A stretch of 64,000 bases of DNA, from the NCBI RefSeq assembly GCF_036127095.1, contig NZ_CP108006.1, forward strand, positions 6,253,501 to 6,317,500, in the 5' to 3' direction. A program made the position numbers and the translations under genes. Shown in pieces: positions 1 to 64,000 of this stretch. Each line of letters begins with the position of its first letter. Within the stretch, counting starts at the first letter, position 1. Source of the DNA: Streptomyces sp. NBC_00335. GTDB lineage: Bacteria > Actinomycetota > Actinomycetes > Streptomycetales > Streptomycetaceae. The notes below the pieces were generated by a model that searched no databases, was not told the origin of the DNA, and saw only the letters and a list, made by a program, of their open reading frames with translations.

Positions 1-1
1 C

Positions 2-1516
<1,515 letters not shown>

Positions 1517-1532
1517 CCCCGGAAGGCACGCA

Positions 1533-3329
1533 CTAGCCCCGGTAGAGGGCTTCGATCTCGTCCGCGAAGTCCTTCGCCACCACATTCCGCTTCAGCTTCA
1601 GCGAAGGCGTGATGTGCCCGGACTCCTCCGTGAACTGGGAGGGCAGAATGCGGAATTTCCGCACCGATTCCGCCTTGGAAACCGCCGCGTTGCCGTCGTC
1701 CACGGCCTTCTGGACGGCGGCGATGAGATCCGCGTCCTCGCGCAGGTCGGCCGCCGTCACGCCGGCCGGCTTGCCGTGCTCCGCGGCCCAGCGGCCCAGG
1801 AACTCCTCGTCGATGGTGACCAGTGCGGCCACGAACGGCCGCGCGTCGCCGACCACCATGCACTCCGCGACCAGCGCGTGCGCCCGGATCCGGTCCTCGA
1901 TCACCGCGGGCGCCACGTTCTTGCCGCCCGCCGTGACGATGAGCTCCTTCTTGCGCCCGGTGATCGCCAGGTAGCCGTCCTCGTCGAGCGTGCCGACGTC
2001 GCCGGTGTGGAACCAGCCGTCGGTCAGCGCGTCGGCGGTGGCCGTCGGGTTGTTCCAGTACTCCTTGAAGATGTGCTCGCCGTGCAGCAGCACCTCGCCG
2101 TCGTCGGCGATGCGCACCACGGAGCCCGGGAGCGGCTGGCCGACCGTACCGATCTTCGTCTTGTCCCACGGGTTGAAGGCCGTGGCCGCGCAGGACTCGG
2201 TCAGGCCGTAGCCCTCCAGCACGGTGAAGCCGATGCCGCGGAAGAAGTGGCCGAGCCGCTCGCCCAGCGGGGCCCCGCCGGAGATCGCGTACTCGCCGCG
2301 CCCGCCGAGGACCGTGTGCAGCTTGCTGTAGACCAGCTTGGAGAAGACCTTGTGCTTCAGCTTGAGGCCCAGGGACGGTCCGCCCGGCAGGTCCAGCGCT
2401 CGGCTGTACGCGATCGCCGTCTCGGCCGCCGCGTCGAAGATCTTGCCCTTGCCGTCGGCCTGGGCCTTGGCGCGGGCCGAGTTGTAGACCTTCTCGAAGA
2501 CGCGCGGCACGCCGAGGATCAGCGTGGGCCGGAAGGACTGCAGCTCGTCGGTGAGGTTCTTGATGTCCGGTACGCAGCCCAGCCGGATCGGCGCCAGCAC
2601 GGCCGCCACCTCCACCAGGCGGCCGAAGACGTGCGCGGCCGGCAGGAAGAGCAGCACGGAGCACTCGCCGGTCCGGAACAGCGGACGCAGCCGGGCCACG
2701 ATGTTGCCGCACTCGGCGAAGAAGCTGCGGTGGGTCAGCACGCAGCCCTTGGGGCGGCCGGTGGTGCCGGAGGTGTAGACGATGGTGGCCGGGTCGTCGG
2801 CGCCCGCGAGCGCGCTGCGCTCGTCGACCTCGGCGTCGGAGATGCCGGCGCCGGCCGCCTTCAGCGTCTCCAGGGCGCCCTGCTCGATCTCCCAGACCTC
2901 GCGCAGCTCCGGCAGCCGGTCGCGCAGGGCGGCCACGGCCGCGGCGTGCCCGGGGGACTCCACGACGACGGCGACGGCGCCGGAGTCGCCGAGGATCCAC
3001 TGGATCTGCTCGGGGGAGCTGGTCTCGTACACGGGGACCGTGACGGCGCCCGCGCTCCAGATCGCGAAGTCGATCAGCACCCACTCGTAGCGGGTGCGGG
3101 AAATCAGGGCGACCCGGTCGCCGGGCCGGATGCCGGCCGCGATCAGGCCCTTCGCCGCGCTGCGGACCTCCGCGAGGAACTGCGTCGCGGTGACGTCCTG
3201 CCACGCGCCGCCGACCTTGCGGGCCATGACGGCGACGTCTGGATGCTGAGCGGCGTTGCGGCGGATGAGATCCGTCAGGTTCCCGTCCGACGGGACCTCG
3301 TACAGGGCCGGAAGGCTGAACTCGCGCAA
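1533..3329 (-). CDS. Long-chain fatty acid-CoA ligase (AMP-forming, FadD15-like)
   Basis: Activates fatty acids to acyl-CoA through an acyl-adenylate. All core motifs of the adenylate-forming superfamily are present: the P-loop TSGTTGRPKG, the GYGLTE motif, the TGD motif (GWFHTGD) and the C-terminal GRKKELIVTAGGKN hinge/lysine region. About 598 residues, normal for the family. I chose the TTG at 3329 because AGAGGAG sits 8 nt upstream of it and the protein then begins with REFSLPALYEVP; an ATG at 3386 is open in frame but has no ribosome binding site and adds a non-conserved extension. The gene is convergent with the cholesterol oxidase, which could suggest sterol or lipid catabolism, but the substrate cannot be read from sequence. 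Confidence 0.9.
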   Translation of the reverse strand: MREFSLPALYEVPSDGNLTDLIRRNAAQHPDVAVMARKVGGAWQDVTATQFLAEVRSAAKGLIAAGIRPGDRVALISRTRYEWVLIDFAIWSAGAVTVPVYETSSPEQIQWILGDSGAVAVVVESPGHAAAVAALRDRLPELREVWEIEQGALETLKAAGAGISDAEVDERSALAGADDPATIVYTSGTTGRPKGCVLTHRSFFAECGNIVARLRPLFRTGECSVLLFLPAAHVFGRLVEVAAVLAPIRLGCVPDIKNLTDELQSFRPTLILGVPRVFEKVYNSARAKAQADGKGKIFDAAAETAIAYSRALDLPGGPSLGLKLKHKVFSKLVYSKLHTVLGGRGEYAISGGAPLGERLGHFFRGIGFTVLEGYGLTESCAATAFNPWDKTKIGTVGQPLPGSVVRIADDGEVLLHGEHIFKEYWNNPTATADALTDGWFHTGDVGTLDEDGYLAITGRKKELIVTAGGKNVAPAVIEDRIRAHALVAECMVVGDARPFVAALVTIDEEFLGRWAAEHGKPAGVTAADLREDADLIAAVQKAVDDGNAAVSKAESVRKFRILPSQFTEESGHITPSLKLKRNVVAKDFADEIEALYRG

Positions 3330-3557
3330 GACTGCTGCTCCTCTGGGCGCCATCGCCACCATGTGGACCGACCGGACGTTACCCACCGGTAGTGGGTTCC
3401 GGATAGAGGGAACCGGCCAGATGTTCCCTGCGTCACATGCCGCGGCCGTGTCCTACCGACGATAGTCGACCCGGTTTGCGACTCGGAAGTAACCGCAGGT
3501 CCGGCCGCCTGGCCCGATTCCCTACCCGCGGTGGCCAAGCGCCCCTAGGGTGGCCGC

Positions 3558-4352
3558 ATGGGTGGCTCTATGGGTGGTACGCAGAACCGGACACGGATCC
3601 ACGTCGTCAGCGACGTCCACGGCAACACCGAGGCCCTGGCGCGGGCCGGGGAAGGCGCCGACGCGCTGATCTGCCTCGGCGACCTCGTCCTCTTCCTCGA
3701 CTACGCCGACCACTCGCGCGGCATCTTCCCCGACCTCTTCGGCGTCGACAACGCCGACCACATCGTCGAACTGCGCACCGCCCGCCGTTTCGAGGAGGCC
3801 CGGGACTTCGCCCGCGGACTGTGGGCCGGGCTGGACCGCGAACGGCTCGTCGAGGGCGCGGTCCGGCGCCAGTACGCCGAGATGTTCGCCGCCTTCCCCC
3901 GGCCGACGTACGCCACGTACGGAAACGTCGACATCCCCGGCCTCTGGCCCGAGTACGCCGGCCCCGGCCTCACCGTGCTCGACGGCCAGCGGGCCGAGAT
4001 CGGCGGCCGGGTCTTCGGCTTCGTCGGGGGCGGACTGCCCTCGCCGATGCGCACGCCCTACGAGGTGCCCGAGGAGGAGTACGCCGCCAAGGTGGAGGCG
4101 CTGGGCGAGGTCGACGTGCTGTGCTCGCACATCCCGCCGGACGTGCCGGAGCTCTGCTACGACACGGTCGCGCGGCGCTTCGAGCGGGGGAGCGGGGCGC
4201 TGCTCGCCGCGATCCGCCGGATGAAGCCCCGGTACGCGCTCTTCGGCCACGTCCACCAGCCGCTCGCCCGGCGGATGCGGATCGGCGCCACCGAGTGCGT
4301 GAACGTCGGGCACTTCGCCGCCACGGGAAGGCCGTGGGCCCTGGAGTGGTGA
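3558..4352 (+). CDS. Calcineurin-like metallophosphoesterase
   Basis: Binuclear-metal phosphoesterase of unknown substrate. The metal-binding motifs appear in order: SDVHGN near residue 16, GDLV near 38, YGNVDIP near 122, CSHIPPD near 193 and FGHVHQPL near 235, the usual GDxH/GDxxG/GNxD/H/GHxH series with small changes. 264 residues, cytoplasmic, no signal peptide or membrane segment. The ATG at 3558 has no Shine-Dalgarno sequence, but TAGGGT lies 7 nt before it, fitting a leaderless transcript; an in-frame ATG 12 nt later is an alternative. The 228 bp between the divergent ligase and this gene must hold promoters for both. Confidence 0.8.
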   Translation: MGGSMGGTQNRTRIHVVSDVHGNTEALARAGEGADALICLGDLVLFLDYADHSRGIFPDLFGVDNADHIVELRTARRFEEARDFARGLWAGLDRERLVEGAVRRQYAEMFAAFPRPTYATYGNVDIPGLWPEYAGPGLTVLDGQRAEIGGRVFGFVGGGLPSPMRTPYEVPEEEYAAKVEALGEVDVLCSHIPPDVPELCYDTVARRFERGSGALLAAIRRMKPRYALFGHVHQPLARRMRIGATECVNVGHFAATGRPWALEW

Positions 4353-4435
4353 GGTCTTGACGCGCGATAGCCTTCACGCGGCGGCCCAGTGCCGTCCGCA
4401 CACTTCCTCGAACTCCCCCCGGAGGAGCGACCGCG

Positions 4436-4891
4436 ATGGCGGAACACACCAGCTCGAGCATCATGATCGAGGCGCCCCCTGCCGACGTCATGGCCGTGAT
4501 CGCCGACTTCGCCCGCTACCCGGAGTGGACCGGTGAGGTGAAGGAGGCCGAGGTGCTGGCCAAGGACGACGCCGGCCGGGCCTCCCTCGTCCGCCTGCTG
4601 CTCGACGCGGGCGCGATCAAGGACGACCACACGCTGGCGTACACCTGGCCCGCCGAGAACACGGTCAGCTGGACGCTGGACAAGTCCCAGATGCTGAGGC
4701 AGCTCGACGGGTCCTACCAGCTGGCGGCGGTCGCGGGCGGTGCGCGCACCGAGGTGACGTATTCGCTGACCGTGGACGTCAAGATCCCCATGCTCGGCAT
4801 GATCAAGCGCAAGGCGGAGAAGGTCATCATCGACCGCGCGCTGGCGGGCCTGAAGAAGCGCGTGGAGAGCCACCCCGGCAAGCCTTCTTAA
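4436..4891 (+). CDS. SRPBCC (START-like) family protein
   Basis: Small single-domain protein (151 residues) of the polyketide cyclase/dehydrase and lipid-transport superfamily, which folds around a hydrophobic cavity. Typical opening (IMIEAPPADVMAVIADFARYPEWTGEVKEAEV) and a C-terminal amphipathic helix after MIKRKAEKVIIDRALAGLKKRV. Ligand unknown. GGAGGAG lies 9 nt before the ATG. It may share a transcript with the phosphoesterase 83 bp upstream. Confidence 0.75.
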   Translation: MAEHTSSSIMIEAPPADVMAVIADFARYPEWTGEVKEAEVLAKDDAGRASLVRLLLDAGAIKDDHTLAYTWPAENTVSWTLDKSQMLRQLDGSYQLAAVAGGARTEVTYSLTVDVKIPMLGMIKRKAEKVIIDRALAGLKKRVESHPGKPS

Positions 4892-4901
4892 CACGGAGCT
4901 C

Positions 4902-4949
4902 GCACCGCTCGGCCCTTGCGGGCCTCCCGGGCTTCGCCCCGCTGCGCCG
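4902..4949 (+). repeat. Dispersed repeat family 2, copy 1
   Basis: About 48 bp right after the SRPBCC gene, with the core GCGGGCCTCCCGGGCTTCG. Nearly the same sequence occurs inverted at 8995-9042 (about 45 of 48 positions by eye). With the family 1 element just downstream it fills most of the 495-bp gene-free stretch 4892-5386. Confidence 0.7.
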
Positions 4950-5044
4950 AACTCCGTCCGGCGGTGGCCGGGCGGGGCTGCCGCCACCGCCGTCCCGGCG
5001 CGGGCCGGTGGGCGGGTGCGGGTGGTTCGGCCCTGCGGGGCTGG

Positions 5045-5258
5045 GTCCCCTACCCGCCCTTCGCCCGTTCCCCGGGGCTGGGCCCCGGACCCCCGCTCCT
5101 CAAACGCCGGAGGGGCTGGATTTTGCCGGTCAGGGCTGGATGGCGCGGAGCGCCATTTCAGCCGTCCGGCGTTTGAGGACCGGGGTCTGGGGCGGAGCCC
5201 CAGGGTCTTTCCGGGTCCGGGCAGCGCCCGGGGAACGGTGGAAGGGCGGGTAGGGGAC
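5045..5258. repeat. Dispersed palindromic repeat family 1, longest intact copy
   Basis: A 214-bp imperfect palindrome. The left end reads GTCCCCTACCCGCCCTTC and the right end is its near-complement ending GGGCGGGTAGGGGAC; nested inside are CTCCTCAAACGCCGGAGGGG and the opposite-strand CGGCGTTTGAGGA. Related or partial copies lie at 24782-24904, 28764-28860, 40650-40684 and 48109-48385, always between genes. No open reading frame with Streptomyces codon bias lies inside. It resembles repetitive extragenic palindromes; the mechanism of spread is unknown. Confidence 0.75.
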
Positions 5259-5386
5259 TTCTGCCTTGCCCCGCGCAGCGGCACACCCGCAGCCGGGGGC
5301 GGCCCCGGGGGCGTGGCAGGCTGGCGGGGGTCGCCGGACGCCCCGCCGGGGAGCAGGGGCCAGGTACACGCGGAGCTAGGAGCAGC

Positions 5387-6535
5387 ATGCACACCCTTCT
5401 CGTCACCGGCCCCGGCGGCGCCGGGCGGAGCACCGTCGCAGCGGCCACCGCACTCGCCGCCGCCCGCCAGGGCCACCGGGTGCTCCTGCTCACCGCCGGC
5501 CCCACCGACCCGCCCGTCACGACGCACGGCACGCTCAGCGTGGCCCGCGTCGACTCCGGCGAAGAGTTCCGGCGCGAGCTCGTCGAGCTCCAGGAGCGCG
5601 GCTCCGCGGTGCTGGGGATGCTCGGCGCCCGCCCCCTGCACGCCGACGAGATCACCGAACTGCCCGGCGCCGAGCAGTTCGCCCTGCTCCGCGCCCTGCG
5701 GCGGGCCGCGGCCGAGCCCGGCACCGACCTCCTGGTGGTCGACATGCCCCCGCTGCACCAGGCGATCACCACCCTCGCGCTCCCCGCCCAGCTCCGCCGC
5801 TACCTCGCCCGGCTGCTCCCCGCGGAGCGCCAGGCGGCCCGTGCCCTGCGCCCCGTACTGGCCCAGCTCGCCGGTGTCCCGATGCCCGCGCAGTGGCTGT
5901 ACGAGGCCGCCGCCCGCTGGGACGAGGACCTGGCGGCCGTCCAGGACGTCCTGGAGGCCCCCACCACCTCCGTACGGCTCGTCGCCGAACCGGGACCCGC
6001 CGCCGACGCCGCGCTGCGCCTGGGCAGGCTCGGGCTCGCCCTGTACCGGCTGCCCGTCTCGGCGCTCGTCGCCAACCGGATGCTGCCCGCCGGATCCACG
6101 GACCCGTGGCTCGCGGGACTCGCCGCCCAGCAGGAGAAGTACGCCACCCAGTGGGCCGGCGACGGGAGCCTCCCGGTGCTCCCCGTACCCCACCTGGGCC
6201 GGGACCCGCACGGCCCCGAGGACCTGGCGGAGCTGGCCCCGGCCCCCGCCCCGGCGATCGCGCCCCGCCCCGCCTGGGCCGTCGAGGACCGGATCGCCGA
6301 GGACGGGGTGCTGCTGTGGCGGGTCCCGCTGCCCGGCGCCGAGAAGCGGGAGCTCGGCCTGGTCCGGCGCGGGGACGAGCTGCTGCTCACGGTGGGCCCG
6401 TACCGCAGGATCGTTCCCCTGCCCGCCGCGCTGCGCCGCTGCACCGTCTCCGGGGCCGCCCTCGCCGACGGCGAGCTCCGCATCCGCTTCACCCCGGACC
6501 CGGACCTGTGGCCCCGCGGCGGCGAGAAGGCGTAG
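5387..6535 (+). CDS. ArsA-like/ion-transporting P-loop ATPase family protein
   Basis: 382 residues with an N-terminal SIMIBI-class nucleotide-binding fold. The P-loop reads GPGGAGRST (residues 8-16), where classical ArsA has GKGGVGKT: both the deviant lysine and the P-loop lysine are replaced (P9, R14). A DLLVVDMPPLHQAITTLALP stretch near residue 117 looks like the Walker B/switch region. The C-terminal ~90 residues (WRVPLPGAEKRELGLVRRGDELLLTVGPYRR) match the small beta domain (ArsA_HSP20-like) of such proteins. ATG with AGGAG 4 nt upstream. Context gives no arsenic genes; a role in arsenite export is unlikely. Precise function unknown. Confidence 0.7.
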   Translation: MHTLLVTGPGGAGRSTVAAATALAAARQGHRVLLLTAGPTDPPVTTHGTLSVARVDSGEEFRRELVELQERGSAVLGMLGARPLHADEITELPGAEQFALLRALRRAAAEPGTDLLVVDMPPLHQAITTLALPAQLRRYLARLLPAERQAARALRPVLAQLAGVPMPAQWLYEAAARWDEDLAAVQDVLEAPTTSVRLVAEPGPAADAALRLGRLGLALYRLPVSALVANRMLPAGSTDPWLAGLAAQQEKYATQWAGDGSLPVLPVPHLGRDPHGPEDLAELAPAPAPAIAPRPAWAVEDRIAEDGVLLWRVPLPGAEKRELGLVRRGDELLLTVGPYRRIVPLPAALRRCTVSGAALADGELRIRFTPDPDLWPRGGEKA

Positions 6536-6630
6536 CGGGCGGCTCTGGGGGGCGTACCGCCGTTCGGGTAACGTCGGAGGTAGTGGGAGTGCGCACCGCA
6601 CGCCCAGTCGCCGCCGCAGGAGAGTCCGCC

Positions 6631-7140
6631 ATGAGCGAGGCCACCGACCGCCCCACCGATCCCTCCTCCGGGGACGACGCCTGGGCCGAGGCCTGCGCCG
6701 AGGACCTCGCCGCCGAGCGGGAGCGCCGCAGGTCCGAGCAGGGCGCCTCCGCGGGCGCCGGCACCGGAACCGCCGCCGAGGAGCTGTTCAAGCTCTTCGA
6801 AGCCGTCGCCGACAAGGTGTCCGACAAGGTCTCCGCGCTGAACAACCCGCTGTTCGGGGTCGCCGCGCAGGGCGCCGTACGACAGTTCGTCAACCAGGCG
6901 AAGAGCGCCGCCAGACCCGTCGTCGAACGCAACCCCGAGGTCTTCGACCACCTCGCGGCGGCCGGCTCGGAGCTGCTCGCCGCCTACCGTTCCGCGGTCG
7001 AGGGCCACGAGCGCCGCTGGACGCGCGACGAACCGGCCCCCGGGCGGGGCGGCGGGCCCGTCGAAAACGCAGCCGGGAAGGCCGAGGACCCCCGTGACGA
7101 GGGCGACGGCGGTCCGACCGAGCGGATCGATCTCGACTGA
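6631..7140 (+). CDS. DUF5304 family protein
   Basis: 169-residue conserved actinobacterial protein of unknown function. Polar, acidic N- and C-termini flank a conserved helical core (AAEELFKLFEAVADKVSDKV...NNPLFGVAAQGAVRQFVNQAKSAARPVVERNPEVFDHL). No membrane segment or signal. The ATG at 6631 has GCAGGAGAG upstream; the same frame is open further 5' but that part is a shadow of the preceding ATPase. Lies between the ATPase and glkA on the same strand, so possibly cotranscribed. Confidence 0.7.
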   Translation: MSEATDRPTDPSSGDDAWAEACAEDLAAERERRRSEQGASAGAGTGTAAEELFKLFEAVADKVSDKVSALNNPLFGVAAQGAVRQFVNQAKSAARPVVERNPEVFDHLAAAGSELLAAYRSAVEGHERRWTRDEPAPGRGGGPVENAAGKAEDPRDEGDGGPTERIDLD

Positions 7141-7201
7141 ACCCCCGCCTCCCTCGGGTACGGTTGACAGCGGCGGGGTTTGACCGGAAACCGAGGGACT
7201 A

Positions 7202-8143
7202 ATGGGACTCACCATCGGCGTCGACATCGGCGGCACGAAGATCGCGGCCGGCGTGGTCGACGAAGACGGCACCATCCTTGAGACGTACAAGGTGCCCACG
7301 CCGCCGACCCCGGACGGAGTCACGGACGCGATCTGCGCCGCCGTATCCGAGGTCAGCGCCAGCCACACCATCGACGCGGTCGGCATCGGCGCCGCCGGAT
7401 ACGTCGACGACAAGCGCGCGACCGTGCTCTTCGCGCCGAACATCAACTGGCGGCACGAGCCGCTGAAGGACAAGGTCGAGCAGCGCATCGGCCTGCCCGT
7501 GGTCGTCGAGAACGACGCCAACTGCGCCGCCTGGGGCGAGTACCGCTTCGGCGCCGGCCAGGGCCACGAGGACGTCATCTGCATCACGCTCGGCACGGGC
7601 CTGGGCGGCGGCATCATCATCGGCAACAAGCTCCGGCGCGGACGCTTCGGCGTGGCCGCCGAGTTCGGCCACATCCGGGTGGTCCCGGACGGCCTGCTGT
7701 GCGGCTGCGGCAGCCAGGGCTGCTGGGAGCAGTACGCCTCCGGGCGCGCGCTCGTCCGCTACGCCAAGCAGCGCGCCAACGCCACCCCCGAGAACGCGAA
7801 GGCGCTCCTCGCGCTCGGCGACGGCACCCCCGACGGCATCGAGGGCAAGCACATCAGCGAGGCGGCCCGGGCCGGCGACCTGGTGGCCATCGACTCCTTC
7901 CGCGAACTGGCCCGTTGGGCGGGCGCCGGCCTCGCGGACCTGGCCTCGCTCTTCGACCCGTCGGCGTTCATCGTCGGCGGCGGCGTCTCCGACGAGGGCG
8001 ACCTGGTCCTCGACCCGATCCGCAAGTCCTTCAAGCGCTGGCTGATCGGCGGCGCCTGGCGTCCGCACGCGCAGGTGCTCGCCGCGCAGCTGGGCGGCAA
8101 GGCCGGTCTGGTCGGCGCGGCGGACCTGGCCCGCCAGGGCTGA
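7202..8143 (+). CDS. glkA: Glucokinase (ROK family)
   Basis: Phosphorylates glucose to glucose-6-phosphate with ATP; in Streptomyces this protein also mediates carbon catabolite repression. The N-terminal ATP-binding motif GVDIGGTKIAAGVV, the LGTGLGGGIIIGNKL sugar-binding region, and the ROK zinc motif CGCGSQGCWEQYASGRAL are intact. 313 residues, very close to S. coelicolor GlkA as I know it. GAGGGA precedes the ATG. A strong terminator follows at 8161-8198. Confidence 0.93.
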   Translation: MGLTIGVDIGGTKIAAGVVDEDGTILETYKVPTPPTPDGVTDAICAAVSEVSASHTIDAVGIGAAGYVDDKRATVLFAPNINWRHEPLKDKVEQRIGLPVVVENDANCAAWGEYRFGAGQGHEDVICITLGTGLGGGIIIGNKLRRGRFGVAAEFGHIRVVPDGLLCGCGSQGCWEQYASGRALVRYAKQRANATPENAKALLALGDGTPDGIEGKHISEAARAGDLVAIDSFRELARWAGAGLADLASLFDPSAFIVGGGVSDEGDLVLDPIRKSFKRWLIGGAWRPHAQVLAAQLGGKAGLVGAADLARQG

Positions 8144-8160
8144 GGCCTCCCGTATCGGCG

Positions 8161-8198
8161 GACTGCCCGCCGCGCCCCCTGGGGTGCGGCGGGCAGTC
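8161..8198 (+). terminator. Intrinsic terminator-like hairpin after glkA
   Basis: GACTGCCCGCCGC and its exact complement GCGGCGGGCAGTC form a 13-bp stem around a 12-nt loop, starting 17 bp after the glkA stop. No long U-tract, as is usual in Streptomyces. Confidence 0.7.
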
Positions 8199-8214
8199 TC
8201 GTTATGTTGCCGGT

Positions 8215-8964
8215 ATGGAACTCACCGAGCTGCCGAACTCCCGTACCGAAGCCGATGGTTCCGCCGTGATCCGGGTGCTCTCCTACAACGTCCGCTCGCT
8301 GCGCGACGACGAGGACGCGCTGGCGCGGGTGATCCGCGCGTGCGCGCCCGACCTGGTGTGCGTCCAGGAGGCGCCGAGGTTCTTCCGGTGGCGCAAGCAC
8401 GCGGCGCGGCTGGCCGCGAAATGCGACCTGGTGGTCCTGTCGGGCGGCGCGACGGCCGCGGGACCGCTGCTGCTGTGTTCCCTGCGGGCCTTCGTGGAGC
8501 GGACCGAGGACGTACTGCTGCCGCTGACACCGGGCCGCCACCGGCGGGGTTTCGCCACGGCGGTCGTACGGCTGGGCGGGGTGCGGGTCGGGGTGCTCAG
8601 CGCGCACCTGTCGCTGGACGGGCCGGAACGTCTCGCCCAGGCGGAGCTGCTCCTGGACCGGCTCGCCGGGATGGACGTGCCGTACGCGATCGCCGCGGGG
8701 GACATCAACGAGGGCCCCTCGGGGCCCGCCTTCTGCCGGCTGGCGGGGGCCCTTCAGGACTGCCGGGTGGCGGCGCCGTGGGGTGGGGAGCACACCTGGG
8801 TGCGGTCTTCGCCGCCGCGGCGGATCGACGCGGTCTTCGCCAGTGCGGGGGTGGAGGTCCTGGCGTGCGGTGTCCCCGCGGGGCTGCCGGGAGTCACCCC
8901 CGCGGACCTCGCCCGCGCCACGGACCACCTCCCGGTCCTGGCCACCCTCCGACTCTCCTCTTGA
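8215..8964 (+). CDS. Endonuclease/exonuclease/phosphatase (EEP) family protein
   Basis: 249 residues with the EEP fold: the first strand ending in YNVRS, the catalytic acid in VQEAP, AHLS, the central GDINEGP and the terminal ATDHLPVLATL where the histidine sits. Substrate could be nucleic acid, a phosphoinositide or another phosphodiester; not decidable here. No secretion signal. TATGTT lies 6 nt before the ATG with no Shine-Dalgarno sequence, suggesting a leaderless mRNA with its own promoter after the glkA terminator. Confidence 0.75.
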   Translation: MELTELPNSRTEADGSAVIRVLSYNVRSLRDDEDALARVIRACAPDLVCVQEAPRFFRWRKHAARLAAKCDLVVLSGGATAAGPLLLCSLRAFVERTEDVLLPLTPGRHRRGFATAVVRLGGVRVGVLSAHLSLDGPERLAQAELLLDRLAGMDVPYAIAAGDINEGPSGPAFCRLAGALQDCRVAAPWGGEHTWVRSSPPRRIDAVFASAGVEVLACGVPAGLPGVTPADLARATDHLPVLATLRLSS

Positions 8965-9053
8965 CGCGCCGCTCGCGCCGCTCGGCGGCCTCCCCGGCGC
9001 AGCGGCGCGAAGCCCGGGAGGCCCGCCAGGGCCGAGTGGTGCGAGCGGCGCGT
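8964..9053. repeat. Palindromic element between convergent genes (contains family 2 repeat, inverted)
   Basis: Outer arms ACGCGCCGCTCGC (8964-8976) and GCGAGCGGCGCGT (9041-9053) are exact complements; the interior carries a GGCCTCCC/GGGAGGCC pair and, on the opposite strand, the family 2 repeat seen at 4902-4949. It fills the gap between the converging EEP gene and the membrane-protein gene and probably works as a two-way terminator. Confidence 0.65.
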
Positions 9054-9059
9054 AAAAGA

Positions 9060-9656
9060 TCAGACCACCGCGCCCCGGCCGGGGTCGTCGTCCTCGTCCT
9101 CGCCCGTGGACATCCGCGCGACCAGTGTGGCGAAGCCGCCCAGGAACCCGCCGACGCCCAGCGTCGTCAGCCACCAGGTCATCTCCCACTGGAGCAGCAC
9201 CGCCAGGAGCAGCAGGACCGGTCCGCCCACCACGGCGAGCCAGGCGAACTTCGACGTCGCGTCCGCCTCCGGCAGCTCCGGCTCCGGGGGTACGAAGTGC
9301 CCCTCGTCCTTCGCGGCCTCGGGGGAGTCGTCGGGTTCGGCCAGGGAGTGGTCCCGCGGCCCCGCGCCGCCCACGCCCGGGGCGAACACCACCGAGCTGC
9401 CCAGAGCCGCCGCCGACGGCGGTTCCGGGGAGGCCGGATTGGAGGCCGGACCGGCCGGGTCGGCCGCGGGAGCCGGAGCGGCCGGAGCGGCCGGTTTCAC
9501 GTCCTCCTCCGGCAGGAGGAGATTCTCGATCGGCCGGAACGGTCTCGCGCCCGGCGGGTCCGCGGGCTCCTGGCCGTAGCCGGCCACGATCGCCGCCCAC
9601 GCCGCTTCCTCGTCCAGCGGGGGAACACCCCCGGAGGACTCCTCGTGCTCAGCCAC
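9060..9656 (-). CDS. Conserved hypothetical membrane protein
   Basis: 198 residues: a long Pro/Ala/acidic, probably disordered N-terminal part, then two hydrophobic helices near the C-terminus (FAWLAVVGGPVLLLLAVLLQW and WWLTTLGVGGFLGGFATLVARM) and an acidic tail (GEDEDDDPGR). The GTG at 9656 is preferred: it follows a GGGAGGGGG stretch and gives VAEHEESSGG; an upstream in-frame ATG at 9740 lies inside the esterase gene. The start overlaps the esterase stop by 8 bp, so the two are probably translationally coupled. Function unknown. Confidence 0.7.
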   Translation of the reverse strand: MAEHEESSGGVPPLDEEAAWAAIVAGYGQEPADPPGARPFRPIENLLLPEEDVKPAAPAAPAPAADPAGPASNPASPEPPSAAALGSSVVFAPGVGGAGPRDHSLAEPDDSPEAAKDEGHFVPPEPELPEADATSKFAWLAVVGGPVLLLLAVLLQWEMTWWLTTLGVGGFLGGFATLVARMSTGEDEDDDPGRGAVV

Positions 9657-10428
9657 CGCTGGCCGCCCCCTCCCTGCCCAAGCTCTCCGACAGCCGCCCG
9701 ACGAACGCGTGGCTGTCCGCGAAGATCCGCTCCGCGTCATGGTCCAACGTCGCGACGTGGTAACTCTGTTCCAGCAGCGTCTCGGTGACGTCCGTGGAGG
9801 ACACCCGCGCCAGGATCCGCGTCGAGTCCGCCGGCCGCACCACGTGGTCCTGCGGGCTGTGCAGCAGTAGCAGCGGCTGCGTCACCTGCGGCAGTTCGGT
9901 GTCCAGCATCAGCAGGAACTTCCGCAGCGAGTGCGCGGCCCGGGTCGGGACCCGGTCGTAGCCGACCTCTTCCGCGCCCGGCTTGGCGATGTCGCTCGCG
10001 ATGCCCGGAGTCGACCGGACGAAGTGCTTGACCACCGGCAGTGCCACGGCCAGCGGGTCGTGGATCTTGTTGACCGGGTTGACGAGGACGATGCCGCTGA
10101 TGGCGTCTCCGTGCTTCGCCGCCAGCCGCAGCGTCAGCGCGCCGCCCATCGACAGCCCGAAGACGAACACCCGGTCGCAGCTGTCGAGCAGCTCCCGCAG
10201 CGCGCGGTCCACCTCGGCGTACCAGTCCTGCCAGCCGGTGAGCTGCATGTCCTGCCAGCGCGTGCCGTGCCCGGGCAGCAGGGGCAGCGACACCGTCAGT
10301 CCCTGCGCGGCCAGATGGTCGGCCCAGGGCCGCATCGACTGGGGGGAACCGGTGAAGCCGTGGCAGAGGAGGACGCCGACCTTTCCGCCCTCGTGGCGGA
10401 ACGGCTCGGCTCCAGGGAGGACGGGCAC
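9649..10428 (-). CDS. Alpha/beta hydrolase (carboxylesterase-like)
   Basis: 259 residues of the serine hydrolase fold. The oxyanion-hole stretch is LLCHGFTGSP, the nucleophile elbow GLSMGG, the acid is in HSPQDHVV, and the catalytic histidine is in SYHVATLDHDAERI, all in the order expected for Est30-type carboxylesterases. The GTG at 10428 has AAGGAG 5 nt upstream; the longer ATG form (10500) lacks a binding site. First gene of a two-gene unit with the membrane protein. Confidence 0.82.
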   Translation of the reverse strand: MPVLPGAEPFRHEGGKVGVLLCHGFTGSPQSMRPWADHLAAQGLTVSLPLLPGHGTRWQDMQLTGWQDWYAEVDRALRELLDSCDRVFVFGLSMGGALTLRLAAKHGDAISGIVLVNPVNKIHDPLAVALPVVKHFVRSTPGIASDIAKPGAEEVGYDRVPTRAAHSLRKFLLMLDTELPQVTQPLLLLHSPQDHVVRPADSTRILARVSSTDVTETLLEQSYHVATLDHDAERIFADSHAFVGRLSESLGREGAASGG

Positions 10429-10576
10429 CAGGGTCTCCTTAGAGGGGGGCGTGGGGTGCGTAGCGCTGTGTGACTTCACCGTACGCGACGGGGGTGGCAC
10501 CGACCAGGGTCGTCGGACGGCTCCGGGGACGACCAGGGGATAAGGTCTGTTCGACAGACACAGGAAGGCTTTCGAG

Positions 10577-11365
10577 TTGATCTACGGCGCAATGAAGTTC
10601 TCGATCGGCGGTTCCCTGAAGCTCGCCTTCAGGCCGTGGGTGGAGGGCCTCGAGAACATTCCCGCAGAGGGGCCGGCGATCCTCGCGAGCAACCACCTGT
10701 CCTTCTCGGACTCCTTCTTCCTCCCGGCCGTGCTGGACCGCAAGGTGACCTTCATCGCGAAGGCGGAGTACTTCACCTCCCCGGGCGTCAAGGGCAAGCT
10801 GACGGCCGCCTTCTTCAAGGGCGTCGGCCAGCTCCCGGTGGACCGTTCGGGTGCGCGCGGGGCCGGCGAGGCCGCCATCAAGAGCGGCATCGACGTCATC
10901 GAGCGCGGAGAGCTGTTCGGTATTTACCCCGAGGGGACGCGTTCACCCGACGGCCGGCTCTACCGCGGCAAGCCCGGTGGTCTGGCCCGGGTGGCGCTGG
11001 CCACCGGCGCGCCCGTGATCCCCGTCGCGATGATCGACACGGAGAAGATCCAGCCGCCCGGCAAGGTGGTGCCCAAGCTGATGCGCCCGGGCATCCGGAT
11101 CGGCAAGCCGCTGGACTTCAGCCGCTACCACGGCATGGACGGGGACCGCTTCATCCTCCGCTCGGTGACCGACGAGGTCATGTACGAGATCATGAAGCTC
11201 TCCGGCCAGGAGTACGTCGACATCTACGCGACGGCAGCCAAGCGTCAGATCGCCGATGCGGAGAAGGCGGCCGCCAGGAGCGAGAAGGCGGACAAGGCGG
11301 AGAGCGCGGAGAAGGCGGAGAGCGCGGACAAGGCCGACCCGGCCGCCGCGGACGGCGACAAGTAG
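10577..11365 (+). CDS. plsC: 1-acyl-sn-glycerol-3-phosphate acyltransferase (PlsC type)
   Basis: Membrane-associated acyltransferase acylating lysophosphatidate or a related lysolipid. Motifs: NHLSFSDSFFLP (HX4D catalytic pair), GQLPVDRS, YPEGTRSPDGRLYRGKPGGLA and VIPVAMIDTEKI. 262 residues. The TTG at 10577 has AGGAAGG 8 nt upstream; an in-frame ATG at 10592 is a weaker alternative. The last ~35 residues are a low-complexity charged tail built of KAESAEK/KADKAES units encoded by tandem DNA repeats (about 11263-11335), outside the catalytic domain. The macS gene begins 38 bp downstream. Confidence 0.85.
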   Translation: MIYGAMKFSIGGSLKLAFRPWVEGLENIPAEGPAILASNHLSFSDSFFLPAVLDRKVTFIAKAEYFTSPGVKGKLTAAFFKGVGQLPVDRSGARGAGEAAIKSGIDVIERGELFGIYPEGTRSPDGRLYRGKPGGLARVALATGAPVIPVAMIDTEKIQPPGKVVPKLMRPGIRIGKPLDFSRYHGMDGDRFILRSVTDEVMYEIMKLSGQEYVDIYATAAKRQIADAEKAAARSEKADKAESAEKAESADKADPAAADGDK

Positions 11366-11403
11366 CAGCACACGGGCGGGACCGCCCGTACGGGGTGGGG
11401 GAG

Positions 11404-12612
11404 ATGGCGAAGCGCGAGCGCGTCGTACGCATGTCGGTCGAGCAGCCGCTGTGGCGTGCCCTGACGGCCTACCGGCTGCTCACCATGGTCTACGCGGCGC
11501 TGCTGTTCGCCTCGGCCTACAAGCAGTTCGACCGCCCCTGGATCGCGGCCTCCTACCTCGCCTTCCTCGCGGGCTGGACCCTGGTCACCCTCCCCAAGGT
11601 GGCGAACGCCGCCAGCTGCACCAAGCGGTTCCTGGGCGCCGACCTCACCGTCGCCTGCATCGGGATCCTGCTCACCCCGCTCGCGGACACCCACGCGCGG
11701 ATCGTGGACGGCGGCCCCACCCTCCCCTCGATATGGACCGCGGGCTCCGTCCTCGCCTTCGCCATCAAGGGCGGCTGGCGCTGGGCCTGTTTCGCCTCCA
11801 GCTTCGTCGCCGCCGCCAACCTCGTGCAGCGCGGCGAGCCCACCCGGGACACCCTGCACAACGTGCTCCTGGTCTGGGTGGCCTCCATCGCCATCGGCTA
11901 CGTCGTCGAGGTGGCCCGGGCCAGTGAAGCCACCCTGGCCCGCGCCCTGGAGATCGAGGCCGCCACCCGCGAACGCGAACGCCTCGCCCGCGACATCCAC
12001 GACGGGGTCCTCCAGGTCCTCGCGATGGTCCAGCGGCGCGGCACCGAACTGGGCGGTGAGGCGGCCGAGCTGGGCCGGATGGCGGGGGAGCAGGAGGTCG
12101 CGCTGCGCACCCTGGTCTCCAGCGGACTGGCCCGCCCCTCCCGGATCTCCCGCGACGAGGCGCTCGGCGCGATCGTGGCCGCCTTCGAGGTGGAGGAACC
12201 CGGCGCCGACGAGGGCGAGCTGGATCTGCGGACCCTCCTCGCCCCGCATGCCGGCTCGCGGGTGAGCTTCGCCGAACCGGGCACCCCGGTGCCGTTGCCC
12301 GTGCCCGCGGCACGGGAGCTGGCCGCGGCGGTCGGGGCCGCCCTCGACAACGTGCGCAAGCACGCGGGCGAGGGGGCCAGCGCCTGGATCCTGGTCGAGG
12401 ACTGGGGCGACGAGGTGATCGTGACCGTCCGGGACGACGGCCCGGGCATCCCGGCGGGCCGACTGGACCAGGCCGAGGGCGAGGGCCGGATGGGAGTGGC
12501 CCTATCCATCCGGGGCCGGCTCCGTGACCTCGGCGGCAGCGCCGAGCTGGTGTCCGTCCCCGGGCAGGGCACCGAAGTGGAACTGAAAGTACCGAGGGGG
12601 AGCACCCAGTGA
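11404..12612 (+). CDS. macS: Sensor histidine kinase MacS
   Basis: 402 residues. The N-terminal ~145 residues contain about five hydrophobic helices with short loops (DUF5931 type sensor). A short linker leads to the H-box ARDIHDGVLQVL with phospho-acceptor His199, a NarL-type histidine kinase arrangement. The ATPase N-box (ALDNVRKHAG) and G-box (VRDDGPGIPAGRL) are intact. The gene overlaps macR by 4 bp (GTGA). By sequence and by position (plsC upstream, pfkA downstream) it is the orthologue of SCO2121, the MacRS kinase linked to morphology and actinorhodin production. The stimulus is unknown; the sensor lies almost entirely in the membrane. Confidence 0.85.
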   Translation: MAKRERVVRMSVEQPLWRALTAYRLLTMVYAALLFASAYKQFDRPWIAASYLAFLAGWTLVTLPKVANAASCTKRFLGADLTVACIGILLTPLADTHARIVDGGPTLPSIWTAGSVLAFAIKGGWRWACFASSFVAAANLVQRGEPTRDTLHNVLLVWVASIAIGYVVEVARASEATLARALEIEAATRERERLARDIHDGVLQVLAMVQRRGTELGGEAAELGRMAGEQEVALRTLVSSGLARPSRISRDEALGAIVAAFEVEEPGADEGELDLRTLLAPHAGSRVSFAEPGTPVPLPVPAARELAAAVGAALDNVRKHAGEGASAWILVEDWGDEVIVTVRDDGPGIPAGRLDQAEGEGRMGVALSIRGRLRDLGGSAELVSVPGQGTEVELKVPRGSTQ

Positions 12613-13325
12613 ACGAGTCGAGCGAGTCGAGCGGGCAGAACGCTCTGGCCGGCCAGAGCGGCCTGGCCGGCATCAAGGTCATGGTCGTGGACGACCATCC
12701 GATGTGGCGGGACGCGGTGGCCCGCGACCTGTCCGCCGCCGGCTTCGACCTGGTGGCCACCGCCGGCGACGGCCCCGAGGCCGTACGCCGGGCCCGCGCG
12801 GCGGCCCCGCACGTCCTGGTCCTCGACCTCAACCTGCCCGGCATGCCCGGGGTCCAGGTCTGCAAGGAGCTGGTCGGCGCCAACCCGGCCCTGCGGGTCC
12901 TCGTGCTCTCCGCGAGCGGCGAGCACGCCGACGTCCTGGAAGCGGTGAAGTCCGGCGCGACCGGCTACCTGCTGAAGTCCGCGGGCGCCCAGGAGCTCAT
13001 CGACGCCGTGCGCCGCACGGCGGCCGGCGACCCCGTCTTCACCCCGGGCCTGGCCGGCCTGGTCCTCGGCGAGTACCGCCGCCTCGCCACCGACCCGGCG
13101 CCGGCCGCCTCCGACGAGCCGAAGGCCCCGCAGCTCACCGACCGGGAGACCGAGGTGCTGCGGCTGGTGGCCAAGGGGCTCTCGTACAAGCAGATCGCGG
13201 AACGCCTGGTCATCTCCCACCGAACCGTGCAGAACCACGTGCAGAACACCCTGGGCAAGCTCCAGTTGCACAACCGGGTGGAGCTCGTCCGGTACGCGAT
13301 AGAGCGCGGCCTCGACGACGCGTAA
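12609..13325 (+). CDS. macR: Response regulator MacR (NarL/LuxR type)
   Basis: 238 residues. Receiver domain with acidic pocket D28/D29, phospho-acceptor D73 (LVLDLNLPG) and the conserved Lys in GYLLKSAGA; C-terminal LuxR helix-turn-helix LTDRETEVLRLVAKGLSYKQIAERLVISHRTVQNHVQNTLGKL. Starts with the GTG of the GTGA overlap with macS, so is translationally coupled to it. In S. coelicolor MacR is reported to bind an inverted TGAGTAC motif; a degenerate version occurs in this window at 40415-40430. Confidence 0.87.
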   Translation: MNESSESSGQNALAGQSGLAGIKVMVVDDHPMWRDAVARDLSAAGFDLVATAGDGPEAVRRARAAAPHVLVLDLNLPGMPGVQVCKELVGANPALRVLVLSASGEHADVLEAVKSGATGYLLKSAGAQELIDAVRRTAAGDPVFTPGLAGLVLGEYRRLATDPAPAASDEPKAPQLTDRETEVLRLVAKGLSYKQIAERLVISHRTVQNHVQNTLGKLQLHNRVELVRYAIERGLDDA

Positions 13326-13415
13326 GGCGGGCGGGGGGCGAGGCAGCCGCTCGTACGAGTGAACGGGCGTACGCAACGCCCCGCAATTCCCCCGGAATTG
13401 ACCCTTCCCGGCATC

Positions 13416-13443
13416 TTGCTGTGACCTGAGTCACCACTAGCGT
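13416..13443 (+). promoter_or_regulatory. pfkA promoter with overlapping Crp-type site
   Basis: TTGCTG (13416-13421), 16-nt spacer, TAGCGT (13438-13443). The spacer contains TGTGACCTGAGTCACC (13420-13435), a palindrome that fits the reported Streptomyces Crp motif GTG-N6-GNCAC exactly. A second palindrome, CAATTCC-CCC-GGAATTG, sits just upstream at 13384-13400. Binding is inferred, not shown. Confidence 0.5.
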
Positions 13444-13498
13444 GACCGTCATGCGGGCCCCGCGGCCTCAGCGGGCCCTGTGGCGAAGGGAAAATTCC

Positions 13499-14536
13499 AT
13501 GAAGGCCATGAAGGTCGGAGTGCTGACGGGCGGCGGCGACTGCCCCGGGCTCAACGCGGTGATCCGCAGTGTCGTGCGCAAGGGCGTGCAGGAGTACGCC
13601 TACGAGTTCATCGGGTTCAAGGACGGCTGGCGCGGCGCGGTCGAAGGCCGCACCGTCCCGCTCGACATCCCCGCCGTCCGCGGGATCCTGCCGCGCGGCG
13701 GGACCATCCTCGGCTCCTCGCGCACCAACCCGTTCAAGCAGGACGACGGCGTCCGCCAGATCAAGGAGAACCTCGCCAAGTACGAGGTCGACGCCCTCGT
13801 CGCGATCGGCGGCGAGGACACCTTGGGCGTGGCCGCGAAGCTCTACGAGGAGTACGGCATCCCGTGCGTCGGGGTCCCGAAGACCATCGACAACGACCTG
13901 TCGGCCACCGACTACACCTTCGGCTTCGACACCGCCGTCGGCATCGCCACCGAGGCGATCGACCGGCTGCACACCACCGCCGAATCGCACATGCGGGTAC
14001 TGGTCGTCGAGGTGATGGGCCGGCACGCCGGCTGGATCGCCCTGCACTCGGGGCTCGCGGGCGGCGCCAACGTCATCCTCATCCCGGAGCAGCGCTTCGA
14101 CGTGGACCAGGTCTGCGCCTGGGTGAACTCCCGGTTCAAGGCGAGCTACGCGCCGATCGTGTGCGTGGCCGAGGGCGCGATGCCCAAGGACGGCGACATG
14201 GTGCTGAAGGACGCGACGAAGGACTCCTTCGGACACGTGCGACTGTCGGGCGTGGGCGAATGGCTGGCCAAGGAGATCGAGGCGCGGACCGGCAAGGAGG
14301 CCCGTACGACCGTGCTCGGGCACATCCAGCGGGGCGGCACCCCGAGCGCGTTCGACCGGTGGCTGGCCACCCGCTTCGGGCTGCACGCGATCGACGCGGT
14401 GCGCGACGGGGACTTCGGGAAGATGGTCGCGCTGAAGGGGACGGACATCGTGCGGGTGCCGATCGCCGAGGCGACGGCGAAGCTGAAGACGGTGGACCCG
14501 GCGCTGTACAAGGAGGCCGGGGTGTTCTTCGGCTGA
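13499..14536 (+). CDS. pfkA: 6-phosphofructokinase
   Basis: Phosphorylates fructose-6-phosphate in glycolysis. 345 residues with GVLTGGGDCPGLNAVIR at the N-terminus, the catalytic PKTIDNDL, MGRHAGWIAL and the LGHIQRGGTPSAFDR substrate loop. The residue after the GGED motif (IGGEDTLG; classical ATP-PFK reads GGDGS) is of the kind seen in actinobacterial PFKs. AAGGGA lies about 8 nt before the ATG at 13499; an in-frame ATG at 13508 is possible. Streptomyces carry several PFK genes; this is the one next to macRS. See the Crp-like site in its promoter. Confidence 0.9.
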   Translation: MKAMKVGVLTGGGDCPGLNAVIRSVVRKGVQEYAYEFIGFKDGWRGAVEGRTVPLDIPAVRGILPRGGTILGSSRTNPFKQDDGVRQIKENLAKYEVDALVAIGGEDTLGVAAKLYEEYGIPCVGVPKTIDNDLSATDYTFGFDTAVGIATEAIDRLHTTAESHMRVLVVEVMGRHAGWIALHSGLAGGANVILIPEQRFDVDQVCAWVNSRFKASYAPIVCVAEGAMPKDGDMVLKDATKDSFGHVRLSGVGEWLAKEIEARTGKEARTTVLGHIQRGGTPSAFDRWLATRFGLHAIDAVRDGDFGKMVALKGTDIVRVPIAEATAKLKTVDPALYKEAGVFFG

Positions 14537-14637
14537 GCGGCCGGCTTCCCGGCTGGGCCGCAGGGCGGGTCGGGACCATGGGTCGTAAGGTGACAAACGA
14601 CCCATGGTCCGATTCTTCGCGCAGTACGGGAGCGAAC

Positions 14638-15630
14638 GTGGAAATCCTGGCATTCGGGGTGACGGCGGACGAGAAGCCGCTCTTGGAGAAGGCCTTCGCG
14701 GGACAGCACGAGGTGCGCTGCCTGGACGTCTTCCTGAGCGAGGACACCGCCCCCATCGCGGCCGGGTACGAGATCGTGTCGTCGAGCGTCAACGCCGACC
14801 TGAGCGGCCGGGTGCTGCGGACCCTGGCGGCGGGCGGGACGAAGATGATCGCCCAGCGCTCCACCGGCTTCAACAACATCGACCTGGACGTCGCGCGGCA
14901 GCTCGGCCTGACGGTCAGCCGGGTGTCGTACTACTCCCCGTACTCGGTGGCCGAATTCGCCTGGACCCTGGCCATGGCGGTCAACCGGCGGATCGTCCGC
15001 GCCTCGAACCGGACGCGGGACTTCGACTTCCGGCTGAACGGCCTGATGGGCCGCGACATGCGCGGCCGCACGGTCGGCGTGCTGGGCACCGGCAAGATCG
15101 GCGAGGCCTTCACCCGGATCGCGCACGGGTTCGGCATGAACCTGCTGGGCTGGGACGTGGCGCAGAACCCGGCGTGCGTGGAGCTGGGCATGAAGTACGT
15201 GGACAAGGACGAGCTGTTCGCCTCCTCGGACCTGATCAGCCTGCACGTTCCGCTGCTGGAGTCCACGCACCACATCATCGGGGCCGAGGCGCTGAAGATG
15301 ATGAAGGACGACGCGATCCTGGTGAACTCCAGCCGCGGCGGCCTGGTGAACACGGACGCGCTGGTCACGGAGCTGCGGTCCGGGCGGTTCGCGGGGGTGG
15401 GCCTCGACGTGTACGAGGCGGAGGCCGGGCTCTTCTTCCTGGACAAGTCCCTGGTGGTCGTCGAGGACGACACCCTGGCCCGGCTGATCACCTTCCCGAA
15501 CGTGGTCGTCACCTCCCACCAGGCGTACTACACCCACGACGCGGTGGGCCAGATCATCGACACCACCGTCGCCAACGTCGCGGACTACTTGGCGGGCCGC
15601 CGCTCGGAGAACACCCTCTCGCCATCTTGA
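14638..15630 (+). CDS. ldhA: D-lactate dehydrogenase-type 2-hydroxyacid dehydrogenase
   Basis: NAD-dependent reduction of a 2-keto acid, most likely pyruvate to D-lactate. 330 residues; GVLGTGKIGEAF is the NAD site, NSSRGGLVNTDAL carries the catalytic Arg region, DVYEAE the Glu, and TSHQAYYTHDA the catalytic His. The match to E. coli LdhA is unusually good around LFFLDKS and HQAYYT, so this is preferred over a phosphoglycerate or formate dehydrogenase. Start: the GTG at 14638, preceded by GGGAG at 5 nt. About 100 bp from pfkA. Confidence 0.82.
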   Translation: MEILAFGVTADEKPLLEKAFAGQHEVRCLDVFLSEDTAPIAAGYEIVSSSVNADLSGRVLRTLAAGGTKMIAQRSTGFNNIDLDVARQLGLTVSRVSYYSPYSVAEFAWTLAMAVNRRIVRASNRTRDFDFRLNGLMGRDMRGRTVGVLGTGKIGEAFTRIAHGFGMNLLGWDVAQNPACVELGMKYVDKDELFASSDLISLHVPLLESTHHIIGAEALKMMKDDAILVNSSRGGLVNTDALVTELRSGRFAGVGLDVYEAEAGLFFLDKSLVVVEDDTLARLITFPNVVVTSHQAYYTHDAVGQIIDTTVANVADYLAGRRSENTLSPS

Positions 15631-15660
15631 CGCGCCCCTCGTACCGCTAGATTCGGCCGC

Positions 15661-15948
15661 GTGTCCATACCTCCCGTCTTCTTCTGGATCCTGCTGGCCC
15701 TCGCGGCCTTCCTGTTCCTCTCCGCCGTCCGGGCACTGCCGCGCGCCCTGCGGGCCGAACCCGGCGCCCGGACCGACCCGTGGCTGACCTTCGCCGACCA
15801 CGTGCTGTCGATCCCGCCCACCGTCGCCTTCGCGCTGGGCGAGGGGGAGGCGGCGTTCTACGCGCTGCTCCTGCTGGGCCCCGTCCTCATCTGGAGCACG
15901 GTCCGCTCCTTCCGCTCCGCCGGGGCGGAGCGGAAGGCGGCCGGCTAG
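15661..15948 (+). CDS. Small conserved membrane protein
   Basis: 95 residues with an N-terminal membrane helix (FFWILLALAAFLFLSAV) and a second hydrophobic stretch near the end (AAFYALLLLGPVLIWSTV). No known domain recognised. The GTG start has TAGATT 7 nt upstream and TTGACG (15627-15632, overlapping the ldhA stop) as a -35, so it seems to be transcribed leaderless. Its stop codon overlaps that of the convergent trpEG in the 4 bp CTAG. Confidence 0.65.
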   Translation: MSIPPVFFWILLALAAFLFLSAVRALPRALRAEPGARTDPWLTFADHVLSIPPTVAFALGEGEAAFYALLLLGPVLIWSTVRSFRSAGAERKAAG

Positions 15949-17849
15949 GCCTCGGCCGGGGTGCGGACCCCGGCGATCAGATCGCGGACCAGGTCCGCCC
16001 CGCGGAGGGTCAGGACCGACTCCGGGTGGAACTGCACGCCCGCGAAGCCTCCCGCCGCGGAGCGCAGCGCGTGGACCTCGCCGGTGGCGGGGTCCCGGGA
16101 GACCTCGATGCCGCGCAGGGCCAGGGACCGCTCCCGCTCCGCGGAGCAGTGCGCCGCGTAGGTGTTGTAGAAGCCGACGACCTCCTCGGCCCCGAACAGC
16201 GGGATCCGCGTCTGCGCCCCCTGCGCCGGCTCCGCCTTGCGGACCAGCGGGAGCCCCAGCTCGGCGGCGAGCAGCTGGTGGCTGAGGCAGACCCCGAGCA
16301 GCCCGCCGCGGTGCGAGGCCATGAGCTCCGCCGTCAGCTCGCGCATCGTCCGGATCTTCGGATCGCCGAAGTCCGCCGGGTCGCCCGGGCCGGGGCCGAG
16401 CACGATCGGCCCGTCCCAGGCCAGGGCGGCCGCCCGCAGCCCCGGGTCGTCGTAGCGGCGTACCGTCACCTCCAGCCCGGCCACCCGCAGCACGTGTCCG
16501 AGCATCGAGGTGAAGGTGTCCTCCCCGTCCACCACCAGCGCGTGGCCCGTCACCTGCGCCGGCCGCTCCTGCATCCGCAGCCAGAACGGCGCCAGGTCCT
16601 CGCGGCGCGCCGCCAGGGCCGCCTGCACCCGGGGGTCGTCGGCCAGCCGCGGCCCGCCGAAGGAGGGCCGGACCGCCGCCGGGCGCACGCCCAGCGCCGC
16701 CAGCACCCCGGCCGCCTTCGCGTGCGTCTCCGCCACCTCGCCCGCCGGGTCGGAGTGCCGTACGAGGGTGGCCCCGACGGGCACCCGCAGTGCGCCGTCC
16801 GGCGCGATGTCCGCCGTGCGGATGAGGATGGGTGAATCGAGGGTCTGGGCGCCCGAGGCGTCGAGGCCCAGCAGGGCCAGCGCGCCCGCGTAGTAGACGC
16901 GGCCGCCCGTCTCGTACCGCTCGATGACCCGGCAGGCGTTCTGCACCGGCGATCCGGTCACCGTCGCCGCGAACATCGTCTCCTTCAGGACCTCGCGGAC
17001 GTCCAGCGAGGAGCGGCCGCGCAGCTCGTACTCGGTGTGCGCCAGGTGCGCCATCTCCTTGAGCCGGGGACCGACGACGACCCCGCCCATGTCCCCGACC
17101 GTGCACATCATCTTGAGCTCCTCGTCCACCACCATGGACAGCTCCTCGGTCTCCTTGCGGTCGCCGAGGAAGGCGAGGAGGGAGTCGGCGGTCGGCCCCC
17201 CGGCCGGATGGCGGTACGTACCGCTGATCGGGTTCATCACGACCGTGCCCCCGGACATCCGCACGTGCACCTCGGGGCTGGCCCCGACGAGGGTGCGGTC
17301 CCCGGTGTGGACCACGTACGTCCAGTACGCGCCCCGCTCGCCCTCCAGCAGCCGCCGGAACAGGGCCAGGGCGTCGGAGCGGCCGAAGCCCTCGATCCGG
17401 CCCTGGTAGGTGCGCCGGATGACGAAGTTCGCGCCCTCGCCCCGGCCGATCTCGTCCTGGATGACCCGCCGGACGGTGTCCGCGTACTCCTCGTCGGGGA
17501 CGTCGAAGCCGCCGTCCTCGACGCGCACCTCGTGGGCCGGCAGCGCGGCCAGCGCCTCGGCGAGCGGGATCTCGTACGTCTCCTCGGCGACCAGCACGCT
17601 CAGCGGCGTGCCGTCGTCGCGCACGTCGAACCCGCGCTCCCGCATCTGCCGGAAGGGGACGAGGGCGAGGGCGGGCCGCTCGCCGACGGGCAGGTCCGCC
17701 AGGAGCGCGGCCTCGTGGACCGGGCCGATCAGCACCTCGACGATGTCGTGGTCGCGGCCGGGCGTGCGGCGGCGCAGCAGCGCGAAGGGCGGGCAGGTGT
17801 CGTCGAGCAGGCGGCTCAGGAGCGTGTGCGAGTGCGAGTGCGCGTGCAT
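15945..17849 (-). CDS. trpE: Anthranilate synthase, fused TrpE-TrpG
   Basis: Converts chorismate and glutamine to anthranilate, the first committed step of tryptophan synthesis. 634 residues. The chorismate-binding component spans about 1-420 (SPEVHVRMSGG, NPISGTYRHP, MFAATVTGSP, ERYETGGRVYYAG). The C-terminal class I glutamine amidotransferase has PGPGDPADFGDP, the nucleophile Cys in GVCLSHQ, and FHPES. This single-chain form is shared with phenazine-type (PhzE) and Streptomyces TrpEG enzymes; the Trp-codon attenuator upstream argues for tryptophan synthesis rather than a secondary metabolite. Divergent from aroH, which supplies the pathway. The N-terminus is His-rich (HAHSHSH), with no obvious role. 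Confidence 0.9.
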   Translation of the reverse strand: MHAHSHSHTLLSRLLDDTCPPFALLRRRTPGRDHDIVEVLIGPVHEAALLADLPVGERPALALVPFRQMRERGFDVRDDGTPLSVLVAEETYEIPLAEALAALPAHEVRVEDGGFDVPDEEYADTVRRVIQDEIGRGEGANFVIRRTYQGRIEGFGRSDALALFRRLLEGERGAYWTYVVHTGDRTLVGASPEVHVRMSGGTVVMNPISGTYRHPAGGPTADSLLAFLGDRKETEELSMVVDEELKMMCTVGDMGGVVVGPRLKEMAHLAHTEYELRGRSSLDVREVLKETMFAATVTGSPVQNACRVIERYETGGRVYYAGALALLGLDASGAQTLDSPILIRTADIAPDGALRVPVGATLVRHSDPAGEVAETHAKAAGVLAALGVRPAAVRPSFGGPRLADDPRVQAALAARREDLAPFWLRMQERPAQVTGHALVVDGEDTFTSMLGHVLRVAGLEVTVRRYDDPGLRAAALAWDGPIVLGPGPGDPADFGDPKIRTMRELTAELMASHRGGLLGVCLSHQLLAAELGLPLVRKAEPAQGAQTRIPLFGAEEVVGFYNTYAAHCSAERERSLALRGIEVSRDPATGEVHALRSAAGGFAGVQFHPESVLTLRGADLVRDLIAGVRTPAEA

Positions 17850-17910
17850 GGAGTGGGCGTCCTATCCGGTTTCGGAGGGTGGGACGGCCCGGTGTTCCCG
17901 ATGAAACACG

Positions 17911-17936
17911 GAAGGCCGCCCCTCGGGGCGGCCTTC
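17911..17936 (-). terminator. trp attenuator terminator
   Basis: GAAGGCCGCCCC and GGGGCGGCCTTC form a 12-bp G/C-rich stem in the trpE leader, followed on the minus strand by CGTGTTTC. An upstream GGCGGCC within leader-peptide codons 15-17 can pair with the GGCCGCC of the 5' arm to form the competing antiterminator. Confidence 0.85.
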
Positions 17937-17949
17937 GGTTCGCTCGTGT

Positions 17950-18018
17950 TCAGGTACGCGCGAGAAGTGGGCCGCCGGGAGCGGGCCACCACCAGTTCTG
18001 GTTCGAGTGCGCGTACAT
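17950..18018 (-). CDS. trpL: trp leader peptide with three consecutive Trp codons
   Basis: A 22-residue peptide beginning MYAHSNQNWWWPAPG, too short for ordinary gene finding. Codons 9-11 are TGG TGG TGG. It ends 14 bp before the attenuator hairpin and 101 bp before the trpE start. When charged tRNA-Trp is short, a ribosome stalled on these codons would free the downstream GGCGGCC to pair with the terminator's 5' arm and let transcription reach trpE. Trp attenuation of this gene is known or predicted in other Streptomyces. TAGGGT (18026-18031) lies 7 nt before the ATG with no Shine-Dalgarno sequence, so the leader peptide itself appears to be made from a leaderless transcript. Confidence 0.9.
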   Translation of the reverse strand: MYAHSNQNWWWPAPGGPLLART

Positions 18019-18144
18019 GCCCTGAACCCTAGCCCACCGGTCCGGCGAGGGCTGGTAAACGGGTCAGTAACACAGGGAGAGACATCCGTCTCACGTAGTG
18101 GTCGACGATCGGGACGCGCGGTGTGACGACGTAATGTGTGTGGG

Positions 18145-19500
18145 GTGACCGTGAACGCAGAAACCCAAGCCCCCGCCTCCAAGGCGACCTGGCGAGACCT
18201 TCCCGCGGCGCAGCAGCCTTCGTACCCCGATGCCGAGGCCCTGCGCGCTGTCGTCGCGGACCTCGAGTCGTATCCCCCCCTCGTTTTCGCGGGCGAATGC
18301 GACCAGCTGCGCGCCCGCCTGGGAGCCGTCGCCAAGGGCGAGGCGTTCCTGCTGCAGGGTGGCGACTGCGCCGAGGCCTTCGATGCCGTCTCCGCCGACC
18401 ACATCCGCGCCAAGCTGAAGACGCTGCTCCAGATGAGTGCCGTCCTGACGTACGCGGCCTCCGTGCCGGTCGTCAAGGTCGGCCGCATCGCGGGCCAGTA
18501 CTCCAAGCCCCGCTCCAAGGACACCGAGACCCGCGACGGCATCACCCTGCCGACGTACCGCGGCGACTCCGTGAACGGCTTCGCCTTCACCGAGGAGTCC
18601 CGTGTCCCGGACCCCGAGCGCCTCAAGCGCATGTACCACGCGTCGGCCTCCACGCTGAACCTGGTGCGCGCCTTCACCACCGGCGGTTACGCCGACCTGC
18701 GCCAGGTGCACGCCTGGAACCAGGACTTCGTGAAGAACTCCCCGTCCGGGCAGCGCTACGAGCAGCTCGCGCGGGAGATCGACAACGCGCTGAACTTCAT
18801 GAAGGCCTGCGGCACCGACCCGGCCGAGTTCAAGGCCGTCGAGTTCTACGCCTCCCACGAGGCGCTGCTCCTCGACTACGAGGGAGCCCTCACCCGTACG
18901 GACTCCCGCACCGGCCGGCTGTACGACACCTCGGGCCACATGGTCTGGATCGGTGAGCGCACCCGCCAGCTCGACCACGCGCACATCGAGTTCTGCTCGC
19001 AGATCGCCAACCCGATCGGCATCAAGCTCGGCCCCACCACCACGGTGGACGAGGCGCTCACCTACATCGACCGCCTCGACCCCGACCGCGAGCCGGGCCG
19101 GCTGACCTTCGTCGTCCGCATGGGCGCCGACAAGGTCCGCGACAAGCTCCCCGAGCTCGTCGAGAAGGTCACCGCTTCCGGTGCGACCGTCGCCTGGGTC
19201 ACCGACCCGATGCACGGCAACACCTTCGAGGCGGCCTCCGGCCACAAGACGCGCCGCTTCGACGACGTGCTCGACGAGGTCAAGGGCTTCTTCGAGGTCC
19301 ACAAGGGCCTCGGTACGCACCCGGGCGGCATCCACGTCGAGCTCACCGGTGACGACGTCACCGAGTGCGTGGGCGGCGGCGACGAGATCTTCGTCGACGA
19401 CCTGCACCAGCGCTACGAGACGGCCTGCGACCCGCGCCTGAACCGCAGCCAGTCCCTGGACCTGGCGTTCCTGGTCGCCGAGATGTACCGCGACCAGTAA
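18145..19500 (+). CDS. aroH: 3-deoxy-7-phosphoheptulonate synthase, class II
   Basis: Condenses phosphoenolpyruvate and erythrose-4-phosphate, the first step of the shikimate pathway. 451 residues, class II (plant/actinobacterial) type: FAGECDQLRARL, LLQGGDCAEAF, PVVKVGRIAGQYSKPRS, GDSVNGF, CSQIANPIGIKLGP, WVTDPMHGNT and HVELTGDDVTECVGG cover the metal and substrate sites. TAATGT (18132-18137) lies 7 nt before the GTG at 18145, giving a leaderless start; an in-frame GTG at 18136 lies within this hexamer and one at 18151 is possible. A perfect terminator follows. In Mycobacterium the class II enzyme is also near pknL. Confidence 0.93.
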   Translation: MTVNAETQAPASKATWRDLPAAQQPSYPDAEALRAVVADLESYPPLVFAGECDQLRARLGAVAKGEAFLLQGGDCAEAFDAVSADHIRAKLKTLLQMSAVLTYAASVPVVKVGRIAGQYSKPRSKDTETRDGITLPTYRGDSVNGFAFTEESRVPDPERLKRMYHASASTLNLVRAFTTGGYADLRQVHAWNQDFVKNSPSGQRYEQLAREIDNALNFMKACGTDPAEFKAVEFYASHEALLLDYEGALTRTDSRTGRLYDTSGHMVWIGERTRQLDHAHIEFCSQIANPIGIKLGPTTTVDEALTYIDRLDPDREPGRLTFVVRMGADKVRDKLPELVEKVTASGATVAWVTDPMHGNTFEAASGHKTRRFDDVLDEVKGFFEVHKGLGTHPGGIHVELTGDDVTECVGGGDEIFVDDLHQRYETACDPRLNRSQSLDLAFLVAEMYRDQ

Positions 19501-19509
19501 CCACCTCGT

Positions 19510-19551
19510 GACGATGGGGCGCGGATCCAATGTGATCCGCGCCCCATCGTC
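19510..19551 (+). terminator. aroH terminator
   Basis: An 18-bp perfect stem (GACGATGGGGCGCGGATC and its complement) around the 6-nt loop CAATGT, 9 bp after the aroH stop, followed after 12 nt by TTTT. Confidence 0.9.
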
Positions 19552-19590
19552 GTTCCCGGCTCTTTTAGGGAACCCTAAGTTTGGGTATGG

Positions 19591-19609
19591 TTAGGTAAGC
19601 CTCACCGAA
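19591..19609. promoter_or_regulatory. Iron box (DmdR1/IdeR-type operator) upstream of bfd
   Basis: TTAGGTAAGCCTCACCGAA matches 16 of 19 positions of the Streptomyces DmdR1 consensus TTAGGTTAGGCTCACCTAA. It lies 46 bp before the bfd start, just downstream of TATGGT, a possible -10. Iron-loaded DmdR1 should repress bfd here. Confidence 0.75.
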
Positions 19610-19654
19610 TAGGGGATGGCCCGCCGAACCATTCCTGCCAGGGAGGTGAACCGC

Positions 19655-19912
19655 GTGTACGTCTGCTCTTGTTTCGGGATCACCGACAAGCAGGTCAAGG
19701 ACCACGCGGCCGCCGGGGCCTGCACCCCCCGCCAGATCGCCTCGGCCACCAAGGCCGGCACCGACTGCGGGTCGTGCGTGCGGACCATCCAGGGCCTCCT
19801 CGGCCGCGGGGCCTGCCCGCGCCGTGAACTGCTGGAGAAGGGCGACGCCGCCGCCGTGCTCGCCGCGGACCCGCTGGTACCCGCGGGCGCGGAGCTCGCC
19901 GAAGCAGCGTAG
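19655..19912 (+). CDS. bfd: Bacterioferritin-associated ferredoxin
   Basis: A (2Fe-2S) protein that reduces bacterioferritin to release stored iron. 85 residues; the four cluster cysteines are in VYVCSCFGIT and GTDCGSCVRTI, the Bfd/Fer2_BFD pattern. The GTG at 19655 is chosen because AGGGAGGT sits 7 nt upstream and the conserved domain starts at once; the longer ATG form at 19616 adds 13 unconserved residues and overlaps the iron-box region. Converges on bfr, its partner, with a 21-bp gap. The last ~25 residues are an Ala-rich extension. Confidence 0.88.
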   Translation: MYVCSCFGITDKQVKDHAAAGACTPRQIASATKAGTDCGSCVRTIQGLLGRGACPRRELLEKGDAAAVLAADPLVPAGAELAEAA

Positions 19913-19933
19913 GACGCCCCGCAGGGACTGGGA

Positions 19934-20410
19934 CTAGCTCGGCTGCTCGATGAGCTGCGCGATGTAGAGCGCCTCGCCGATGGACTCGATGAGCTCCAGC
20001 TGGGTGTCGAGGTAGTCGATGTGGTGCTCCTCGTCCTCCAGGATCTCCTCGAAGAGCCGCGCCGAGGTGACGTCGCCCTTGCCGCGCATGACCTCGATAC
20101 CGCGCTTGAGGCGGTCGATCGCCTCGACCTCGACCTGCCGGTCGGCCTGGAACATCTCCGTCAGCGTCTGGCCCACGCGGACGTGGAAGAGGCGCTGGTA
20201 GTTCGGCAGACCGTCGAGCATGAGGATGCGCTCGGTGATCTTGTCCGCGTGCTTCATCTCATCGATGGACTCTTCGCGGGTGTACTTGGCGAGCTTGGTC
20301 CAACCCTTGTTGTCCTGGATCCGGTAGTGGAGCCAGTACTGGTTGATCGCCGTGAGCTCGCCGGTCAGCTGCTCGTTAAGGAATTCAAGGACCTCGGGGT
20401 CGCCCTGCAT
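19934..20410 (-). CDS. bfr: Bacterioferritin
   Basis: Forms the 24-subunit haem-containing iron-storage shell. 158 residues, the usual length. Di-iron ligands are recognisable in LTGELTAINQYWLHYR, EESIDEMKHADKI and LEDEEHHIDYLDTQLELI, and the haem Met is in ERILMLDG. The ATG at 20410 has GGAAGGAG 8 nt upstream; the upstream extension starting at 20467 is non-coding leader. No terminator lies between it and the convergent bfd, so the two mRNAs probably overlap. Confidence 0.95.
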   Translation of the reverse strand: MQGDPEVLEFLNEQLTGELTAINQYWLHYRIQDNKGWTKLAKYTREESIDEMKHADKITERILMLDGLPNYQRLFHVRVGQTLTEMFQADRQVEVEAIDRLKRGIEVMRGKGDVTSARLFEEILEDEEHHIDYLDTQLELIESIGEALYIAQLIEQPS

Positions 20411-20434
20411 CGCAGAGGCTCCTTCCAAAGCAAT

Positions 20435-20450
20435 GTCACAGCAATGTGAC
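20435..20450. promoter_or_regulatory. Inverted repeat in bfr promoter region
   Basis: GTCACAGCAATGTGAC is a perfect 6-bp-arm inverted repeat with a 4-nt centre, also readable as two direct AGCAATGT-like copies (20432-20448). It is 25 bp upstream of the bfr start, where an operator would act. No iron box is seen on this side. Regulator unknown. Confidence 0.4.
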
Positions 20451-20586
20451 GGGGCAGGTGCGCGCATCCTTGCACCGCCGCCGGAGGCCGTCCAGTAAGT
20501 GCCTCCTTAGTGGGAGTTGCCGTGACTTGCCCGAATCCGGGCGAAGCTGGTCATGACCACCCCGCCAAGTCTGTCACCATGGAGAC

Positions 20587-21219
20587 ATGGGTCAGCCGGA
20601 AAGCCGGGAATCTCCGGGATCAGAGCAACTGGAGCTTCCCCCGGGGCAGCGGTTGCAGCGAGGCTGGCCGGTCACCCACTACGGACCGGTACCCAAGTTC
20701 AAGCCCGAGCGCTGGGAGTTCCGCGTCTTCGGCGCTACGGCCGACGGTGAGAAGCGCTGCTGGAACCACGAGGAGTTCGCGGCCCTGCCGTTCGACTCCG
20801 TCGAGGCGGACCTGCACTGCGTGACGAAGTTCAGCATGACCGGTGCCGAATGGGGCGGCGTGCTCGCCCGCACGGTCCTCGCCCTCGCTCCGCCGTCCCC
20901 GCAGGTCACGCACGTGATGGTGTGGGCCGAGTACGGCTTCAGCTCCAACATGCGCCTCGCGGACTTCGCCTCCGAGCGGACCGTCTTCGCCACCCATCAG
21001 GGCGGTGAACTGCTCACCGCGGAGCACGGTTTCCCGCTCCGGCTGGTCGTGCCGCACCTCTACGCGTGGAAGGGCCCCAAGTGGGTCCGCGGCATCGAGT
21101 ACATGACCGCCGACCGCCGCGGCTTCTGGGAGGAGCGCGGCTACCACAACATCGGCGACCCCTGGCGGGAGCAGCGCTACTCGTACCAGGAGGAGCCGGG
21201 GGACGGCCCCGAGCTGTAG
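20587..21219 (+). CDS. Sulfite oxidase-like molybdopterin protein
   Basis: 210 residues with the Mo-pterin-binding fold of the sulfite oxidase/YedY superfamily (no haem or dimerisation domain). Cys78 in DLHCVTKFS is the candidate Mo ligand; RLVVPHLYAWKGPKWVRGIEYM is the conserved pterin-binding segment. No Tat or Sec signal is visible, so the protein looks cytoplasmic, unlike YedY. The ATG at 20587 has only a weak GGAGA upstream. Electron acceptor and substrate unknown. Confidence 0.75.
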   Translation: MGQPESRESPGSEQLELPPGQRLQRGWPVTHYGPVPKFKPERWEFRVFGATADGEKRCWNHEEFAALPFDSVEADLHCVTKFSMTGAEWGGVLARTVLALAPPSPQVTHVMVWAEYGFSSNMRLADFASERTVFATHQGGELLTAEHGFPLRLVVPHLYAWKGPKWVRGIEYMTADRRGFWEERGYHNIGDPWREQRYSYQEEPGDGPEL

Positions 21220-21252
21220 CGCCGTAGCGCTGTAGCTCATCGGTTCGGTGGG

Positions 21253-21771
21253 TCAGTGGTGGTACCGGTGGACCACGGCGTGACCCTTGCCGCGGCCGAT
21301 CATCCACTTGTTGACCGGCGTCGTGACGACGAAGGCCACCGCGAAGGCGATGGCGAGCGCCGTCCAGAACAGCGCGTCCGACAGCATCGCGTCCATGGCT
21401 CCGGGCCAGAGCAGGATCACCCCGTTGTCGATCACTTCCATGACGGCGATCGAAAGGGTGTCCGCCGCCAACGCCACCCGGACGGCCGTACGGAAGTCCA
21501 GGCCGGCGGAGCGGATCCCGCGCAGGGTGAGCGCGTAGCCGAAGAAGAACGCGAGGGTGATCGCCAGGATCATCGTCGGGGCGTTCCCCCAGCCGAGCGC
21601 GGTGCCGATGACCATGCCGAGCACCTCGCCGATGGCGCACCCGGTGAGGCAGTGGAGCGTGGCCCGCGCCGCGGCGGCCCAGGTGACCTTTCCGCCGCCG
21701 GCGCTGTGGCCGTGGTTGTGACCGTGCTCGTGGTGTTCGTGCCCCGCGTGCTGCTCGTGCGCGTGTTCCAT
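21253..21771 (-). CDS. DUF4396 membrane protein with His-rich N-terminus
   Basis: 172 residues. The first ~25 residues hold about ten histidines in HxH and HHxH spacings (MEHAHEQHAGHEHHEHGHNH), a classic soft-metal-binding tail. Four hydrophobic helices follow; the first contains an HCLTGC motif (His plus two Cys), the last ends VNKWMIGRGK. The ATG at 21771 has AGGGGG 6 nt upstream; a longer frame from 21855 runs through the operator and is rejected. A CsoR/RicR-like site 62 bp upstream suggests copper control. Transport or sequestration of copper is an inference; DUF4396 has no established activity that I know of. Confidence 0.7.
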   Translation of the reverse strand: MEHAHEQHAGHEHHEHGHNHGHSAGGGKVTWAAAARATLHCLTGCAIGEVLGMVIGTALGWGNAPTMILAITLAFFFGYALTLRGIRSAGLDFRTAVRVALAADTLSIAVMEVIDNGVILLWPGAMDAMLSDALFWTALAIAFAVAFVVTTPVNKWMIGRGKGHAVVHRYHH

Positions 21772-21832
21772 GACAACCCCCTGGCGAGGAACGCCGGATA
21801 GCGGCTCTGTCGGTCGATATGACAGAACCGTA

Positions 21833-21847
21833 TACCCCCCTGGGGTA
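21833..21847. promoter_or_regulatory. CsoR/RicR-type copper operator candidate
   Basis: TACCCCCCTGGGGTA has the TACCC-N5-GGGTA form of CsoR-family copper operators, within a slightly longer ATACCCC/GGGGTAT palindrome. It sits between nfo (ends 21860) and the DUF4396 gene (starts 21771), both on the minus strand, so it can only serve the latter. Confidence 0.6.
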
Positions 21848-21859
21848 TTCCTCAACGGG

Positions 21860-22735
21860 TCAGCCGAGCTCGCGCAGCTCCTTCAGCAGCGCCACGTCCG
21901 TCGCGTGCCCTTCCTTGCCACCCGGCGTCTCGGTGATCAGGGGCACGCCCTCCATCGCCGGATGCGTGAACAGTTCCGCGAAGGCGTCCCGGCCGATGTG
22001 GCCCTGCCCGATGTTCTCGTGCCGGTCCTTGTGGGCGCCGACGCCCTCCTTGGAGTCGTTGGCGTGCACCAGCTTCAGCCGGCCCTCGCCCACCGTGTCC
22101 ACCAGCAGGTCCAGGGTCTGCTTCGTCCCGCCCGGCTCCGCCAGATCGTGCCCGGCCGCGAAGATGTGGCAGGTGTCGAGGCAGATCCCGAGCATCGGAT
22201 GGCGGTCCAGGGCGTCGAAGTACGGGCCGAACTCCTCGGCGGTCGAGCACAGCGAGGAACCCTGCCCGGCCGTGGACTCCAGCAGCAGGAAGGGGTCGTC
22301 GTCATGGGTCAGCTCGTCCAGCAGCGGCAGCATGTGCTCCCTGATCTGCGCGTACGCCGCCTCGCGAGGCCGCCCGCCGGTCGCCGAGCCGGTGTGCACG
22401 ACCACCCCGAGCGCGCCGATCGCCCGGGCCCGGCGCAGCGAGTGCCGCAGCGATTCCACGGACTTCTCGACGGTGGCCTCGGTGTGCGAGCCGAAGTTGA
22501 TCAGGTACGGCGCGTGGACGTACGCCGGGATCCCTTCCGTCGCGCAGGCCTCGCGGAACAGCTCGTCCTGCGCCGGATTGCCGACCGGGGTGGCCCAGCC
22601 GCGCGGATTGGCGACGAAGACCTGGACGGCCTCGGCACCCATCTCGCGGGCGTACGACAGCCCGACCGAGGCGAGCCCGCCCGCGACGGGCACGTGCCCG
22701 CCGACTGGATTGCGGCCCGTTGAATTGTTGTTCAT
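21860..22735 (-). CDS. nfo: Deoxyribonuclease IV (AP endonuclease)
   Basis: Cuts DNA 5' of abasic sites in base excision repair. 291 residues of TIM-barrel AP endonuclease family 2. Zn-ligand motifs: YLINFGS and VVHTGS, LLLESTAGQG, GICLDTCHIFAAGHDL, VHANDSKEGVGAHKDRHENIGQGHIG and ITETPG. Starts 9 bp after the kinase stop, so cotranscribed with it. Confidence 0.92.
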   Translation of the reverse strand: MNNNSTGRNPVGGHVPVAGGLASVGLSYAREMGAEAVQVFVANPRGWATPVGNPAQDELFREACATEGIPAYVHAPYLINFGSHTEATVEKSVESLRHSLRRARAIGALGVVVHTGSATGGRPREAAYAQIREHMLPLLDELTHDDDPFLLLESTAGQGSSLCSTAEEFGPYFDALDRHPMLGICLDTCHIFAAGHDLAEPGGTKQTLDLLVDTVGEGRLKLVHANDSKEGVGAHKDRHENIGQGHIGRDAFAELFTHPAMEGVPLITETPGGKEGHATDVALLKELRELG

Positions 22736-22744
22736 GGCGTGCTG

Positions 22745-24700
22745 TTACAGCCCCTTGGTCCTGATGGTGATCGTGCTGCCCTCGGCGGCGTTCTGGCCCG
22801 CGGGGACCGACTGGGAGTCGATGGTGTTGCTGAAGGAGAGGAAGGGCTTGTCGACCTTGACCTTGAAGCCCAGCCCCTCCAGGGTCGCGCGGGCCGCGTC
22901 GGCCTCCTGGCCGGTGACGTCCGGGACCGGGATCTGGCGGGGGCCCTTGGACACGGTGAGGGTGACGGTGTCGCCCGCGGCGGCCTGGGTGCCGGCGCCG
23001 ATCGACTGGTTGGCGACCGTACCGGCGGGGGAGGGGGAGTTGACCTCCTCCGGAGCCGTCTCCACCTTCAGGCCGAGGCCCTCCAGGGTGGAACGGGCCT
23101 GGTCCAGGGAGATGCCCGTGACGCGGGGGACCGGCACCGGGCGGCCCTTGCTGACGACCATGGCGACCAGGGTGTCGAGGGCCCGCTTCTGGCCGCCCGT
23201 CGGGTCCGTGCTGATCACCGAGCCCTGAGCGATGTCCTGGCTGAAGGCCTGGGTGACGGTGCCCGGCGTCAGGCCGGCCGACTTCAGCTCGGCCTTCGCG
23301 GCCTCCAGCGGCTTGCCCTTGAGGTCGGGAACCATGACGACCTCGGGACCGCGCGAGATGGTGAGCGCCACCGCGCCGTTGCCGCGGATGCGCTTGCCGC
23401 CGGCGGGGTCCGTGGTCATCACGGTCCCCTTGTCGAAGGCCGCACTGAACTTCCGGTCGACCCGCTTCACCCCGAGCCCGGCCGCCGACAGCTGGGACTT
23501 GGCCTCCGCCTCGGTCTTCCCGAGCAGGTTGGGGACCTTCGTGAACTGTCCGGAGCTGATGTACCAGACCCCCGTGCCGAGGCCGAGGCAGAGCAGGACG
23601 CCGAGCAAGGCGAGCAGCACGCCCGGACGGCGGATCCGGGAAGCGGTCGACGCCGGGGGCAGGGGCGGGGCCGCGAGCCGGGAAGTGTGGGACACGGGCT
23701 CGGCGTGCGACGCGTGTACGGCCTGCGACGCGTGTACGGCCTGCGAGGCGTGCACGGCCTGCGAGGTCACCCGGCGGGGGATCACGCTGGTGCGGTCCTC
23801 GGCGGCGGTCCGCTCCGCGGCCCGGGCCTGCGGCGGTACGGCATCCAGCTCGGCGTCGCCGAGCTGGGCGCGGGCGTCCATGGCCAGCCCGAGGAGGGCG
23901 GCGGCGTCGTAGGGGCGCAGATCGGGGTTGCGCGCCGTGGCCTGGGCGACGAGCTCGTCCAGCGCGGCGGGCAGCCCGGGGACGGCGGCCGACGGGGGCG
24001 GGACGTCCTCGTTGAGGTGCTGGTAGAGCACCTGGGCGGGGTTGGCGCCGGTGTGCGGCTTGGAGCCGGCGAGCATCTCGTAGAAGACGACGCCGCAGGC
24101 GTAGACGTCCACGCGGGTGTCGGTGACGCCGTTCTCGATCTGCTCGGGGGCGAGGTAGGAGATGGTGCCGAGGACGGATCCGGTCGTATTGGTCACGGAG
24201 TCCACGGACCGGACCAGCCCGAAGTCGGCCACCTTGACCCGGCCGTCGTCGCCGATCAGTACGTTCTCGGGCTTCATGTCCCGGTGCACGAAGCCGGCGC
24301 GGTGCGCGGCGCCGAGGGCGGCGAGCACCGGTTCGAGGATGTCGAGGGCCGCGCGGGGCTGGAGCGCGCCGCGCTCGCGGAGCACGTCGCGCAGGGTGCA
24401 GCCGGAGACGTACTCCATGGCGAGGTACGTGTACGGGCCGTGCGTGCCCTGGTCGAAGACGGCCACGACGTTGGGGTGCGCCAGGCGGGCCACGGACTTC
24501 GCCTCACGGATGAACCGGTCGACGAAGCCGGGGTCGGCAGCGAGGGCCGGGTGCATCACCTTCAGGGCGAGGACGCGGTCCAGGCGGGTGTCGACGGCCC
24601 GGTAGACCGTGGCCATGCCGCCGGCCGCGATGCGGGCGTCCACGCGGTAGCGGCCGTCGAGCGTCTGCCCGACGAGGGGGTCATCCAGGGTCGTGTCCAC
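22745..24700 (-). CDS. Membrane Ser/Thr protein kinase with four PASTA domains
   Basis: 651 residues. Cytoplasmic kinase domain (about 17-280) with GGMATVY, VLALKVM, HRDMKPENVL, ADFGLV, an activation loop with several Ser/Thr (SVDSVTNTTGSVLGT) and APE. A linker with a tandem SQAVHA repeat leads to one transmembrane helix (about 360-382). Outside lie four PASTA repeats (about 384-651), which in PknB-type kinases bind peptidoglycan fragments. Position beside class II DAHP synthase and an Rv2175c homologue recalls M. tuberculosis PknL, although PknL lacks PASTA domains, so it is closer to PknB in architecture. Likely links cell-wall state to growth. Followed by nfo. Confidence 0.93.
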   Translation of the reverse strand: MDTTLDDPLVGQTLDGRYRVDARIAAGGMATVYRAVDTRLDRVLALKVMHPALAADPGFVDRFIREAKSVARLAHPNVVAVFDQGTHGPYTYLAMEYVSGCTLRDVLRERGALQPRAALDILEPVLAALGAAHRAGFVHRDMKPENVLIGDDGRVKVADFGLVRSVDSVTNTTGSVLGTISYLAPEQIENGVTDTRVDVYACGVVFYEMLAGSKPHTGANPAQVLYQHLNEDVPPPSAAVPGLPAALDELVAQATARNPDLRPYDAAALLGLAMDARAQLGDAELDAVPPQARAAERTAAEDRTSVIPRRVTSQAVHASQAVHASQAVHASHAEPVSHTSRLAAPPLPPASTASRIRRPGVLLALLGVLLCLGLGTGVWYISSGQFTKVPNLLGKTEAEAKSQLSAAGLGVKRVDRKFSAAFDKGTVMTTDPAGGKRIRGNGAVALTISRGPEVVMVPDLKGKPLEAAKAELKSAGLTPGTVTQAFSQDIAQGSVISTDPTGGQKRALDTLVAMVVSKGRPVPVPRVTGISLDQARSTLEGLGLKVETAPEEVNSPSPAGTVANQSIGAGTQAAAGDTVTLTVSKGPRQIPVPDVTGQEADAARATLEGLGFKVKVDKPFLSFSNTIDSQSVPAGQNAAEGSTITIRTKGL

Positions 24701-24781
24701 CCGGCGATTCTACGAGGGCCGGGTGGGGCCCCGCCCCGGGCCCGGGCGGTTGCAGCTCACCTGTGACGTGCGGCGCCGTTG

Positions 24782-24904
24782 CCGGGGGCGCTGCCCCCGG
24801 ACCCCCGCTCCTCAAACGCCGGAGGGGCCGGATTTTCGCCGGCGTTTGAGGCTCGGGGGTCCGGGGCGGAGCCCCCGGGGAACGGTGGAAGGGCGGGTAG
24901 GGGA
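24782..24904. repeat. Dispersed palindromic repeat family 1, short copy
   Basis: Contains CTCCTCAAACGCCGGAGGGG, the inverted CGGCGTTTGAGG and the right end GGGCGGGTAGGGGAC; the outer left arm is missing. Lies between thiG and the 5' end of the kinase gene. Confidence 0.75.
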
Positions 24905-24929
24905 CATTGCCCCGCGCAGCGGTCGCGGC

Positions 24930-27150
<2,221 letters not shown>

Positions 27151-27161
27151 GGGCGTCCAGC

Positions 27162-27252
27162 CCCTCCCTTCGCCGGCATGACCCGGATCAGGTTCGTACG
27201 GTCGGAGGCCGGCCAGCCTCCCTCTCAGCCCGGTGCGCCCGGACTCCCGCGA
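27162..27252 (-). promoter_or_regulatory. TPP riboswitch (THI element)
   Basis: On the minus strand it contains the conserved GGGCTGAGAGGG segment followed by ACCTGATCCGGGTCATGCC and GGCGAAGGGAGG, the two pyrophosphate- and pyrimidine-binding arms of the thiamine pyrophosphate aptamer. No obvious terminator hairpin lies before thiO and the ribosome binding site is in the closing stem strand, so control is probably at translation initiation. Confidence 0.95.
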
Positions 27253-27363
27253 TAGGTTCGGTGCCAGAGTAACGCCGAGGCCGACGGCCGGTAAGGCTGC
27301 CTCCCCGGTGCCGGCCGCCGCCCGGCCGCCGCCCGGTCCCCAGCAGGTTCCCGCCCGCTATTC

Positions 27364-27378
27364 CTGACGGACCGTCAG
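27364..27378. promoter_or_regulatory. Palindromic operator candidate in promoter spacer
   Basis: CTGACGGACCGTCAG is a perfect palindrome with a single central base. It lies between TTCCTG (27361) and TAGGCT (27384-27389), i.e. inside the putative promoter of the ferredoxin reductase gene. Looks like a TetR-type site; regulator not identified. Confidence 0.45.
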
Positions 27379-27396
27379 TTGATTAGGCTGGGACGC

Positions 27397-28644
27397 GTGA
27401 GCGAGCAGACGCAACAGCAGACGCAGCAGGAGCAAGACACTCGGCGCGGCGTGGTGATCGTCGGCGCGGGGATGGCCGGGGTCCAGACCGCGGTCGCCCT
27501 CCGGGAACAGGGCTGGACCGGCCCCGTCACCCTGCTGGGAGCCGAACCCCACCAGCCCTACGACCGGCCCCCGCTGTCCAAGGCGGTGCTCCTCGGCAAG
27601 GCCGAGGACTCGGCCTTCGACGTGGACTTCGAGGAGCTCGGCATCGAACTCCGGCTGGGGGTCGAGGTCACCGGACTGCGGGCCGCCGACCGGGAGGTGG
27701 ACACCGAGGCGGGACCGGTCCCGTACGAGTACCTCGTGCTGGCCACCGGCGCCCTCCCGCTGACCCTGCCCGGCGCGGAGGGCGTCCCCGGGGTGCACCT
27801 GCTGCGCACCCTGGACGACGCGGCCCGGCTGCGGCCCGTCCTGGCGGCCGGCTCGGCGGTGGTGGTGGTCGGGGCCGGCTGGATCGGCGCGGAGTTCGCC
27901 ACCGCCGCCCGCGAGGCGGGCTGCGCGGTGACGGTGGTCGAGGCGGCCGGCCGGGTGCTGGCGGGCGCGCTGCCGGCGGAGGTCGCCGAGCCGATGGGCC
28001 GCTGGTACGCCCGGGCGGGCGCCGAGCTGCTGACGGACGCGCGGGTGGCTTCCGTGGAGCCGGGCCGGGTCCTGCTGGCCGACGGGCGGGAGCTGCCGGC
28101 CGAGGCGGTGGTGGTGGGCATCGGCGCCCGGCCGGCCACCGGATGGCTGGCCGGATCCGGCGTGGAGCTCGGCCCGGACGGAGCGGTCACCGCCGACGAG
28201 TGGCTGCGCACCTCGGTGCCCGGGGTGTACGCCGTGGGGGACTGCGCCTCCTTCCCGTCGGCCCGCTACGGATCCCGGCTGCTGGTGCACCACTGGGACA
28301 ACGCCCTCCAGGGCCCGCGGGTGGTGGCGGCGGACATCCTGGCCGGAGGTTCGGGGGAGCAGGTCTACGACCCGGTCCCGTACTTCTGGTCGGAGCAGTT
28401 CGGTCGCTTCGTGCAGTACGCCGGCCACCACGCCGACGCGGACGCACCGCTGTGGCGCGGCGACCCGGAGGCCGACACCTGGTCGGTGTGCTGGCTGCGG
28501 GAAGGCCGGCTGGTCGCGCTCCTCGCGGTGGGCCGCCCGCGCGACCTGGCCCAGGGGCGCCGCCTCATCGAGTCGGGCGCCTTGGTCGACCCGGCGAAGG
28601 TCGCGGACCCGGCGACCGCACTGAAGTCGGCGCTCCTGGCCTGA
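27397..28644 (+). CDS. Ferredoxin reductase-like FAD/NAD(P) oxidoreductase
   Basis: 415 residues. FAD site GVVIVGAGMAGVQTAVALREQGW, the NAD site VVVVGAGWIGAEFATAAREAGCAVTVVE, the C-terminal FAD motif GVYAVGDCAS and a reductase-C domain (WSEQFGRFVQYAGHHADAD). Electrons pass from NAD(P)H to a ferredoxin, e.g. for a P450 or dioxygenase; no partner is adjacent. The GTG at 27397 has TAGGCT 7 nt upstream (leaderless); the frame extends 18 nt more but across the promoter. Gln-rich start (QTQQQTQQEQ). Confidence 0.85.
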   Translation: MSEQTQQQTQQEQDTRRGVVIVGAGMAGVQTAVALREQGWTGPVTLLGAEPHQPYDRPPLSKAVLLGKAEDSAFDVDFEELGIELRLGVEVTGLRAADREVDTEAGPVPYEYLVLATGALPLTLPGAEGVPGVHLLRTLDDAARLRPVLAAGSAVVVVGAGWIGAEFATAAREAGCAVTVVEAAGRVLAGALPAEVAEPMGRWYARAGAELLTDARVASVEPGRVLLADGRELPAEAVVVGIGARPATGWLAGSGVELGPDGAVTADEWLRTSVPGVYAVGDCASFPSARYGSRLLVHHWDNALQGPRVVAADILAGGSGEQVYDPVPYFWSEQFGRFVQYAGHHADADAPLWRGDPEADTWSVCWLREGRLVALLAVGRPRDLAQGRRLIESGALVDPAKVADPATALKSALLA

Positions 28645-28763
28645 CCGCCGGCCCGGTCCCGGCCGAGTCGGGCCCGGCCCCCGCCGGTGCCACCAGCCCC
28701 GGCGCGCCCCGCCCCGGTCGGGGCCGGTCGGGGCCGGGCCCCGATCCCGGCCCTGCGGGCGAA

Positions 28764-28860
28764 GTCCCCTCCCCGCCCTTCGCCCGTTCCCCGGGCTCTG
28801 CCCGGACCCGTGCCGGGGCTTCGCCCCGGACCCTCGGACTCCGCCCCCGGGTCCGCGCCG
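28764..28860. repeat. Degenerate family 1 repeat in a 413-bp low-complexity gap
   Basis: GTCCCCTCCCCGCCCTTCGC resembles the left arm of family 1; the interior is rearranged and the right arm missing. The gap 28645-29057 is otherwise G/C-rich with short tandem repeats (a 10-bp unit GGGTCGGCTC near 28911 and a 12-bp unit CCTGTTTCCGGC near 28961). I find no gene in it. Confidence 0.5.
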
Positions 28861-29057
28861 CCGGGCTGCGCCCGGGCCCGTCCCGGGACCGGCCTCGGCC
28901 CCGGCCCGGGGTCGGCTCGGGGTCGGCTCGGGTTGAGGGCGGGTCCCGGTTCGGGGTCCTGTTTCCGGCCCTGTTTCCGGCCCCGGCCAAGGGGCCCCCG
29001 CCCCGGACGGGGTCGCTCGGGTACCGGCAGTCAGTCCGAGATGGCAGGCTTGTGCTC

Positions 29058-29423
29058 GTGACCGAGATTGACGCAAAGATCGATGCCCTTGTTCCCGCCT
29101 GGCTGTACCTCCCCGACATCGCGGAGATGCTCGACATCGAAGTGACCAAGGTTCGCCAGCTGGTCAAGGAAGGGCAGCTGCTCGCGGTGCGCCGCGGCGA
29201 GAACCGCTCCCTCCAGGTCCCCGCGGCCTTCATCGACGGAGACAAGATCGTCAAGGGGCTGGTCGGCCTGCTGACCGTGCTCCGCGACGACCGCTTCACC
29301 GACGCGGAGATCCTGGAGTGGCTCTTCACCGCCGACGAGACCCTGCCCGGCACCCCCGTGCAGGCGCTGAGGGAGAATCGCGGCACGGAGGTGAAGCGCC
29401 GCGCTCAGGCGCTCGCCATCTGA
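29058..29423 (+). CDS. Rv2175c-type DNA-binding protein
   Basis: 121 residues: a winged-helix domain (WLYLPDIAEMLDIEVTKVRQLVKEGQLLAVRRGENRSLQVPAAFI) and a C-terminal domain (GLVGLLTVLRDDRFTDAEILEWLFTADETLPGTPVQALRENRGTEVKRRAQAL), as in mycobacterial Rv2175c, a nucleoid-type protein phosphorylated by PknL. The GTG at 29058 has CAGGCT 7 nt upstream (leaderless). A large palindromic terminator follows. Its closeness to a PASTA kinase suggests it may be a kinase substrate here as well. Confidence 0.85.
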   Translation: MTEIDAKIDALVPAWLYLPDIAEMLDIEVTKVRQLVKEGQLLAVRRGENRSLQVPAAFIDGDKIVKGLVGLLTVLRDDRFTDAEILEWLFTADETLPGTPVQALRENRGTEVKRRAQALAI

Positions 29424-29436
29424 CCTGACTCCGCTT

Positions 29437-29484
29437 CGTACGCGGTGTGCGGGCCCCCGGCCGGGGGCCCGCACACCGCGTACG
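29437..29484. terminator. Perfect 48-bp palindrome, likely terminator
   Basis: A 24-bp arm starting CGTACGCGGTGTGCGGGCCC is repeated exactly inverted with no loop. It begins 13 bp after the Rv2175c-like gene and ends 29 bp before thiE. Confidence 0.8.
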
Positions 29485-29513
29485 TACGTACGACACACCA
29501 CCCGGGGGTACCC

Positions 29514-30164
29514 ATGTCCGCCATCGCCGCCCAGCTGTCCGATGCCCGGCTCTACCTGTGCACGGATGCCCGCAAGCGGCAGGGCGACCTCCCCGCGTTC
29601 CTGGACGCCGTCCTCGCCGGAGGGGTGGACATCGTCCAGCTCCGCGACAAGGGCATGGAGGCGGGAGAGGAACTGGAGCACCTCCAGGTCTTCGCCGAAG
29701 CGGCCCGCCGGCACGGCAAGCTGCTCGCCGTGAACGACCGGGCCGACGTCGCGCACGCCATCGGCTCGGACGTGCTCCACCTCGGGCAGGGCGACATCCC
29801 GGTGCCCGCCGCCCGCGCCATCCTGGGCCGGGAGGTCCTCGTCGGACGCTCCTGCCACTCGGAGGATGAGGTCGACGCGGCCGTCGCCGAGCCCGGCGTG
29901 GACTACTTCTGCACCGGCCCCTGCTGGCCGACCCCCACCAAGCCCGGCCGGTTCGCCCCCGGACTCGGCCTCGTCCGGCACGCGGCCTCCCTCGCCCAGG
30001 ACCGGCCGTGGTTCGCCATCGGCGGGATCGACGCGGGGAACCTGGACGAAGTGCTGGACGCCGGCGCCTCCCGCGTCGTGGTCGTACGGGCCCTCACTGA
30101 GGCCTCCGACCCCGGCGCCGCCGCCGCTGACCTCGCCAAGCGGGTCCGCGCCCGGCTCGGCTAG
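29514..30164 (+). CDS. thiE: Thiamine-phosphate synthase
   Basis: Joins the pyrimidine and thiazole moieties to thiamine phosphate. 216-residue TIM barrel with [77 protein letters not shown] and [12 protein letters not shown]. The ATG at 29514 has GGGGG 5 nt upstream. No second TPP element is seen here, unlike thiOSG. Confidence 0.93.
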
Positions 30165-30277
30165 CCGGTCCGGAACGGCCCCGGCCGACCGCACCGCCCC
30201 AGACCCGGCGTCTCATTTCCGCGTCCAATCCGTGGACAACGCTTCGATGGACACCGGACCGCGTCTAACCTCCCGGT

Positions 30278-31192
30278 ATGGCCCTTGGTACCTCTTCCAC
30301 CTGGTCGGACCGTGCACACACGGTCCGCGACCTCATCGCGTCCGGGCGCTCGTACTCCTTCGAGTTCTGGGCTCCCAAGACGGAGAAGGGCGAGCGCAAC
30401 CTCTGGAACGCGCTGCGCCGGGTCGAGGCGGTAGCCCCGAGCTTCGTCTCCGTCACCTACGGGGCCGGCGGCTCCACCCGTGGCGGCACCGTCCGGGCCA
30501 CCGAGCAGATCGCCGCGGACACCACCCTGACCCCGGTCGCGCACCTCACCGCCGTCGACCACTCGATCGCCGAGCTGCGCAACGTCATCGGGCAGTTCGC
30601 CGACGCGGGCATCCGCAACATGCTCGTCGTGCGCGGAGACCCGCCGGGCAACCCCATGGGCGAGTGGGTGCCGCACCCCGAGGGCGTGCACTACGCGGCC
30701 GACCTGGTCCGGCTGGTCAAGGAGTCCGGCGACTTCTGCGTCGGCGTCGCGGCCTTCCCCGAGATGCACCCGCGCTCCACGGACTGGGACACGGACATCC
30801 GGCACTTCGTGGACAAGTGCCGCGCGGGCGCCGACTATGCGATCACTCAAATGTTCTTCGATCCGGATCACTATCTCCGGATGCGCGACAGCGTCGAGAA
30901 GGCGGGCTGCGACACCCCGATCATCCCCGAGGTCATGCCTGTTGTGAACATCAAGCAGCTCGACCGGCTCCCGCAACTCAGCAACGCAATCTTCCCCGCG
31001 GCCGTGAAAGAGCGCATGCTCGCGGTCAAGGACGACGCGGCCGCTGTACGCTCCATTGGCATCGAGTTCGCCACGGAGTTCTGCGCGCGGCTGCTGTCCG
31101 AGGGTGTCCCGGGGCTGCACTTCATCACGCTGAACAATTCCACGGCGACGCTGGAGATCTACGAGAACTTGGGCCTGCACCAGCGGGCCTGA
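30278..31192 (+). CDS. metF: 5,10-methylenetetrahydrofolate reductase
   Basis: FAD enzyme giving 5-methyl-THF for methionine synthesis. 304 residues; [54 protein letters not shown] and [14 protein letters not shown] are family landmarks. TAACCT lies 6 nt before the ATG and there is no Shine-Dalgarno sequence (leaderless). Confidence 0.93.
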
Positions 31193-31242
31193 CCGGCCGG
31201 CCCCGTTCCCCGCGCGGGCGGCCGCACCGAGAGGGGCCCCGC

Positions 31243-32154
31243 ATGGGAATGACGGTCCTCTACATCGCGTTCGGTTTCGTCGCGCTGTGGCTGCTTGCCG
31301 AGGTCCTGATGCAGTACAAGGCCCGGCTGCGCTGGCGCCTGCTCGCCTTCGCCGGGTTCGTCGGCGTGGTCGCCGGTGTCGTGCTGCCGTCCGTGCTCGT
31401 CATCGGGGCCGGCGCCGTCGCGTTCGCGGTGGGCCAGACGCTGGTGACCCTCTCCTTCCGCAAGGGCTTCGTGTCCGGCTGGGCGCTGCGCAGGGGCAAG
31501 GCCGCCCCCGAGCCCGAGCTGGCGCAGAGCCGGCGCCGCCGGTCCGGCGGCGCACCGCGCCCGGAGCCGGCCCTGGAGGTGACGGCCCTGGAGTACGGGC
31601 CCGACTCAGCCGGGGACGAGGACTCCGACGAGGAGTCCGGCGTGTTCACCGCGGGGCCCGTCCGCGAACAGGTCCAGGGGTACTACCCCGCGCAGCCGGC
31701 CGCCGGCGCGGCCGCTCCGTACGGAGCCCCCGGCGAGAGCGCCGCCTTCGCCGCCCCGTTCAGCGCGCCCGAGCAGGACGCCCACCAGTACGCGGCGTAC
31801 TACGACCCGCAGACCCAGGGCGGCTACGACTACACCACCGGCTATCCGGCCCCCGGCGAGCAGCAGGTCTACGCCGCCTACTCGGACCCGTACATCGGCA
31901 CCGGCGGAGCCGTCGCCCCCCAGCAGCCCTACGGCTACCCGGCCCCGTACGGCGGCTACGCCCCGGACCCCTACGCCCCGGACCCGTACGCGACCGGGCA
32001 GCAGGAGCAGTACTCCATGGACACCCCGCCCGGCGGCGTCTGGGTCCCGCAGCAGCGCGACGCGAACCAGCCCTACCCGGCGGAGGAGCCGCAGCAGCAG
32101 CCGTACCCGTATCCGTACCAGGGCACCGGCGAGTACGAGCAGTACCGGTACTAG
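31243..32154 (+). CDS. Membrane protein with long Tyr/Pro/Gln-rich cytoplasmic tail
   Basis: 303 residues. Two to three hydrophobic helices in the first 75 residues (YIAFGFVALWLLAEVLM; LLAFAGFVGVVAGVVLPSVLVIGAGAVAFAVG), then a basic stretch, an acidic stretch (DSAGDEDSDEESG) and about 170 residues rich in Tyr, Pro, Gln, Gly and Ala with repeated YAPDPYAPDPYA and PYPYPY motifs, ending YEQYRY. The tail should be disordered. Function unknown. Same strand as metF, 50 bp away. Confidence 0.75.
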   Translation: MGMTVLYIAFGFVALWLLAEVLMQYKARLRWRLLAFAGFVGVVAGVVLPSVLVIGAGAVAFAVGQTLVTLSFRKGFVSGWALRRGKAAPEPELAQSRRRRSGGAPRPEPALEVTALEYGPDSAGDEDSDEESGVFTAGPVREQVQGYYPAQPAAGAAAPYGAPGESAAFAAPFSAPEQDAHQYAAYYDPQTQGGYDYTTGYPAPGEQQVYAAYSDPYIGTGGAVAPQQPYGYPAPYGGYAPDPYAPDPYATGQQEQYSMDTPPGGVWVPQQRDANQPYPAEEPQQQPYPYPYQGTGEYEQYRY

Positions 32155-32178
32155 CCCGCCTGCGCCTCCACCTCCGGC

Positions 32179-33579
32179 CTACCGTGAGCCGCGGAAGTCC
32201 GCGCCCTCCACGATCAGCCCGGCCACCAGGGCCCCCGTCATCCCGGCGTGCGCCAGTCCGCCGCCCGGGTGCGCCCAGCCGCCGGCCAGGTAGAGACCGG
32301 GGACGCCGGTGGCGTTCGCGGGGTGCAGCATCCGGCCCCCGGCGCCGGCCAGCGACGGCGCGGGCACCCGGCCGTCCACCGAGCCCGTGGCCGAGTGGAC
32401 ATCGGCCGGGGTGCGCAGCTCGTGCCACAGCAGCCGCTCCCGCAGCCCGGGGACGACGCGGGCGGCCGCCGTCAGCAGGTCCTCGGCGGACGGAGCGGCC
32501 GCAGCTCCCGCCGTCACCACGGCGTGCACGGTGACCGCCTCGTGCTCGGCGTCCGGCCGGGTGGCGGGGTCGTCGGGGCGCAGCACGGTGACGGGGCCGA
32601 CCAGCGTGCGGTGTGCGGCCCCGTCCTCGCGGGCTCCGCGCAGCGCGGCGAACAGCGTGTACCACTGCGCGGGTTCCGTAGGGGCGGGCGCGGCGTCCAG
32701 GGCGGCCGGCATCTTCACCGGCCGGGGGTCGGCCGCGCAGACCACGTGGTCGGCCGCCACCTCGGCGCCGTCGGCCAGGCGCAGCCCGGCCGCCCGGCCG
32801 TCCCGCACGAGGACCTCCCGCACCGCCGCGCCGAACTCGAAGGCGACCTTCCGCTCCAGGCAACGCTCGTACACGGCGGTGGCCAGCTCCCGGATCCCGC
32901 CGCGCACGTACCAGCTGCCGAAGGTCTGCTCCATGTAGGGCAGCACCGCCGCCGAGGCGGGCGCCGTCGCCGGATCGAGCCCGTACGCCCGGACGCGCGC
33001 GGTGAGCAACGCGTCGAAGCCGTCGCCGCCGAGCTCGCGGGAGGCGACCTCGGCCAGGGTCGGCGGCCGGCGGCGCAGCAGTCCGCTCCCGCGCAGCGCG
33101 GGGTACGGATCGCGGCCCAGCGCGGAGCGGTCCGGGCGCAGCGGCTCCTCCAGGAGCGGCCGGCGGGTGGCGTCCCAGGCGTCCCGGGCGCGGCCCAGGA
33201 CCGCGCTCCAGCGGTCCCCGGAGCCGGGCCCGAAGGCCGCGTCGACGGCTGCGGCGGCGCCGCCGTGCGAGCCGCCGGGGAAGGTGAGGGTACGGCCGTC
33301 CGGGAGCACGTAGCGGACGGCGGGGTCGATCTGGACCAGCTCCGCGCACTCCTCCAGGGGGCGCTTGCCGGTCTTGACGAACAGATCGCGGTAGACGGCG
33401 GGCAGGTGCACCAGCCCGGGGCCGGTGTCGAAGACGAAGCCGTCACGGGCGTACCGGCCGACGGCTCCGCCGTAGGTCTCCCCGCGCTCGTACACCGTCA
33501 CCTGATGTCCGGCCACGGCCAGCCGTGCCGCCGTCGCCATCGCGCCCATCCCGGCGCCGATCACCGCAATTCGTGCCAT
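32179..33579 (-). CDS. Phytoene desaturase-like FAD oxidoreductase (NAD(P)/FAD-dependent)
   Basis: 466 residues with ARIAVIGAGMGAMATAARLAVAGHQVTVYERGETYGG at the N-terminus (FAD dinucleotide motif) and the C-terminal GLYLAGGWAHPGGGLAHAGMTGALVAGLI typical of the CrtI/amine oxidase superfamily. No carotenoid genes adjoin, so phytoene is not a safe substrate assignment. TAGGCT 7 nt before the ATG suggests a leaderless mRNA. Confidence 0.8.
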   Translation of the reverse strand: MARIAVIGAGMGAMATAARLAVAGHQVTVYERGETYGGAVGRYARDGFVFDTGPGLVHLPAVYRDLFVKTGKRPLEECAELVQIDPAVRYVLPDGRTLTFPGGSHGGAAAAVDAAFGPGSGDRWSAVLGRARDAWDATRRPLLEEPLRPDRSALGRDPYPALRGSGLLRRRPPTLAEVASRELGGDGFDALLTARVRAYGLDPATAPASAAVLPYMEQTFGSWYVRGGIRELATAVYERCLERKVAFEFGAAVREVLVRDGRAAGLRLADGAEVAADHVVCAADPRPVKMPAALDAAPAPTEPAQWYTLFAALRGAREDGAAHRTLVGPVTVLRPDDPATRPDAEHEAVTVHAVVTAGAAAAPSAEDLLTAAARVVPGLRERLLWHELRTPADVHSATGSVDGRVPAPSLAGAGGRMLHPANATGVPGLYLAGGWAHPGGGLAHAGMTGALVAGLIVEGADFRGSR

Positions 33580-33613
33580 GCCGCTGAGCCTATCGAGCGA
33601 CCCGGGCGACCTG

Positions 33614-33662
33614 AGGGGCGGCCTTTCGGATCAGGCCGGGCCTGATCCGAAAGGCCGCCCCT
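33614..33662 (-). terminator. Perfect 24-bp-arm palindrome overlapping a stop codon
   Basis: Arms starting AGGGGCGGCCTTTCGGATCA are exact complements around one central base. The outer 2 bp lie in the DUF4126 stop codon. Terminates the DUF4126 transcript before the desaturase-like gene. Confidence 0.85.
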
Positions 33663-34254
33663 AGGCGGCGAGTCTCTTCTCCTCGCGGCGCTGGGCCCGG
33701 CGGCGCAGGAAGCGGCGGATCTTGGCCCAGAGGTAGATCAGCAGGGCGAGCCCGATGATCAGCAGGACGGCGCAGATGATCGCGGCGGCCTCCGGATTGA
33801 ACATCGCGAAGGTGACGATGCCGCCCACGCCGAGGTCCTCGGCGGTGCTCATGGCGACGTTGCTGAACGGCTCGGGCGAGGTGTTGATCGCCATGCGCGT
33901 GCCGGCCTTGACGAAATGGCTGGCCAGAGCGGTGGAGCCGCCGACCGCGCCGGCGGTGATGTCGGAGAGCGAGCCGCTCTGCCCGGCCAGCAGCGCGCCG
34001 ACCACCGCTCCGGACACCGGGCGGATCACCGTGTGGACGGTGTCCCAGAGGGAGTCCACGTACGGGATCTTGTCGGCGACGGCCTCGCACAGGAAGAGGG
34101 TTCCCGCCACGATCAGCACGTCGGTCCGTTGCAGGGACGCGGGGACCTCGTCGGTCAGGCCGGTCCTGCCGAAGATGCCGAGCAGCAGGACCACGGCGTA
34201 GGCGTTGATCCCACTGGCCCAGCCGCTGGTGAAGACCAGGGGGAGCACACTCAT
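33661..34254 (-). CDS. DUF4126 family membrane protein
   Basis: 197 residues with about five hydrophobic helices (LPLVFTSGWASGINAYAVVLLLGIFG; VLIVAGTLFLCEAVADKIPYVDSLWD; VSGAVVGALLAG; ITAGAVGGSTALASHFVKAGTR; AAAIICAVLLIIGLALLIYLWA), ending in a strongly basic tail. The motif ADKIPYVDSLWDTVHTVIRP is the family signature. Function unknown. The binding site before the ATG is weak. Confidence 0.8.
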   Translation of the reverse strand: MSVLPLVFTSGWASGINAYAVVLLLGIFGRTGLTDEVPASLQRTDVLIVAGTLFLCEAVADKIPYVDSLWDTVHTVIRPVSGAVVGALLAGQSGSLSDITAGAVGGSTALASHFVKAGTRMAINTSPEPFSNVAMSTAEDLGVGGIVTFAMFNPEAAAIICAVLLIIGLALLIYLWAKIRRFLRRRAQRREEKRLAA

Positions 34255-34294
34255 CTGATCATCATGTCCCAGAAGCCGTGATCCGGCACAGCAG

Positions 34295-34330
34295 TGAGGG
34301 GACGGCCGCCTTCCGGCGGCCGTCCCCTCA
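34295..34330 (-). terminator. Terminator after DUF3040 gene
   Basis: A 16-bp perfect stem (TGAGGGGACGGCCGCC and complement) with a TTCC/GGAA tetraloop, 19 bp beyond the DUF3040 stop. Confidence 0.85.
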
Positions 34331-34349
34331 CCCGAGTCTGTCGTGGGGC

Positions 34350-34751
34350 CTACTGCCCCTGTTCGTCACGGCGGCGCTGCCACCGTTCCTCGATCCGGGT
34401 CATCATCGACCGACGCTGCCGGTTCTGCCCTTGGGGCGAACCGCCTGCACTACCGGAGGCGGGCTGCTCACCAGGCTTGGGTGCCTTGCGCCAACCGGTG
34501 ACCACGAGCACCGTACAGCCCAGCATGACGAGGAATCCCACCACGCTGATCCACAGTACGTTCGGCACGATCACACCGGTCATGAGGAGCGCGATACCCA
34601 CCACAATGCCTGCGACTGCCTGGTAGACCCGTCGCCGGGTGTACGTGCGCAGTCCGCTTCCCTCAAGCGCTGTAGCGAATTTGGGATCTTCGGCGTACAG
34701 CGCTCGCTCCATCTGCTCGAGCATTCGCTGCTCGTGCTCCGAGAGCGGCAC
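34350..34751 (-). CDS. DUF3040 family membrane protein
   Basis: 133 residues: the conserved N-terminus LSEHEQRMLEQMERALYAEDPKFA, two adjacent membrane helices (VAGIVVGIALLMTGVIV; VLWISVVGFLVMLGCTVLVVTG) and a polar tail. Common in actinobacteria next to division genes; function unknown. The GTG at 34751 is favoured: GAGGAGG lies 6-7 nt upstream. Confidence 0.82.
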   Translation of the reverse strand: MPLSEHEQRMLEQMERALYAEDPKFATALEGSGLRTYTRRRVYQAVAGIVVGIALLMTGVIVPNVLWISVVGFLVMLGCTVLVVTGWRKAPKPGEQPASGSAGGSPQGQNRQRRSMMTRIEERWQRRRDEQGQ

Positions 34752-34886
34752 GGGAGTCCTCCTCATCCGTCGGTCGCGGGGGGTAGCGACCAGGGGTCCC
34801 CTTCAGGATAGGCGGGGAATCGCCCCCGTGATACCCGCCCTCTACGCCACGTTCTAAAAAAACACTGCCCGTAAAAAGTACCGCTT

Positions 34887-34936
34887 GGGGAATGCTCAGC
34901 GCCGTCTTGAACGGCCCACTGAGGGCGTTATTCCCC
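34887..34936 (-). terminator. Branched hairpin followed by T-tracts (minus strand)
   Basis: GGGGAAT/ATTCCCC, CTCAG/CTGAG and GCCGT/ACGGC pair in nested order. On the minus strand T5 and T7 runs follow within about 35 nt (34855-34880), rare A/T-rich sequence here. Fits an intrinsic terminator of the methyltransferase gene, or a leader structure of the DUF3040 gene downstream. It is the main feature of the 285-bp gap 34752-35036. Confidence 0.5.
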
Positions 34937-35036
34937 AGAGGTCCGCTCGGCATGCCGGTCGCTGACCCCGATCATACGGGTCACGACGCCGGTTCGGAGG
35001 GTGAGTGGCGCACCGCGTTCCCCTCTGCTCCGCAGA

Positions 35037-35795
35037 TCAGGCGGGCTTCTCGCCGAGCACGTGCAGCTGCGTGGCGACCGCGTGGAAGGCGGGGAGCTCG
35101 GCGGCGGCCTCTTCCAGGCGCATCAGGGCTTCGACGGCGCCCGGCTCGGTGTCGACCAGAACGCCCGGGACGAGGTCGGCGAAGATCCGGACCCCGTGCA
35201 CCGCGCCCACGGCCAGACCGGCCTCGGAAACCAGGGCCGAAAGCTGCTCGGCGGTGAAGCGGCGCGGTACGGGATCGCCCGAGCCCCAGCGGCCGGCCGG
35301 GTCGGTCAGGGCCGTACGGGCCTCCGTGAAGTGCCCGGCCAGGGCGCGGGCCAGAACGGCCCCGCCGAGTCCGGCGCCGAGCAGGCTGAGGATGCCGCCG
35401 GGGCGCAGGGCGGCCACGGCGTTGGCCACGCCCTCGGCCGGGTCGTCCACGTACTCCAGCACGCCGTGGCAGACGACCACGTCGTAGGAATCGCGCTCGA
35501 CGACATCGAGCAGACCCTGGGCATCGCCCTGCACCCCGCGGACCAGATCGGCCACGCCGGCTTCGGCGACCCGGCGCTCCAGCCCGAACAGCGCGTTGGG
35601 GCTCGGGTCGACCACGGTGACCCGGTGGCCGAGGTGGGCCACCGGCACGGCGAACTTGCCGGTACCACCACCCGTGTCGAGCACGTCCAGCACGTCCCGC
35701 CCGGTCGCCTTCACCCGGCGGTCGAGCGCCTCCTTGAGGACCTCCCACACCACGGCGGTGCGGAGGGAGGCGCGGGGGCGGGAAGTGTCCGACAC
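35037..35795 (-). CDS. Class I SAM-dependent methyltransferase
   Basis: 252 residues. The SAM-binding glycine motif is VLDVLDTGGGTGKFAVPVAHLGHRVTVVDPSPNAL, followed by the acidic VQGDAQGLL, VVVCHGVLEYVDDP and RPGGILSLLG, as in Methyltransf_11/CmoM-like enzymes. The GTG at 35795 has GAGGAG 9 nt upstream; the open frame further 5' is a shadow of the HEPN gene. Substrate unknown. Confidence 0.82.
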   Translation of the reverse strand: MSDTSRPRASLRTAVVWEVLKEALDRRVKATGRDVLDVLDTGGGTGKFAVPVAHLGHRVTVVDPSPNALFGLERRVAEAGVADLVRGVQGDAQGLLDVVERDSYDVVVCHGVLEYVDDPAEGVANAVAALRPGGILSLLGAGLGGAVLARALAGHFTEARTALTDPAGRWGSGDPVPRRFTAEQLSALVSEAGLAVGAVHGVRIFADLVPGVLVDTEPGAVEALMRLEEAAAELPAFHAVATQLHVLGEKPA

Positions 35796-35866
35796 GGCTG
35801 ATGGCTCCTCGGGCGCATTGGGTGAGCGGTCTCTGCCCACCCTATGGCCTCGGGCTGCCGGGCAGG

Positions 35867-36364
35867 TCATCCCGCGTCCGGACGCTCCGCCCGAGGCGGC
35901 GGCAGGCTCTGGGTCGGGCCGGCCTGCGCCGGCGGGCGGAGCGCGAGCATCCGCTCCACCAGGCGCAGGAACATCGCGACGGCACGCACCAGATCGTCCG
36001 CGTCCCGGCCGGTGGCCGCGCCCACTATGCCGGCCTCCGCCCGCGCCCGGCGGGCCGCGCCGGAGGCGAAGAGCGCGCTCCACTCGGTCAGTTCGGGCGC
36101 TATCTCCGGGAGCACCTCCCACGCGCTGCGGATCCGAGGCCTGCGCCGCGGGTGCACCGGCTCGGGCCGCCCGCGCGCGGCGAGCACGGCCGCCGCGGTG
36201 CGCAGCGCGGCGAGATGGGCGGTGGCGTACCGCTCGTGAGGCCGGGTCAGCCGGGCGGCTTCGGCCAGGCCCTCGTGGGCCTTGGCGAGCAGGTCGAGGG
36301 CGGCGGGGGGTGCCGCCGACTTCCGGGGGACGGGGTGGACAGGGGACGGGGACGGTGTGGCCAT
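35867..36364 (-). CDS. SAV_6107-type HEPN domain protein
   Basis: 165 residues, all-helical. The core (ALDLLAKAHEGLAEAARLTRPHERYATAHLAALRTAAAVLAARG...SAWEVLPEIAPELTEWSALFASGAARRARAEAG) is a HEPN-like domain, which in other families binds nucleotides or cuts RNA. An R-x4-H stretch (Arg45-His50) resembles the HEPN RNase motif, though its place in the first helix pair is not the usual one. AGGAGGTT lies 6 nt before the ATG, the strongest binding site nearby. Lies 71 bp upstream of the methyltransferase gene. Confidence 0.65.
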   Translation of the reverse strand: MATPSPSPVHPVPRKSAAPPAALDLLAKAHEGLAEAARLTRPHERYATAHLAALRTAAAVLAARGRPEPVHPRRRPRIRSAWEVLPEIAPELTEWSALFASGAARRARAEAGIVGAATGRDADDLVRAVAMFLRLVERMLALRPPAQAGPTQSLPPPRAERPDAG

Positions 36365-36556
36365 GACGAACCTCCTGTCGTCGCGTGCGCTTCGCACTGC
36401 CTGGTGGAGCTCCTACGGGTCGAGCTGTTCTTGTGTGTCCCCATCGTGACGGCACCCACTGACAATCGCGCTGACCTGCGGTTTCGCCCCCGGTCCCGAG
36501 ATAGCGGGCGGGCAACTGCCGCCCTCTGCGCAGCGGATGCGGCCAGGGATGCTAGT

Positions 36557-36582
36557 TTTTGAACTGACTGGTCAGTTCAAAA
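36557..36582. promoter_or_regulatory. 26-bp TetR-type operator
   Basis: Arms TTTTGAACTGAC and GTCAGTTCAAAA are exact complements around TG. Lies 13 bp before the ABC gene start, just after TAGTTT, a possible -10. The TetR gene two genes downstream is the natural candidate repressor. Confidence 0.7.
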
Positions 36583-36595
36583 GAGGGGGGAAGGC

Positions 36596-37612
36596 GTGGA
36601 CAGCCCGCACGGCGCGGCCGTCAAAGCCGAGGACTTCGGAGTCAAGGGCCCGCGCGGCTGGGTGTTCCGGGGCGTCGGGATCGACGCGGCGCCCGGCTCG
36701 CTCATCGCGGTCGAAGGCCCCTCCGGCAGCGGGCGGACCTGCCTGCTCCTCGCCCTCACCGGCCGCATGAAGCCCACCGAAGGCCACGCCGAGATCGGCC
36801 GCCACCGGCTGCCGAAGAAGATGGCCGCGGTCCGCCGCATCACCGCCCTCGGCCCGGTACCCGGGGTCAACGACCTCGACCAGGCCCTCACCGTCGCCGA
36901 GCAACTGCGCGAGGGAGCCCTCCTCCAGCGCCGCTACGACGGCCCCGTCCGGGCCCTGCTCCGCCCGCGCGAGGAGCGCCGCGCCTCCACCGCGGCCCGG
37001 ATCGACGCCGCGCTGGCCGCCGCCGGACTGGACGTGGAGGCCCTGCCGAAGGGTCCGCGCACCTCCGTACGGGACCTGGAACGACTGGAATCCGTACGGC
37101 TGTCGGTGGCCATCGCGCTGCTCGGCTCGCCGCGCCTGCTGGCCCTGGACGACCTGGACCTCAAGCTCTCGGACGCCGAGCGCGCCGAGGCCTGGGACCT
37201 GCTGCGCTCCCTCACCGCCCGCGGGACCACCGTCCTCGCGGTGTGCAGCGAGGCCCCGGCCGACGCGACGGTCCTGCGCACCGGCCCGGCGGCGGAACCC
37301 GCCGAGGCCACGGCTGCCGAGCCGGCCGCGGAGCCCTGTGCCGACCCGGCCGCGGTATCCGCCGCCGTGCCCCGGCCCACGGACTCCAAGGTCACCTGGG
37401 GCGTCCGGGCCACCGGCCCGCAGGACTCCGATTCCGATTCCGACCCGGCCGATTCCGACCCGGCCGATTCCGAGTCGGCCGACCCCGACTCGGCCGACGC
37501 AGCCGAGGGTACCGCCGACACCGGCGCCGCCGCCGACACCGCGGACGCCGCCCACGACCCGCACGACACGAAGGGGGACGACGATGCGCTCGCCGAAGCT
37601 GGCCGCGCTTGA
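36596..37612 (+). CDS. Degenerate ABC-type ATP-binding protein
   Basis: 338 residues. The ABC fold is clear from order and spacing, but the catalytic motifs are altered: Walker A is EGPSGSGRT with Arg47 for Lys; no LSGGQ signature is visible (RDLERLESVRLSVAIALLGS stands in its place); Walker B reads LLALDDL with Asp186 for the usual Glu. The last ~130 residues are a disordered Ala/acid-rich tail with a tandem SDPAD/ESADPDSAD repeat (DNA about 37425-37500). GTG start with GGGGGGAAGG upstream. Overlaps the YhgE gene by 29 bp. ATP may be bound and not hydrolysed. Confidence 0.75.
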   Translation: MDSPHGAAVKAEDFGVKGPRGWVFRGVGIDAAPGSLIAVEGPSGSGRTCLLLALTGRMKPTEGHAEIGRHRLPKKMAAVRRITALGPVPGVNDLDQALTVAEQLREGALLQRRYDGPVRALLRPREERRASTAARIDAALAAAGLDVEALPKGPRTSVRDLERLESVRLSVAIALLGSPRLLALDDLDLKLSDAERAEAWDLLRSLTARGTTVLAVCSEAPADATVLRTGPAAEPAEATAAEPAAEPCADPAAVSAAVPRPTDSKVTWGVRATGPQDSDSDSDPADSDPADSESADPDSADAAEGTADTGAAADTADAAHDPHDTKGDDDALAEAGRA

Positions 37613-39668
37613 GCTGAAGCGGTTCGGGCGGGGGAAGCTGCCCCGGGCCGCCCTCGTCGCACTGCTCCTGCTGCCGCTGCTCTACGGAGCCCTCTACCTC
37701 TGGTCCTTCTGGGACCCGTACAGCCGCCTCGACAAGGTGCCGGTCGCCCTCGTCAACTCCGACCGGGGCGCCACCGTCGACGGCAAGCAGATCGACGCCG
37801 GCGGCGAGATCACCCGCAAGCTGCACGACAGCAAGACCTTCGACTGGCGCGAGGTGAGCGCCGAGGAGGCGGCCGAGGGGCTGGAGAACGGCACGTACTA
37901 CCTCTCCCTCACCATGCCCGCCGACTTCAGCGCGAAGATCGCCTCCAGCTCCGGTGAGGACCCCGCCACCGGAGCCCTCCAGGTCCGCACCAACGACGCG
38001 AACAACTACATCGTCGGCTCGATCTCGCGCACCGTCTTCTCCGAGGTCCGCTCGGCGGCGTCCACCAACGCCTCCCGCGGCTTCCTCGACAAGATCTTCG
38101 TGAACTTCTCCGACCTCCACGGCAAGACCGCCGAGGCCGCCGACGGAGCCGACAAGCTCACGGACGGGGCGGGCAAGGCGCAGAAGGGCGCCAAGGACCT
38201 CGCCGACGGCCTGGACACGGCGAAGGAGAAGAACGGCGAGCTGACCGGCGGACTGAAGAAGCTGAACGAGGCCGCAGGACAGCTGGAAACGGGCGCGAAG
38301 GGCGTCGCGGCCGGCACCCAGACGCTCGCCGAAAAGGTCGGCGGCGCCGCCGACAAGGCCCGCCCCTTCCTCAAGGACCCCAAGAGCCTCGCGGACAGCG
38401 CCGAACTCGTCGCCGACACCGCCCAGGTCGTCAGCAAGCACCTCGAAGCCTTCGCCAAGGCGGCCCCGGCGGCCGCCACCGTCACCCAGCGCGTCTCCAC
38501 CGGCGCCGCCGACGTCTACGCGAAGACCTGCACCACCGGCGCCCAGCCGCTCCCCGACACCTGCCCGCAGCTGAAGAAGCTCAAGGACGACGCCGCCGAG
38601 GCCGCCGAACTCGCCGGTGACGTCGACACCCTCATCAAGAACGCGAACGGCGACCTCGCCACCCTCCACAAGCAGCTCGCCGACCTGGAGCGCGAAGCCC
38701 GCCTCCTCGTCACGAGGGCCCCCGGGCTCTCCGCGGACCTGGAAGCGGCGGTCACCCAGGTGAACGCCCTCAACGACGGCGCCCACAAGGTCTCCGACGG
38801 CATGGTCCGGCTGCACACCGGCATCGGCTCCGCCACCGAGGGCTCCGGCGCACTCGGCGCGGGCGTCGGCAAGCTCGGCGCCGGCGCGCACGACCTCGAC
38901 GGAGGCCTGGTCAAGCTCGTCGACGGCAACGGCGAACTCGCCGGCGGCCTGCACGACGGCGCGGGCAAGATCCCGGCCTACGACCAGCAGCAGCGCGACG
39001 CCCGCACCGAGGTCATGGCCGACCCGGTACGGCTCGCCAACCAGTCCCTGCACAAGGCGCCCAACTACGGCACCGGCTTCGCCCCGTACTTCATCCCGCT
39101 CTCCCTCTGGGTCGGCGCGATGGTCGCCTACATGCTGATCGCCCCCCTGAACCGGCGGGCCCTCGCCGCCGGAGCCTCGCCCTGGCGGATCGCCCTCGCG
39201 GGCTGGCTGCCCGTGGTCGGGATCGGCGCCGCGCAGGTGGGCGCACTGATGTCCGTACTGCACTGGGGACTCGGCCTGCAGATGGCCCGGCCGGCGCTCA
39301 CCGTGGCCTTCCTGATGCTGGTCACCGCCTGCTTCGCCGCGATCGTCCAGTGGCTCAACGCCAAGTTCGGCGCGGCCGGCCGGATCCTGGTCCTGGCCGT
39401 CCTGATGCTCCAGCTGACCTCGGCGGGCGGCACCTACCCCGTCCAGACCAGCCCCGGCTTCTTCAACGCCATCCACCCCTACCTGCCGATGTCGTACGTG
39501 GTCGAGAGCCTGCGCCGGCTCATCACCGGCGGCGACCTCGCCCCGGTCTGGCAGGGCTGCGCGGTCCTCACCGCCTTCACGGTCGGTGCCCTCGCCCTCA
39601 CCGCCCTCGCCGCCCGCGGCAAGCAGGTGTGGACGATGGACCGGCTGCACCCGGAACTGAGCCTGTAG
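37584..39668 (+). CDS. YhgE/Pip family membrane protein
   Basis: 694 residues. One N-terminal helix (LPRAALVALLLLPLLYGALYLWSFWDPY), the YhgE/Pip domain (VPVALVNSDRGATVDGKQIDAG...), a long extracellular helical region with repeated small-residue heptads (AADGADKLTDGAGKAQKGAKDLADGL and GALGAGVGKLGAGAHDLDGG), and about five C-terminal membrane helices of ABC-2 permease type from about residue 490. Relatives are the phage infection protein (Pip) and EsaA of type VII secretion. Likely forms a membrane complex with the ATP-binding protein. Confidence 0.85.
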   Translation: MRSPKLAALELKRFGRGKLPRAALVALLLLPLLYGALYLWSFWDPYSRLDKVPVALVNSDRGATVDGKQIDAGGEITRKLHDSKTFDWREVSAEEAAEGLENGTYYLSLTMPADFSAKIASSSGEDPATGALQVRTNDANNYIVGSISRTVFSEVRSAASTNASRGFLDKIFVNFSDLHGKTAEAADGADKLTDGAGKAQKGAKDLADGLDTAKEKNGELTGGLKKLNEAAGQLETGAKGVAAGTQTLAEKVGGAADKARPFLKDPKSLADSAELVADTAQVVSKHLEAFAKAAPAAATVTQRVSTGAADVYAKTCTTGAQPLPDTCPQLKKLKDDAAEAAELAGDVDTLIKNANGDLATLHKQLADLEREARLLVTRAPGLSADLEAAVTQVNALNDGAHKVSDGMVRLHTGIGSATEGSGALGAGVGKLGAGAHDLDGGLVKLVDGNGELAGGLHDGAGKIPAYDQQQRDARTEVMADPVRLANQSLHKAPNYGTGFAPYFIPLSLWVGAMVAYMLIAPLNRRALAAGASPWRIALAGWLPVVGIGAAQVGALMSVLHWGLGLQMARPALTVAFLMLVTACFAAIVQWLNAKFGAAGRILVLAVLMLQLTSAGGTYPVQTSPGFFNAIHPYLPMSYVVESLRRLITGGDLAPVWQGCAVLTAFTVGALALTALAARGKQVWTMDRLHPELSL

Positions 39669-39677
39669 CCCGATGGG

Positions 39678-39691
39678 ACAGGTTGACCTGT
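39678..39691. promoter_or_regulatory. Short palindrome before the TetR gene
   Basis: ACAGGTTGACCTGT, 6-bp arms around TG, 13 bp upstream of the TetR ATG. Its sequence differs from the operator at 36557-36582, and it includes a TTGACC that could be a -35. Confidence 0.35.
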
Positions 39692-39704
39692 GAGAATCAG
39701 CGCC

Positions 39705-40337
39705 ATGGAAAGCAGCAGCACCGGTACGGCCGGGGGCGGCGGCCGCCGCCAGGCCACACGGCAGAAGCTCTACGAAGCGGCCGTCACCCTCATAGCGGAG
39801 CAGGGTTTCTCCGCGACCACGGTCGACGAGATCGCCGAGCGGGCGGGGGTGGCGAAGGGCACCGTCTACTACAACTTCGCCAGCAAGAACGACCTCTTCG
39901 AGGAGCTGCTGCGGCACGGCGTCGGACTCCTGACCGAGTCCCTGCGGACGGCGGCGGAAACGACCGAGGCCAGGGGCGGGACCCGGGTCGAGGCACTCGA
40001 CGAGATGATCCGGGCCGGACTGGTCTTCATCGACCGGTACCCCGCCTTCACCCAGCTCTACGTCGCCGAGCTGTGGCGCACCAACCGGACCTGGCAGTCC
40101 ACCCTGATGGTCGTCCGGCGCGAGGCCGTCGCCGTCGTCGAGACGGTGCTCCGCGAGGGCGTGGAGCGCGGTGAGCTCAGCGCGGAGATCGACGTGCCGC
40201 TGACGGCCGCGGCGATGGTGGGGATGGTCCTGGTGGCGGCTCTGGACTGGCAGTCCTTTCAGAGCGAGCGGTCGCTGGACGACGTGCACTCGGCGCTGTC
40301 GCTGCTGCTGCGGGGCCGGGTGAGCGGGAACCGCTAG
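39705..40337 (+). CDS. TetR/AcrR family regulator
   Basis: 210 residues with the N-terminal helix-turn-helix RQKLYEAAVTLIAEQGFSATTVDEIAERAGVAKGTVYYNFASKNDLFEELL and a helical ligand-binding domain (TetR_C type). Third gene of the ABC/YhgE unit, beginning 36 bp after the YhgE stop, and probably represses it through the operator at 36557. A GTG at 39690 is an alternative start. Confidence 0.88.
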   Translation: MESSSTGTAGGGGRRQATRQKLYEAAVTLIAEQGFSATTVDEIAERAGVAKGTVYYNFASKNDLFEELLRHGVGLLTESLRTAAETTEARGGTRVEALDEMIRAGLVFIDRYPAFTQLYVAELWRTNRTWQSTLMVVRREAVAVVETVLREGVERGELSAEIDVPLTAAAMVGMVLVAALDWQSFQSERSLDDVHSALSLLLRGRVSGNR

Positions 40338-40414
40338 TCCGGTTCCACCGGTGGGTGACCCCCGATCGGCGGTGCCGCGGGGGTGGTGGGGCCGCGTAGA
40401 ACTGGTGGGGCGGG

Positions 40415-40556
40415 TGAGTATCCGTACCTAGGCGCGGAAATGAGTATCTGCGCGGATGGGCGCGGCTTGCCGGCAGGCCAGACTGGGGGTCACGGACAGG
40501 GACCCGGCTCGCACCGCCGACACGGGGCGGCAGGTGCGGACCGGGTCTCTCTGGCC
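40415..40556 (+). ncRNA. Structured intergenic region, small-RNA candidate
   Basis: Within the 375-bp gap 40338-40712, between convergent genes. TGAGTATC occurs twice (40415, 40441), then a long irregular hairpin: GGCCAGA/TCTGGCC (40476, 40550), GACCCGG/CCGGGTC (40501, 40541), GCACCGCC/GGCGG..TGC (40511, 40526-40537), followed at 40573 by a perfect terminator with a T-run. TAGAAC (40397-40402) could be a -10. No coding potential. The strand and transcription are inferred. Confidence 0.4.
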
Positions 40557-40572
40557 GACGGGGTGGGAACAC

Positions 40573-40619
40573 GGCCGAGGCCGGGGCTCGGGGGGATCGA
40601 GCCCCGGCCTCGGCCTTTT
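40573..40619 (+). terminator. Strong terminator (17-bp stem plus T4)
   Basis: GGCCGAGGCCGGGGCTC and its exact complement with a 9-nt loop, followed by TTTT. It is 236 bp past the TetR stop, so it may end a separate transcript rather than the TetR mRNA; it could also stop the converging transglutaminase mRNA. Confidence 0.85.
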
Positions 40620-40649
40620 CCCGTCCCGGGTACGAAGCCCGACCCCGGC

Positions 40650-40684
40650 TGCGGGTGTACCGCTGCGCGGGGCGGGTAGGGGAC
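40650..40684. repeat. Family 1 repeat fragment
   Basis: Ends GGGGCGGGTAGGGGAC, the right terminus of the family 1 repeat; preceded by GTACCGCTGCGCGG, which is like the sequence flanking the copies at 5258 and 24904. Confidence 0.5.
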
Positions 40685-40712
40685 AGCCCCGCAGGGCCGC
40701 CGCCACCCGCCG

Positions 40713-43136
40713 TCAGCCGCGCCCGCGCAGCGGGATCCGGGTGCGCAGCCGGGCCGCGGCCGAGGCCGCGCGGTCGGTCAGCGCCGCCCACCGGGCCGAG
40801 GCGGCCCAGCGCACGCGAGCCGCCGACCGGGGGAGGAACAGCGCCCGCAGCCGGGCCGTACGGGAGAGCACCGCGAGGAGCCCCGACCGGGCCAGCCCCA
40901 CGTCCTTGGCCAGCTCCCCGTAAGGGGGCTCCGCGCCCGGCGGTGCGTACAGTTCCCGCTCCACCGCACCCGCGACCCGGCGTACGGCATCGGCCGCCTC
41001 CGCGTCCAGCCGGCCCAGGGACACCACCCGGTCCGCAGCCCCCCGGGGCGACAGCGCCCCGTCCGGGACGATCCCGACATCCCACGCCGCGTCGCCCAGC
41101 TCCCGCCAGGCGGCCAGGACCTGTCCCGAGCCGAGCCGCCGCGCCCGCAGCCGTCCGCGCCACAGGACCGGCAGGAGCGGCAGGGCGAGCAGCAGGATGC
41201 AGGCGGCCGTCCAGGCCAGGACCGTGCCCGCCGAGGAGCCGTCGGCCCCCGCGCCCGTGTTCCGCTGCGCCGCGGCCGGACCGCACTCGCCCAGCTTCTT
41301 CTGGTCCGCGGGGCAGTCGTCCGCCGTCGAGGGCCCGGCCGAAGGCTGCGCCGCACTCGTGGACGGGGCCACCGTCGGAGCGCTCGGCCCGGTGTCCGGG
41401 GTGGCGGGCCGGCTGTAGTCCGGCACCGTGATGCCCGACCGGGGCGTCGGCTCGAAGCGGGTCCAGCCCACGCCCTCGAAGTACAGCTCCGGCCAGGCGT
41501 GCGCGTCCCGCATCGAGACGTTGACGACGCCGTCGGACTGCTTCACCCCGGGCGTGAACCCGACCGCGACCCGCGCCGGGATGCCGAGGGTGCGCGCCAT
41601 CGAGGCCATCGAGAAGGCGAAGTGGACGCAGAAGCCCTCCTTGTCGGCGAGGAACTTGGCGATGGCCTGAGAACCCGTACCCGAGGACACCTTCGTGTCG
41701 TAGCGGAACCCGCCGCTCACCGCGAAGTAGTCCTGGAGCTTGACCGCCGCCGAGTAGTCGTCCTTCGTGCCGCGCGTCACCTCGCGGGCCGTCTTGACGA
41801 CGATCTCCGGCAGGTTGTCCGGCACTTTCGTGTACTCGGTCGCGATCTCGGGGTTCGCCGCCGGCGCCCTGCGCAGCTGCTCGGCCGTCGGATTCAGCAG
41901 CAGGCTGCGCACCGAGTACTGCACGCCCTGGGCGTTCTGGAACTTGTCCTTGCCCAGCTGGTCCCCGACGAGCGTCCGCCCGGCGGGCTCGAAGCGCCAC
42001 TTCCCGGCGATGTCCACGCCCGTCGCCGGATACGGCATCGGCAGGTAGCGCTGCGCGTACGTCTGCGCCGAGGAGATGAAGGTCTGCACCTCGGTCGCGC
42101 CGTCCAGCACGCGCTCGCTCACCCCGGGCGGGTTCGGCATCCGCTTCGGGACGTCCGTCAGGGCCCGCCCCGAGGCCTCCCACTTGATGCCGTTGAACTC
42201 GTCCAGCGCCAGGATCCGCAGGTACTGCTCGCTGAGCTGCGGGCTGTCCGTGCGGTACCGCAGCACCACCCGGTTGTCCTGGGTGTTCAGACTGCTCTGC
42301 AGGGAGACCAGCGGGTTGACCGCCTGGATCGAGGGGCCGAGGCCGTTGCCCTCGCCCTCGCCCGCGCCGCCGCCCGGGCCCAGCACTCCGCTGCCCAGCG
42401 AGGGCAGCACCGCCGGCACCGCCAGCGCCAGACCCAGCGCGACCGCGCCGATCCGGCGCCCGGTGCGGACCGGGGCGAGCGCCTGTCCGCCGCCCGAGTA
42501 ACCGGCCGCCACCTTGCTGCGCGGGGCCGAGCCGAAGACCCGCCCCCACTGCGCGAGCCGGTCGCGGCCCTCGGAGAGCAGCAGCAGGAGGTAGCCGGTA
42601 CCGGCCAGCAGGAAGGAGACCCAGGAGGCGCCGGAGCCGGTGGCCGCGCCCGACAGGCCCGCCGCCACCGAGTACAGCGCGAGCAGCGGCAGCCCGGCCG
42701 CGGCGGCCGTGCGTACGGTCACCGCCAGCAGGTCCACCAGTAGCCCGATCAGCAGCACCCCGGACACCAGCAGCAGCCGGATCCCGTCCGTCAGCGGCGC
42801 CGGCATCGAGAACTCGTTCACGTCCTGCACGCCCTGGCGCAGCAGCGCGCCGAAGTCCGTCACGAGATAGCCCAGCAGCCCGTCGCCGGCGGCGGACTGG
42901 CCCTTCCCGCCGAACAGCAGCATCAGCGCCAGCAGCGATACGAACACCTGCGCCGCCACGGTCAGCGTCCGGGCCAGCGGCACCCGCCGCGCACCCGCGC
43001 CCACCGCGCTCTGCAGCGCCAGCAGCAGCGCCGCCTGCGGCAGCCAGCCGCCCGATTCCACCAGCGGGTTCAGCGACCAGGCGGTGAACAGCGTCGCCAG
43101 AGCCGCGAAGACCGTCAGTCTCGCCCGCCCGCTCAT
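40713..43136 (-). CDS. Membrane transglutaminase-like protein (DUF3488/TgpA type)
   Basis: 807 residues. About six N-terminal membrane helices (DUF3488), an extracytoplasmic transglutaminase-like domain with catalytic Cys in KEGFCVHFAFSMASMARTLGIPARVAVGF and His in DAHAWPELYFEGVGWTRFEPTP, a Ser/Thr/Pro-rich linker, one more membrane helix (LAWTAACILLLALPLLPVL) and a cytoplasmic DUF4129 tail. Start codon overlaps the DUF58 stop by 4 bp (ATGA). The MoxR/DUF58/transglutaminase trio is a widespread module of uncertain role, probably in envelope protein processing. Confidence 0.88.
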   Translation of the reverse strand: MSGRARLTVFAALATLFTAWSLNPLVESGGWLPQAALLLALQSAVGAGARRVPLARTLTVAAQVFVSLLALMLLFGGKGQSAAGDGLLGYLVTDFGALLRQGVQDVNEFSMPAPLTDGIRLLLVSGVLLIGLLVDLLAVTVRTAAAAGLPLLALYSVAAGLSGAATGSGASWVSFLLAGTGYLLLLLSEGRDRLAQWGRVFGSAPRSKVAAGYSGGGQALAPVRTGRRIGAVALGLALAVPAVLPSLGSGVLGPGGGAGEGEGNGLGPSIQAVNPLVSLQSSLNTQDNRVVLRYRTDSPQLSEQYLRILALDEFNGIKWEASGRALTDVPKRMPNPPGVSERVLDGATEVQTFISSAQTYAQRYLPMPYPATGVDIAGKWRFEPAGRTLVGDQLGKDKFQNAQGVQYSVRSLLLNPTAEQLRRAPAANPEIATEYTKVPDNLPEIVVKTAREVTRGTKDDYSAAVKLQDYFAVSGGFRYDTKVSSGTGSQAIAKFLADKEGFCVHFAFSMASMARTLGIPARVAVGFTPGVKQSDGVVNVSMRDAHAWPELYFEGVGWTRFEPTPRSGITVPDYSRPATPDTGPSAPTVAPSTSAAQPSAGPSTADDCPADQKKLGECGPAAAQRNTGAGADGSSAGTVLAWTAACILLLALPLLPVLWRGRLRARRLGSGQVLAAWRELGDAAWDVGIVPDGALSPRGAADRVVSLGRLDAEAADAVRRVAGAVERELYAPPGAEPPYGELAKDVGLARSGLLAVLSRTARLRALFLPRSAARVRWAASARWAALTDRAASAAARLRTRIPLRGRG

Positions 43137-44554
43137 CCCCAGCCCCCCGCCGAACCCGAACCGCCCGCCGTGCCGATCGGCGCGTTGCCCGCCTGTCGCC
43201 ACAGCTCCCCGAAGGCCACACCGGGCGGGGCGGCCAGAGCCGTCCAGCCCGCGTCGCGCAGCCCGCCCAGGCGCTCCTCCAGCGGAGGCACTCCCCCCGA
43301 CATCACTGACAGCACCGAAGCCAGCCCCTGCGGACGCCCGGACCAGTCCGCGGAGTCCAGTACGAAGGCCACGGCGCCGCCTCCGCGGCGGCACATCTTG
43401 GCCGCCAGTCCCGTCTGTACGTCGTCCAGGTCTCCGAAGAAGGCGATGAGGAGCCCGTCCCCGCCCGCTCCGCCGAGGCCGCTGCCGGCGCCGTTGCTCC
43501 GTACCGCGTCGCAGGCCCGCGAAAGGCCCGCGCCGTCGGAGTGGCCGATCACCGCGAGGGTGTCCATCAGCAGCCCCGCCGCCTCCGCGGACTCCTGCCC
43601 GCCGGAGGTGAAGCCGCCGCCCTCGCGGGGCACGCAGTCCCCGGTGTCGGTCAGCAGTCGCACCGAGAAGCCCTGCTCCAGCAGGTGCACGAGGGTCGAC
43701 GCGGCGGCGGAGACGGCCCATTCGAAGGCCGAGTCGGGGCCGGCGCCCTCGTAGGCGAGGCGCCGGGTGTCCAGTACGACGGTGGCCCGGCTGCGCTGCG
43801 GCTGCTCCTCGCGGCGCACCATCAGCTCGCCGTAGCGGGCCGTGGAGCGCCAGTGCACGCGGCGCAGGTCGTCGCCGCGCCGGTAGCCGCGCGGGATCAC
43901 GTCGTCCTCGCCCGCCAGGGCCAGCGAGCGGCGGCTGCCGTCGCCGTAGCCGGAGGACTCGCCGGTGAAGCGGACCAGGGGCAGTGCCTCGGTGCGCGGG
44001 ATGACGGTGAGGGTGTCGTAGGCGGAGAAGGAGCGGGTCAGCTCGACCAGCCCGAAGGGGTCGGTGAGGCGCAGCTGGAGCGGGCCCAGCGGGTAGCGGC
44101 CGCGCAGATCGGAGCGGACCCGGTACGAGACCTCGCGGCGGCCGCCCGGCTCCACCCGGTCCAGGACGAAGCGCGGCCGGGGCCCCAGTACGTACGGCAC
44201 CCGGTCCTGGAGCATCAGCAGCCCGGTCGGCATCCGGGAGGTGTTGTCGAGCCGCAGCTGCACCCGGGCCTCGGAGCCGGCGGGCACCCGCATCGGGGTC
44301 AGCCGGCGGGTGCCGGAGACCCGGTGGCGGGTGCGGTGCAGGGCCAGGACGCAGAGCAGCGGCAGCACGGCGAGCAGTAGCCCGACCCGGAGCAGCTCGG
44401 ACTGCCCGAGGACGTACGCGCACAGCCCGGCGGCGATCCCGGCGGCAAGGAAGGACCGGCCGCGGGTGGTCAGCCCGGACAGCGACGCGCGCAGCCCGCC
44501 ACCATCCTGCGGACCCCGGCCGCCGCCCGCGCCGTGCGGGGCGCCGGCGCTCAT
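43133..44554 (-). CDS. DUF58 domain protein
   Basis: 473 residues: two membrane helices near the N-terminus (SFLAAGIAAGLCAYVLGQ; VGLLLAVLPLLCVLAL), an immunoglobulin-like region, and the DUF58 motif RGYRRGDDLRRVHWRSTARYGELMVRREEQPQ followed by a degenerate von Willebrand A-like domain (TVVLDTRRL). Start overlaps the moxR stop by 1 bp (TGATG) and its stop overlaps the transglutaminase start; the three are clearly one operon. Confidence 0.87.
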   Translation of the reverse strand: MSAGAPHGAGGGRGPQDGGGLRASLSGLTTRGRSFLAAGIAAGLCAYVLGQSELLRVGLLLAVLPLLCVLALHRTRHRVSGTRRLTPMRVPAGSEARVQLRLDNTSRMPTGLLMLQDRVPYVLGPRPRFVLDRVEPGGRREVSYRVRSDLRGRYPLGPLQLRLTDPFGLVELTRSFSAYDTLTVIPRTEALPLVRFTGESSGYGDGSRRSLALAGEDDVIPRGYRRGDDLRRVHWRSTARYGELMVRREEQPQRSRATVVLDTRRLAYEGAGPDSAFEWAVSAAASTLVHLLEQGFSVRLLTDTGDCVPREGGGFTSGGQESAEAAGLLMDTLAVIGHSDGAGLSRACDAVRSNGAGSGLGGAGGDGLLIAFFGDLDDVQTGLAAKMCRRGGGAVAFVLDSADWSGRPQGLASVLSVMSGGVPPLEERLGGLRDAGWTALAAPPGVAFGELWRQAGNAPIGTAGGSGSAGGWG

Positions 44555-45564
44555 CAGAAGCCCCGGATGCCCGCGCCGGGCGGGATCTCGCCGCGCGAGG
44601 GCGCGGCCGGTACGGGGGTGCGCTGGAGGATGTCGGTGACGACCTGCTCGGCGGTGCGCCGGCTCAGCTGGGCCTGCGCGGTGGGCAGCAGCCGGTGCGC
44701 GAGCACCGGTCCGGCCAGGGCCTGGACGTCGTCGGGCAGGACGTAGTCCCGGCCGGCCAGCGCGGCGGAGGCCTTCACGGCCCGCAGCAGGTGCAGGGTG
44801 GCGCGGGGCGAGGCGCCCAGGCGCAGGTCCGGGTGGCTGCGGGTGGCGGAGACCAGGTCGACGACGTAGCGCCGGACGGGCGCGGCCACGTACACCTCGC
44901 GGACGGCTTCGATGAGCTTGCCGATGTCGTGGGCGTGCGCGACCGCCGTCAGATCGTCGAGCGGGGAGAGCCCGCCGTGCACGTCGAGCATCCGGAGCTC
45001 GGCCTCGGGGCTGGGGTAGCCCACCGAAACCCGGGCCATGAAGCGGTCGCGCTGGGCCTCGGGGAGGGGGTAGGTGCCCTCCATCTCCACCGGGTTCTGG
45101 GTGGCGACCACCATGAAGGGGCTCGGCAGCGTGTAGGTGGTGCCGTCGATGGTGACCTGGCGCTCCTCCATCGACTCCAGCAGCGCGGACTGGGTCTTGG
45201 GGGAGGCGCGGTTGATCTCGTCGCCGATGACGATCTGGGCGAAGATCGCACCCGGCTTGAACTCGAACTCCCGGCGCTGCTGGTCGTAGATGCTGACGCC
45301 GGTGATGTCCGAGGGCAGCAGGTCCGGAGTGAACTGGATCCGCTGGACCGAGCAGTCGATGGACTTGGCGAGCGCCTTGGCCAGCATCGTCTTGCCGACG
45401 CCGGGAACGTCCTCGATCAGCAGGTGGCCCTCGGCGAGCAGGACGGTCAGCGCGAGGCGAACCACTTCCGGCTTGCCCTCGATCACGCTTTCGATCGACT
45501 CCCGCACCTGCTGCGCCGTGCTGGTCAGATCCGCGAGGCTCGCTCGGTCGTCATACGTGGTCAC
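44554..45564 (-). CDS. MoxR-family AAA+ ATPase
   Basis: 336 residues. Walker A EDVPGVGKTMLAKAL, Walker B VIGDEINRAS, sensor 1 VVATQNPVEMEGTYPLPEAQRDRFM and a C-terminal lid. MoxR chaperone-like ATPases act with DUF58/VWA partners on metal insertion or protein maturation. The GTG at 45564 has GAGGAG 6 nt upstream; upstream ATGs in the open frame have no binding site. First gene of the operon. A palindrome GCCCGGAAGTGTTTCCGGGC lies 113 bp upstream at 45677-45696. Confidence 0.9.
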   Translation of the reverse strand: MTTYDDRASLADLTSTAQQVRESIESVIEGKPEVVRLALTVLLAEGHLLIEDVPGVGKTMLAKALAKSIDCSVQRIQFTPDLLPSDITGVSIYDQQRREFEFKPGAIFAQIVIGDEINRASPKTQSALLESMEERQVTIDGTTYTLPSPFMVVATQNPVEMEGTYPLPEAQRDRFMARVSVGYPSPEAELRMLDVHGGLSPLDDLTAVAHAHDIGKLIEAVREVYVAAPVRRYVVDLVSATRSHPDLRLGASPRATLHLLRAVKASAALAGRDYVLPDDVQALAGPVLAHRLLPTAQAQLSRRTAEQVVTDILQRTPVPAAPSRGEIPPGAGIRGF

Positions 45565-45739
45565 CTGGTTCTCCTCGACCCTTTCCCAGGGCCGGCGCCC
45601 CATGGCGCATGACCGGCCCACCCCGAAACACCTCAGAAACCGCGAGCAATCAAACAACGTCGAAACGCGATCACCGGCCCGGAAGTGTTTCCGGGCGACG
45701 TCTCCCCGCATTCTTGACGGCCCTTGGCCCTGGTGTCAC

Positions 45740-46291
45740 TCAAGAGGTGGGATCGATCTCCCGCAGGAGCCCGGTGTGCACGTCGAAGACGAAGCCTCGC
45801 ACATCGTCCTTGTGGGGCAGGAAGGGGTTCGTGCGAACCCGCTGCATGGACTGGCGGACGTCCTGGTCCACGTCACGGAAGGCCTCCACCGCCCAGGCGG
45901 GGCGCTGGCCGACCTCGTCCTCCAGCTCGTGCCGGAAGTCCTCGGTCAGGCTTTCGAGACCGCATCCGGTGTGGTGGATGAGTATCACCGTGCGGGTGCC
46001 GAGCGCCCGCTGGCTGATGGTGAGGGAGCGGATGGTGTCGTCGGTGACCACCCCGCCGGCGTTGCGGATCGTGTGGCAGTCGCCCAGCTCCAGGCCGAGG
46101 GCGGCGTGCAGGTCGAGGCGGGCGTCCATACAGGCCACGACGGCCACCTGGAGGACCGGACGGGCGTCCATGCCGGGGTCGGCGAACTTCGCGGCGTAGG
46201 CGCGGTTCGAGTCGACCAGGCGGTCGGTGACGGTGAGCTCCTCGGCAGCCTTGGGTGCGGAGGCGGCAGGCAGGGGTACGGAAGTCGTCAT
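45740..46291 (-). CDS. Beta-class carbonic anhydrase
   Basis: Hydrates CO2 to bicarbonate. 183 residues, the compact mycobacterial-like type. Zinc ligands are visible: Cys-x-Asp-x-Arg in VVACMDARLDL and His-x2-Cys in LIHHTGCGLE; IRNAGGVVTDDTIRSL is conserved. The ATG at 46291 is preceded by TAACGT at 7 nt and no binding site (leaderless). Divergent from the dcw cluster. Confidence 0.9.
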   Translation of the reverse strand: MTTSVPLPAASAPKAAEELTVTDRLVDSNRAYAAKFADPGMDARPVLQVAVVACMDARLDLHAALGLELGDCHTIRNAGGVVTDDTIRSLTISQRALGTRTVILIHHTGCGLESLTEDFRHELEDEVGQRPAWAVEAFRDVDQDVRQSMQRVRTNPFLPHKDDVRGFVFDVHTGLLREIDPTS

Positions 46292-46466
46292 GGATACGAC
46301 GTTAATGGTCACAGGGCGTGTGAGCATCGAGTGAGGGTGGACAAAGAAGGTCACCAAGTCCTGTTGTGAGCTAACCCACAGGGGTGAGGCGCACGCGGCC
46401 GTCCGGGTGATTCGCGGCATTTGCCGCTTCGGTCGCAGCGGGGCGCACGGCGCGCGGGGCGGTTCG

Positions 46467-46494
46467 TTGACCGCGGCGACCGTTGCACTAAAGT
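46467..46494 (+). promoter_or_regulatory. Main dcw promoter candidate
   Basis: TTGACC, 16-nt spacer, TAAAGT: the best HrdB-type promoter in the window. It lies 108 bp before rsmH in the 311-bp gap 46292-46602. Before rsmH a hairpin GGCGCGGC/GCCGCGCC (46561-46583) may influence its translation. No mraZ and no MraZ-type GGGA repeats are seen. Confidence 0.65.
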
Positions 46495-46602
46495 GACGCG
46501 AACCGGCCGGAGCCCGGCCCTGACCGGCCGCCCGGCCCTTTGGTAAGACTCCGCGTGCGCGGCGCGGCGTATGCCTGCCGCGCCGTTATCTGAGAGGGCG
46601 CT

Positions 46603-47562
46603 TTGACTAGCGAGTCCCGACACGTCCCGGTGATGCTCCAGCGGTGCCTGGACCTGTTGGCCCCGGCACTGGAGAGGCCCGGGGCCGTCGTCGTCGACTG
46701 CACCCTCGGCCTCGGCGGCCACAGCGAGGCCCTGCTCACCCGGTTCCCCGAGGCCCACCTGATCGGCCTCGACCGCGACAAGGAAGCCCTGCGCCTCTCC
46801 GGGGAGCGCCTGGCGCCCTTCGGCGACCGGGTCACCCTCGTCCACGCCATCTACGCCGACCTCGCCGAGGTACTGGACGGCCTGCGCATCCCCACCGTGC
46901 AGGGCATCCTCTTCGACCTCGGAGTCTCCTCCATGCAGCTGGACGAGGCCGACCGCGGCTTCGCCTACGCCCAGGACGCCCCGCTCGACATGCGGATGGA
47001 CCAGACGACGGGCATCAGCGCGGCCGAGGTCCTCAACACCTACGCCCCCGGCGAGCTGGTCCGGATCCTGCGCCAGTACGGCGAGGAGAAGCAGGCCAAG
47101 CGGATCGTGTCCGCGGTGGTGCGCGAGCGGGACAAGAACCCCTTCACCAACAGCGCCCGCCTCGTCGAACTGATCCGCGACTCCCTGCCGCAGGCCGCGA
47201 AGCGGACCGGAGGCAACCCGGCCAAGCGCACCTTCCAGGCGCTGCGCATCGAGGTCAACGGCGAGCTGTCCGGGCTGGAGCAGGCCATCCCCGCGGCCGT
47301 GGACCGGATCGCGGTCGGCGGCCGGATCGTGGTGCTCTCCTACCAGTCGCTGGAGGACCGCCTCGTCAAGCAGGTCTTCGCCGCCGGCGCGACCTCGACG
47401 GCCCCGCCCGGGCTGCCGGTCGTACCGGAGAAGTACCAGCCGAAGCTGAAGCTGCTGACGCGCGGTGCGGAGCTGCCCACGGAGGAGGAGATCGCGGAGA
47501 ACCGGCGTGCGGCGCCGGCCCGCTGCCGCGGGGTGGAGCGCATCCGGGAGGCGCGGCTGTGA
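46603..47562 (+). CDS. rsmH: 16S rRNA (cytosine-N4) methyltransferase RsmH
   Basis: Methylates C1402 of 16S rRNA (formerly MraW). 319 residues; [26 protein letters not shown] (SAM site), [48 protein letters not shown] and [12 protein letters not shown] are diagnostic. The start is the TTG at 46603, with GAGAGGG 4 nt upstream. Overlaps ftsL by 4 bp (GTGA). Confidence 0.95.
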
Positions 47563-48080
47563 AACGCCTGGGGCGGGTGCTGGGGGGACCGGTCGCCGGA
47601 CAGGCGGCGCGGACCCCGTTCGTCCTGCTGGTCGTGGCGCTGCTCGGCGGCGGGCTGATCAGCCTGCTGCTGCTGAACTCGGCGCTGAACCAGGGCTCCT
47701 TCCAGCTGAGCAAGCTGAAGAAGGAGACCACCGTGCTCACGGACGAGGAGCAGGCGCTGCAGCGGGACGTGGACGGCTATTCGGCGCCCGACGCGTTGCA
47801 GCGGCGGGCGCACGAGCTGGGGCTGGTGCCCGGCGGCAGCCCGGTCTTCATCGGTCCCGACGGCAAGGTCGCCGGGACCGCGTCGCCGGCCGCCGAGCCG
47901 CCGCCCCCCTCGCCGCCGGCGTCCGCGCCGCCCCTCTCGGCGTCCCCGGCCGCAGCCGTGCCGAGCCCGGCCGGCTCCCCGGCTCCGGCCTCCCCGGCTC
48001 CCTCGGGAGCGGCCGCTCCCGCCCCCTCCACCGCGCCGTCGGGCGGCGCCCCCCAGCCCTCCCAGACCCCTGGACGGTGA
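47559..48080 (+). CDS. ftsL: Cell division protein FtsL
   Basis: 173 residues: short basic cytoplasmic N-terminus, one membrane helix ([25 protein letters not shown]), a coiled-coil periplasmic region ([41 protein letters not shown]) and a long Pro/Ala/Ser tail of about 65 residues. Assigned from this layout and the position between rsmH and ftsI, as FtsL is too variable to judge by sequence. The GTG overlaps the rsmH stop (GTGA). Confidence 0.88.
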
Positions 48081-48108
48081 CGTCGTGACGCGTACCCCTG
48101 CGGGGCCG

Positions 48109-48385
48109 GTCCCCTACCCGCCCTTCCACCGTTCCCCGGGCCTGCCCGGACCGGGTCCTCAAGCGCCGGACGGGCTGGGGGTGTCCCGGGAGCTCCGCCC
48201 CGGACCCGTTGCCGCGTGCGGCGCCGTTCCCGGGGGCCAGCTCCCGGACCCCCGTTCCTCAAGCGCCGGAGGGGCTGGATGTACCGGCCCCGCCGCGTTC
48301 GCGTGTGGGCCGAGGCCGGCCGAGATCCAGCCCCTCCGGCGTTTGAGGAGCGGGGTCCGGGGCGGAGCCCCAGGGGCTCCGGCGC
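48109..48385. repeat. Family 1 palindromic repeat between ftsL and ftsI
   Basis: Starts GTCCCCTACCCGCCCTTCCA and holds three core units: two forward (about 48153 and TTCCTCAAGCGCCGGAGGGG at 48255) and one inverted (CGGCGTTTGAGGAG at 48337-48350) that can pair with the second. It fills most of the 351-bp gap 48081-48431 inside an otherwise tightly packed operon. No gene in the gap. Confidence 0.75.
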
Positions 48386-48431
48386 AGGCCGGCTTCGCGC
48401 ACGCCCACGTCCACGCCCACGGGAGCGCCGC

Positions 48432-50444
48432 ATGAGCCCGCAGGAGCCGCCGCGCCGGCGGGTGCCGGGGCCCGGGCGCCCCCGGCCCGCCGGGGACCGG
48501 GCGCGGGCCACGGCCCGGCCGGGCGGGGCAAGGCCCGCCCCCCGCCGCCCCGCCCCCGCGAGGAAACCGCACACGATCCGGCTCGGCGCCCCCAAGCCCC
48601 GCCTGCGGCTGGTCAGCGTCGGGCTGACGCTGGTGATGCTGGCGTTCGCCGTACGCCTGCTCCAGGTGCAGGCCGTCGACGCGTCCGCGTACTCCGCCAA
48701 GGCCTCGGAGAACCGCTTCGCCAGCTACACCCTGGCCGCCGAGCGCGGGGAGATCACCGACCGCAAGGGCGTCGCGCTGGCCACCAGCGTGGACGCGTAC
48801 GACATCACCGCGGACCCGCACATGTTCACCGTGCAGGAGAGCAAGGCCCCCGACGCCCCCGAGCAGGCGGCCGCCCTCCTCGCGCCGATCCTCGGCAAGG
48901 ACGCCAAGGAGCTCACCCAGCGGCTGAAGACGAAGAACACCCGTTACGTCGTCCTCGCCCGCCGCCAGACCCCCCAGGTCTGGAACCAGATCAAGGACCT
49001 CAAGAAGGTCTTCGCCGAGAAGGCGACCGCGGACAAGAAGAACAACGGCCCCGGCGCCAACGTCCTGGCCGGGGTGTTCAACGAGAACAGCAGCAAGCGC
49101 GTGTACCCGAACGGCGACCTCGCCGCCGGGATACTGGGTTACGTCAACGCCGAGGGCAAGGGCGGCGGCGGCCTGGAGTCCTCCCTCGACAAGAAGCTGG
49201 CCGGCAAGGACGGCGAGCTCACGTACGCCCAGTCGGGCGGCCGCCGCGTGCCGACCGCCGGGTCCAGCGAGAAGCCCGCCGTGCCCGGCGAGGACATCGA
49301 ACTGACCATCGACCGCGACATCCAGTGGGCCGCGCAGAGCGCCATCACCGAGCAGGTCGCCAAGTCGGAGGCCGACCGCGGGTACGTCATCGTCCAGGAC
49401 ACCCGCACCGGCGAGGTCCTCGCCATGGCCAACGCCCCCGGCTTCGACCCCAACGACCTGTCCAAGGCCAGCTCCGCCGCCATGGGCAACGCAGCGCTCC
49501 AGGACGTGTACGAGCCCGGCTCCACCGCCAAGGTGATGTCGATGGCCGCCGTACTGGAGGAGAAGAAGGCCAGGCCCGACACCCACGTCGAGGTCCCCAA
49601 CCGGCTGCACCGCGGCGACCGGCTCTTCAAGGACGACATCGACCACCCGACCTGGTACCTGACCCTCAACGGGGTCCTGGCCAAGTCCTCCAACATCGGC
49701 ACGATCCTGGCCACCGGCCAGCTCGGTCCGACGCAGTCCGAGTCCAACAAGGTCCTGTTCTCGTACCTGGACAAGTTCGGCATCGGCCGGCCCACCGGCC
49801 TGAACTACCCCGGCGAGTCCCGCGGCATCCTCGCCCCGCCTGGGAAGTGGTCCACTTCCCAGCAGTACACGATCCCCTTCGGCCAGGGCCTGTCCCTCAA
49901 CGCCATGCAGGCGGCCTCCGTGTACTCCACGATCGCCAACGACGGGGTCCGCATCGCCCCGACCCTGGTGCGCGGCACCAGGGGCCCCGACGGCCGCTTC
50001 ACCCCGGCCCCGGCGCCCGCGAAGAACCAGGTGGTCAGCAAGGAGACCGCCAAGACCCTCGCGGAAATGCTGGAGTCGGTGGTCGACGACCAGGAGGGCA
50101 CCGGCACCAAGGCCCGCATTCCCGGCTACCGGGTCGGCGGCAAGACCGGCACCTCCAACCGGGTGGATCCGGCCACCGGCCGCTACAAGGGCTACACCGC
50201 CTCGTTCGCGGGCTTCGCACCTGCGGACAACCCCCGCATCACCGTGTACTGCGCCATCCAGAACCCCACCAAGGGCAGTTACTTCGGTGGCCAGATCTGC
50301 GGGCCCATCTACAAGAAGGTCATGGAGTTCGCCCTCAAAACCCTCCAGGTCGCTCCCACCGGAACCGCCCCCGCCGGACTCCCGGTCACCTACGAACCCG
50401 GCGCGCAGCCCGGCCCCCAGCCGAGCCCGCAGCCGGGTCAGTGA
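48432..50444 (+). CDS. ftsI: Penicillin-binding protein FtsI (PBP3, class B)
   Basis: Septal peptidoglycan transpeptidase. 670 residues: a ~60-residue basic/proline-rich cytoplasmic tail, one membrane helix (LRLVSVGLTLVMLAFAVRLLQVQ), a dimerisation domain (GEITDRKGVALATSVDAYDITADP) and a transpeptidase domain with SxxK (EPGSTAKVM), SxN (AKSSN) and KTG (GGKTGTSN) motifs. GGGAG lies 7 nt before the ATG. Confidence 0.95.
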   Translation: MSPQEPPRRRVPGPGRPRPAGDRARATARPGGARPAPRRPAPARKPHTIRLGAPKPRLRLVSVGLTLVMLAFAVRLLQVQAVDASAYSAKASENRFASYTLAAERGEITDRKGVALATSVDAYDITADPHMFTVQESKAPDAPEQAAALLAPILGKDAKELTQRLKTKNTRYVVLARRQTPQVWNQIKDLKKVFAEKATADKKNNGPGANVLAGVFNENSSKRVYPNGDLAAGILGYVNAEGKGGGGLESSLDKKLAGKDGELTYAQSGGRRVPTAGSSEKPAVPGEDIELTIDRDIQWAAQSAITEQVAKSEADRGYVIVQDTRTGEVLAMANAPGFDPNDLSKASSAAMGNAALQDVYEPGSTAKVMSMAAVLEEKKARPDTHVEVPNRLHRGDRLFKDDIDHPTWYLTLNGVLAKSSNIGTILATGQLGPTQSESNKVLFSYLDKFGIGRPTGLNYPGESRGILAPPGKWSTSQQYTIPFGQGLSLNAMQAASVYSTIANDGVRIAPTLVRGTRGPDGRFTPAPAPAKNQVVSKETAKTLAEMLESVVDDQEGTGTKARIPGYRVGGKTGTSNRVDPATGRYKGYTASFAGFAPADNPRITVYCAIQNPTKGSYFGGQICGPIYKKVMEFALKTLQVAPTGTAPAGLPVTYEPGAQPGPQPSPQPGQ

Positions 50445-50490
50445 CCGCCGTCCCGGCCGGCCCGCCCCAGAAAAGCGTGAGGCACCATCA

Positions 50491-52191
50491 GTGACAACGA
50501 TCACCCCCGAATCCGGGAACCACGCGTCCGTCGCCCCCGAGGCCGGGCCCTCGCTTCGCGAGCGGCCCGCCGGGCCCGGTACGCTCACCGCCGTGCCCCA
50601 CGCTGATCAGCCCAGAACCACCCAGAACGACGCACCGGCAGCGCCGCCGGGAGCGCCACGGCCCCTGTCCGTCCGCCCGACCCCCCTCGGCGAGCTGGCG
50701 GAACTGCTGGGAGTGGAAGTCCCCGGCGCGCAGACGCGGATCACCGGCATCACGCACGATTCCCGTGCCGTGCGCCCCGGAGACCTGTACGCGGCCCTGC
50801 CGGGCGCCAAGCTGCACGGCGCGGACTTCGCCGCGCAGGCGGCCGCCCTCGGCGCCGCCGCCGTGCTGACCGATCCGGCCGGCGCGGAGCGCGCCGCGGC
50901 CACCGGACTCCCGGTCCTCGCCGTCGCCGAACCGCGCGGCCGGATGGGAGAACTGGCCGCCGCGGTCTACGGAAGGCCGGGCGAGGCCCTGCTCCAGATC
51001 GGCATCACCGGCACCTCCGGCAAGACCACCACGGCGTACCTCGTCGAGGGCGGACTGCGCGGCGGCGGACGCAAGACGGGGCTCATCGGCACCGTCGAGA
51101 TGCGCGTCGGCGACGAGCGCATCAAGTCCGAGCGCACCACCCCCGAGGCCACCGACCTGCAGGCGCTCTTCGCGGTCATGCGCGAACGCGGCGTCGAGGC
51201 GGTCGCCATGGAGGTCTCCAGCCACGCCCTGGTGCTCGGCCGGGTCGACGGCTGCGTCTTCGACGTGGCCGTCTTCAACAACCTGAGCCCGGAGCACATG
51301 GAGTTCCACTCCGACATGGAGGACTACTTCCAGGCCAAAGCGCAGCTCTTCACCGAGCGCCGCGCCCGCCTCGGCGTGGTCAACATCGACGACGAGTACG
51401 GCCGCCGCCTGGCCAAGGAGTCGCCGATCCCGGTCGTGACCTTCTCCGCCGCGGGCGACCCGGCCGCCGACTGGCGCGCCGAGGACGTGGTCTCGCGCCA
51501 CATGGACTCGACCCTGACCCTGGTGGGTCCCGCGGGCGAGCGGGTCACGGCCACCGCCCCGCTGCCCGGCCCGTTCAACGTGGCCAACACCGTCGCCGCG
51601 GTCGTCACGCTCGCCGCCGCCGGCCTCGACCCGCAGACCGCCGCCGACGGCGTCGCCGCGGTCCCCGGGGTGCCCGGACGGCTGGAGCGCGTCGACGCGG
51701 GACAGCCGTACCTGGCCGTCGTGGACTACGCGCACAAGACGGACGCCGTCGAATCGGTCCTGCGGGCCCTGCGCGAGGTCACCACCGGCAAGCTGCACGT
51801 GGTCATCGGCTGCGGCGGCGACCGCGACACCACCAAGCGGGCCCCGATGGGCGCGGCGGCCGCCCGGTTCGCCGACACCGCCGTACTGACCTCCGACAAC
51901 CCGCGCTCCGAGGACCCCCTCGTGATCCTCGCCGCGATGTTCCGCGGCGCCGTGTCCGTGCCGCCCGCCGAGCGGGGCACCGTCCTCGTCGACGCCGACC
52001 GGGCGGCGGCCATCGCCGCCGTCGTCGCGCGCGCCGAGGCGGGAGACACCGTGCTGGTGGCCGGCAAGGGCCACGAGCAGGGCCAGGACACCGCGGGCGT
52101 CGTACGCCCCTTCGACGACCGCGCGGTCCTGCGCGCGGCCATCGAGACCCAAGCACGCCAGCGTCCCCGACAGGCCGAGGTCAACCAGTGA
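50491..52191 (+). CDS. murE: UDP-N-acetylmuramyl-tripeptide synthetase
   Basis: Adds diaminopimelate to UDP-MurNAc-Ala-Glu. 566 residues; GITGTSGKTTTAYLV is the ATP site and DNPRSEDP the DAP-recognition motif, where lysine-adding enzymes differ. Streptomyces wall contains LL-DAP. The GTG at 50491 gives a ~65-residue Pro/Ala-rich N-terminal extension before RPTPLGELAELL; the GTG at 50594 would shorten it. Overlaps murF by 4 bp. Confidence 0.94.
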   Translation: MTTITPESGNHASVAPEAGPSLRERPAGPGTLTAVPHADQPRTTQNDAPAAPPGAPRPLSVRPTPLGELAELLGVEVPGAQTRITGITHDSRAVRPGDLYAALPGAKLHGADFAAQAAALGAAAVLTDPAGAERAAATGLPVLAVAEPRGRMGELAAAVYGRPGEALLQIGITGTSGKTTTAYLVEGGLRGGGRKTGLIGTVEMRVGDERIKSERTTPEATDLQALFAVMRERGVEAVAMEVSSHALVLGRVDGCVFDVAVFNNLSPEHMEFHSDMEDYFQAKAQLFTERRARLGVVNIDDEYGRRLAKESPIPVVTFSAAGDPAADWRAEDVVSRHMDSTLTLVGPAGERVTATAPLPGPFNVANTVAAVVTLAAAGLDPQTAADGVAAVPGVPGRLERVDAGQPYLAVVDYAHKTDAVESVLRALREVTTGKLHVVIGCGGDRDTTKRAPMGAAAARFADTAVLTSDNPRSEDPLVILAAMFRGAVSVPPAERGTVLVDADRAAAIAAVVARAEAGDTVLVAGKGHEQGQDTAGVVRPFDDRAVLRAAIETQARQRPRQAEVNQ

Positions 52192-53606
52192 TCGCCCTTT
52201 CCCTCGCCGAGATCGCCGACATCACCGGCGGGCAGCCCCACGACATACCGGATCCGTCCGTCATGGTCACCGGCCCCGTGGTCTACGACTCCCGCGAGGT
52301 CGAGGCCGGCAGCCTGTTCGCCGCCTTCGTCGGCGAGCGGGTGGACGGCCACGACTATGCCGAACGCGCCCTGGCCGCCGGAGCGGTGGCCGTTCTCGCC
52401 ACCCGGCCCGTCGGAGTCCCGGCCATCGTCGTCCCCGACGTGGTGGCCGCCCTCGGCGCGCTCGCCCGAGCCGTCGTCGAACGCCTGGGCACCGACGTCG
52501 TGGCCCTCACCGGCTCCGCCGGCAAGACCTCCACCAAGGACCTGATCGCCCAGGTCCTGCAGCACCACGCGCCGACCGTGTGGACCCCGGGGAACCTCAA
52601 CAACGAGATCGGCCTGCCGATCACGACGCTGAGGGTCACCGAGGACACGCAGCACCTGGTCCTGGAGATGGGCGCCCGCGGCATCGGCCACATCGCCTAC
52701 CTCACCGGCCTGACGCCCCCGCGCATCGGCCTGGTCCTCAACGTAGGCACCGCGCACATCGGAGAGTTCGGCGGCCGGGAGCAGATCGCGCAGGCCAAGG
52801 GCGAGCTCGTCGAGGCCCTGCCGTCCGAGGCGGAGGGCGGCATCGCCGTCCTCAACGCCGATGACCTGCTGGTTCGTGCCATGGCCGGGCGCACGAAGGC
52901 CCGTACGGTGCTGTTCGGCGAGGCCGAGGACGCGGACATCAGGGCCACCGAAGTCCGGATGACGGACCGGGGGCAGCCTTCCTTCACATTGCGAACACCG
53001 ACCGGGTGCAGCGACGTGACCTTGCGGCTGTACGGTGAGCACCACGTGTCGAACGCGCTCGCCGCGGCCGCCGTCGCCCACGTACTGGGCATGTCGGCCG
53101 AGGAGATCGCCATCGCGCTCTCCGGGGCGGGCAGCCTGTCCCGGTGGCGGATGGAGGTCACCGAGCGGGCGGACGGCGTGACGATCGTCAACGACGCCTA
53201 CAACGCAAACCCCGAGTCCATGCGGGCCGCACTGCGCGCACTCGCCGCGATGGGCGGTGCCGGCAAGGCGAACGGGGGCCGCACGTGGGCGGTGCTCGGC
53301 CCGATGGCCGAGCTCGGAGACGACGCGCTCGCCGAGCACGACGCGGTCGGACGGCTTGTCGTCCGGCTCAACGTGAGCAAGCTGGTCGCGGTCGGGGGCA
53401 GGGAAGCCTCCTGGCTGCAACTGGGTGCATATAACGAGGGTTCGTGGGGTGAGGAGTCGGTGCTCGTGTCCGACGCGCAGGCGGCGGTCGACCTGTTGCG
53501 CAGTGAACTGCGCCCGGGAGACGTCGTGCTGGTGAAGGCTTCCAGGTCAGCCGGTCTGGAGCGGGTGGCCCAGGCCCTGCTCGACGGCGAGGTCGCCGGC
53601 CGATGA
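52188..53606 (+). CDS. murF: UDP-N-acetylmuramoyl-tripeptide-D-alanyl-D-alanine ligase
   Basis: Attaches D-Ala-D-Ala to the tripeptide precursor. 472 residues; [18 protein letters not shown] site, [24 protein letters not shown] and [16 protein letters not shown] are diagnostic. GTGA overlap with murE and ATGA overlap with mraY, so translation is coupled through three genes. Confidence 0.95.
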
Positions 53607-54673
53607 GGCAGATCCTGTTCTCCGGAGTCATCGGACTCTTCCTCACCCTCATCGGCACTCCGTTGCTGATCAAGGGTCTGGCCCGCAAGGGCTACGGCCA
53701 GTTCATCCGGGACGACGGGCCGCGCGGTCACGCCGGGAAGAAGGGCACGCCCACCATGGGCGGCATCTCCTTCATCCTGGCCACACTGATCGCGTACGCC
53801 CTCACCAAGGTGATCACCGGAAGCCAGCCGACCTTCTCGGGCCTCCTCGTCCTCATGCTGATGGCGGGCATGGGCGTGGTGGGCTTCCTCGACGACTACA
53901 TCAAGATCGTCAAGCAGCGTTCGCTCGGTCTGCGCGCCAAGGCCAAGATGGCCGGCCAGCTGATCGTCGGCATCGCCTTCGCGGTGCTCGCGCTGCAGTT
54001 CAAGGACGCGCGCGGGCTCGCTCCGGCCTCCACCAAGCTGTCGTTCGTCACGGACTTCGGCTGGGCGATCGGACCGGTGCTGTTCGTGGTCTGGGCGCTG
54101 TTCATGATCCTGGCGATGTCCAACGGCGTGAACCTGACCGACGGTCTCGACGGCCTGGCCACCGGCGCCGCCGTGATGGTCTTCGGCGCGTACACCTTCA
54201 TCGGCGTCTGGCAGTACCAGGAGTCCTGCGCCAACGCGCAGACCCTGACCAACCCGGCCGCCTGTTTCGAGGTACGGGACCCACTGGACCTCGCGGTCGT
54301 CGCGGCGGCCCTGATGGGCGCCTGCTTCGGCTTCCTGTGGTGGAACACCTCGCCCGCCAAGATCTTCATGGGCGACACCGGTTCGCTGGCCCTCGGCGGC
54401 GCGCTCGCCGGCCTCGCGATCTGCTCCCGCACGGAGTTCCTGATGGCGCTCCTCGGCGGCCTCTTCGTCCTGATCACCATGTCGGTCGTCATCCAGGTCG
54501 GCTCCTTCAAGCTGACCGGCAAGCGCGTCTTCCGGATGGCACCGCTGCAGCACCACTTCGAACTCAAGGGGTGGTCCGAAGTCCTGGTCGTCGTCCGGTT
54601 CTGGATCATCCAGGGCATGTGCGTGATCGTGGGCCTCGGAGTCTTCTACGCGGGATGGGCAGCCGACAAGTGA
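53603..54673 (+). CDS. mraY: Phospho-MurNAc-pentapeptide translocase
   Basis: Makes lipid I on undecaprenyl phosphate. 356 residues, about ten membrane helices; [20 protein letters not shown] (metal-binding Asp pair), [21 protein letters not shown] and [14 protein letters not shown] are all present. Confidence 0.96.
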
Positions 54674-56124
54674 CCGCCTGGCACGGCAAGAACATCACCG
54701 TCGCCGGCCTCGGCGTGAGCGGCATCAGTGCCGCCCGCGCCCTGGCCGGCCTCGGCGCGGTCGTCACCGTCGTGGACGGCGGCGACAGCGAGGGCCACCG
54801 TGCGCGGGCCGCGGAACTGGACGCGGCGGGCATCTCCGTACGCCTCGCGGACGCGCAGACCCTGCCCGCGGGCACCGACCTCGTGGTCACCTCGCCCGGC
54901 TGGAAGCCCGACAGCCCGCTGTTCGCGGCAGCCGCCGCGGCCGGCGTGGACGTGGTCGGCGACGTCGAGATCGCGTGGCTGCTGCGCGAGGTCGCCGAGG
55001 ACCAGCGCGCCGCCCGGTCCGGTGAGCCCCGCAGGGAACCGGCCCCCTGGCTGGCGATCACCGGAACCAACGGCAAGACCACCACCACCCAGATGCTCGC
55101 CTCGATCCTCAAGGCGGCCGGGCTGCGCACCGCGGCCGTCGGCAACATCGGCACCCCGATCATCGACGTGGTGCTCGGCGAGGAGCAGTACGACGTACTC
55201 GCCGTCGAGCTCTCCAGCTACCAGCTGCACTGGGCGCCCTCGGTGCGCCCCCACTCCGCGGCCGTCCTGAACCTGGCCCCGGACCACCTCGACTGGCACG
55301 GCTCCATGGAGGCGTACGCCGCCGACAAGGGCCGGATCTACGAGGGCAACACGGTCGCCTGCGTCTACAACGCCGCGGACAAGGCCACCGAGGACCTGGT
55401 CGTGGAGGCGGACGTCGAAGAGGGCTGCCGGGCCATCGGCTTCACCCTCGGCGCCCCCGGACCCTCCATGTTCGGCGTCGTCGACGGCATCCTCGTCGAC
55501 CGCGCCTTCGTGGAGAACCGGCAGAAGAACGCCCAGGAACTCGCCGAGGTCGCGGACGTCAACCCGCCGGCCCCGCACAACATCGCCAACGCCCTCGCCG
55601 CCGCGGCCCTGGCCCGCGCCTTCGGCGTGGAGCCGCGCGCCGTCCGCGACGGACTGCGCGACTTCCGGCCGGACGCCCACCGGGTCAGCCACGTGGACGA
55701 GGTGGGCGGGGTCACCTACGTGAACGACTCCAAGGCCACCAACACCCACGCCGCGGAAGCCTCCCTGGCGGCCTTCGAGCCGGTCGTCTGGATCGCCGGC
55801 GGCCTCGCCAAGGGTGCGACCTTCGACGAGCTCGTACAGAAGGCGGCCAAGCGCCTGCGGGGCGTCGTACTGATCGGCGCGGACCGGGCTCTGATCGCCG
55901 AGGCACTGGCGCGACACGCCCCGGAGGTCCCTGTCGTGGACCTCGAACGGACCGACACTGGGGCGATGCTCGCGGCGGTCCGGGAAGCGGCCCGGCTCGC
56001 GGAGCCCGGCGACACGGTTCTGCTGGCACCTGCCTGTGCCTCGATGGACATGTTCGCGAACTACGGCAAGCGTGGGGACGCGTTCGCCGACGCGGTGCGC
56101 GAACTGGCCTCCGAGCGGGCCTAG
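54655..56124 (+). CDS. murD: UDP-N-acetylmuramoylalanine-D-glutamate ligase
   Basis: Adds D-Glu to UDP-MurNAc-Ala. 489 residues; [21 protein letters not shown]-terminal nucleotide fold, [17 protein letters not shown] site, [16 protein letters not shown] and [27 protein letters not shown]. The ATG at 54655 (MGSRQVTAW, the start usual in Streptomyces) overlaps mraY by 19 bp; a GTG at 54670 in a GTGA overlap is equally coupled and cannot be excluded. Confidence 0.94.
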
Positions 56125-56216
56125 GAACGACCCCTGGGGTCCGGCTCGACCCAGGGGCGGGTTCCCTCCGGCCGGCCGGCTGCTCGCCCCGTACGAGTTG
56201 GAGGGGAAGATCACAG

Positions 56217-57665
56217 ATGCCGGCCAAGCAAGTGCTGCCGGGGCGGCGGCCGTCCGACGACAGGACCGCCAAGGCTGCCCAGACTGCTAAAGAGGGCAAG
56301 GGCACCAAGGGAGCCAGACCCGGCGCACCCAGAGCGCCCAGGGCCGGCCGGATGCTGGGCCGGGGGAGCGCCGCGGCACGTCCGAGGCGGCCCGCCGGGG
56401 GCGGACCGCTGACCCGGCTGCGGCGCACGCAGCGGCAGTTGCGCCGGGCCTGGGACCGGCCCCTCACGGCGTATTACCTGATCTTCGGCAGCTCGCTGCT
56501 CATCACCGTGCTCGGCCTGGTGATGGTCTACTCGGCCTCCATGATCAAGGCGCTCCAGCTCGGCCTGGGTGACGCCTACTTCTTCAAGAAGCAGTTCCTG
56601 GCGGCCGCGATCGGCACCGGACTGCTGCTGCTCGCCTCCCGGATGCCCGTCAAACTCCACCGGGCACTGTCCTACCCGGTGCTCACCGGCACGCTCTTCC
56701 TGATGGTCCTGGTCCAGGTGCCCGGGATAGGAGTGTCGATCAACGGCAACCAGAATTGGATCTCCCTTGGTGGTCCGTTCATGCTCCAGCCCAGTGAGTT
56801 CGGCAAACTGGCACTGATCCTCTGGGGCGCCGACCTGCTGGCACGCAAGGGCGAGAAGGACCTGCTGAGCCAGTGGAAGCACCTGCTGGTGCCGCTGGTC
56901 CCGGTCACCTTCCTGCTGCTCGGGCTCATCATGCTGGGCGGGGACATGGGCACCGCGATGATCCTCGGAGCCATCCTGTTCGGCCTGTTGTGGCTGGCCG
57001 GGGCGCCGACGCGGATGTTCGCCGGGGTGCTGGCCTTCGTGGGCGTGCTCGTCGCCCTGCTCATCAAGACCAGCCCGCACCGCATGGACCGGCTCCAGTG
57101 CATCGGAGTGACCGAGCTGCCCGAAAACGGGCTGTGCTGGCAGGCGGTCCACGGAATCTACGCCCTCGCGTCGGGCGGATGGTTCGGTTCCGGGCTGGGT
57201 GCCAGTGTGGAAAAATGGGGGCAACTGCCAGAGGCCCACACCGACTTCATCTTCGCCATCACCGGTGAGGAACTGGGGCTGGCGGGGACGCTGTCGGTGC
57301 TCGCCCTGTTCGCGGCCCTAGGCTATGCGGGTATCCGCGTGGCCGGACGCACGGAGGACCCCTTCGTACGGTTTGCCGCGGGAGGCGTGACCACCTGGAT
57401 CACGGCGCAAGCCGTGATCAACATCGGTGCGGTGCTCGGTCTGCTGCCGATCGCCGGGGTCCCGCTCCCGCTGTTCTCCTACGGTGGGTCAGCCTTGCTG
57501 CCGACCATGTTCGCGGTCGGACTGCTCATCGCCTTCGCGCGTGAGGAGCCGGCGGCACGGGCGGCGCTCGCGATGCGGAGGCCCAAGAACGGCCGGCCGC
57601 GGACCGGGCAGAGATGGAAGTCGATGAGACGGCGCGTCAAGAAGCGTCCGTCCGGAGAGCGGTGA
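56217..57665 (+). CDS. ftsW: Septal peptidoglycan glycosyltransferase FtsW
   Basis: SEDS-family polymerase working with FtsI. 482 residues: a basic ~80-residue cytoplasmic extension, then ten membrane helices with NQNWISLGGPFMLQPSEFGKL, AHTDFIFAITGEELG and the PLPLFSYGGSALLPTM signature. GGAGGGG lies before the ATG. The 92-bp gap after murD is one of the larger ones in the cluster. Confidence 0.95.
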   Translation: MPAKQVLPGRRPSDDRTAKAAQTAKEGKGTKGARPGAPRAPRAGRMLGRGSAAARPRRPAGGGPLTRLRRTQRQLRRAWDRPLTAYYLIFGSSLLITVLGLVMVYSASMIKALQLGLGDAYFFKKQFLAAAIGTGLLLLASRMPVKLHRALSYPVLTGTLFLMVLVQVPGIGVSINGNQNWISLGGPFMLQPSEFGKLALILWGADLLARKGEKDLLSQWKHLLVPLVPVTFLLLGLIMLGGDMGTAMILGAILFGLLWLAGAPTRMFAGVLAFVGVLVALLIKTSPHRMDRLQCIGVTELPENGLCWQAVHGIYALASGGWFGSGLGASVEKWGQLPEAHTDFIFAITGEELGLAGTLSVLALFAALGYAGIRVAGRTEDPFVRFAAGGVTTWITAQAVINIGAVLGLLPIAGVPLPLFSYGGSALLPTMFAVGLLIAFAREEPAARAALAMRRPKNGRPRTGQRWKSMRRRVKKRPSGER

Positions 57666-57671
57666 ATTTCG

Positions 57672-58766
57672 GTGCATGTCGTACTCGCCGGTGGGGGGAC
57701 CGCCGGCCACATCGAGCCGGCGCTGGCCCTCGCGGATGCCCTGCGCAGGCAGGACCCTTCCGTGGGCATCACCGCCCTCGGCACCGAACGCGGACTCGAA
57801 ACCCGCCTGGTGCCCGAGCGCGGCTACGAGCTGGGACTGATCCCGGCCGTTCCGTTGCCCCGTAGGCCCACACCCGAGCTGATCACCGTCCCAGGACGGC
57901 TGCGCGGCACCATCAAGGCCGCGGAGGAGATCCTCATCCGCACCAAGGCCGACTGCGTCGTCGGCTTCGGCGGCTACGTGGCCCTGCCCGGCTACCTCGC
58001 GGCCAAGCGCCTCGGGGTGCCGATCATCGTCCACGAGGCCAACGCCCGGCCCGGACTGGCCAACAAGATCGGCTCCCGGTACGCGTTCGCCGTCGCGGTC
58101 TCCACCCCCGACAGCAAGCTGCGCGGTGCCCGCTACGTGGGCATCCCGCTGCGCCGCTCCATCTCCACCCTCGACCGGGCACTGGTCCGCCCGGAGGCGC
58201 GCGCCGCCTTCGGCCTGGACCCGAACCTGCCGACGCTGCTGGTCTCCGGCGGCTCGCAGGGCGCCCGGCGCCTCAACGAGGTGATCGAGCAGGTCGCGCC
58301 GACCCTCCAGCGCTCCGGGGTCCAGATCCTGCACGCGGTCGGCCCGAAGAACGAACTGCCGCGTGTCGACAACATGCCCGGGATGCCGCCGTATGTGCCG
58401 GTACCGTACGTGGACCGGATGGATCTCGCGTACGCCGCCGCCGACATGATGCTCTGCCGCGCGGGCGCGATGACCGTCGCCGAACTGTCCGCCGTCGGGC
58501 TGCCCGCCGCCTACGTCCCGCTGCCCATTGGCAACGGCGAACAGCGGCTCAACGCCCAGCCGGTGGTCAAGGCCGGCGGCGGCCTGCTCGTGGACGACGC
58601 GGAACTGACGCCCCAGTGGGTGCTCAGCCAGGTCCTCCCGGTCCTCGCCGACCCGCACCGCCTGTACGAGATGTCCCGCGCCGCCGCCGAGTTCGGCCGC
58701 CGGGACGCCGACGACCTGCTCGTCGGCATGGTGTACGAGGCGATCGCAGCCAACAGAGCCCGCTGA
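57672..58766 (+). CDS. murG: UDP-GlcNAc:lipid I N-acetylglucosamine transferase
   Basis: Converts lipid I to lipid II. 364 residues, GT28 fold; [90 protein letters not shown] and [11 protein letters not shown] are diagnostic. GTG start 6 bp after ftsW. In Mycobacterium murC follows; here ftsQ does. Confidence 0.96.
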
Positions 58767-58797
58767 CGCGGGAAGCACCGACGCAGGAGGCACAGGA

Positions 58798-59673
58798 GTG
58801 GCCGGAGCGAGCACCGCGCAGCGTGGCGGCCCCGGAGCCGCCGGGGAGGGCTCCGGCCCGCTCAGGCGGCCGGGGGCGCCCAAGCCCCCCAAGTCGTCGA
58901 AGCCGCCCAAGGGATCGGGCCCCGGGGGATCCCGCGGTCCGCGCCCCGGCGGACGGCTCCCGGGAGGGCTGCGCCGGGGACCCCTCGTGGTCGCCGGCCT
59001 GGTCCTCGCCCTGCTCCTGGCCGCCGGCTGCACCTGGATCCTCTACGGCTCCTCCTGGCTCCGGGTCGAGAAGGTCACCGCCGCCGGCACCGAGGTCCTG
59101 ACCCGGGACCAGGTACTGGCGGCGGCGGCCGTTCCCGTCGGCGCACCCCTGGTGTCCGTGGACACCGACGAGATCGAGGCCCGGATCCGCGGCCGCCTGT
59201 CGCGCATCGATTCGGTCGATGTGGTGCGGGCCTGGCCGCACGGAATCGGGTTGAAGGTGACGGAACGCAAGCCCGTTCTGCTCATCAAGAAGAACGCGCA
59301 GTTCGTGGAAGTGGACGCTTCCGGTGTGCGATTCGACACGGTCGGACAAGCACCGACAGGTGTTCCGCTCCTCGAACTGAGCTCGAAGCAGTCTCCGAGC
59401 GGCCGCCGATTCGACGAGGAACGGCTGCTGCACGAGGCCGTCGCCATCGCCGGCGTCCTCCCGGAATCCGTCCGCAAGGAGACCGTGCAGGTCAAGGTCC
59501 GGTCCTACGACTCGGTGGTACTGGAGTTGACCGGCGGCCGGACGGTGGTCTGGGGGAGCGGCGAACAGGGCGCGGCGAAGGGTCGCGCGCTGACAGCGCT
59601 CCTGAAGGCCTCGCCCAAGGCTGACCGATTCGACGTGAGCGTCCCCACCGCCCCGGCGGTGTCCGGTAGTTGA
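58798..59673 (+). CDS. ftsQ: Cell division protein FtsQ (DivIB)
   Basis: 291 residues: a long Pro/Gly/Lys-rich cytoplasmic tail (~60 residues), one membrane helix (GPLVVAGLVLALLLAAGCTWILYGS in outline), a POTRA domain (LRVEKVTAAGTEVLTRDQVLAAAAVPVGAPLVSVDTDEI) and an FtsQ domain (VRSYDSVVLELTGGRTVVWGSGEQGAAKGRALTALL). Scaffolds FtsL and the septal synthases. AGGAGG precedes the GTG. Confidence 0.93.
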   Translation: MAGASTAQRGGPGAAGEGSGPLRRPGAPKPPKSSKPPKGSGPGGSRGPRPGGRLPGGLRRGPLVVAGLVLALLLAAGCTWILYGSSWLRVEKVTAAGTEVLTRDQVLAAAAVPVGAPLVSVDTDEIEARIRGRLSRIDSVDVVRAWPHGIGLKVTERKPVLLIKKNAQFVEVDASGVRFDTVGQAPTGVPLLELSSKQSPSGRRFDEERLLHEAVAIAGVLPESVRKETVQVKVRSYDSVVLELTGGRTVVWGSGEQGAAKGRALTALLKASPKADRFDVSVPTAPAVSGS

Positions 59674-59790
59674 CGTCCGGTCGAACAGCGTCGCACCCTG
59701 GTTGGCCACCGATACGGGTGATCACATAGGGTGAAAAGAAAAACGGGAGGTTCGGCGTGTTCGTTGAACACGCGCTACTTGTCGACTTAG

Positions 59791-59855
59791 TGTCCTGTTC
59801 GGAAGAGTCCAAGGAACAGACACACTCATAACCCTAAACTTCAGGGTTAGGGTTC
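59791..59855 (+). promoter_or_regulatory. ftsZ upstream control region: GACAC boxes and AGGGTT repeats
   Basis: In the 280-bp gap before ftsZ. GTGTC (59791-59795, GACAC on the other strand) and GACAC (59820-59824) match the short core reported for WhiA binding. Directly after comes AACCCT (59831), then AGGGTTAGGGTT (59844-59855), an inverted plus direct repeat. ftsZ is known to have vegetative and sporulation promoters in Streptomyces; this is the likely place of the latter. Confidence 0.5.
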
Positions 59856-59953
59856 GGGTCGGCGTGTACGGACCGTCCCAATTTCGGCATCAGTCGTCGC
59901 ACCGCAGGCCCGCGAGGCGAACGACACGTAACTCGAGGCGAGAGGCCTTCGAC

Positions 59954-61153
59954 GTGGCAGCACCGCAGAACTACCTCGCAGTCATCAAGGTCATCGGTGT
60001 CGGCGGCGGTGGTGTCAATGCCATCAACCGAATGATCGAGGTCGGTCTCAAGGGCGTCGAGTTCATCGCCATCAACACAGACGCCCAGGCGCTGTTGATG
60101 AGCGACGCCGACGTCAAGCTCGACGTCGGTCGCGAACTCACCCGGGGTCTTGGCGCCGGCGCCAACCCGGATGTCGGCCGCAAGGCGGCAGAGGACCACC
60201 GCGAGGAGATCGAGGAGGTCCTCAAGGGGGCCGACATGGTCTTCGTCACCGCCGGTGAAGGCGGCGGCACCGGAACCGGCGGCGCACCTGTCGTCGCCAA
60301 CATCGCGCGCTCGCTGGGCGCCCTGACGATCGGTGTGGTCACCCGGCCGTTCACCTTCGAGGGCCGGCGCCGCGCGAACCAGGCCGAGGACGGCATCGCC
60401 CAGCTCCGCGAGCAGGTCGACACCCTCATCGTCATCCCCAACGACCGACTGCTGTCCATCTCGGACCGCCAGGTCAGCGTGCTGGACGCCTTCAAGTCGG
60501 CGGACCAGGTCCTGCTGTCCGGCGTCCAGGGCATCACCGACCTCATCACGACCCCGGGTCTGATCAACCTCGACTTCGCGGACGTCAAGTCCGTGATGTC
60601 CGAGGCGGGCTCGGCCCTGATGGGCATCGGCTCGGCCCGCGGCGACGACCGCGCGGTGGCCGCAGCCGAGATGGCGATCTCCTCGCCGCTGCTGGAAGCG
60701 TCCATCGATGGCGCCCGTGGCGTGCTGCTCTCCATCTCCGGTGGCTCGGACCTCGGTCTCTTCGAGATCAACGAGGCCGCGCAGCTGGTGAGCGAGGCGG
60801 CGCACCCCGAGGCGAACATCATCTTCGGAGCCGTCATCGACGACGCGCTCGGCGACGAGGTACGGGTCACCGTCATCGCGGCCGGGTTCGACGGCGGACA
60901 GCCCCCGGCCCGCCGCGACAACGTCATCGGCGCGGCCTCCACCAAGCGCGAGGAGCCGGCCCCGGCTCCGGTCCGTGCCGCCGAGCCGGCCCGCCCGGCC
61001 TTCGGCGGACTCGGCTCGGTCACCCCGCGCGAGGAGCCGGTCCGCAGCGAGCCGGTCCCGGTCGCCGAGGCTCCGGCCCCGCAGGTCCCGACGGCCCGGC
61101 CGTACCAGGACAGCCCGGCCGAAGAACTGGACGTTCCGGACTTCTTGAAGTGA
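59954..61153 (+). CDS. ftsZ: Cell division GTPase FtsZ
   Basis: Tubulin homologue that forms Z-rings, in Streptomyces the ladders of sporulation septa. 399 residues, the length known for S. coelicolor. [17 protein letters not shown], the tubulin signature [29 protein letters not shown] and the C-terminal binding peptide [12 protein letters not shown] start with AGAGG 9 nt upstream; the frame is open to 59864 but without a binding site. GTGA overlap with pgeF. Confidence 0.97.
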
Positions 61154-61881
61154 CCCTGGAGCAGTACAGCGCGAGCGGCGCCCACTTCGCCTTCACCGAC
61201 CGGTGGGGCGGGGTGAGCGCCGTTCCGTACGAGGAGCTCAATCTCGGCGGCGCGGTCGGAGACGACCCGGCCGCCGTTCGCGCGAACCGGGCCGCCGCGG
61301 CGAAGGCGCTGGGCATCGCGCCGGACCGGGTGGTCTGGATGAACCAGGTGCACGGCCGCGAGGTGGCGGTGGTCGACGGCCCGTGGGGCCCGGACCAGCA
61401 GATCCCCGCGGTGGACGCGGTGGTGACCGCCCGTCGGGGGCTTCCCCTCGCGGTCCTCACAGCCGACTGCACGCCCGTCCTGCTGGCCGACCCCGTCGCC
61501 GGCATCGCGGGAGCCGCCCATGCCGGGCGGCCCGGGCTGGTCGCCGGAGTCGTGGGCGCCGCCGTCGAGGCGATGGTCTCGCTCGGGGCCGACCCCGCGC
61601 GCATGGTGGCCCGTACCGGACCGGCGGTGTGCGGGCGCTGCTACGAGGTTCCCGCCGAGATGCGGGAAGCGGTCGCCGAGGTGGTGCCGGCCGCGTACGC
61701 CGAGACCAGCTGGGGGACACCGGCCGTCGACGTGGTCGCCGGGGTGCACGCGCAGCTCGCGCAAGCGGGGGTGGCCGACCTCGGGCGGTCGCCGGTCTGC
61801 ACACTGGAGTCGCGGGACCACTTCTCGTACCGCCGCGACCGGATGACCGGGCGGCTTGCCGGATATGTCTGGTTGGACTGA
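61150..61881 (+). CDS. pgeF: Peptidoglycan editing factor PgeF (YfiH/laccase-domain)
   Basis: 243 residues with the copper/zinc site of the family: [23 protein letters not shown] and [15 protein letters not shown] (two His and one Cys). In E. coli the homologue removes wrongly incorporated residues from peptidoglycan precursors; formerly called polyphenol oxidase. Starts in the GTGA overlap with ftsZ, so translation is coupled. Confidence 0.9.
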
Positions 61882-61884
61882 AGA

Positions 61885-62604
61885 ATGACGGATCGTAAGT
61901 CCGAGCTCGCCGAGAACCTCGCGCGGGTGGAGGGGCGGATCGGGGCCGCCTGCGCGGCCGCCGGGCGCAAGCGGGAAGAGGTGACCCTCATCGTGGTCAC
62001 CAAGACCTACCCGTCGAGCGACGTACGACTGCTGGCGGACCTGGGTGTCCGTCACGTGGCGGAAAACCGGGACCAGGACGCGGCCCCCAAGGCCGAGGCC
62101 TGTGCGGATCTGCCGCTCACCTGGCACTTCGTCGGCCAGTTGCAGACGAACAAAGTCCGTTCCGTGGCGGGATACGCGCATCTCGTGCAGTCCGTCGACC
62201 GCCCCAAGCTCGTGGCAGCCCTCTCGGCGGCCGCGGAGGGCGCCGGACGGGAACTGGGCTGCCTGGTGCAGATCGCCCTCGACGCCGAGTCGGGCGAACG
62301 GGGGGCCCGCGGTGGCGCGGCGCCCGAGCAGCTCGCCGAGTTGGCGGACCTCGTGGCGGCGGCCCCGGGGCTGCGCATCGACGGCCTCATGACGGTCGCT
62401 CCGCTGGCCGGGCGCTACGCGGGACGCGAACAAGCGGCCTTCGAGCGGCTGGTGGAATTGTCATCCCGCCTGCGCGCGGACCATCCGGCTGCCACGATGG
62501 TGTCGGCCGGGATGAGCGCAGACCTGGAACAGGCCGTTGCGGCCGGTGCGACACATGTACGCGTCGGCACTGCGGTACTCGGCGCGAGACCCCGGCTCGG
62601 GTAA
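61885..62604 (+). CDS. PLP homeostasis protein (YggS family)
   Basis: 239 residues, one-domain TIM barrel binding pyridoxal phosphate through Lys40 (LIVVTKTYPSSD). HVAENRDQDAAPKAEA, TWHFVGQLQTNKVR, GLMTVAPL and MVSAGMSADLEQAVAAGATHVRVGTAVLG are diagnostic. Starts 3 bp after pgeF. Cluster homologues in other Gram-positives are ylmE. Confidence 0.93.
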   Translation: MTDRKSELAENLARVEGRIGAACAAAGRKREEVTLIVVTKTYPSSDVRLLADLGVRHVAENRDQDAAPKAEACADLPLTWHFVGQLQTNKVRSVAGYAHLVQSVDRPKLVAALSAAAEGAGRELGCLVQIALDAESGERGARGGAAPEQLAELADLVAAAPGLRIDGLMTVAPLAGRYAGREQAAFERLVELSSRLRADHPAATMVSAGMSADLEQAVAAGATHVRVGTAVLGARPRLG

Positions 62605-62755
62605 CGTCGCGAAGAAAGTCGGACCACAGCAGAAAATATGGTCATTTCCGCTGATGAGCGGACAGGCCACGTGGATCGCGGGCAGTTGGTGACATTCGTG
62701 ACACGGCGATACACCTGCGACAGGGCGATCCACCACAGAGCGGAGGACTCAGAGA

Positions 62756-63376
62756 ATGGCCGGCGCGATGCGCAAGATGGCGGTCTACCTCGGCCTCGTG
62801 GAGGACGACCGGTACGACAACCCGGGGTACGACCCCGACGACGAGTTCGAACCCGAGCCGGAGCCGGAGCGATCGCGCGAGCGGGATCGCCGGCAGCAGC
62901 CCGTTTCGCATCAAACGCCCGTATCGGACGAACCGGTACGAGTTGCCCAGCCTCCGGCACCAAGAGAACCCATCTCAATGCCGGTTGAAAACGGACGTCC
63001 TGCGCGAATCGCCCCCGTGGCGTCCATCACACCCGAACGCTCGAATCTGGAGAAGAACGCCCCCGTGATCATGCCCAAGGTCGTCTCCGAGCGGGAGCCG
63101 TACCGCATCACGACGCTGCACCCCCGGACCTACAACGAGGCCCGTACCATCGGGGAACACTTCCGTGAGGGCACTCCGGTGATCATGAATCTCACGGAGA
63201 TGGATGACACGGACGCCAAGCGTCTGGTCGACTTCGCCGCAGGTCTCGTCTTCGGTCTGCACGGCAGCATTGAACGCGTGACACAGAAGGTGTTCCTGCT
63301 GTCTCCTGCTAACGTCGATGTCACGGCGGAGGACAAGGCCCGCATCGCGGAGGGCGGGTTCTTCAACCAAAGCTAG
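62756..63376 (+). CDS. sepF: Cell division protein SepF
   Basis: 206 residues: a membrane-targeting N-terminal helix ([18 protein letters not shown]), an acidic/Arg-rich linker (~90 residues), and the SepF/DUF552 core ([69 protein letters not shown]). Anchors FtsZ to the membrane in organisms lacking ftsA, as here. CGGAGG precedes the ATG; a 151-bp gap before it may contain a promoter. Confidence 0.95.
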
Positions 63377-63436
63377 ACCGATCCGTCAGATACGGGACCG
63401 GGTACAGGGCGGAAGCAGGGGAGAGGGAAGCGCGGG

Positions 63437-63733
63437 ATGGGCGTAGCACTGCAAGTGGTTTACATCGCGCTGATGTGCTTCCTCATCGTGCTGATCTTCC
63501 GACTGGTCATGGACTACGTGTTCCAGTTCGCACGTTCATGGACACCCGGCAAGGCGATGGTGGTCGTTCTGGAGGCCACCTACACTGTCACCGATCCACC
63601 GCTCAAGCTTCTTCGGCGGCTCATCCCGCCGTTGCGTCTCGGGGGCGTGGCACTCGACCTGTCCTTCTTCGTTCTGATGATCATCGTTTACATCCTCATC
63701 AGTTTCGTGAGCACCGCTGCGAGAAGCGTGTGA
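63437..63733 (+). CDS. YggT family membrane protein (YlmG)
   Basis: 98 residues with two membrane helices (VVYIALMCFLIVLIFRLVMDYVF; LDLSFFVLMIIVYILISFVS) around a basic loop (WTPGKAMVVVLEATYTVTDPPLKLLRRLIPPLRLGG). Conserved between sepF and divIVA in Gram-positive dcw clusters; role in division or membrane topology not settled. GGGAGAGGG upstream. Confidence 0.9.
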   Translation: MGVALQVVYIALMCFLIVLIFRLVMDYVFQFARSWTPGKAMVVVLEATYTVTDPPLKLLRRLIPPLRLGGVALDLSFFVLMIIVYILISFVSTAARSV

Positions 63734-63738
63734 ACGAT

Positions 63739-63767
63739 GAGCTTCCCCGCAGGCGCGGGGACAGTCC
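63739..63767 (+). other. CRISPR-repeat-like 29-mer hairpin, single copy
   Basis: Begins GAGCTTCCCCGCAGGCGCGG; CCCCGC/GCGGGG arms around AGGC. Resembles type I-E repeats of Streptomyces but stands alone just after the YggT stop. Probably an intercistronic hairpin. Confidence 0.4.
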
Positions 63768-63815
63768 CGATACGGTCCTGCCGACTGCCGACGACTACGT
63801 AGAGGTGAAGAAGAC

Positions 63816-64000
63816 ATGCCGCTGACTCCCGAGGACGTGCGGAACAAGCAGTTCACGACCGTCCGCCTGCGAGAAGGCTATGACGAGGACGAGGTCGACG
63901 CCTTCCTCGACGAGGTCGAGTCCGAACTGACGCGCCTGCTGCGCGAGAACGAGGACCTGCGCGCCAAGCTGGCGGCCGCCACGCGTGCCGCCGCGCAGAA
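63816..64000 (+). CDS. divIVA: DivIVA/Wag31, 3' end outside window
   Basis: First 61 residues of the polar-growth protein. [42 protein letters not shown] is the DivIVA N-terminal membrane-binding domain with its conserved F and R; the coiled coil has started ([19 protein letters not shown]) when the window ends. AGAGGTGAAG lies upstream of the ATG. In Streptomyces it marks hyphal tips and is essential. Confidence 0.96.

What the first reader, a model, noticed from the sequence alone, without database searches (positions are those of the whole stretch)
17911..18031. Complete trp attenuator with a leaderless Trp-Trp-Trp leader peptide
A 22-codon peptide with three TGG codons in a row precedes a terminator hairpin in the leader of the fused trpE-trpG gene. 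A GGCGGCC in codons 15-17 can pair with the 5' arm of the terminator, giving a mutually exclusive antiterminator. Seen directly: peptide, terminator, competing segment, and TAGGGT 7 nt before the leader ATG. Known: trp attenuation occurs in Streptomyces. Less usual is that the leader peptide itself seems to be translated from a leaderless transcript, so initiation on it would be by 70S ribosomes.
Basis: partly seen in the sequence, partly recalled or inferred. Interest (0 to 1): 0.7.

Follow-up and report, generated by a model that had tools for sequence, protein, structure and literature searches.

The report
Leaderless tryptophan attenuator before trpEG
This is the Streptomyces version of a known RNA switch that senses tryptophan through a tiny peptide read from the very start of the message; comparison with relatives shows that the layout is widely kept and suggests an extra RNA helix that closes the start codon when no ribosome is present.

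Summary
On the minus strand a 22-codon ORF (MYAHSNQNWWWPAPGGPLLART*, 17950-18018) follows TAGGGT by 7 nt and precedes a GC-rich terminator (17911-17936) and fused trpE-trpG. The corresponding S. lividans leader (trpL1, MFAHSTRNWWWTAHPAAH) was reported as transcribed leaderless (PMC8079986), and an S. venezuelae trp attenuator was published in 1998 (citation seen only). What I add: (1) all 265 unique trpEG leaders recovered from Streptomyces and other Actinomycetes have TAnnnT 6-8 nt before the start, against 0.6% of other ATG/GTG. (2) The 1:2 / 2:3 / 3:4 architecture is kept. (3) A further helix, P0, pairs nt 3-10 (start-codon region) with a segment 3' of strand 2. It covaries, has counterparts in most trpS/trpD leaders checked, and is predicted to tip ribosome-free RNA toward termination. 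I found no report of P0, but literature access was limited. (4) In this window's clade a 2-nt difference recodes the peptide's C-terminus but keeps the RNA strand, so the stop no longer lies where it masks strand 2. Attenuation: known kind. P0: likely new, computational only.

The parts
18026..18031 (-). -10 box TAGGGT; 7-nt spacer (18019-18025) places +1 at or next to the leader ATG
   Evidence: TAnnnT 6-8 nt from the start in 265 of 265 unique trpEG leaders, control 258 of 43727
17950..18018 (-). Leader ORF MYAHSNQNWWWPAPGGPLLART*, predicted leaderless
   Evidence: counterpart of S. lividans trpL1
17986..17994 (-). Three TGG (Trp) codons, codons 9-11: the sensor
   Evidence: WWW in 245 of 265 unique leaders, WW in the rest
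18009..18016 (-). P0 helix, 5' arm (nt 3-10, from the G of the ATG to the first base of codon 4)
17954..17961 (-). P0 helix, 3' arm (GCGCGUAC, nt 58-65)
   Evidence: similar pairing in most of 15 trpS/trpD leaders
17980..17990 (-). Strand 1 (overlaps the Trp codons); pairs with strand 2 in hairpin 1:2
17966..17976 (-). Strand 2 (GGCGGCCCACU; GGCGGCC at 17970-17976): pairs with strand 1 or strand 3
   Evidence: 20 nt from the first Trp codon in 213 of 265 leaders, 18 nt here
17926..17936 (-). Strand 3, 5' arm of the terminator; GGCCGCC (17927-17933) pairs with strand 2 in the antiterminator
17911..17921 (-). Strand 4, 3' arm of the terminator; T-containing tail follows
   Evidence: mean 5.3 T in the 10 nt after the strand-4 core GGCGGCC, stem-end T included
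15945..17849 (-). trpEG: fused anthranilate synthase (Chorismate_bind + GATase), the controlled gene
18145..19500 (+). Divergent class II DAHP synthase (neighbour sharing the intergenic region)

Best explanation
It is a ribosome-mediated transcription attenuator of trpEG whose leader peptide is translated from a leaderless transcript. Transcription starts at or next to the ATG, so a ribosome can load as soon as the 5' end emerges. With little charged tRNA-Trp the ribosome stalls on TGG codons 9-11 and covers strand 1; strand 2 then pairs with strand 3 (antiterminator) and trpEG is read. With enough Trp the ribosome runs on to the stop; strand 2 is masked or re-pairs with strand 1, and the 3:4 terminator forms. 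Without any ribosome, helix P0 (start-codon region with GCGCGUAC) encloses and stabilises hairpin 1:2, so the default is termination and the 5' AUG is closed to late initiation. Shown by sequence and comparison: the elements, their conservation, the -10/start spacing, and covariation of P0 and of the terminator. Inferred: the exact +1 in this strain, 70S loading, Trp response, and the P0 function.
For: Elements present. WWW leader in 138 of 138 readable orthologous loci of the genus. Leaders in 20 of 20 loci fetched from other genera of the family and 14 of 20 fetched from other families of the class, both sets picked by hand from the hit lists. TAnnnT 6-8 nt before the start in 265 of 265 unique trpEG leaders versus 0.6% control. 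SD-like 4-mer in 1 of 265. Terminator: 5 of 11 pairs with two-sided changes. 2:3 pairing kept in 97.5% of cells. Constrained folds to the end of strand 3: antiterminator in 60 of 265 free, 260 of 265 stalled at the first Trp codon, 26 of 265 with a ribosome at the stop. P0: 6 of 8 pairs with two-sided changes, covariation score 0.154 versus 0.104 +/- 0.010, 0 of 500 shuffles; 198 of 265 leaders form P0 without 2:3 when free, and 129 of those switch to 2:3 when nt 1-12 are blocked. Published: the corresponding S. lividans leader is transcribed leaderless; classical trp attenuators were predicted in Streptomyces.
Against: No expression data for this strain. 2:3 shows no covariation because it hardly varies, and 1:2 has no pair with two-sided changes. 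P0 scores nearly as well slid by +/-2 columns (0.145, 0.144) because CGCG repeats; only 3 of 12 positions exceed shuffles; nt 5 is unpaired in the common MFA type; an earlier register rule gave weaker signals. In 60 of 265 free leaders, 6 of 16 in this window's clade, 2:3 is predicted in spite of P0. With a ribosome on the stop the antiterminator is still predicted in 13 of 16 leaders of this clade, this one included, and in 13 of 42 others with unusual stops, so there the high-Trp branch must rely on ribosome release and refolding. TAnnnT was met in 16 of 20 further model hits; four trpS-type leaders missed it.
Confidence: 0.9

Rival explanations
1. Attenuator as above, but the transcript starts further upstream and the leader is translated by an SD-independent 30S or 70S-scanning route; the TAGGGT spacing is coincidental.
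For: The start site is not mapped in this strain; I saw no obvious -35 by eye (sequence).
Against: TAnnnT at 6-8 nt in 265 of 265 unique trpEG leaders, GTG-start ones included; start-site data in S. lividans call the corresponding leader leaderless.
Confidence: 0.05
2. P0 is not functional: the complementarity arises from high GC, the palindromic CGCG core and shared ancestry.
For: Slides of +/-2 columns score almost as well; shuffles and swaps do not remove relatedness; in 60 of 265 leaders free RNA is predicted in 2:3 instead; among 15 trpS/trpD leaders L338 and L341 are no better than shuffled, and L338, L340 and L341 pair worse with their own segment than with others'.
Against: Two-sided changes at 6 of 8 pairs; nt 4, 5 and 10 exceed shuffles in 172 distinct combinations and in 41 non-Streptomyces ones; own arms beat swapped arms in all of 2000 trials; pairing recurs with different sequences in trpS/trpD leaders, mean duplex -13.9 versus -8.8 shuffled and -11.2 swapped.
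Confidence: 0.4
3. The leader peptide or the attenuated leader RNA also acts in trans, as reported for rnTrpL/peTrpL of Sinorhizobium meliloti.
For: The S. meliloti trpL RNA is likewise leaderless and its products are reported to act in trans (passages).
Against: In this window's clade a 2-nt difference changes the peptide's C-terminal half while the RNA strand is kept, and N-terminal codons vary with their P0 partners; both suggest RNA rather than peptide constraint. No target was sought.
Confidence: 0.07

Closest known systems
trpL1-trpE attenuator of Streptomyces lividans TK24 (PMC8079986, Table 4; section 14 read, passages elsewhere)
   Same: Matching leader (MFAHSTRNWWWTAHPAAH), three Trp codons, reported as transcribed leaderless, hairpins before a monocistronic trpE.
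   Different: Here the peptide continues WWWPAPGGPLLART after a 2-nt difference and the stop lies 24 nt after the strand-2 start, against 10 nt in 207 of 265 leaders; the section read mentions no start-codon helix.
trp attenuators predicted in Corynebacterium and Streptomyces (Seliverstov 2005, PMC1262725; passages read) and the S. venezuelae trp attenuator (Lin 1998; citation only)
   Same: UGG runs, GC-rich terminator, gGCC-rGCy-GGCC antiterminator/terminator triples.
   Different: Their alignment runs from the Trp codons to the terminator, so the 5' codons that form P0 are outside it (legend seen).
trpL/rnTrpL of Sinorhizobium meliloti (PMC7298713; passages read)
   Same: Leaderless leader peptide in front of trpE(G), attenuation.
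   Different: Different phylum, 14-aa peptide, trans-acting sRNA and peptide reported.
Leaderless poly-Cys attenuators of mycobacteria (Canestrari 2020; citation and a review passage only)
   Same: Leaderless short ORF whose run of codons senses the amino acid.
   Different: Cysteine; Seliverstov 2005 saw no conserved hairpin terminator before mycobacterial cys operons (passage).
E. coli trp attenuator (recalled)
   Same: 1:2, 2:3, 3:4 logic; distal leader RNA was reported to inhibit leader peptide synthesis (recalled).
   Different: SD-led leader, and a TrpR repressor in addition (recalled).

Membership tests
Ribosome-mediated trp attenuator | Short leader ORF with tandem Trp codons directly upstream of a Trp-pathway gene | tested here: met
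Ribosome-mediated trp attenuator | Intrinsic terminator between leader and gene | tested here: met
   11-bp stem 17911-17936; conserved with covariation; mean 5.3 T in the 10 nt after the strand-4 core, stem-end T included
Ribosome-mediated trp attenuator | Mutually exclusive antiterminator favoured by stalling at the Trp codons | tested here: met
   Prediction only: 260 of 265 at the first Trp codon versus 60 of 265 free
Ribosome-mediated trp attenuator | Ribosome completing the leader favours the terminator | tested here: inconclusive
   Antiterminator in 0 of 207 leaders with the usual stop, 13 of 42 others, 13 of 16 of this window's clade
Ribosome-mediated trp attenuator | Read-through responds to charged tRNA-Trp | not testable with these tools
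   needs reporter or RNA-seq
Leaderless mRNA | +1 at or within a few nt of the start codon | tested here: inconclusive
   -10 spacing met; the corresponding leader was found leaderless in S. lividans; not mapped here
Leaderless mRNA | No Shine-Dalgarno sequence before the start | tested here: met
   SD-like 4-mer in 1 of 265 leaders
Leaderless mRNA | Initiation by 70S ribosomes | not testable with these tools
   general statement of a review (passages)
Any Rfam 15 family (including a trp leader family) | Match at the gathering score | tested here: not met
   Only a TPP riboswitch elsewhere in the window; best local match 19.1 bits against a threshold of 50, on the other strand

The most novel reading that the evidence does not exclude
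Actinomycete trp attenuators (trpEG, trpS, trpD) share a start-codon lock: a long-range helix between the 5' terminal codons of the leaderless leader ORF and a segment 3' of strand 2. It makes the ribosome-free RNA default to termination and limits initiation to ribosomes that load before about nucleotide 65 is made. The switch thus has three ribosome-dependent states read by one RNA (no ribosome: off; at the start or Trp codons: on; at the stop: off), and leaderless loading is built into the mechanism.
Probability: 0.5. Interest if true: 0.6.

Novelty: new member of a known kind. Interest (0 to 1): 0.37.

Why it matters
As an attenuator it is the counterpart of a described one, so by itself it is ordinary. 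The comparison shows that -10 box, start codon and Trp codons have been kept in a leaderless layout in every trpEG leader recovered, in the genus, its family and five other families of the class. That makes leaderless loading look integral to attenuation here rather than incidental. If the P0 helix is real, it explains why the first codons of a throw-away peptide are conserved, and gives a direct test of how initiation on a leaderless RNA is coupled to RNA polymerase. It may also bear on the published remark that a computer model of the S. venezuelae trpE attenuator failed unless RNA triplexes were added (PMC4833913, passage).

Tried and rejected
Rejected: that the WWW ORF is a chance ORF (conserved in 138 of 138 readable loci). 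Checked: whether the other trpEG-like genes of this genome carry the switch. No Trp-rich leader within 700 nt was found at L002 and L003, and the one L004 hit lay on the opposite strand. Five distant hits beside a PhzD-like gene (L288, L294, L296, L299, L305; recognised by eye from motifs, recalled) and L300 have no leader. An automatic pick at L288 was dropped as spurious, and L277 and L302 were put right by hand. So of 298 loci, 7 gave no leader: L138 (cut by a contig end), the five PhzD-side ones and L300.

Where several in-frame starts existed I preferred the one with TAnnnT, which inflates the leaderless count slightly; the 0.6% control rate bounds this. The window's own leader has only one possible start.

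The first P0 register rule used the first CGCG of a CGCGCG run and gave only marginal signals (nt 4: 139 against a shuffle maximum of 138; nt 10: 75 against 73; nt 5 not above). After seeing that, I used the rightmost CGCG. Two of 265 leaders (L183, L268) had no register and were left out; L268 itself has an 8-bp match. The plain longest-run test gave a mean of 6.3 against 5.0 for shuffles. Alignment A1 holds 58 of the 265 leaders, picked as representatives below 80% identity. For the distant comparison I fetched 20 loci (19 genomes) from the listed class hits outside the family and 20 from other genera of the family, chosen by hand; L184 and L185 came. One search used 15 of the 20 loci; five that looked like trpEG leaders (L342, L343, L346, L347, L349) were left out. 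The model search in the phylum found no hit outside the class (13 of 296 genomes, all in the class). Searches for papers on the S. venezuelae attenuator, leaderless leaders or a P0-like helix; in their listings and in the passages read I saw no description of P0.

Full report
What is there. On the minus strand the window reads TAGGGT (18031-18026), 7 nt, then ATG (18018), a 22-codon ORF MYAHSNQNWWWPAPGGPLLART*, a 26-nt terminator hairpin (17936-17911) and, 61 nt further, the ATG of a 634-aa fused TrpE-TrpG protein (PF00425 and PF00117). A class II DAHP synthase (PF01474) is divergent. The leader ORF has no alternative start between its ATG and the upstream in-frame stop at 18066. The RNA folds at -59.9 kcal/mol against -43.6 +/- 3.8 for shuffles. 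No Rfam family reaches its threshold here.

Conservation in the genus. The genus is unnamed in the genome tool; I call it Streptomyces because the nearest named records are Streptomyces and some contigs agree in length with the unnamed ones (for example G039:C1 and NZ_BMVL01000001.1, both 888843 bases). 150 genomes of the genus were searched with TrpEG. I took 139 places as orthologues; the other 11 genomes had only weaker matches (best E 8.7e-189). Of the 139, 135 have an ORF with three consecutive Trp codons and an in-frame ATG (for L141 a GTG further in fits better), 3 more (L068, L126, L140) have it with GTG (read by eye), and one is cut by a contig end (L138). The consensus peptide is about MFAHSTQNWWWTAHPAAH (by eye). 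A second pass over 298 loci (genus, family, class and named records; some genomes appear twice), after hand corrections, gave 291 leaders, 265 of them unique.

Leaderless layout. In the 265 unique leaders TAnnnT ends 7 nt (220), 6 nt (43) or 8 nt (2) before the start codon (247 ATG, 18 GTG). Other ATG/GTG codons in the same loci have this in 258 of 43727 cases, and in 5 of 1953 near the leader. The S. lividans study gives a mean -10 to start-site distance of 6.3 nt, with 88.7% of spacers between 5 and 7 (passage), so +1 should fall on or next to the start codon. The same study lists the corresponding leader as transcribed leaderless. An SD-like 4-mer at -15 to -5 is present in 1 of 265.

Beyond the genus. 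All 20 loci fetched from other genera of the family have such a leader with TAnnnT 6-7 nt upstream, and 14 of 20 fetched from other families of the class (five families among the 14) have a WW or WWW leader, for example MYATVLGTWWPAS, with TAnnnT 6-8 nt upstream. A covariance model (R1) found the element in 69 of 296 genomes of the class and in 13 of 296 genomes drawn from the phylum, all of them in the class. I fetched 20 hits that were second matches or lay away from a trpEG found earlier. Four of their genes were tested: trpS for L336 (this genome, G000:C1:3659463, leader MTTRALTLDLRWWAA, 7-nt spacing) and L337, trpD for L344 and L345. By eye eleven others look like trpS and five like trpEG. 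TAnnnT 6-8 nt before the start was found in 16 of the 20; L337, L338, L339 and L341 missed it, and their -10 looks weaker.

Switch anatomy. Strand 1 contains the Trp codons, strand 2 is GGCGGCCCAC, strands 3 and 4 form the terminator. In the 58-sequence alignment 5 of 11 terminator pairs show two-sided changes; 1:2 has none; 2:3 is paired in 97.5% of cells but too invariant to covary. The distance from the first Trp codon to strand 2 is 20 nt in 213 of 265 leaders, although the Trp codons start anywhere from codon 7 to 19. Folding RNA up to strand 3 with an assumed ribosome footprint of about -17 to +13 (recalled) gave the antiterminator in 60 of 265 leaders when free, 260 of 265 with the A-site at the first Trp codon, 26 of 265 with the A-site at the stop, and 183 of 265 with nt 1-16 covered as by an initiating ribosome.

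The P0 helix. In the window fold nt 3-10 (GUACGCGC) pair with nt 58-65 (GCGCGUAC). Across 172 distinct arm combinations, pairing at nt 4, 5 and 10 (3 of 12 positions) exceeds all 1000 shuffles; in 41 non-Streptomyces combinations p is 0.000, 0.002 and 0.004 at these, and own arms (mean 6.56 pairs at nt 3-10) beat swapped arms (mean 5.99) in 2000 of 2000 trials. On alignment A1, 6 of 8 P0 pairs have two-sided changes, with a covariation score of 0.154 against 0.104 +/- 0.010 (0 of 500); slides of +/-2 columns reach 0.145 and 0.144 because of the CGCG repeat. Examples are UAC/GUA, AUC/GAU and AAC/GUU at codon 2. In 15 trpS- and trpD-type leaders the 5' arm and the downstream segment pair at -13.9 kcal/mol on average, against -8.8 for shuffled and -11.2 for swapped segments; L338 and L341 are no better than shuffled, and L338, L340 and L341 pair worse with their own segment than with others'. 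In the window RNA P0+1:2 (-33.6) narrowly beats forced 2:3 (-32.8), and blocking nt 1-12 makes 2:3 win. The same change occurs in 129 of the 198 leaders that form P0 without 2:3. I infer that P0 makes termination the default and closes the start codon to late initiation; this is a prediction. None of these controls removes shared ancestry.

This window's clade. Sixteen of 265 unique leaders, including this one, are 2 nt shorter between strands 1 and 2 (TCATCCGGCGG against TCCCGGCGG; presumably a deletion). The RNA strand is kept, the peptide's C-terminal half changes, and the stop moves from 10 to 24-27 nt after the strand-2 start. With a ribosome on that stop, 13 of 16 still fold as antiterminator, against 0 of 207 leaders with the usual stop and 13 of 42 others; when free, 6 of 16 fold as antiterminator. 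Either release and refolding do the work here or the Trp response is weaker; this is open.

Against the literature. I found no description of P0 in the searches listed under Tried and rejected; most subscription papers are not held, and Lin 1998 was not read.

Noticed in passing
window 18132-18150 (+): The divergent class II DAHP synthase also looks leaderless: TAATGT, 7 nt, GTG at 18145. Its N-terminus could be located in 159 of 265 unique leader loci; in all 159 some in-frame start has TAnnnT 6-8 nt upstream (no control run).
   Followed up: partly
G000:C1:3659463-3659571 (L336): This genome has a second attenuator of the same build before trpS, leader MTTRALTLDLRWWAA, leaderless by the same criterion.
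   Followed up: partly
L344, L345: The same RNA element precedes trpD (TIGR01245) in two distant actinomycete genomes.
   Followed up: partly
L002, L003, L004: Three further trpEG-like genes in the same genome, 54-56% identical to the one in the window; no Trp-rich leader found on their strand within 700 nt upstream.
   Followed up: partly
window 27148-27260 (-): TPP riboswitch (RF00059, 57.1 bits).
   Followed up: no
L300: A distant trpEG without a leader peptide, whose own ATG seems to follow TAGGCT by 6 nt: possibly a leaderless trpEG mRNA (read by eye).
   Followed up: no
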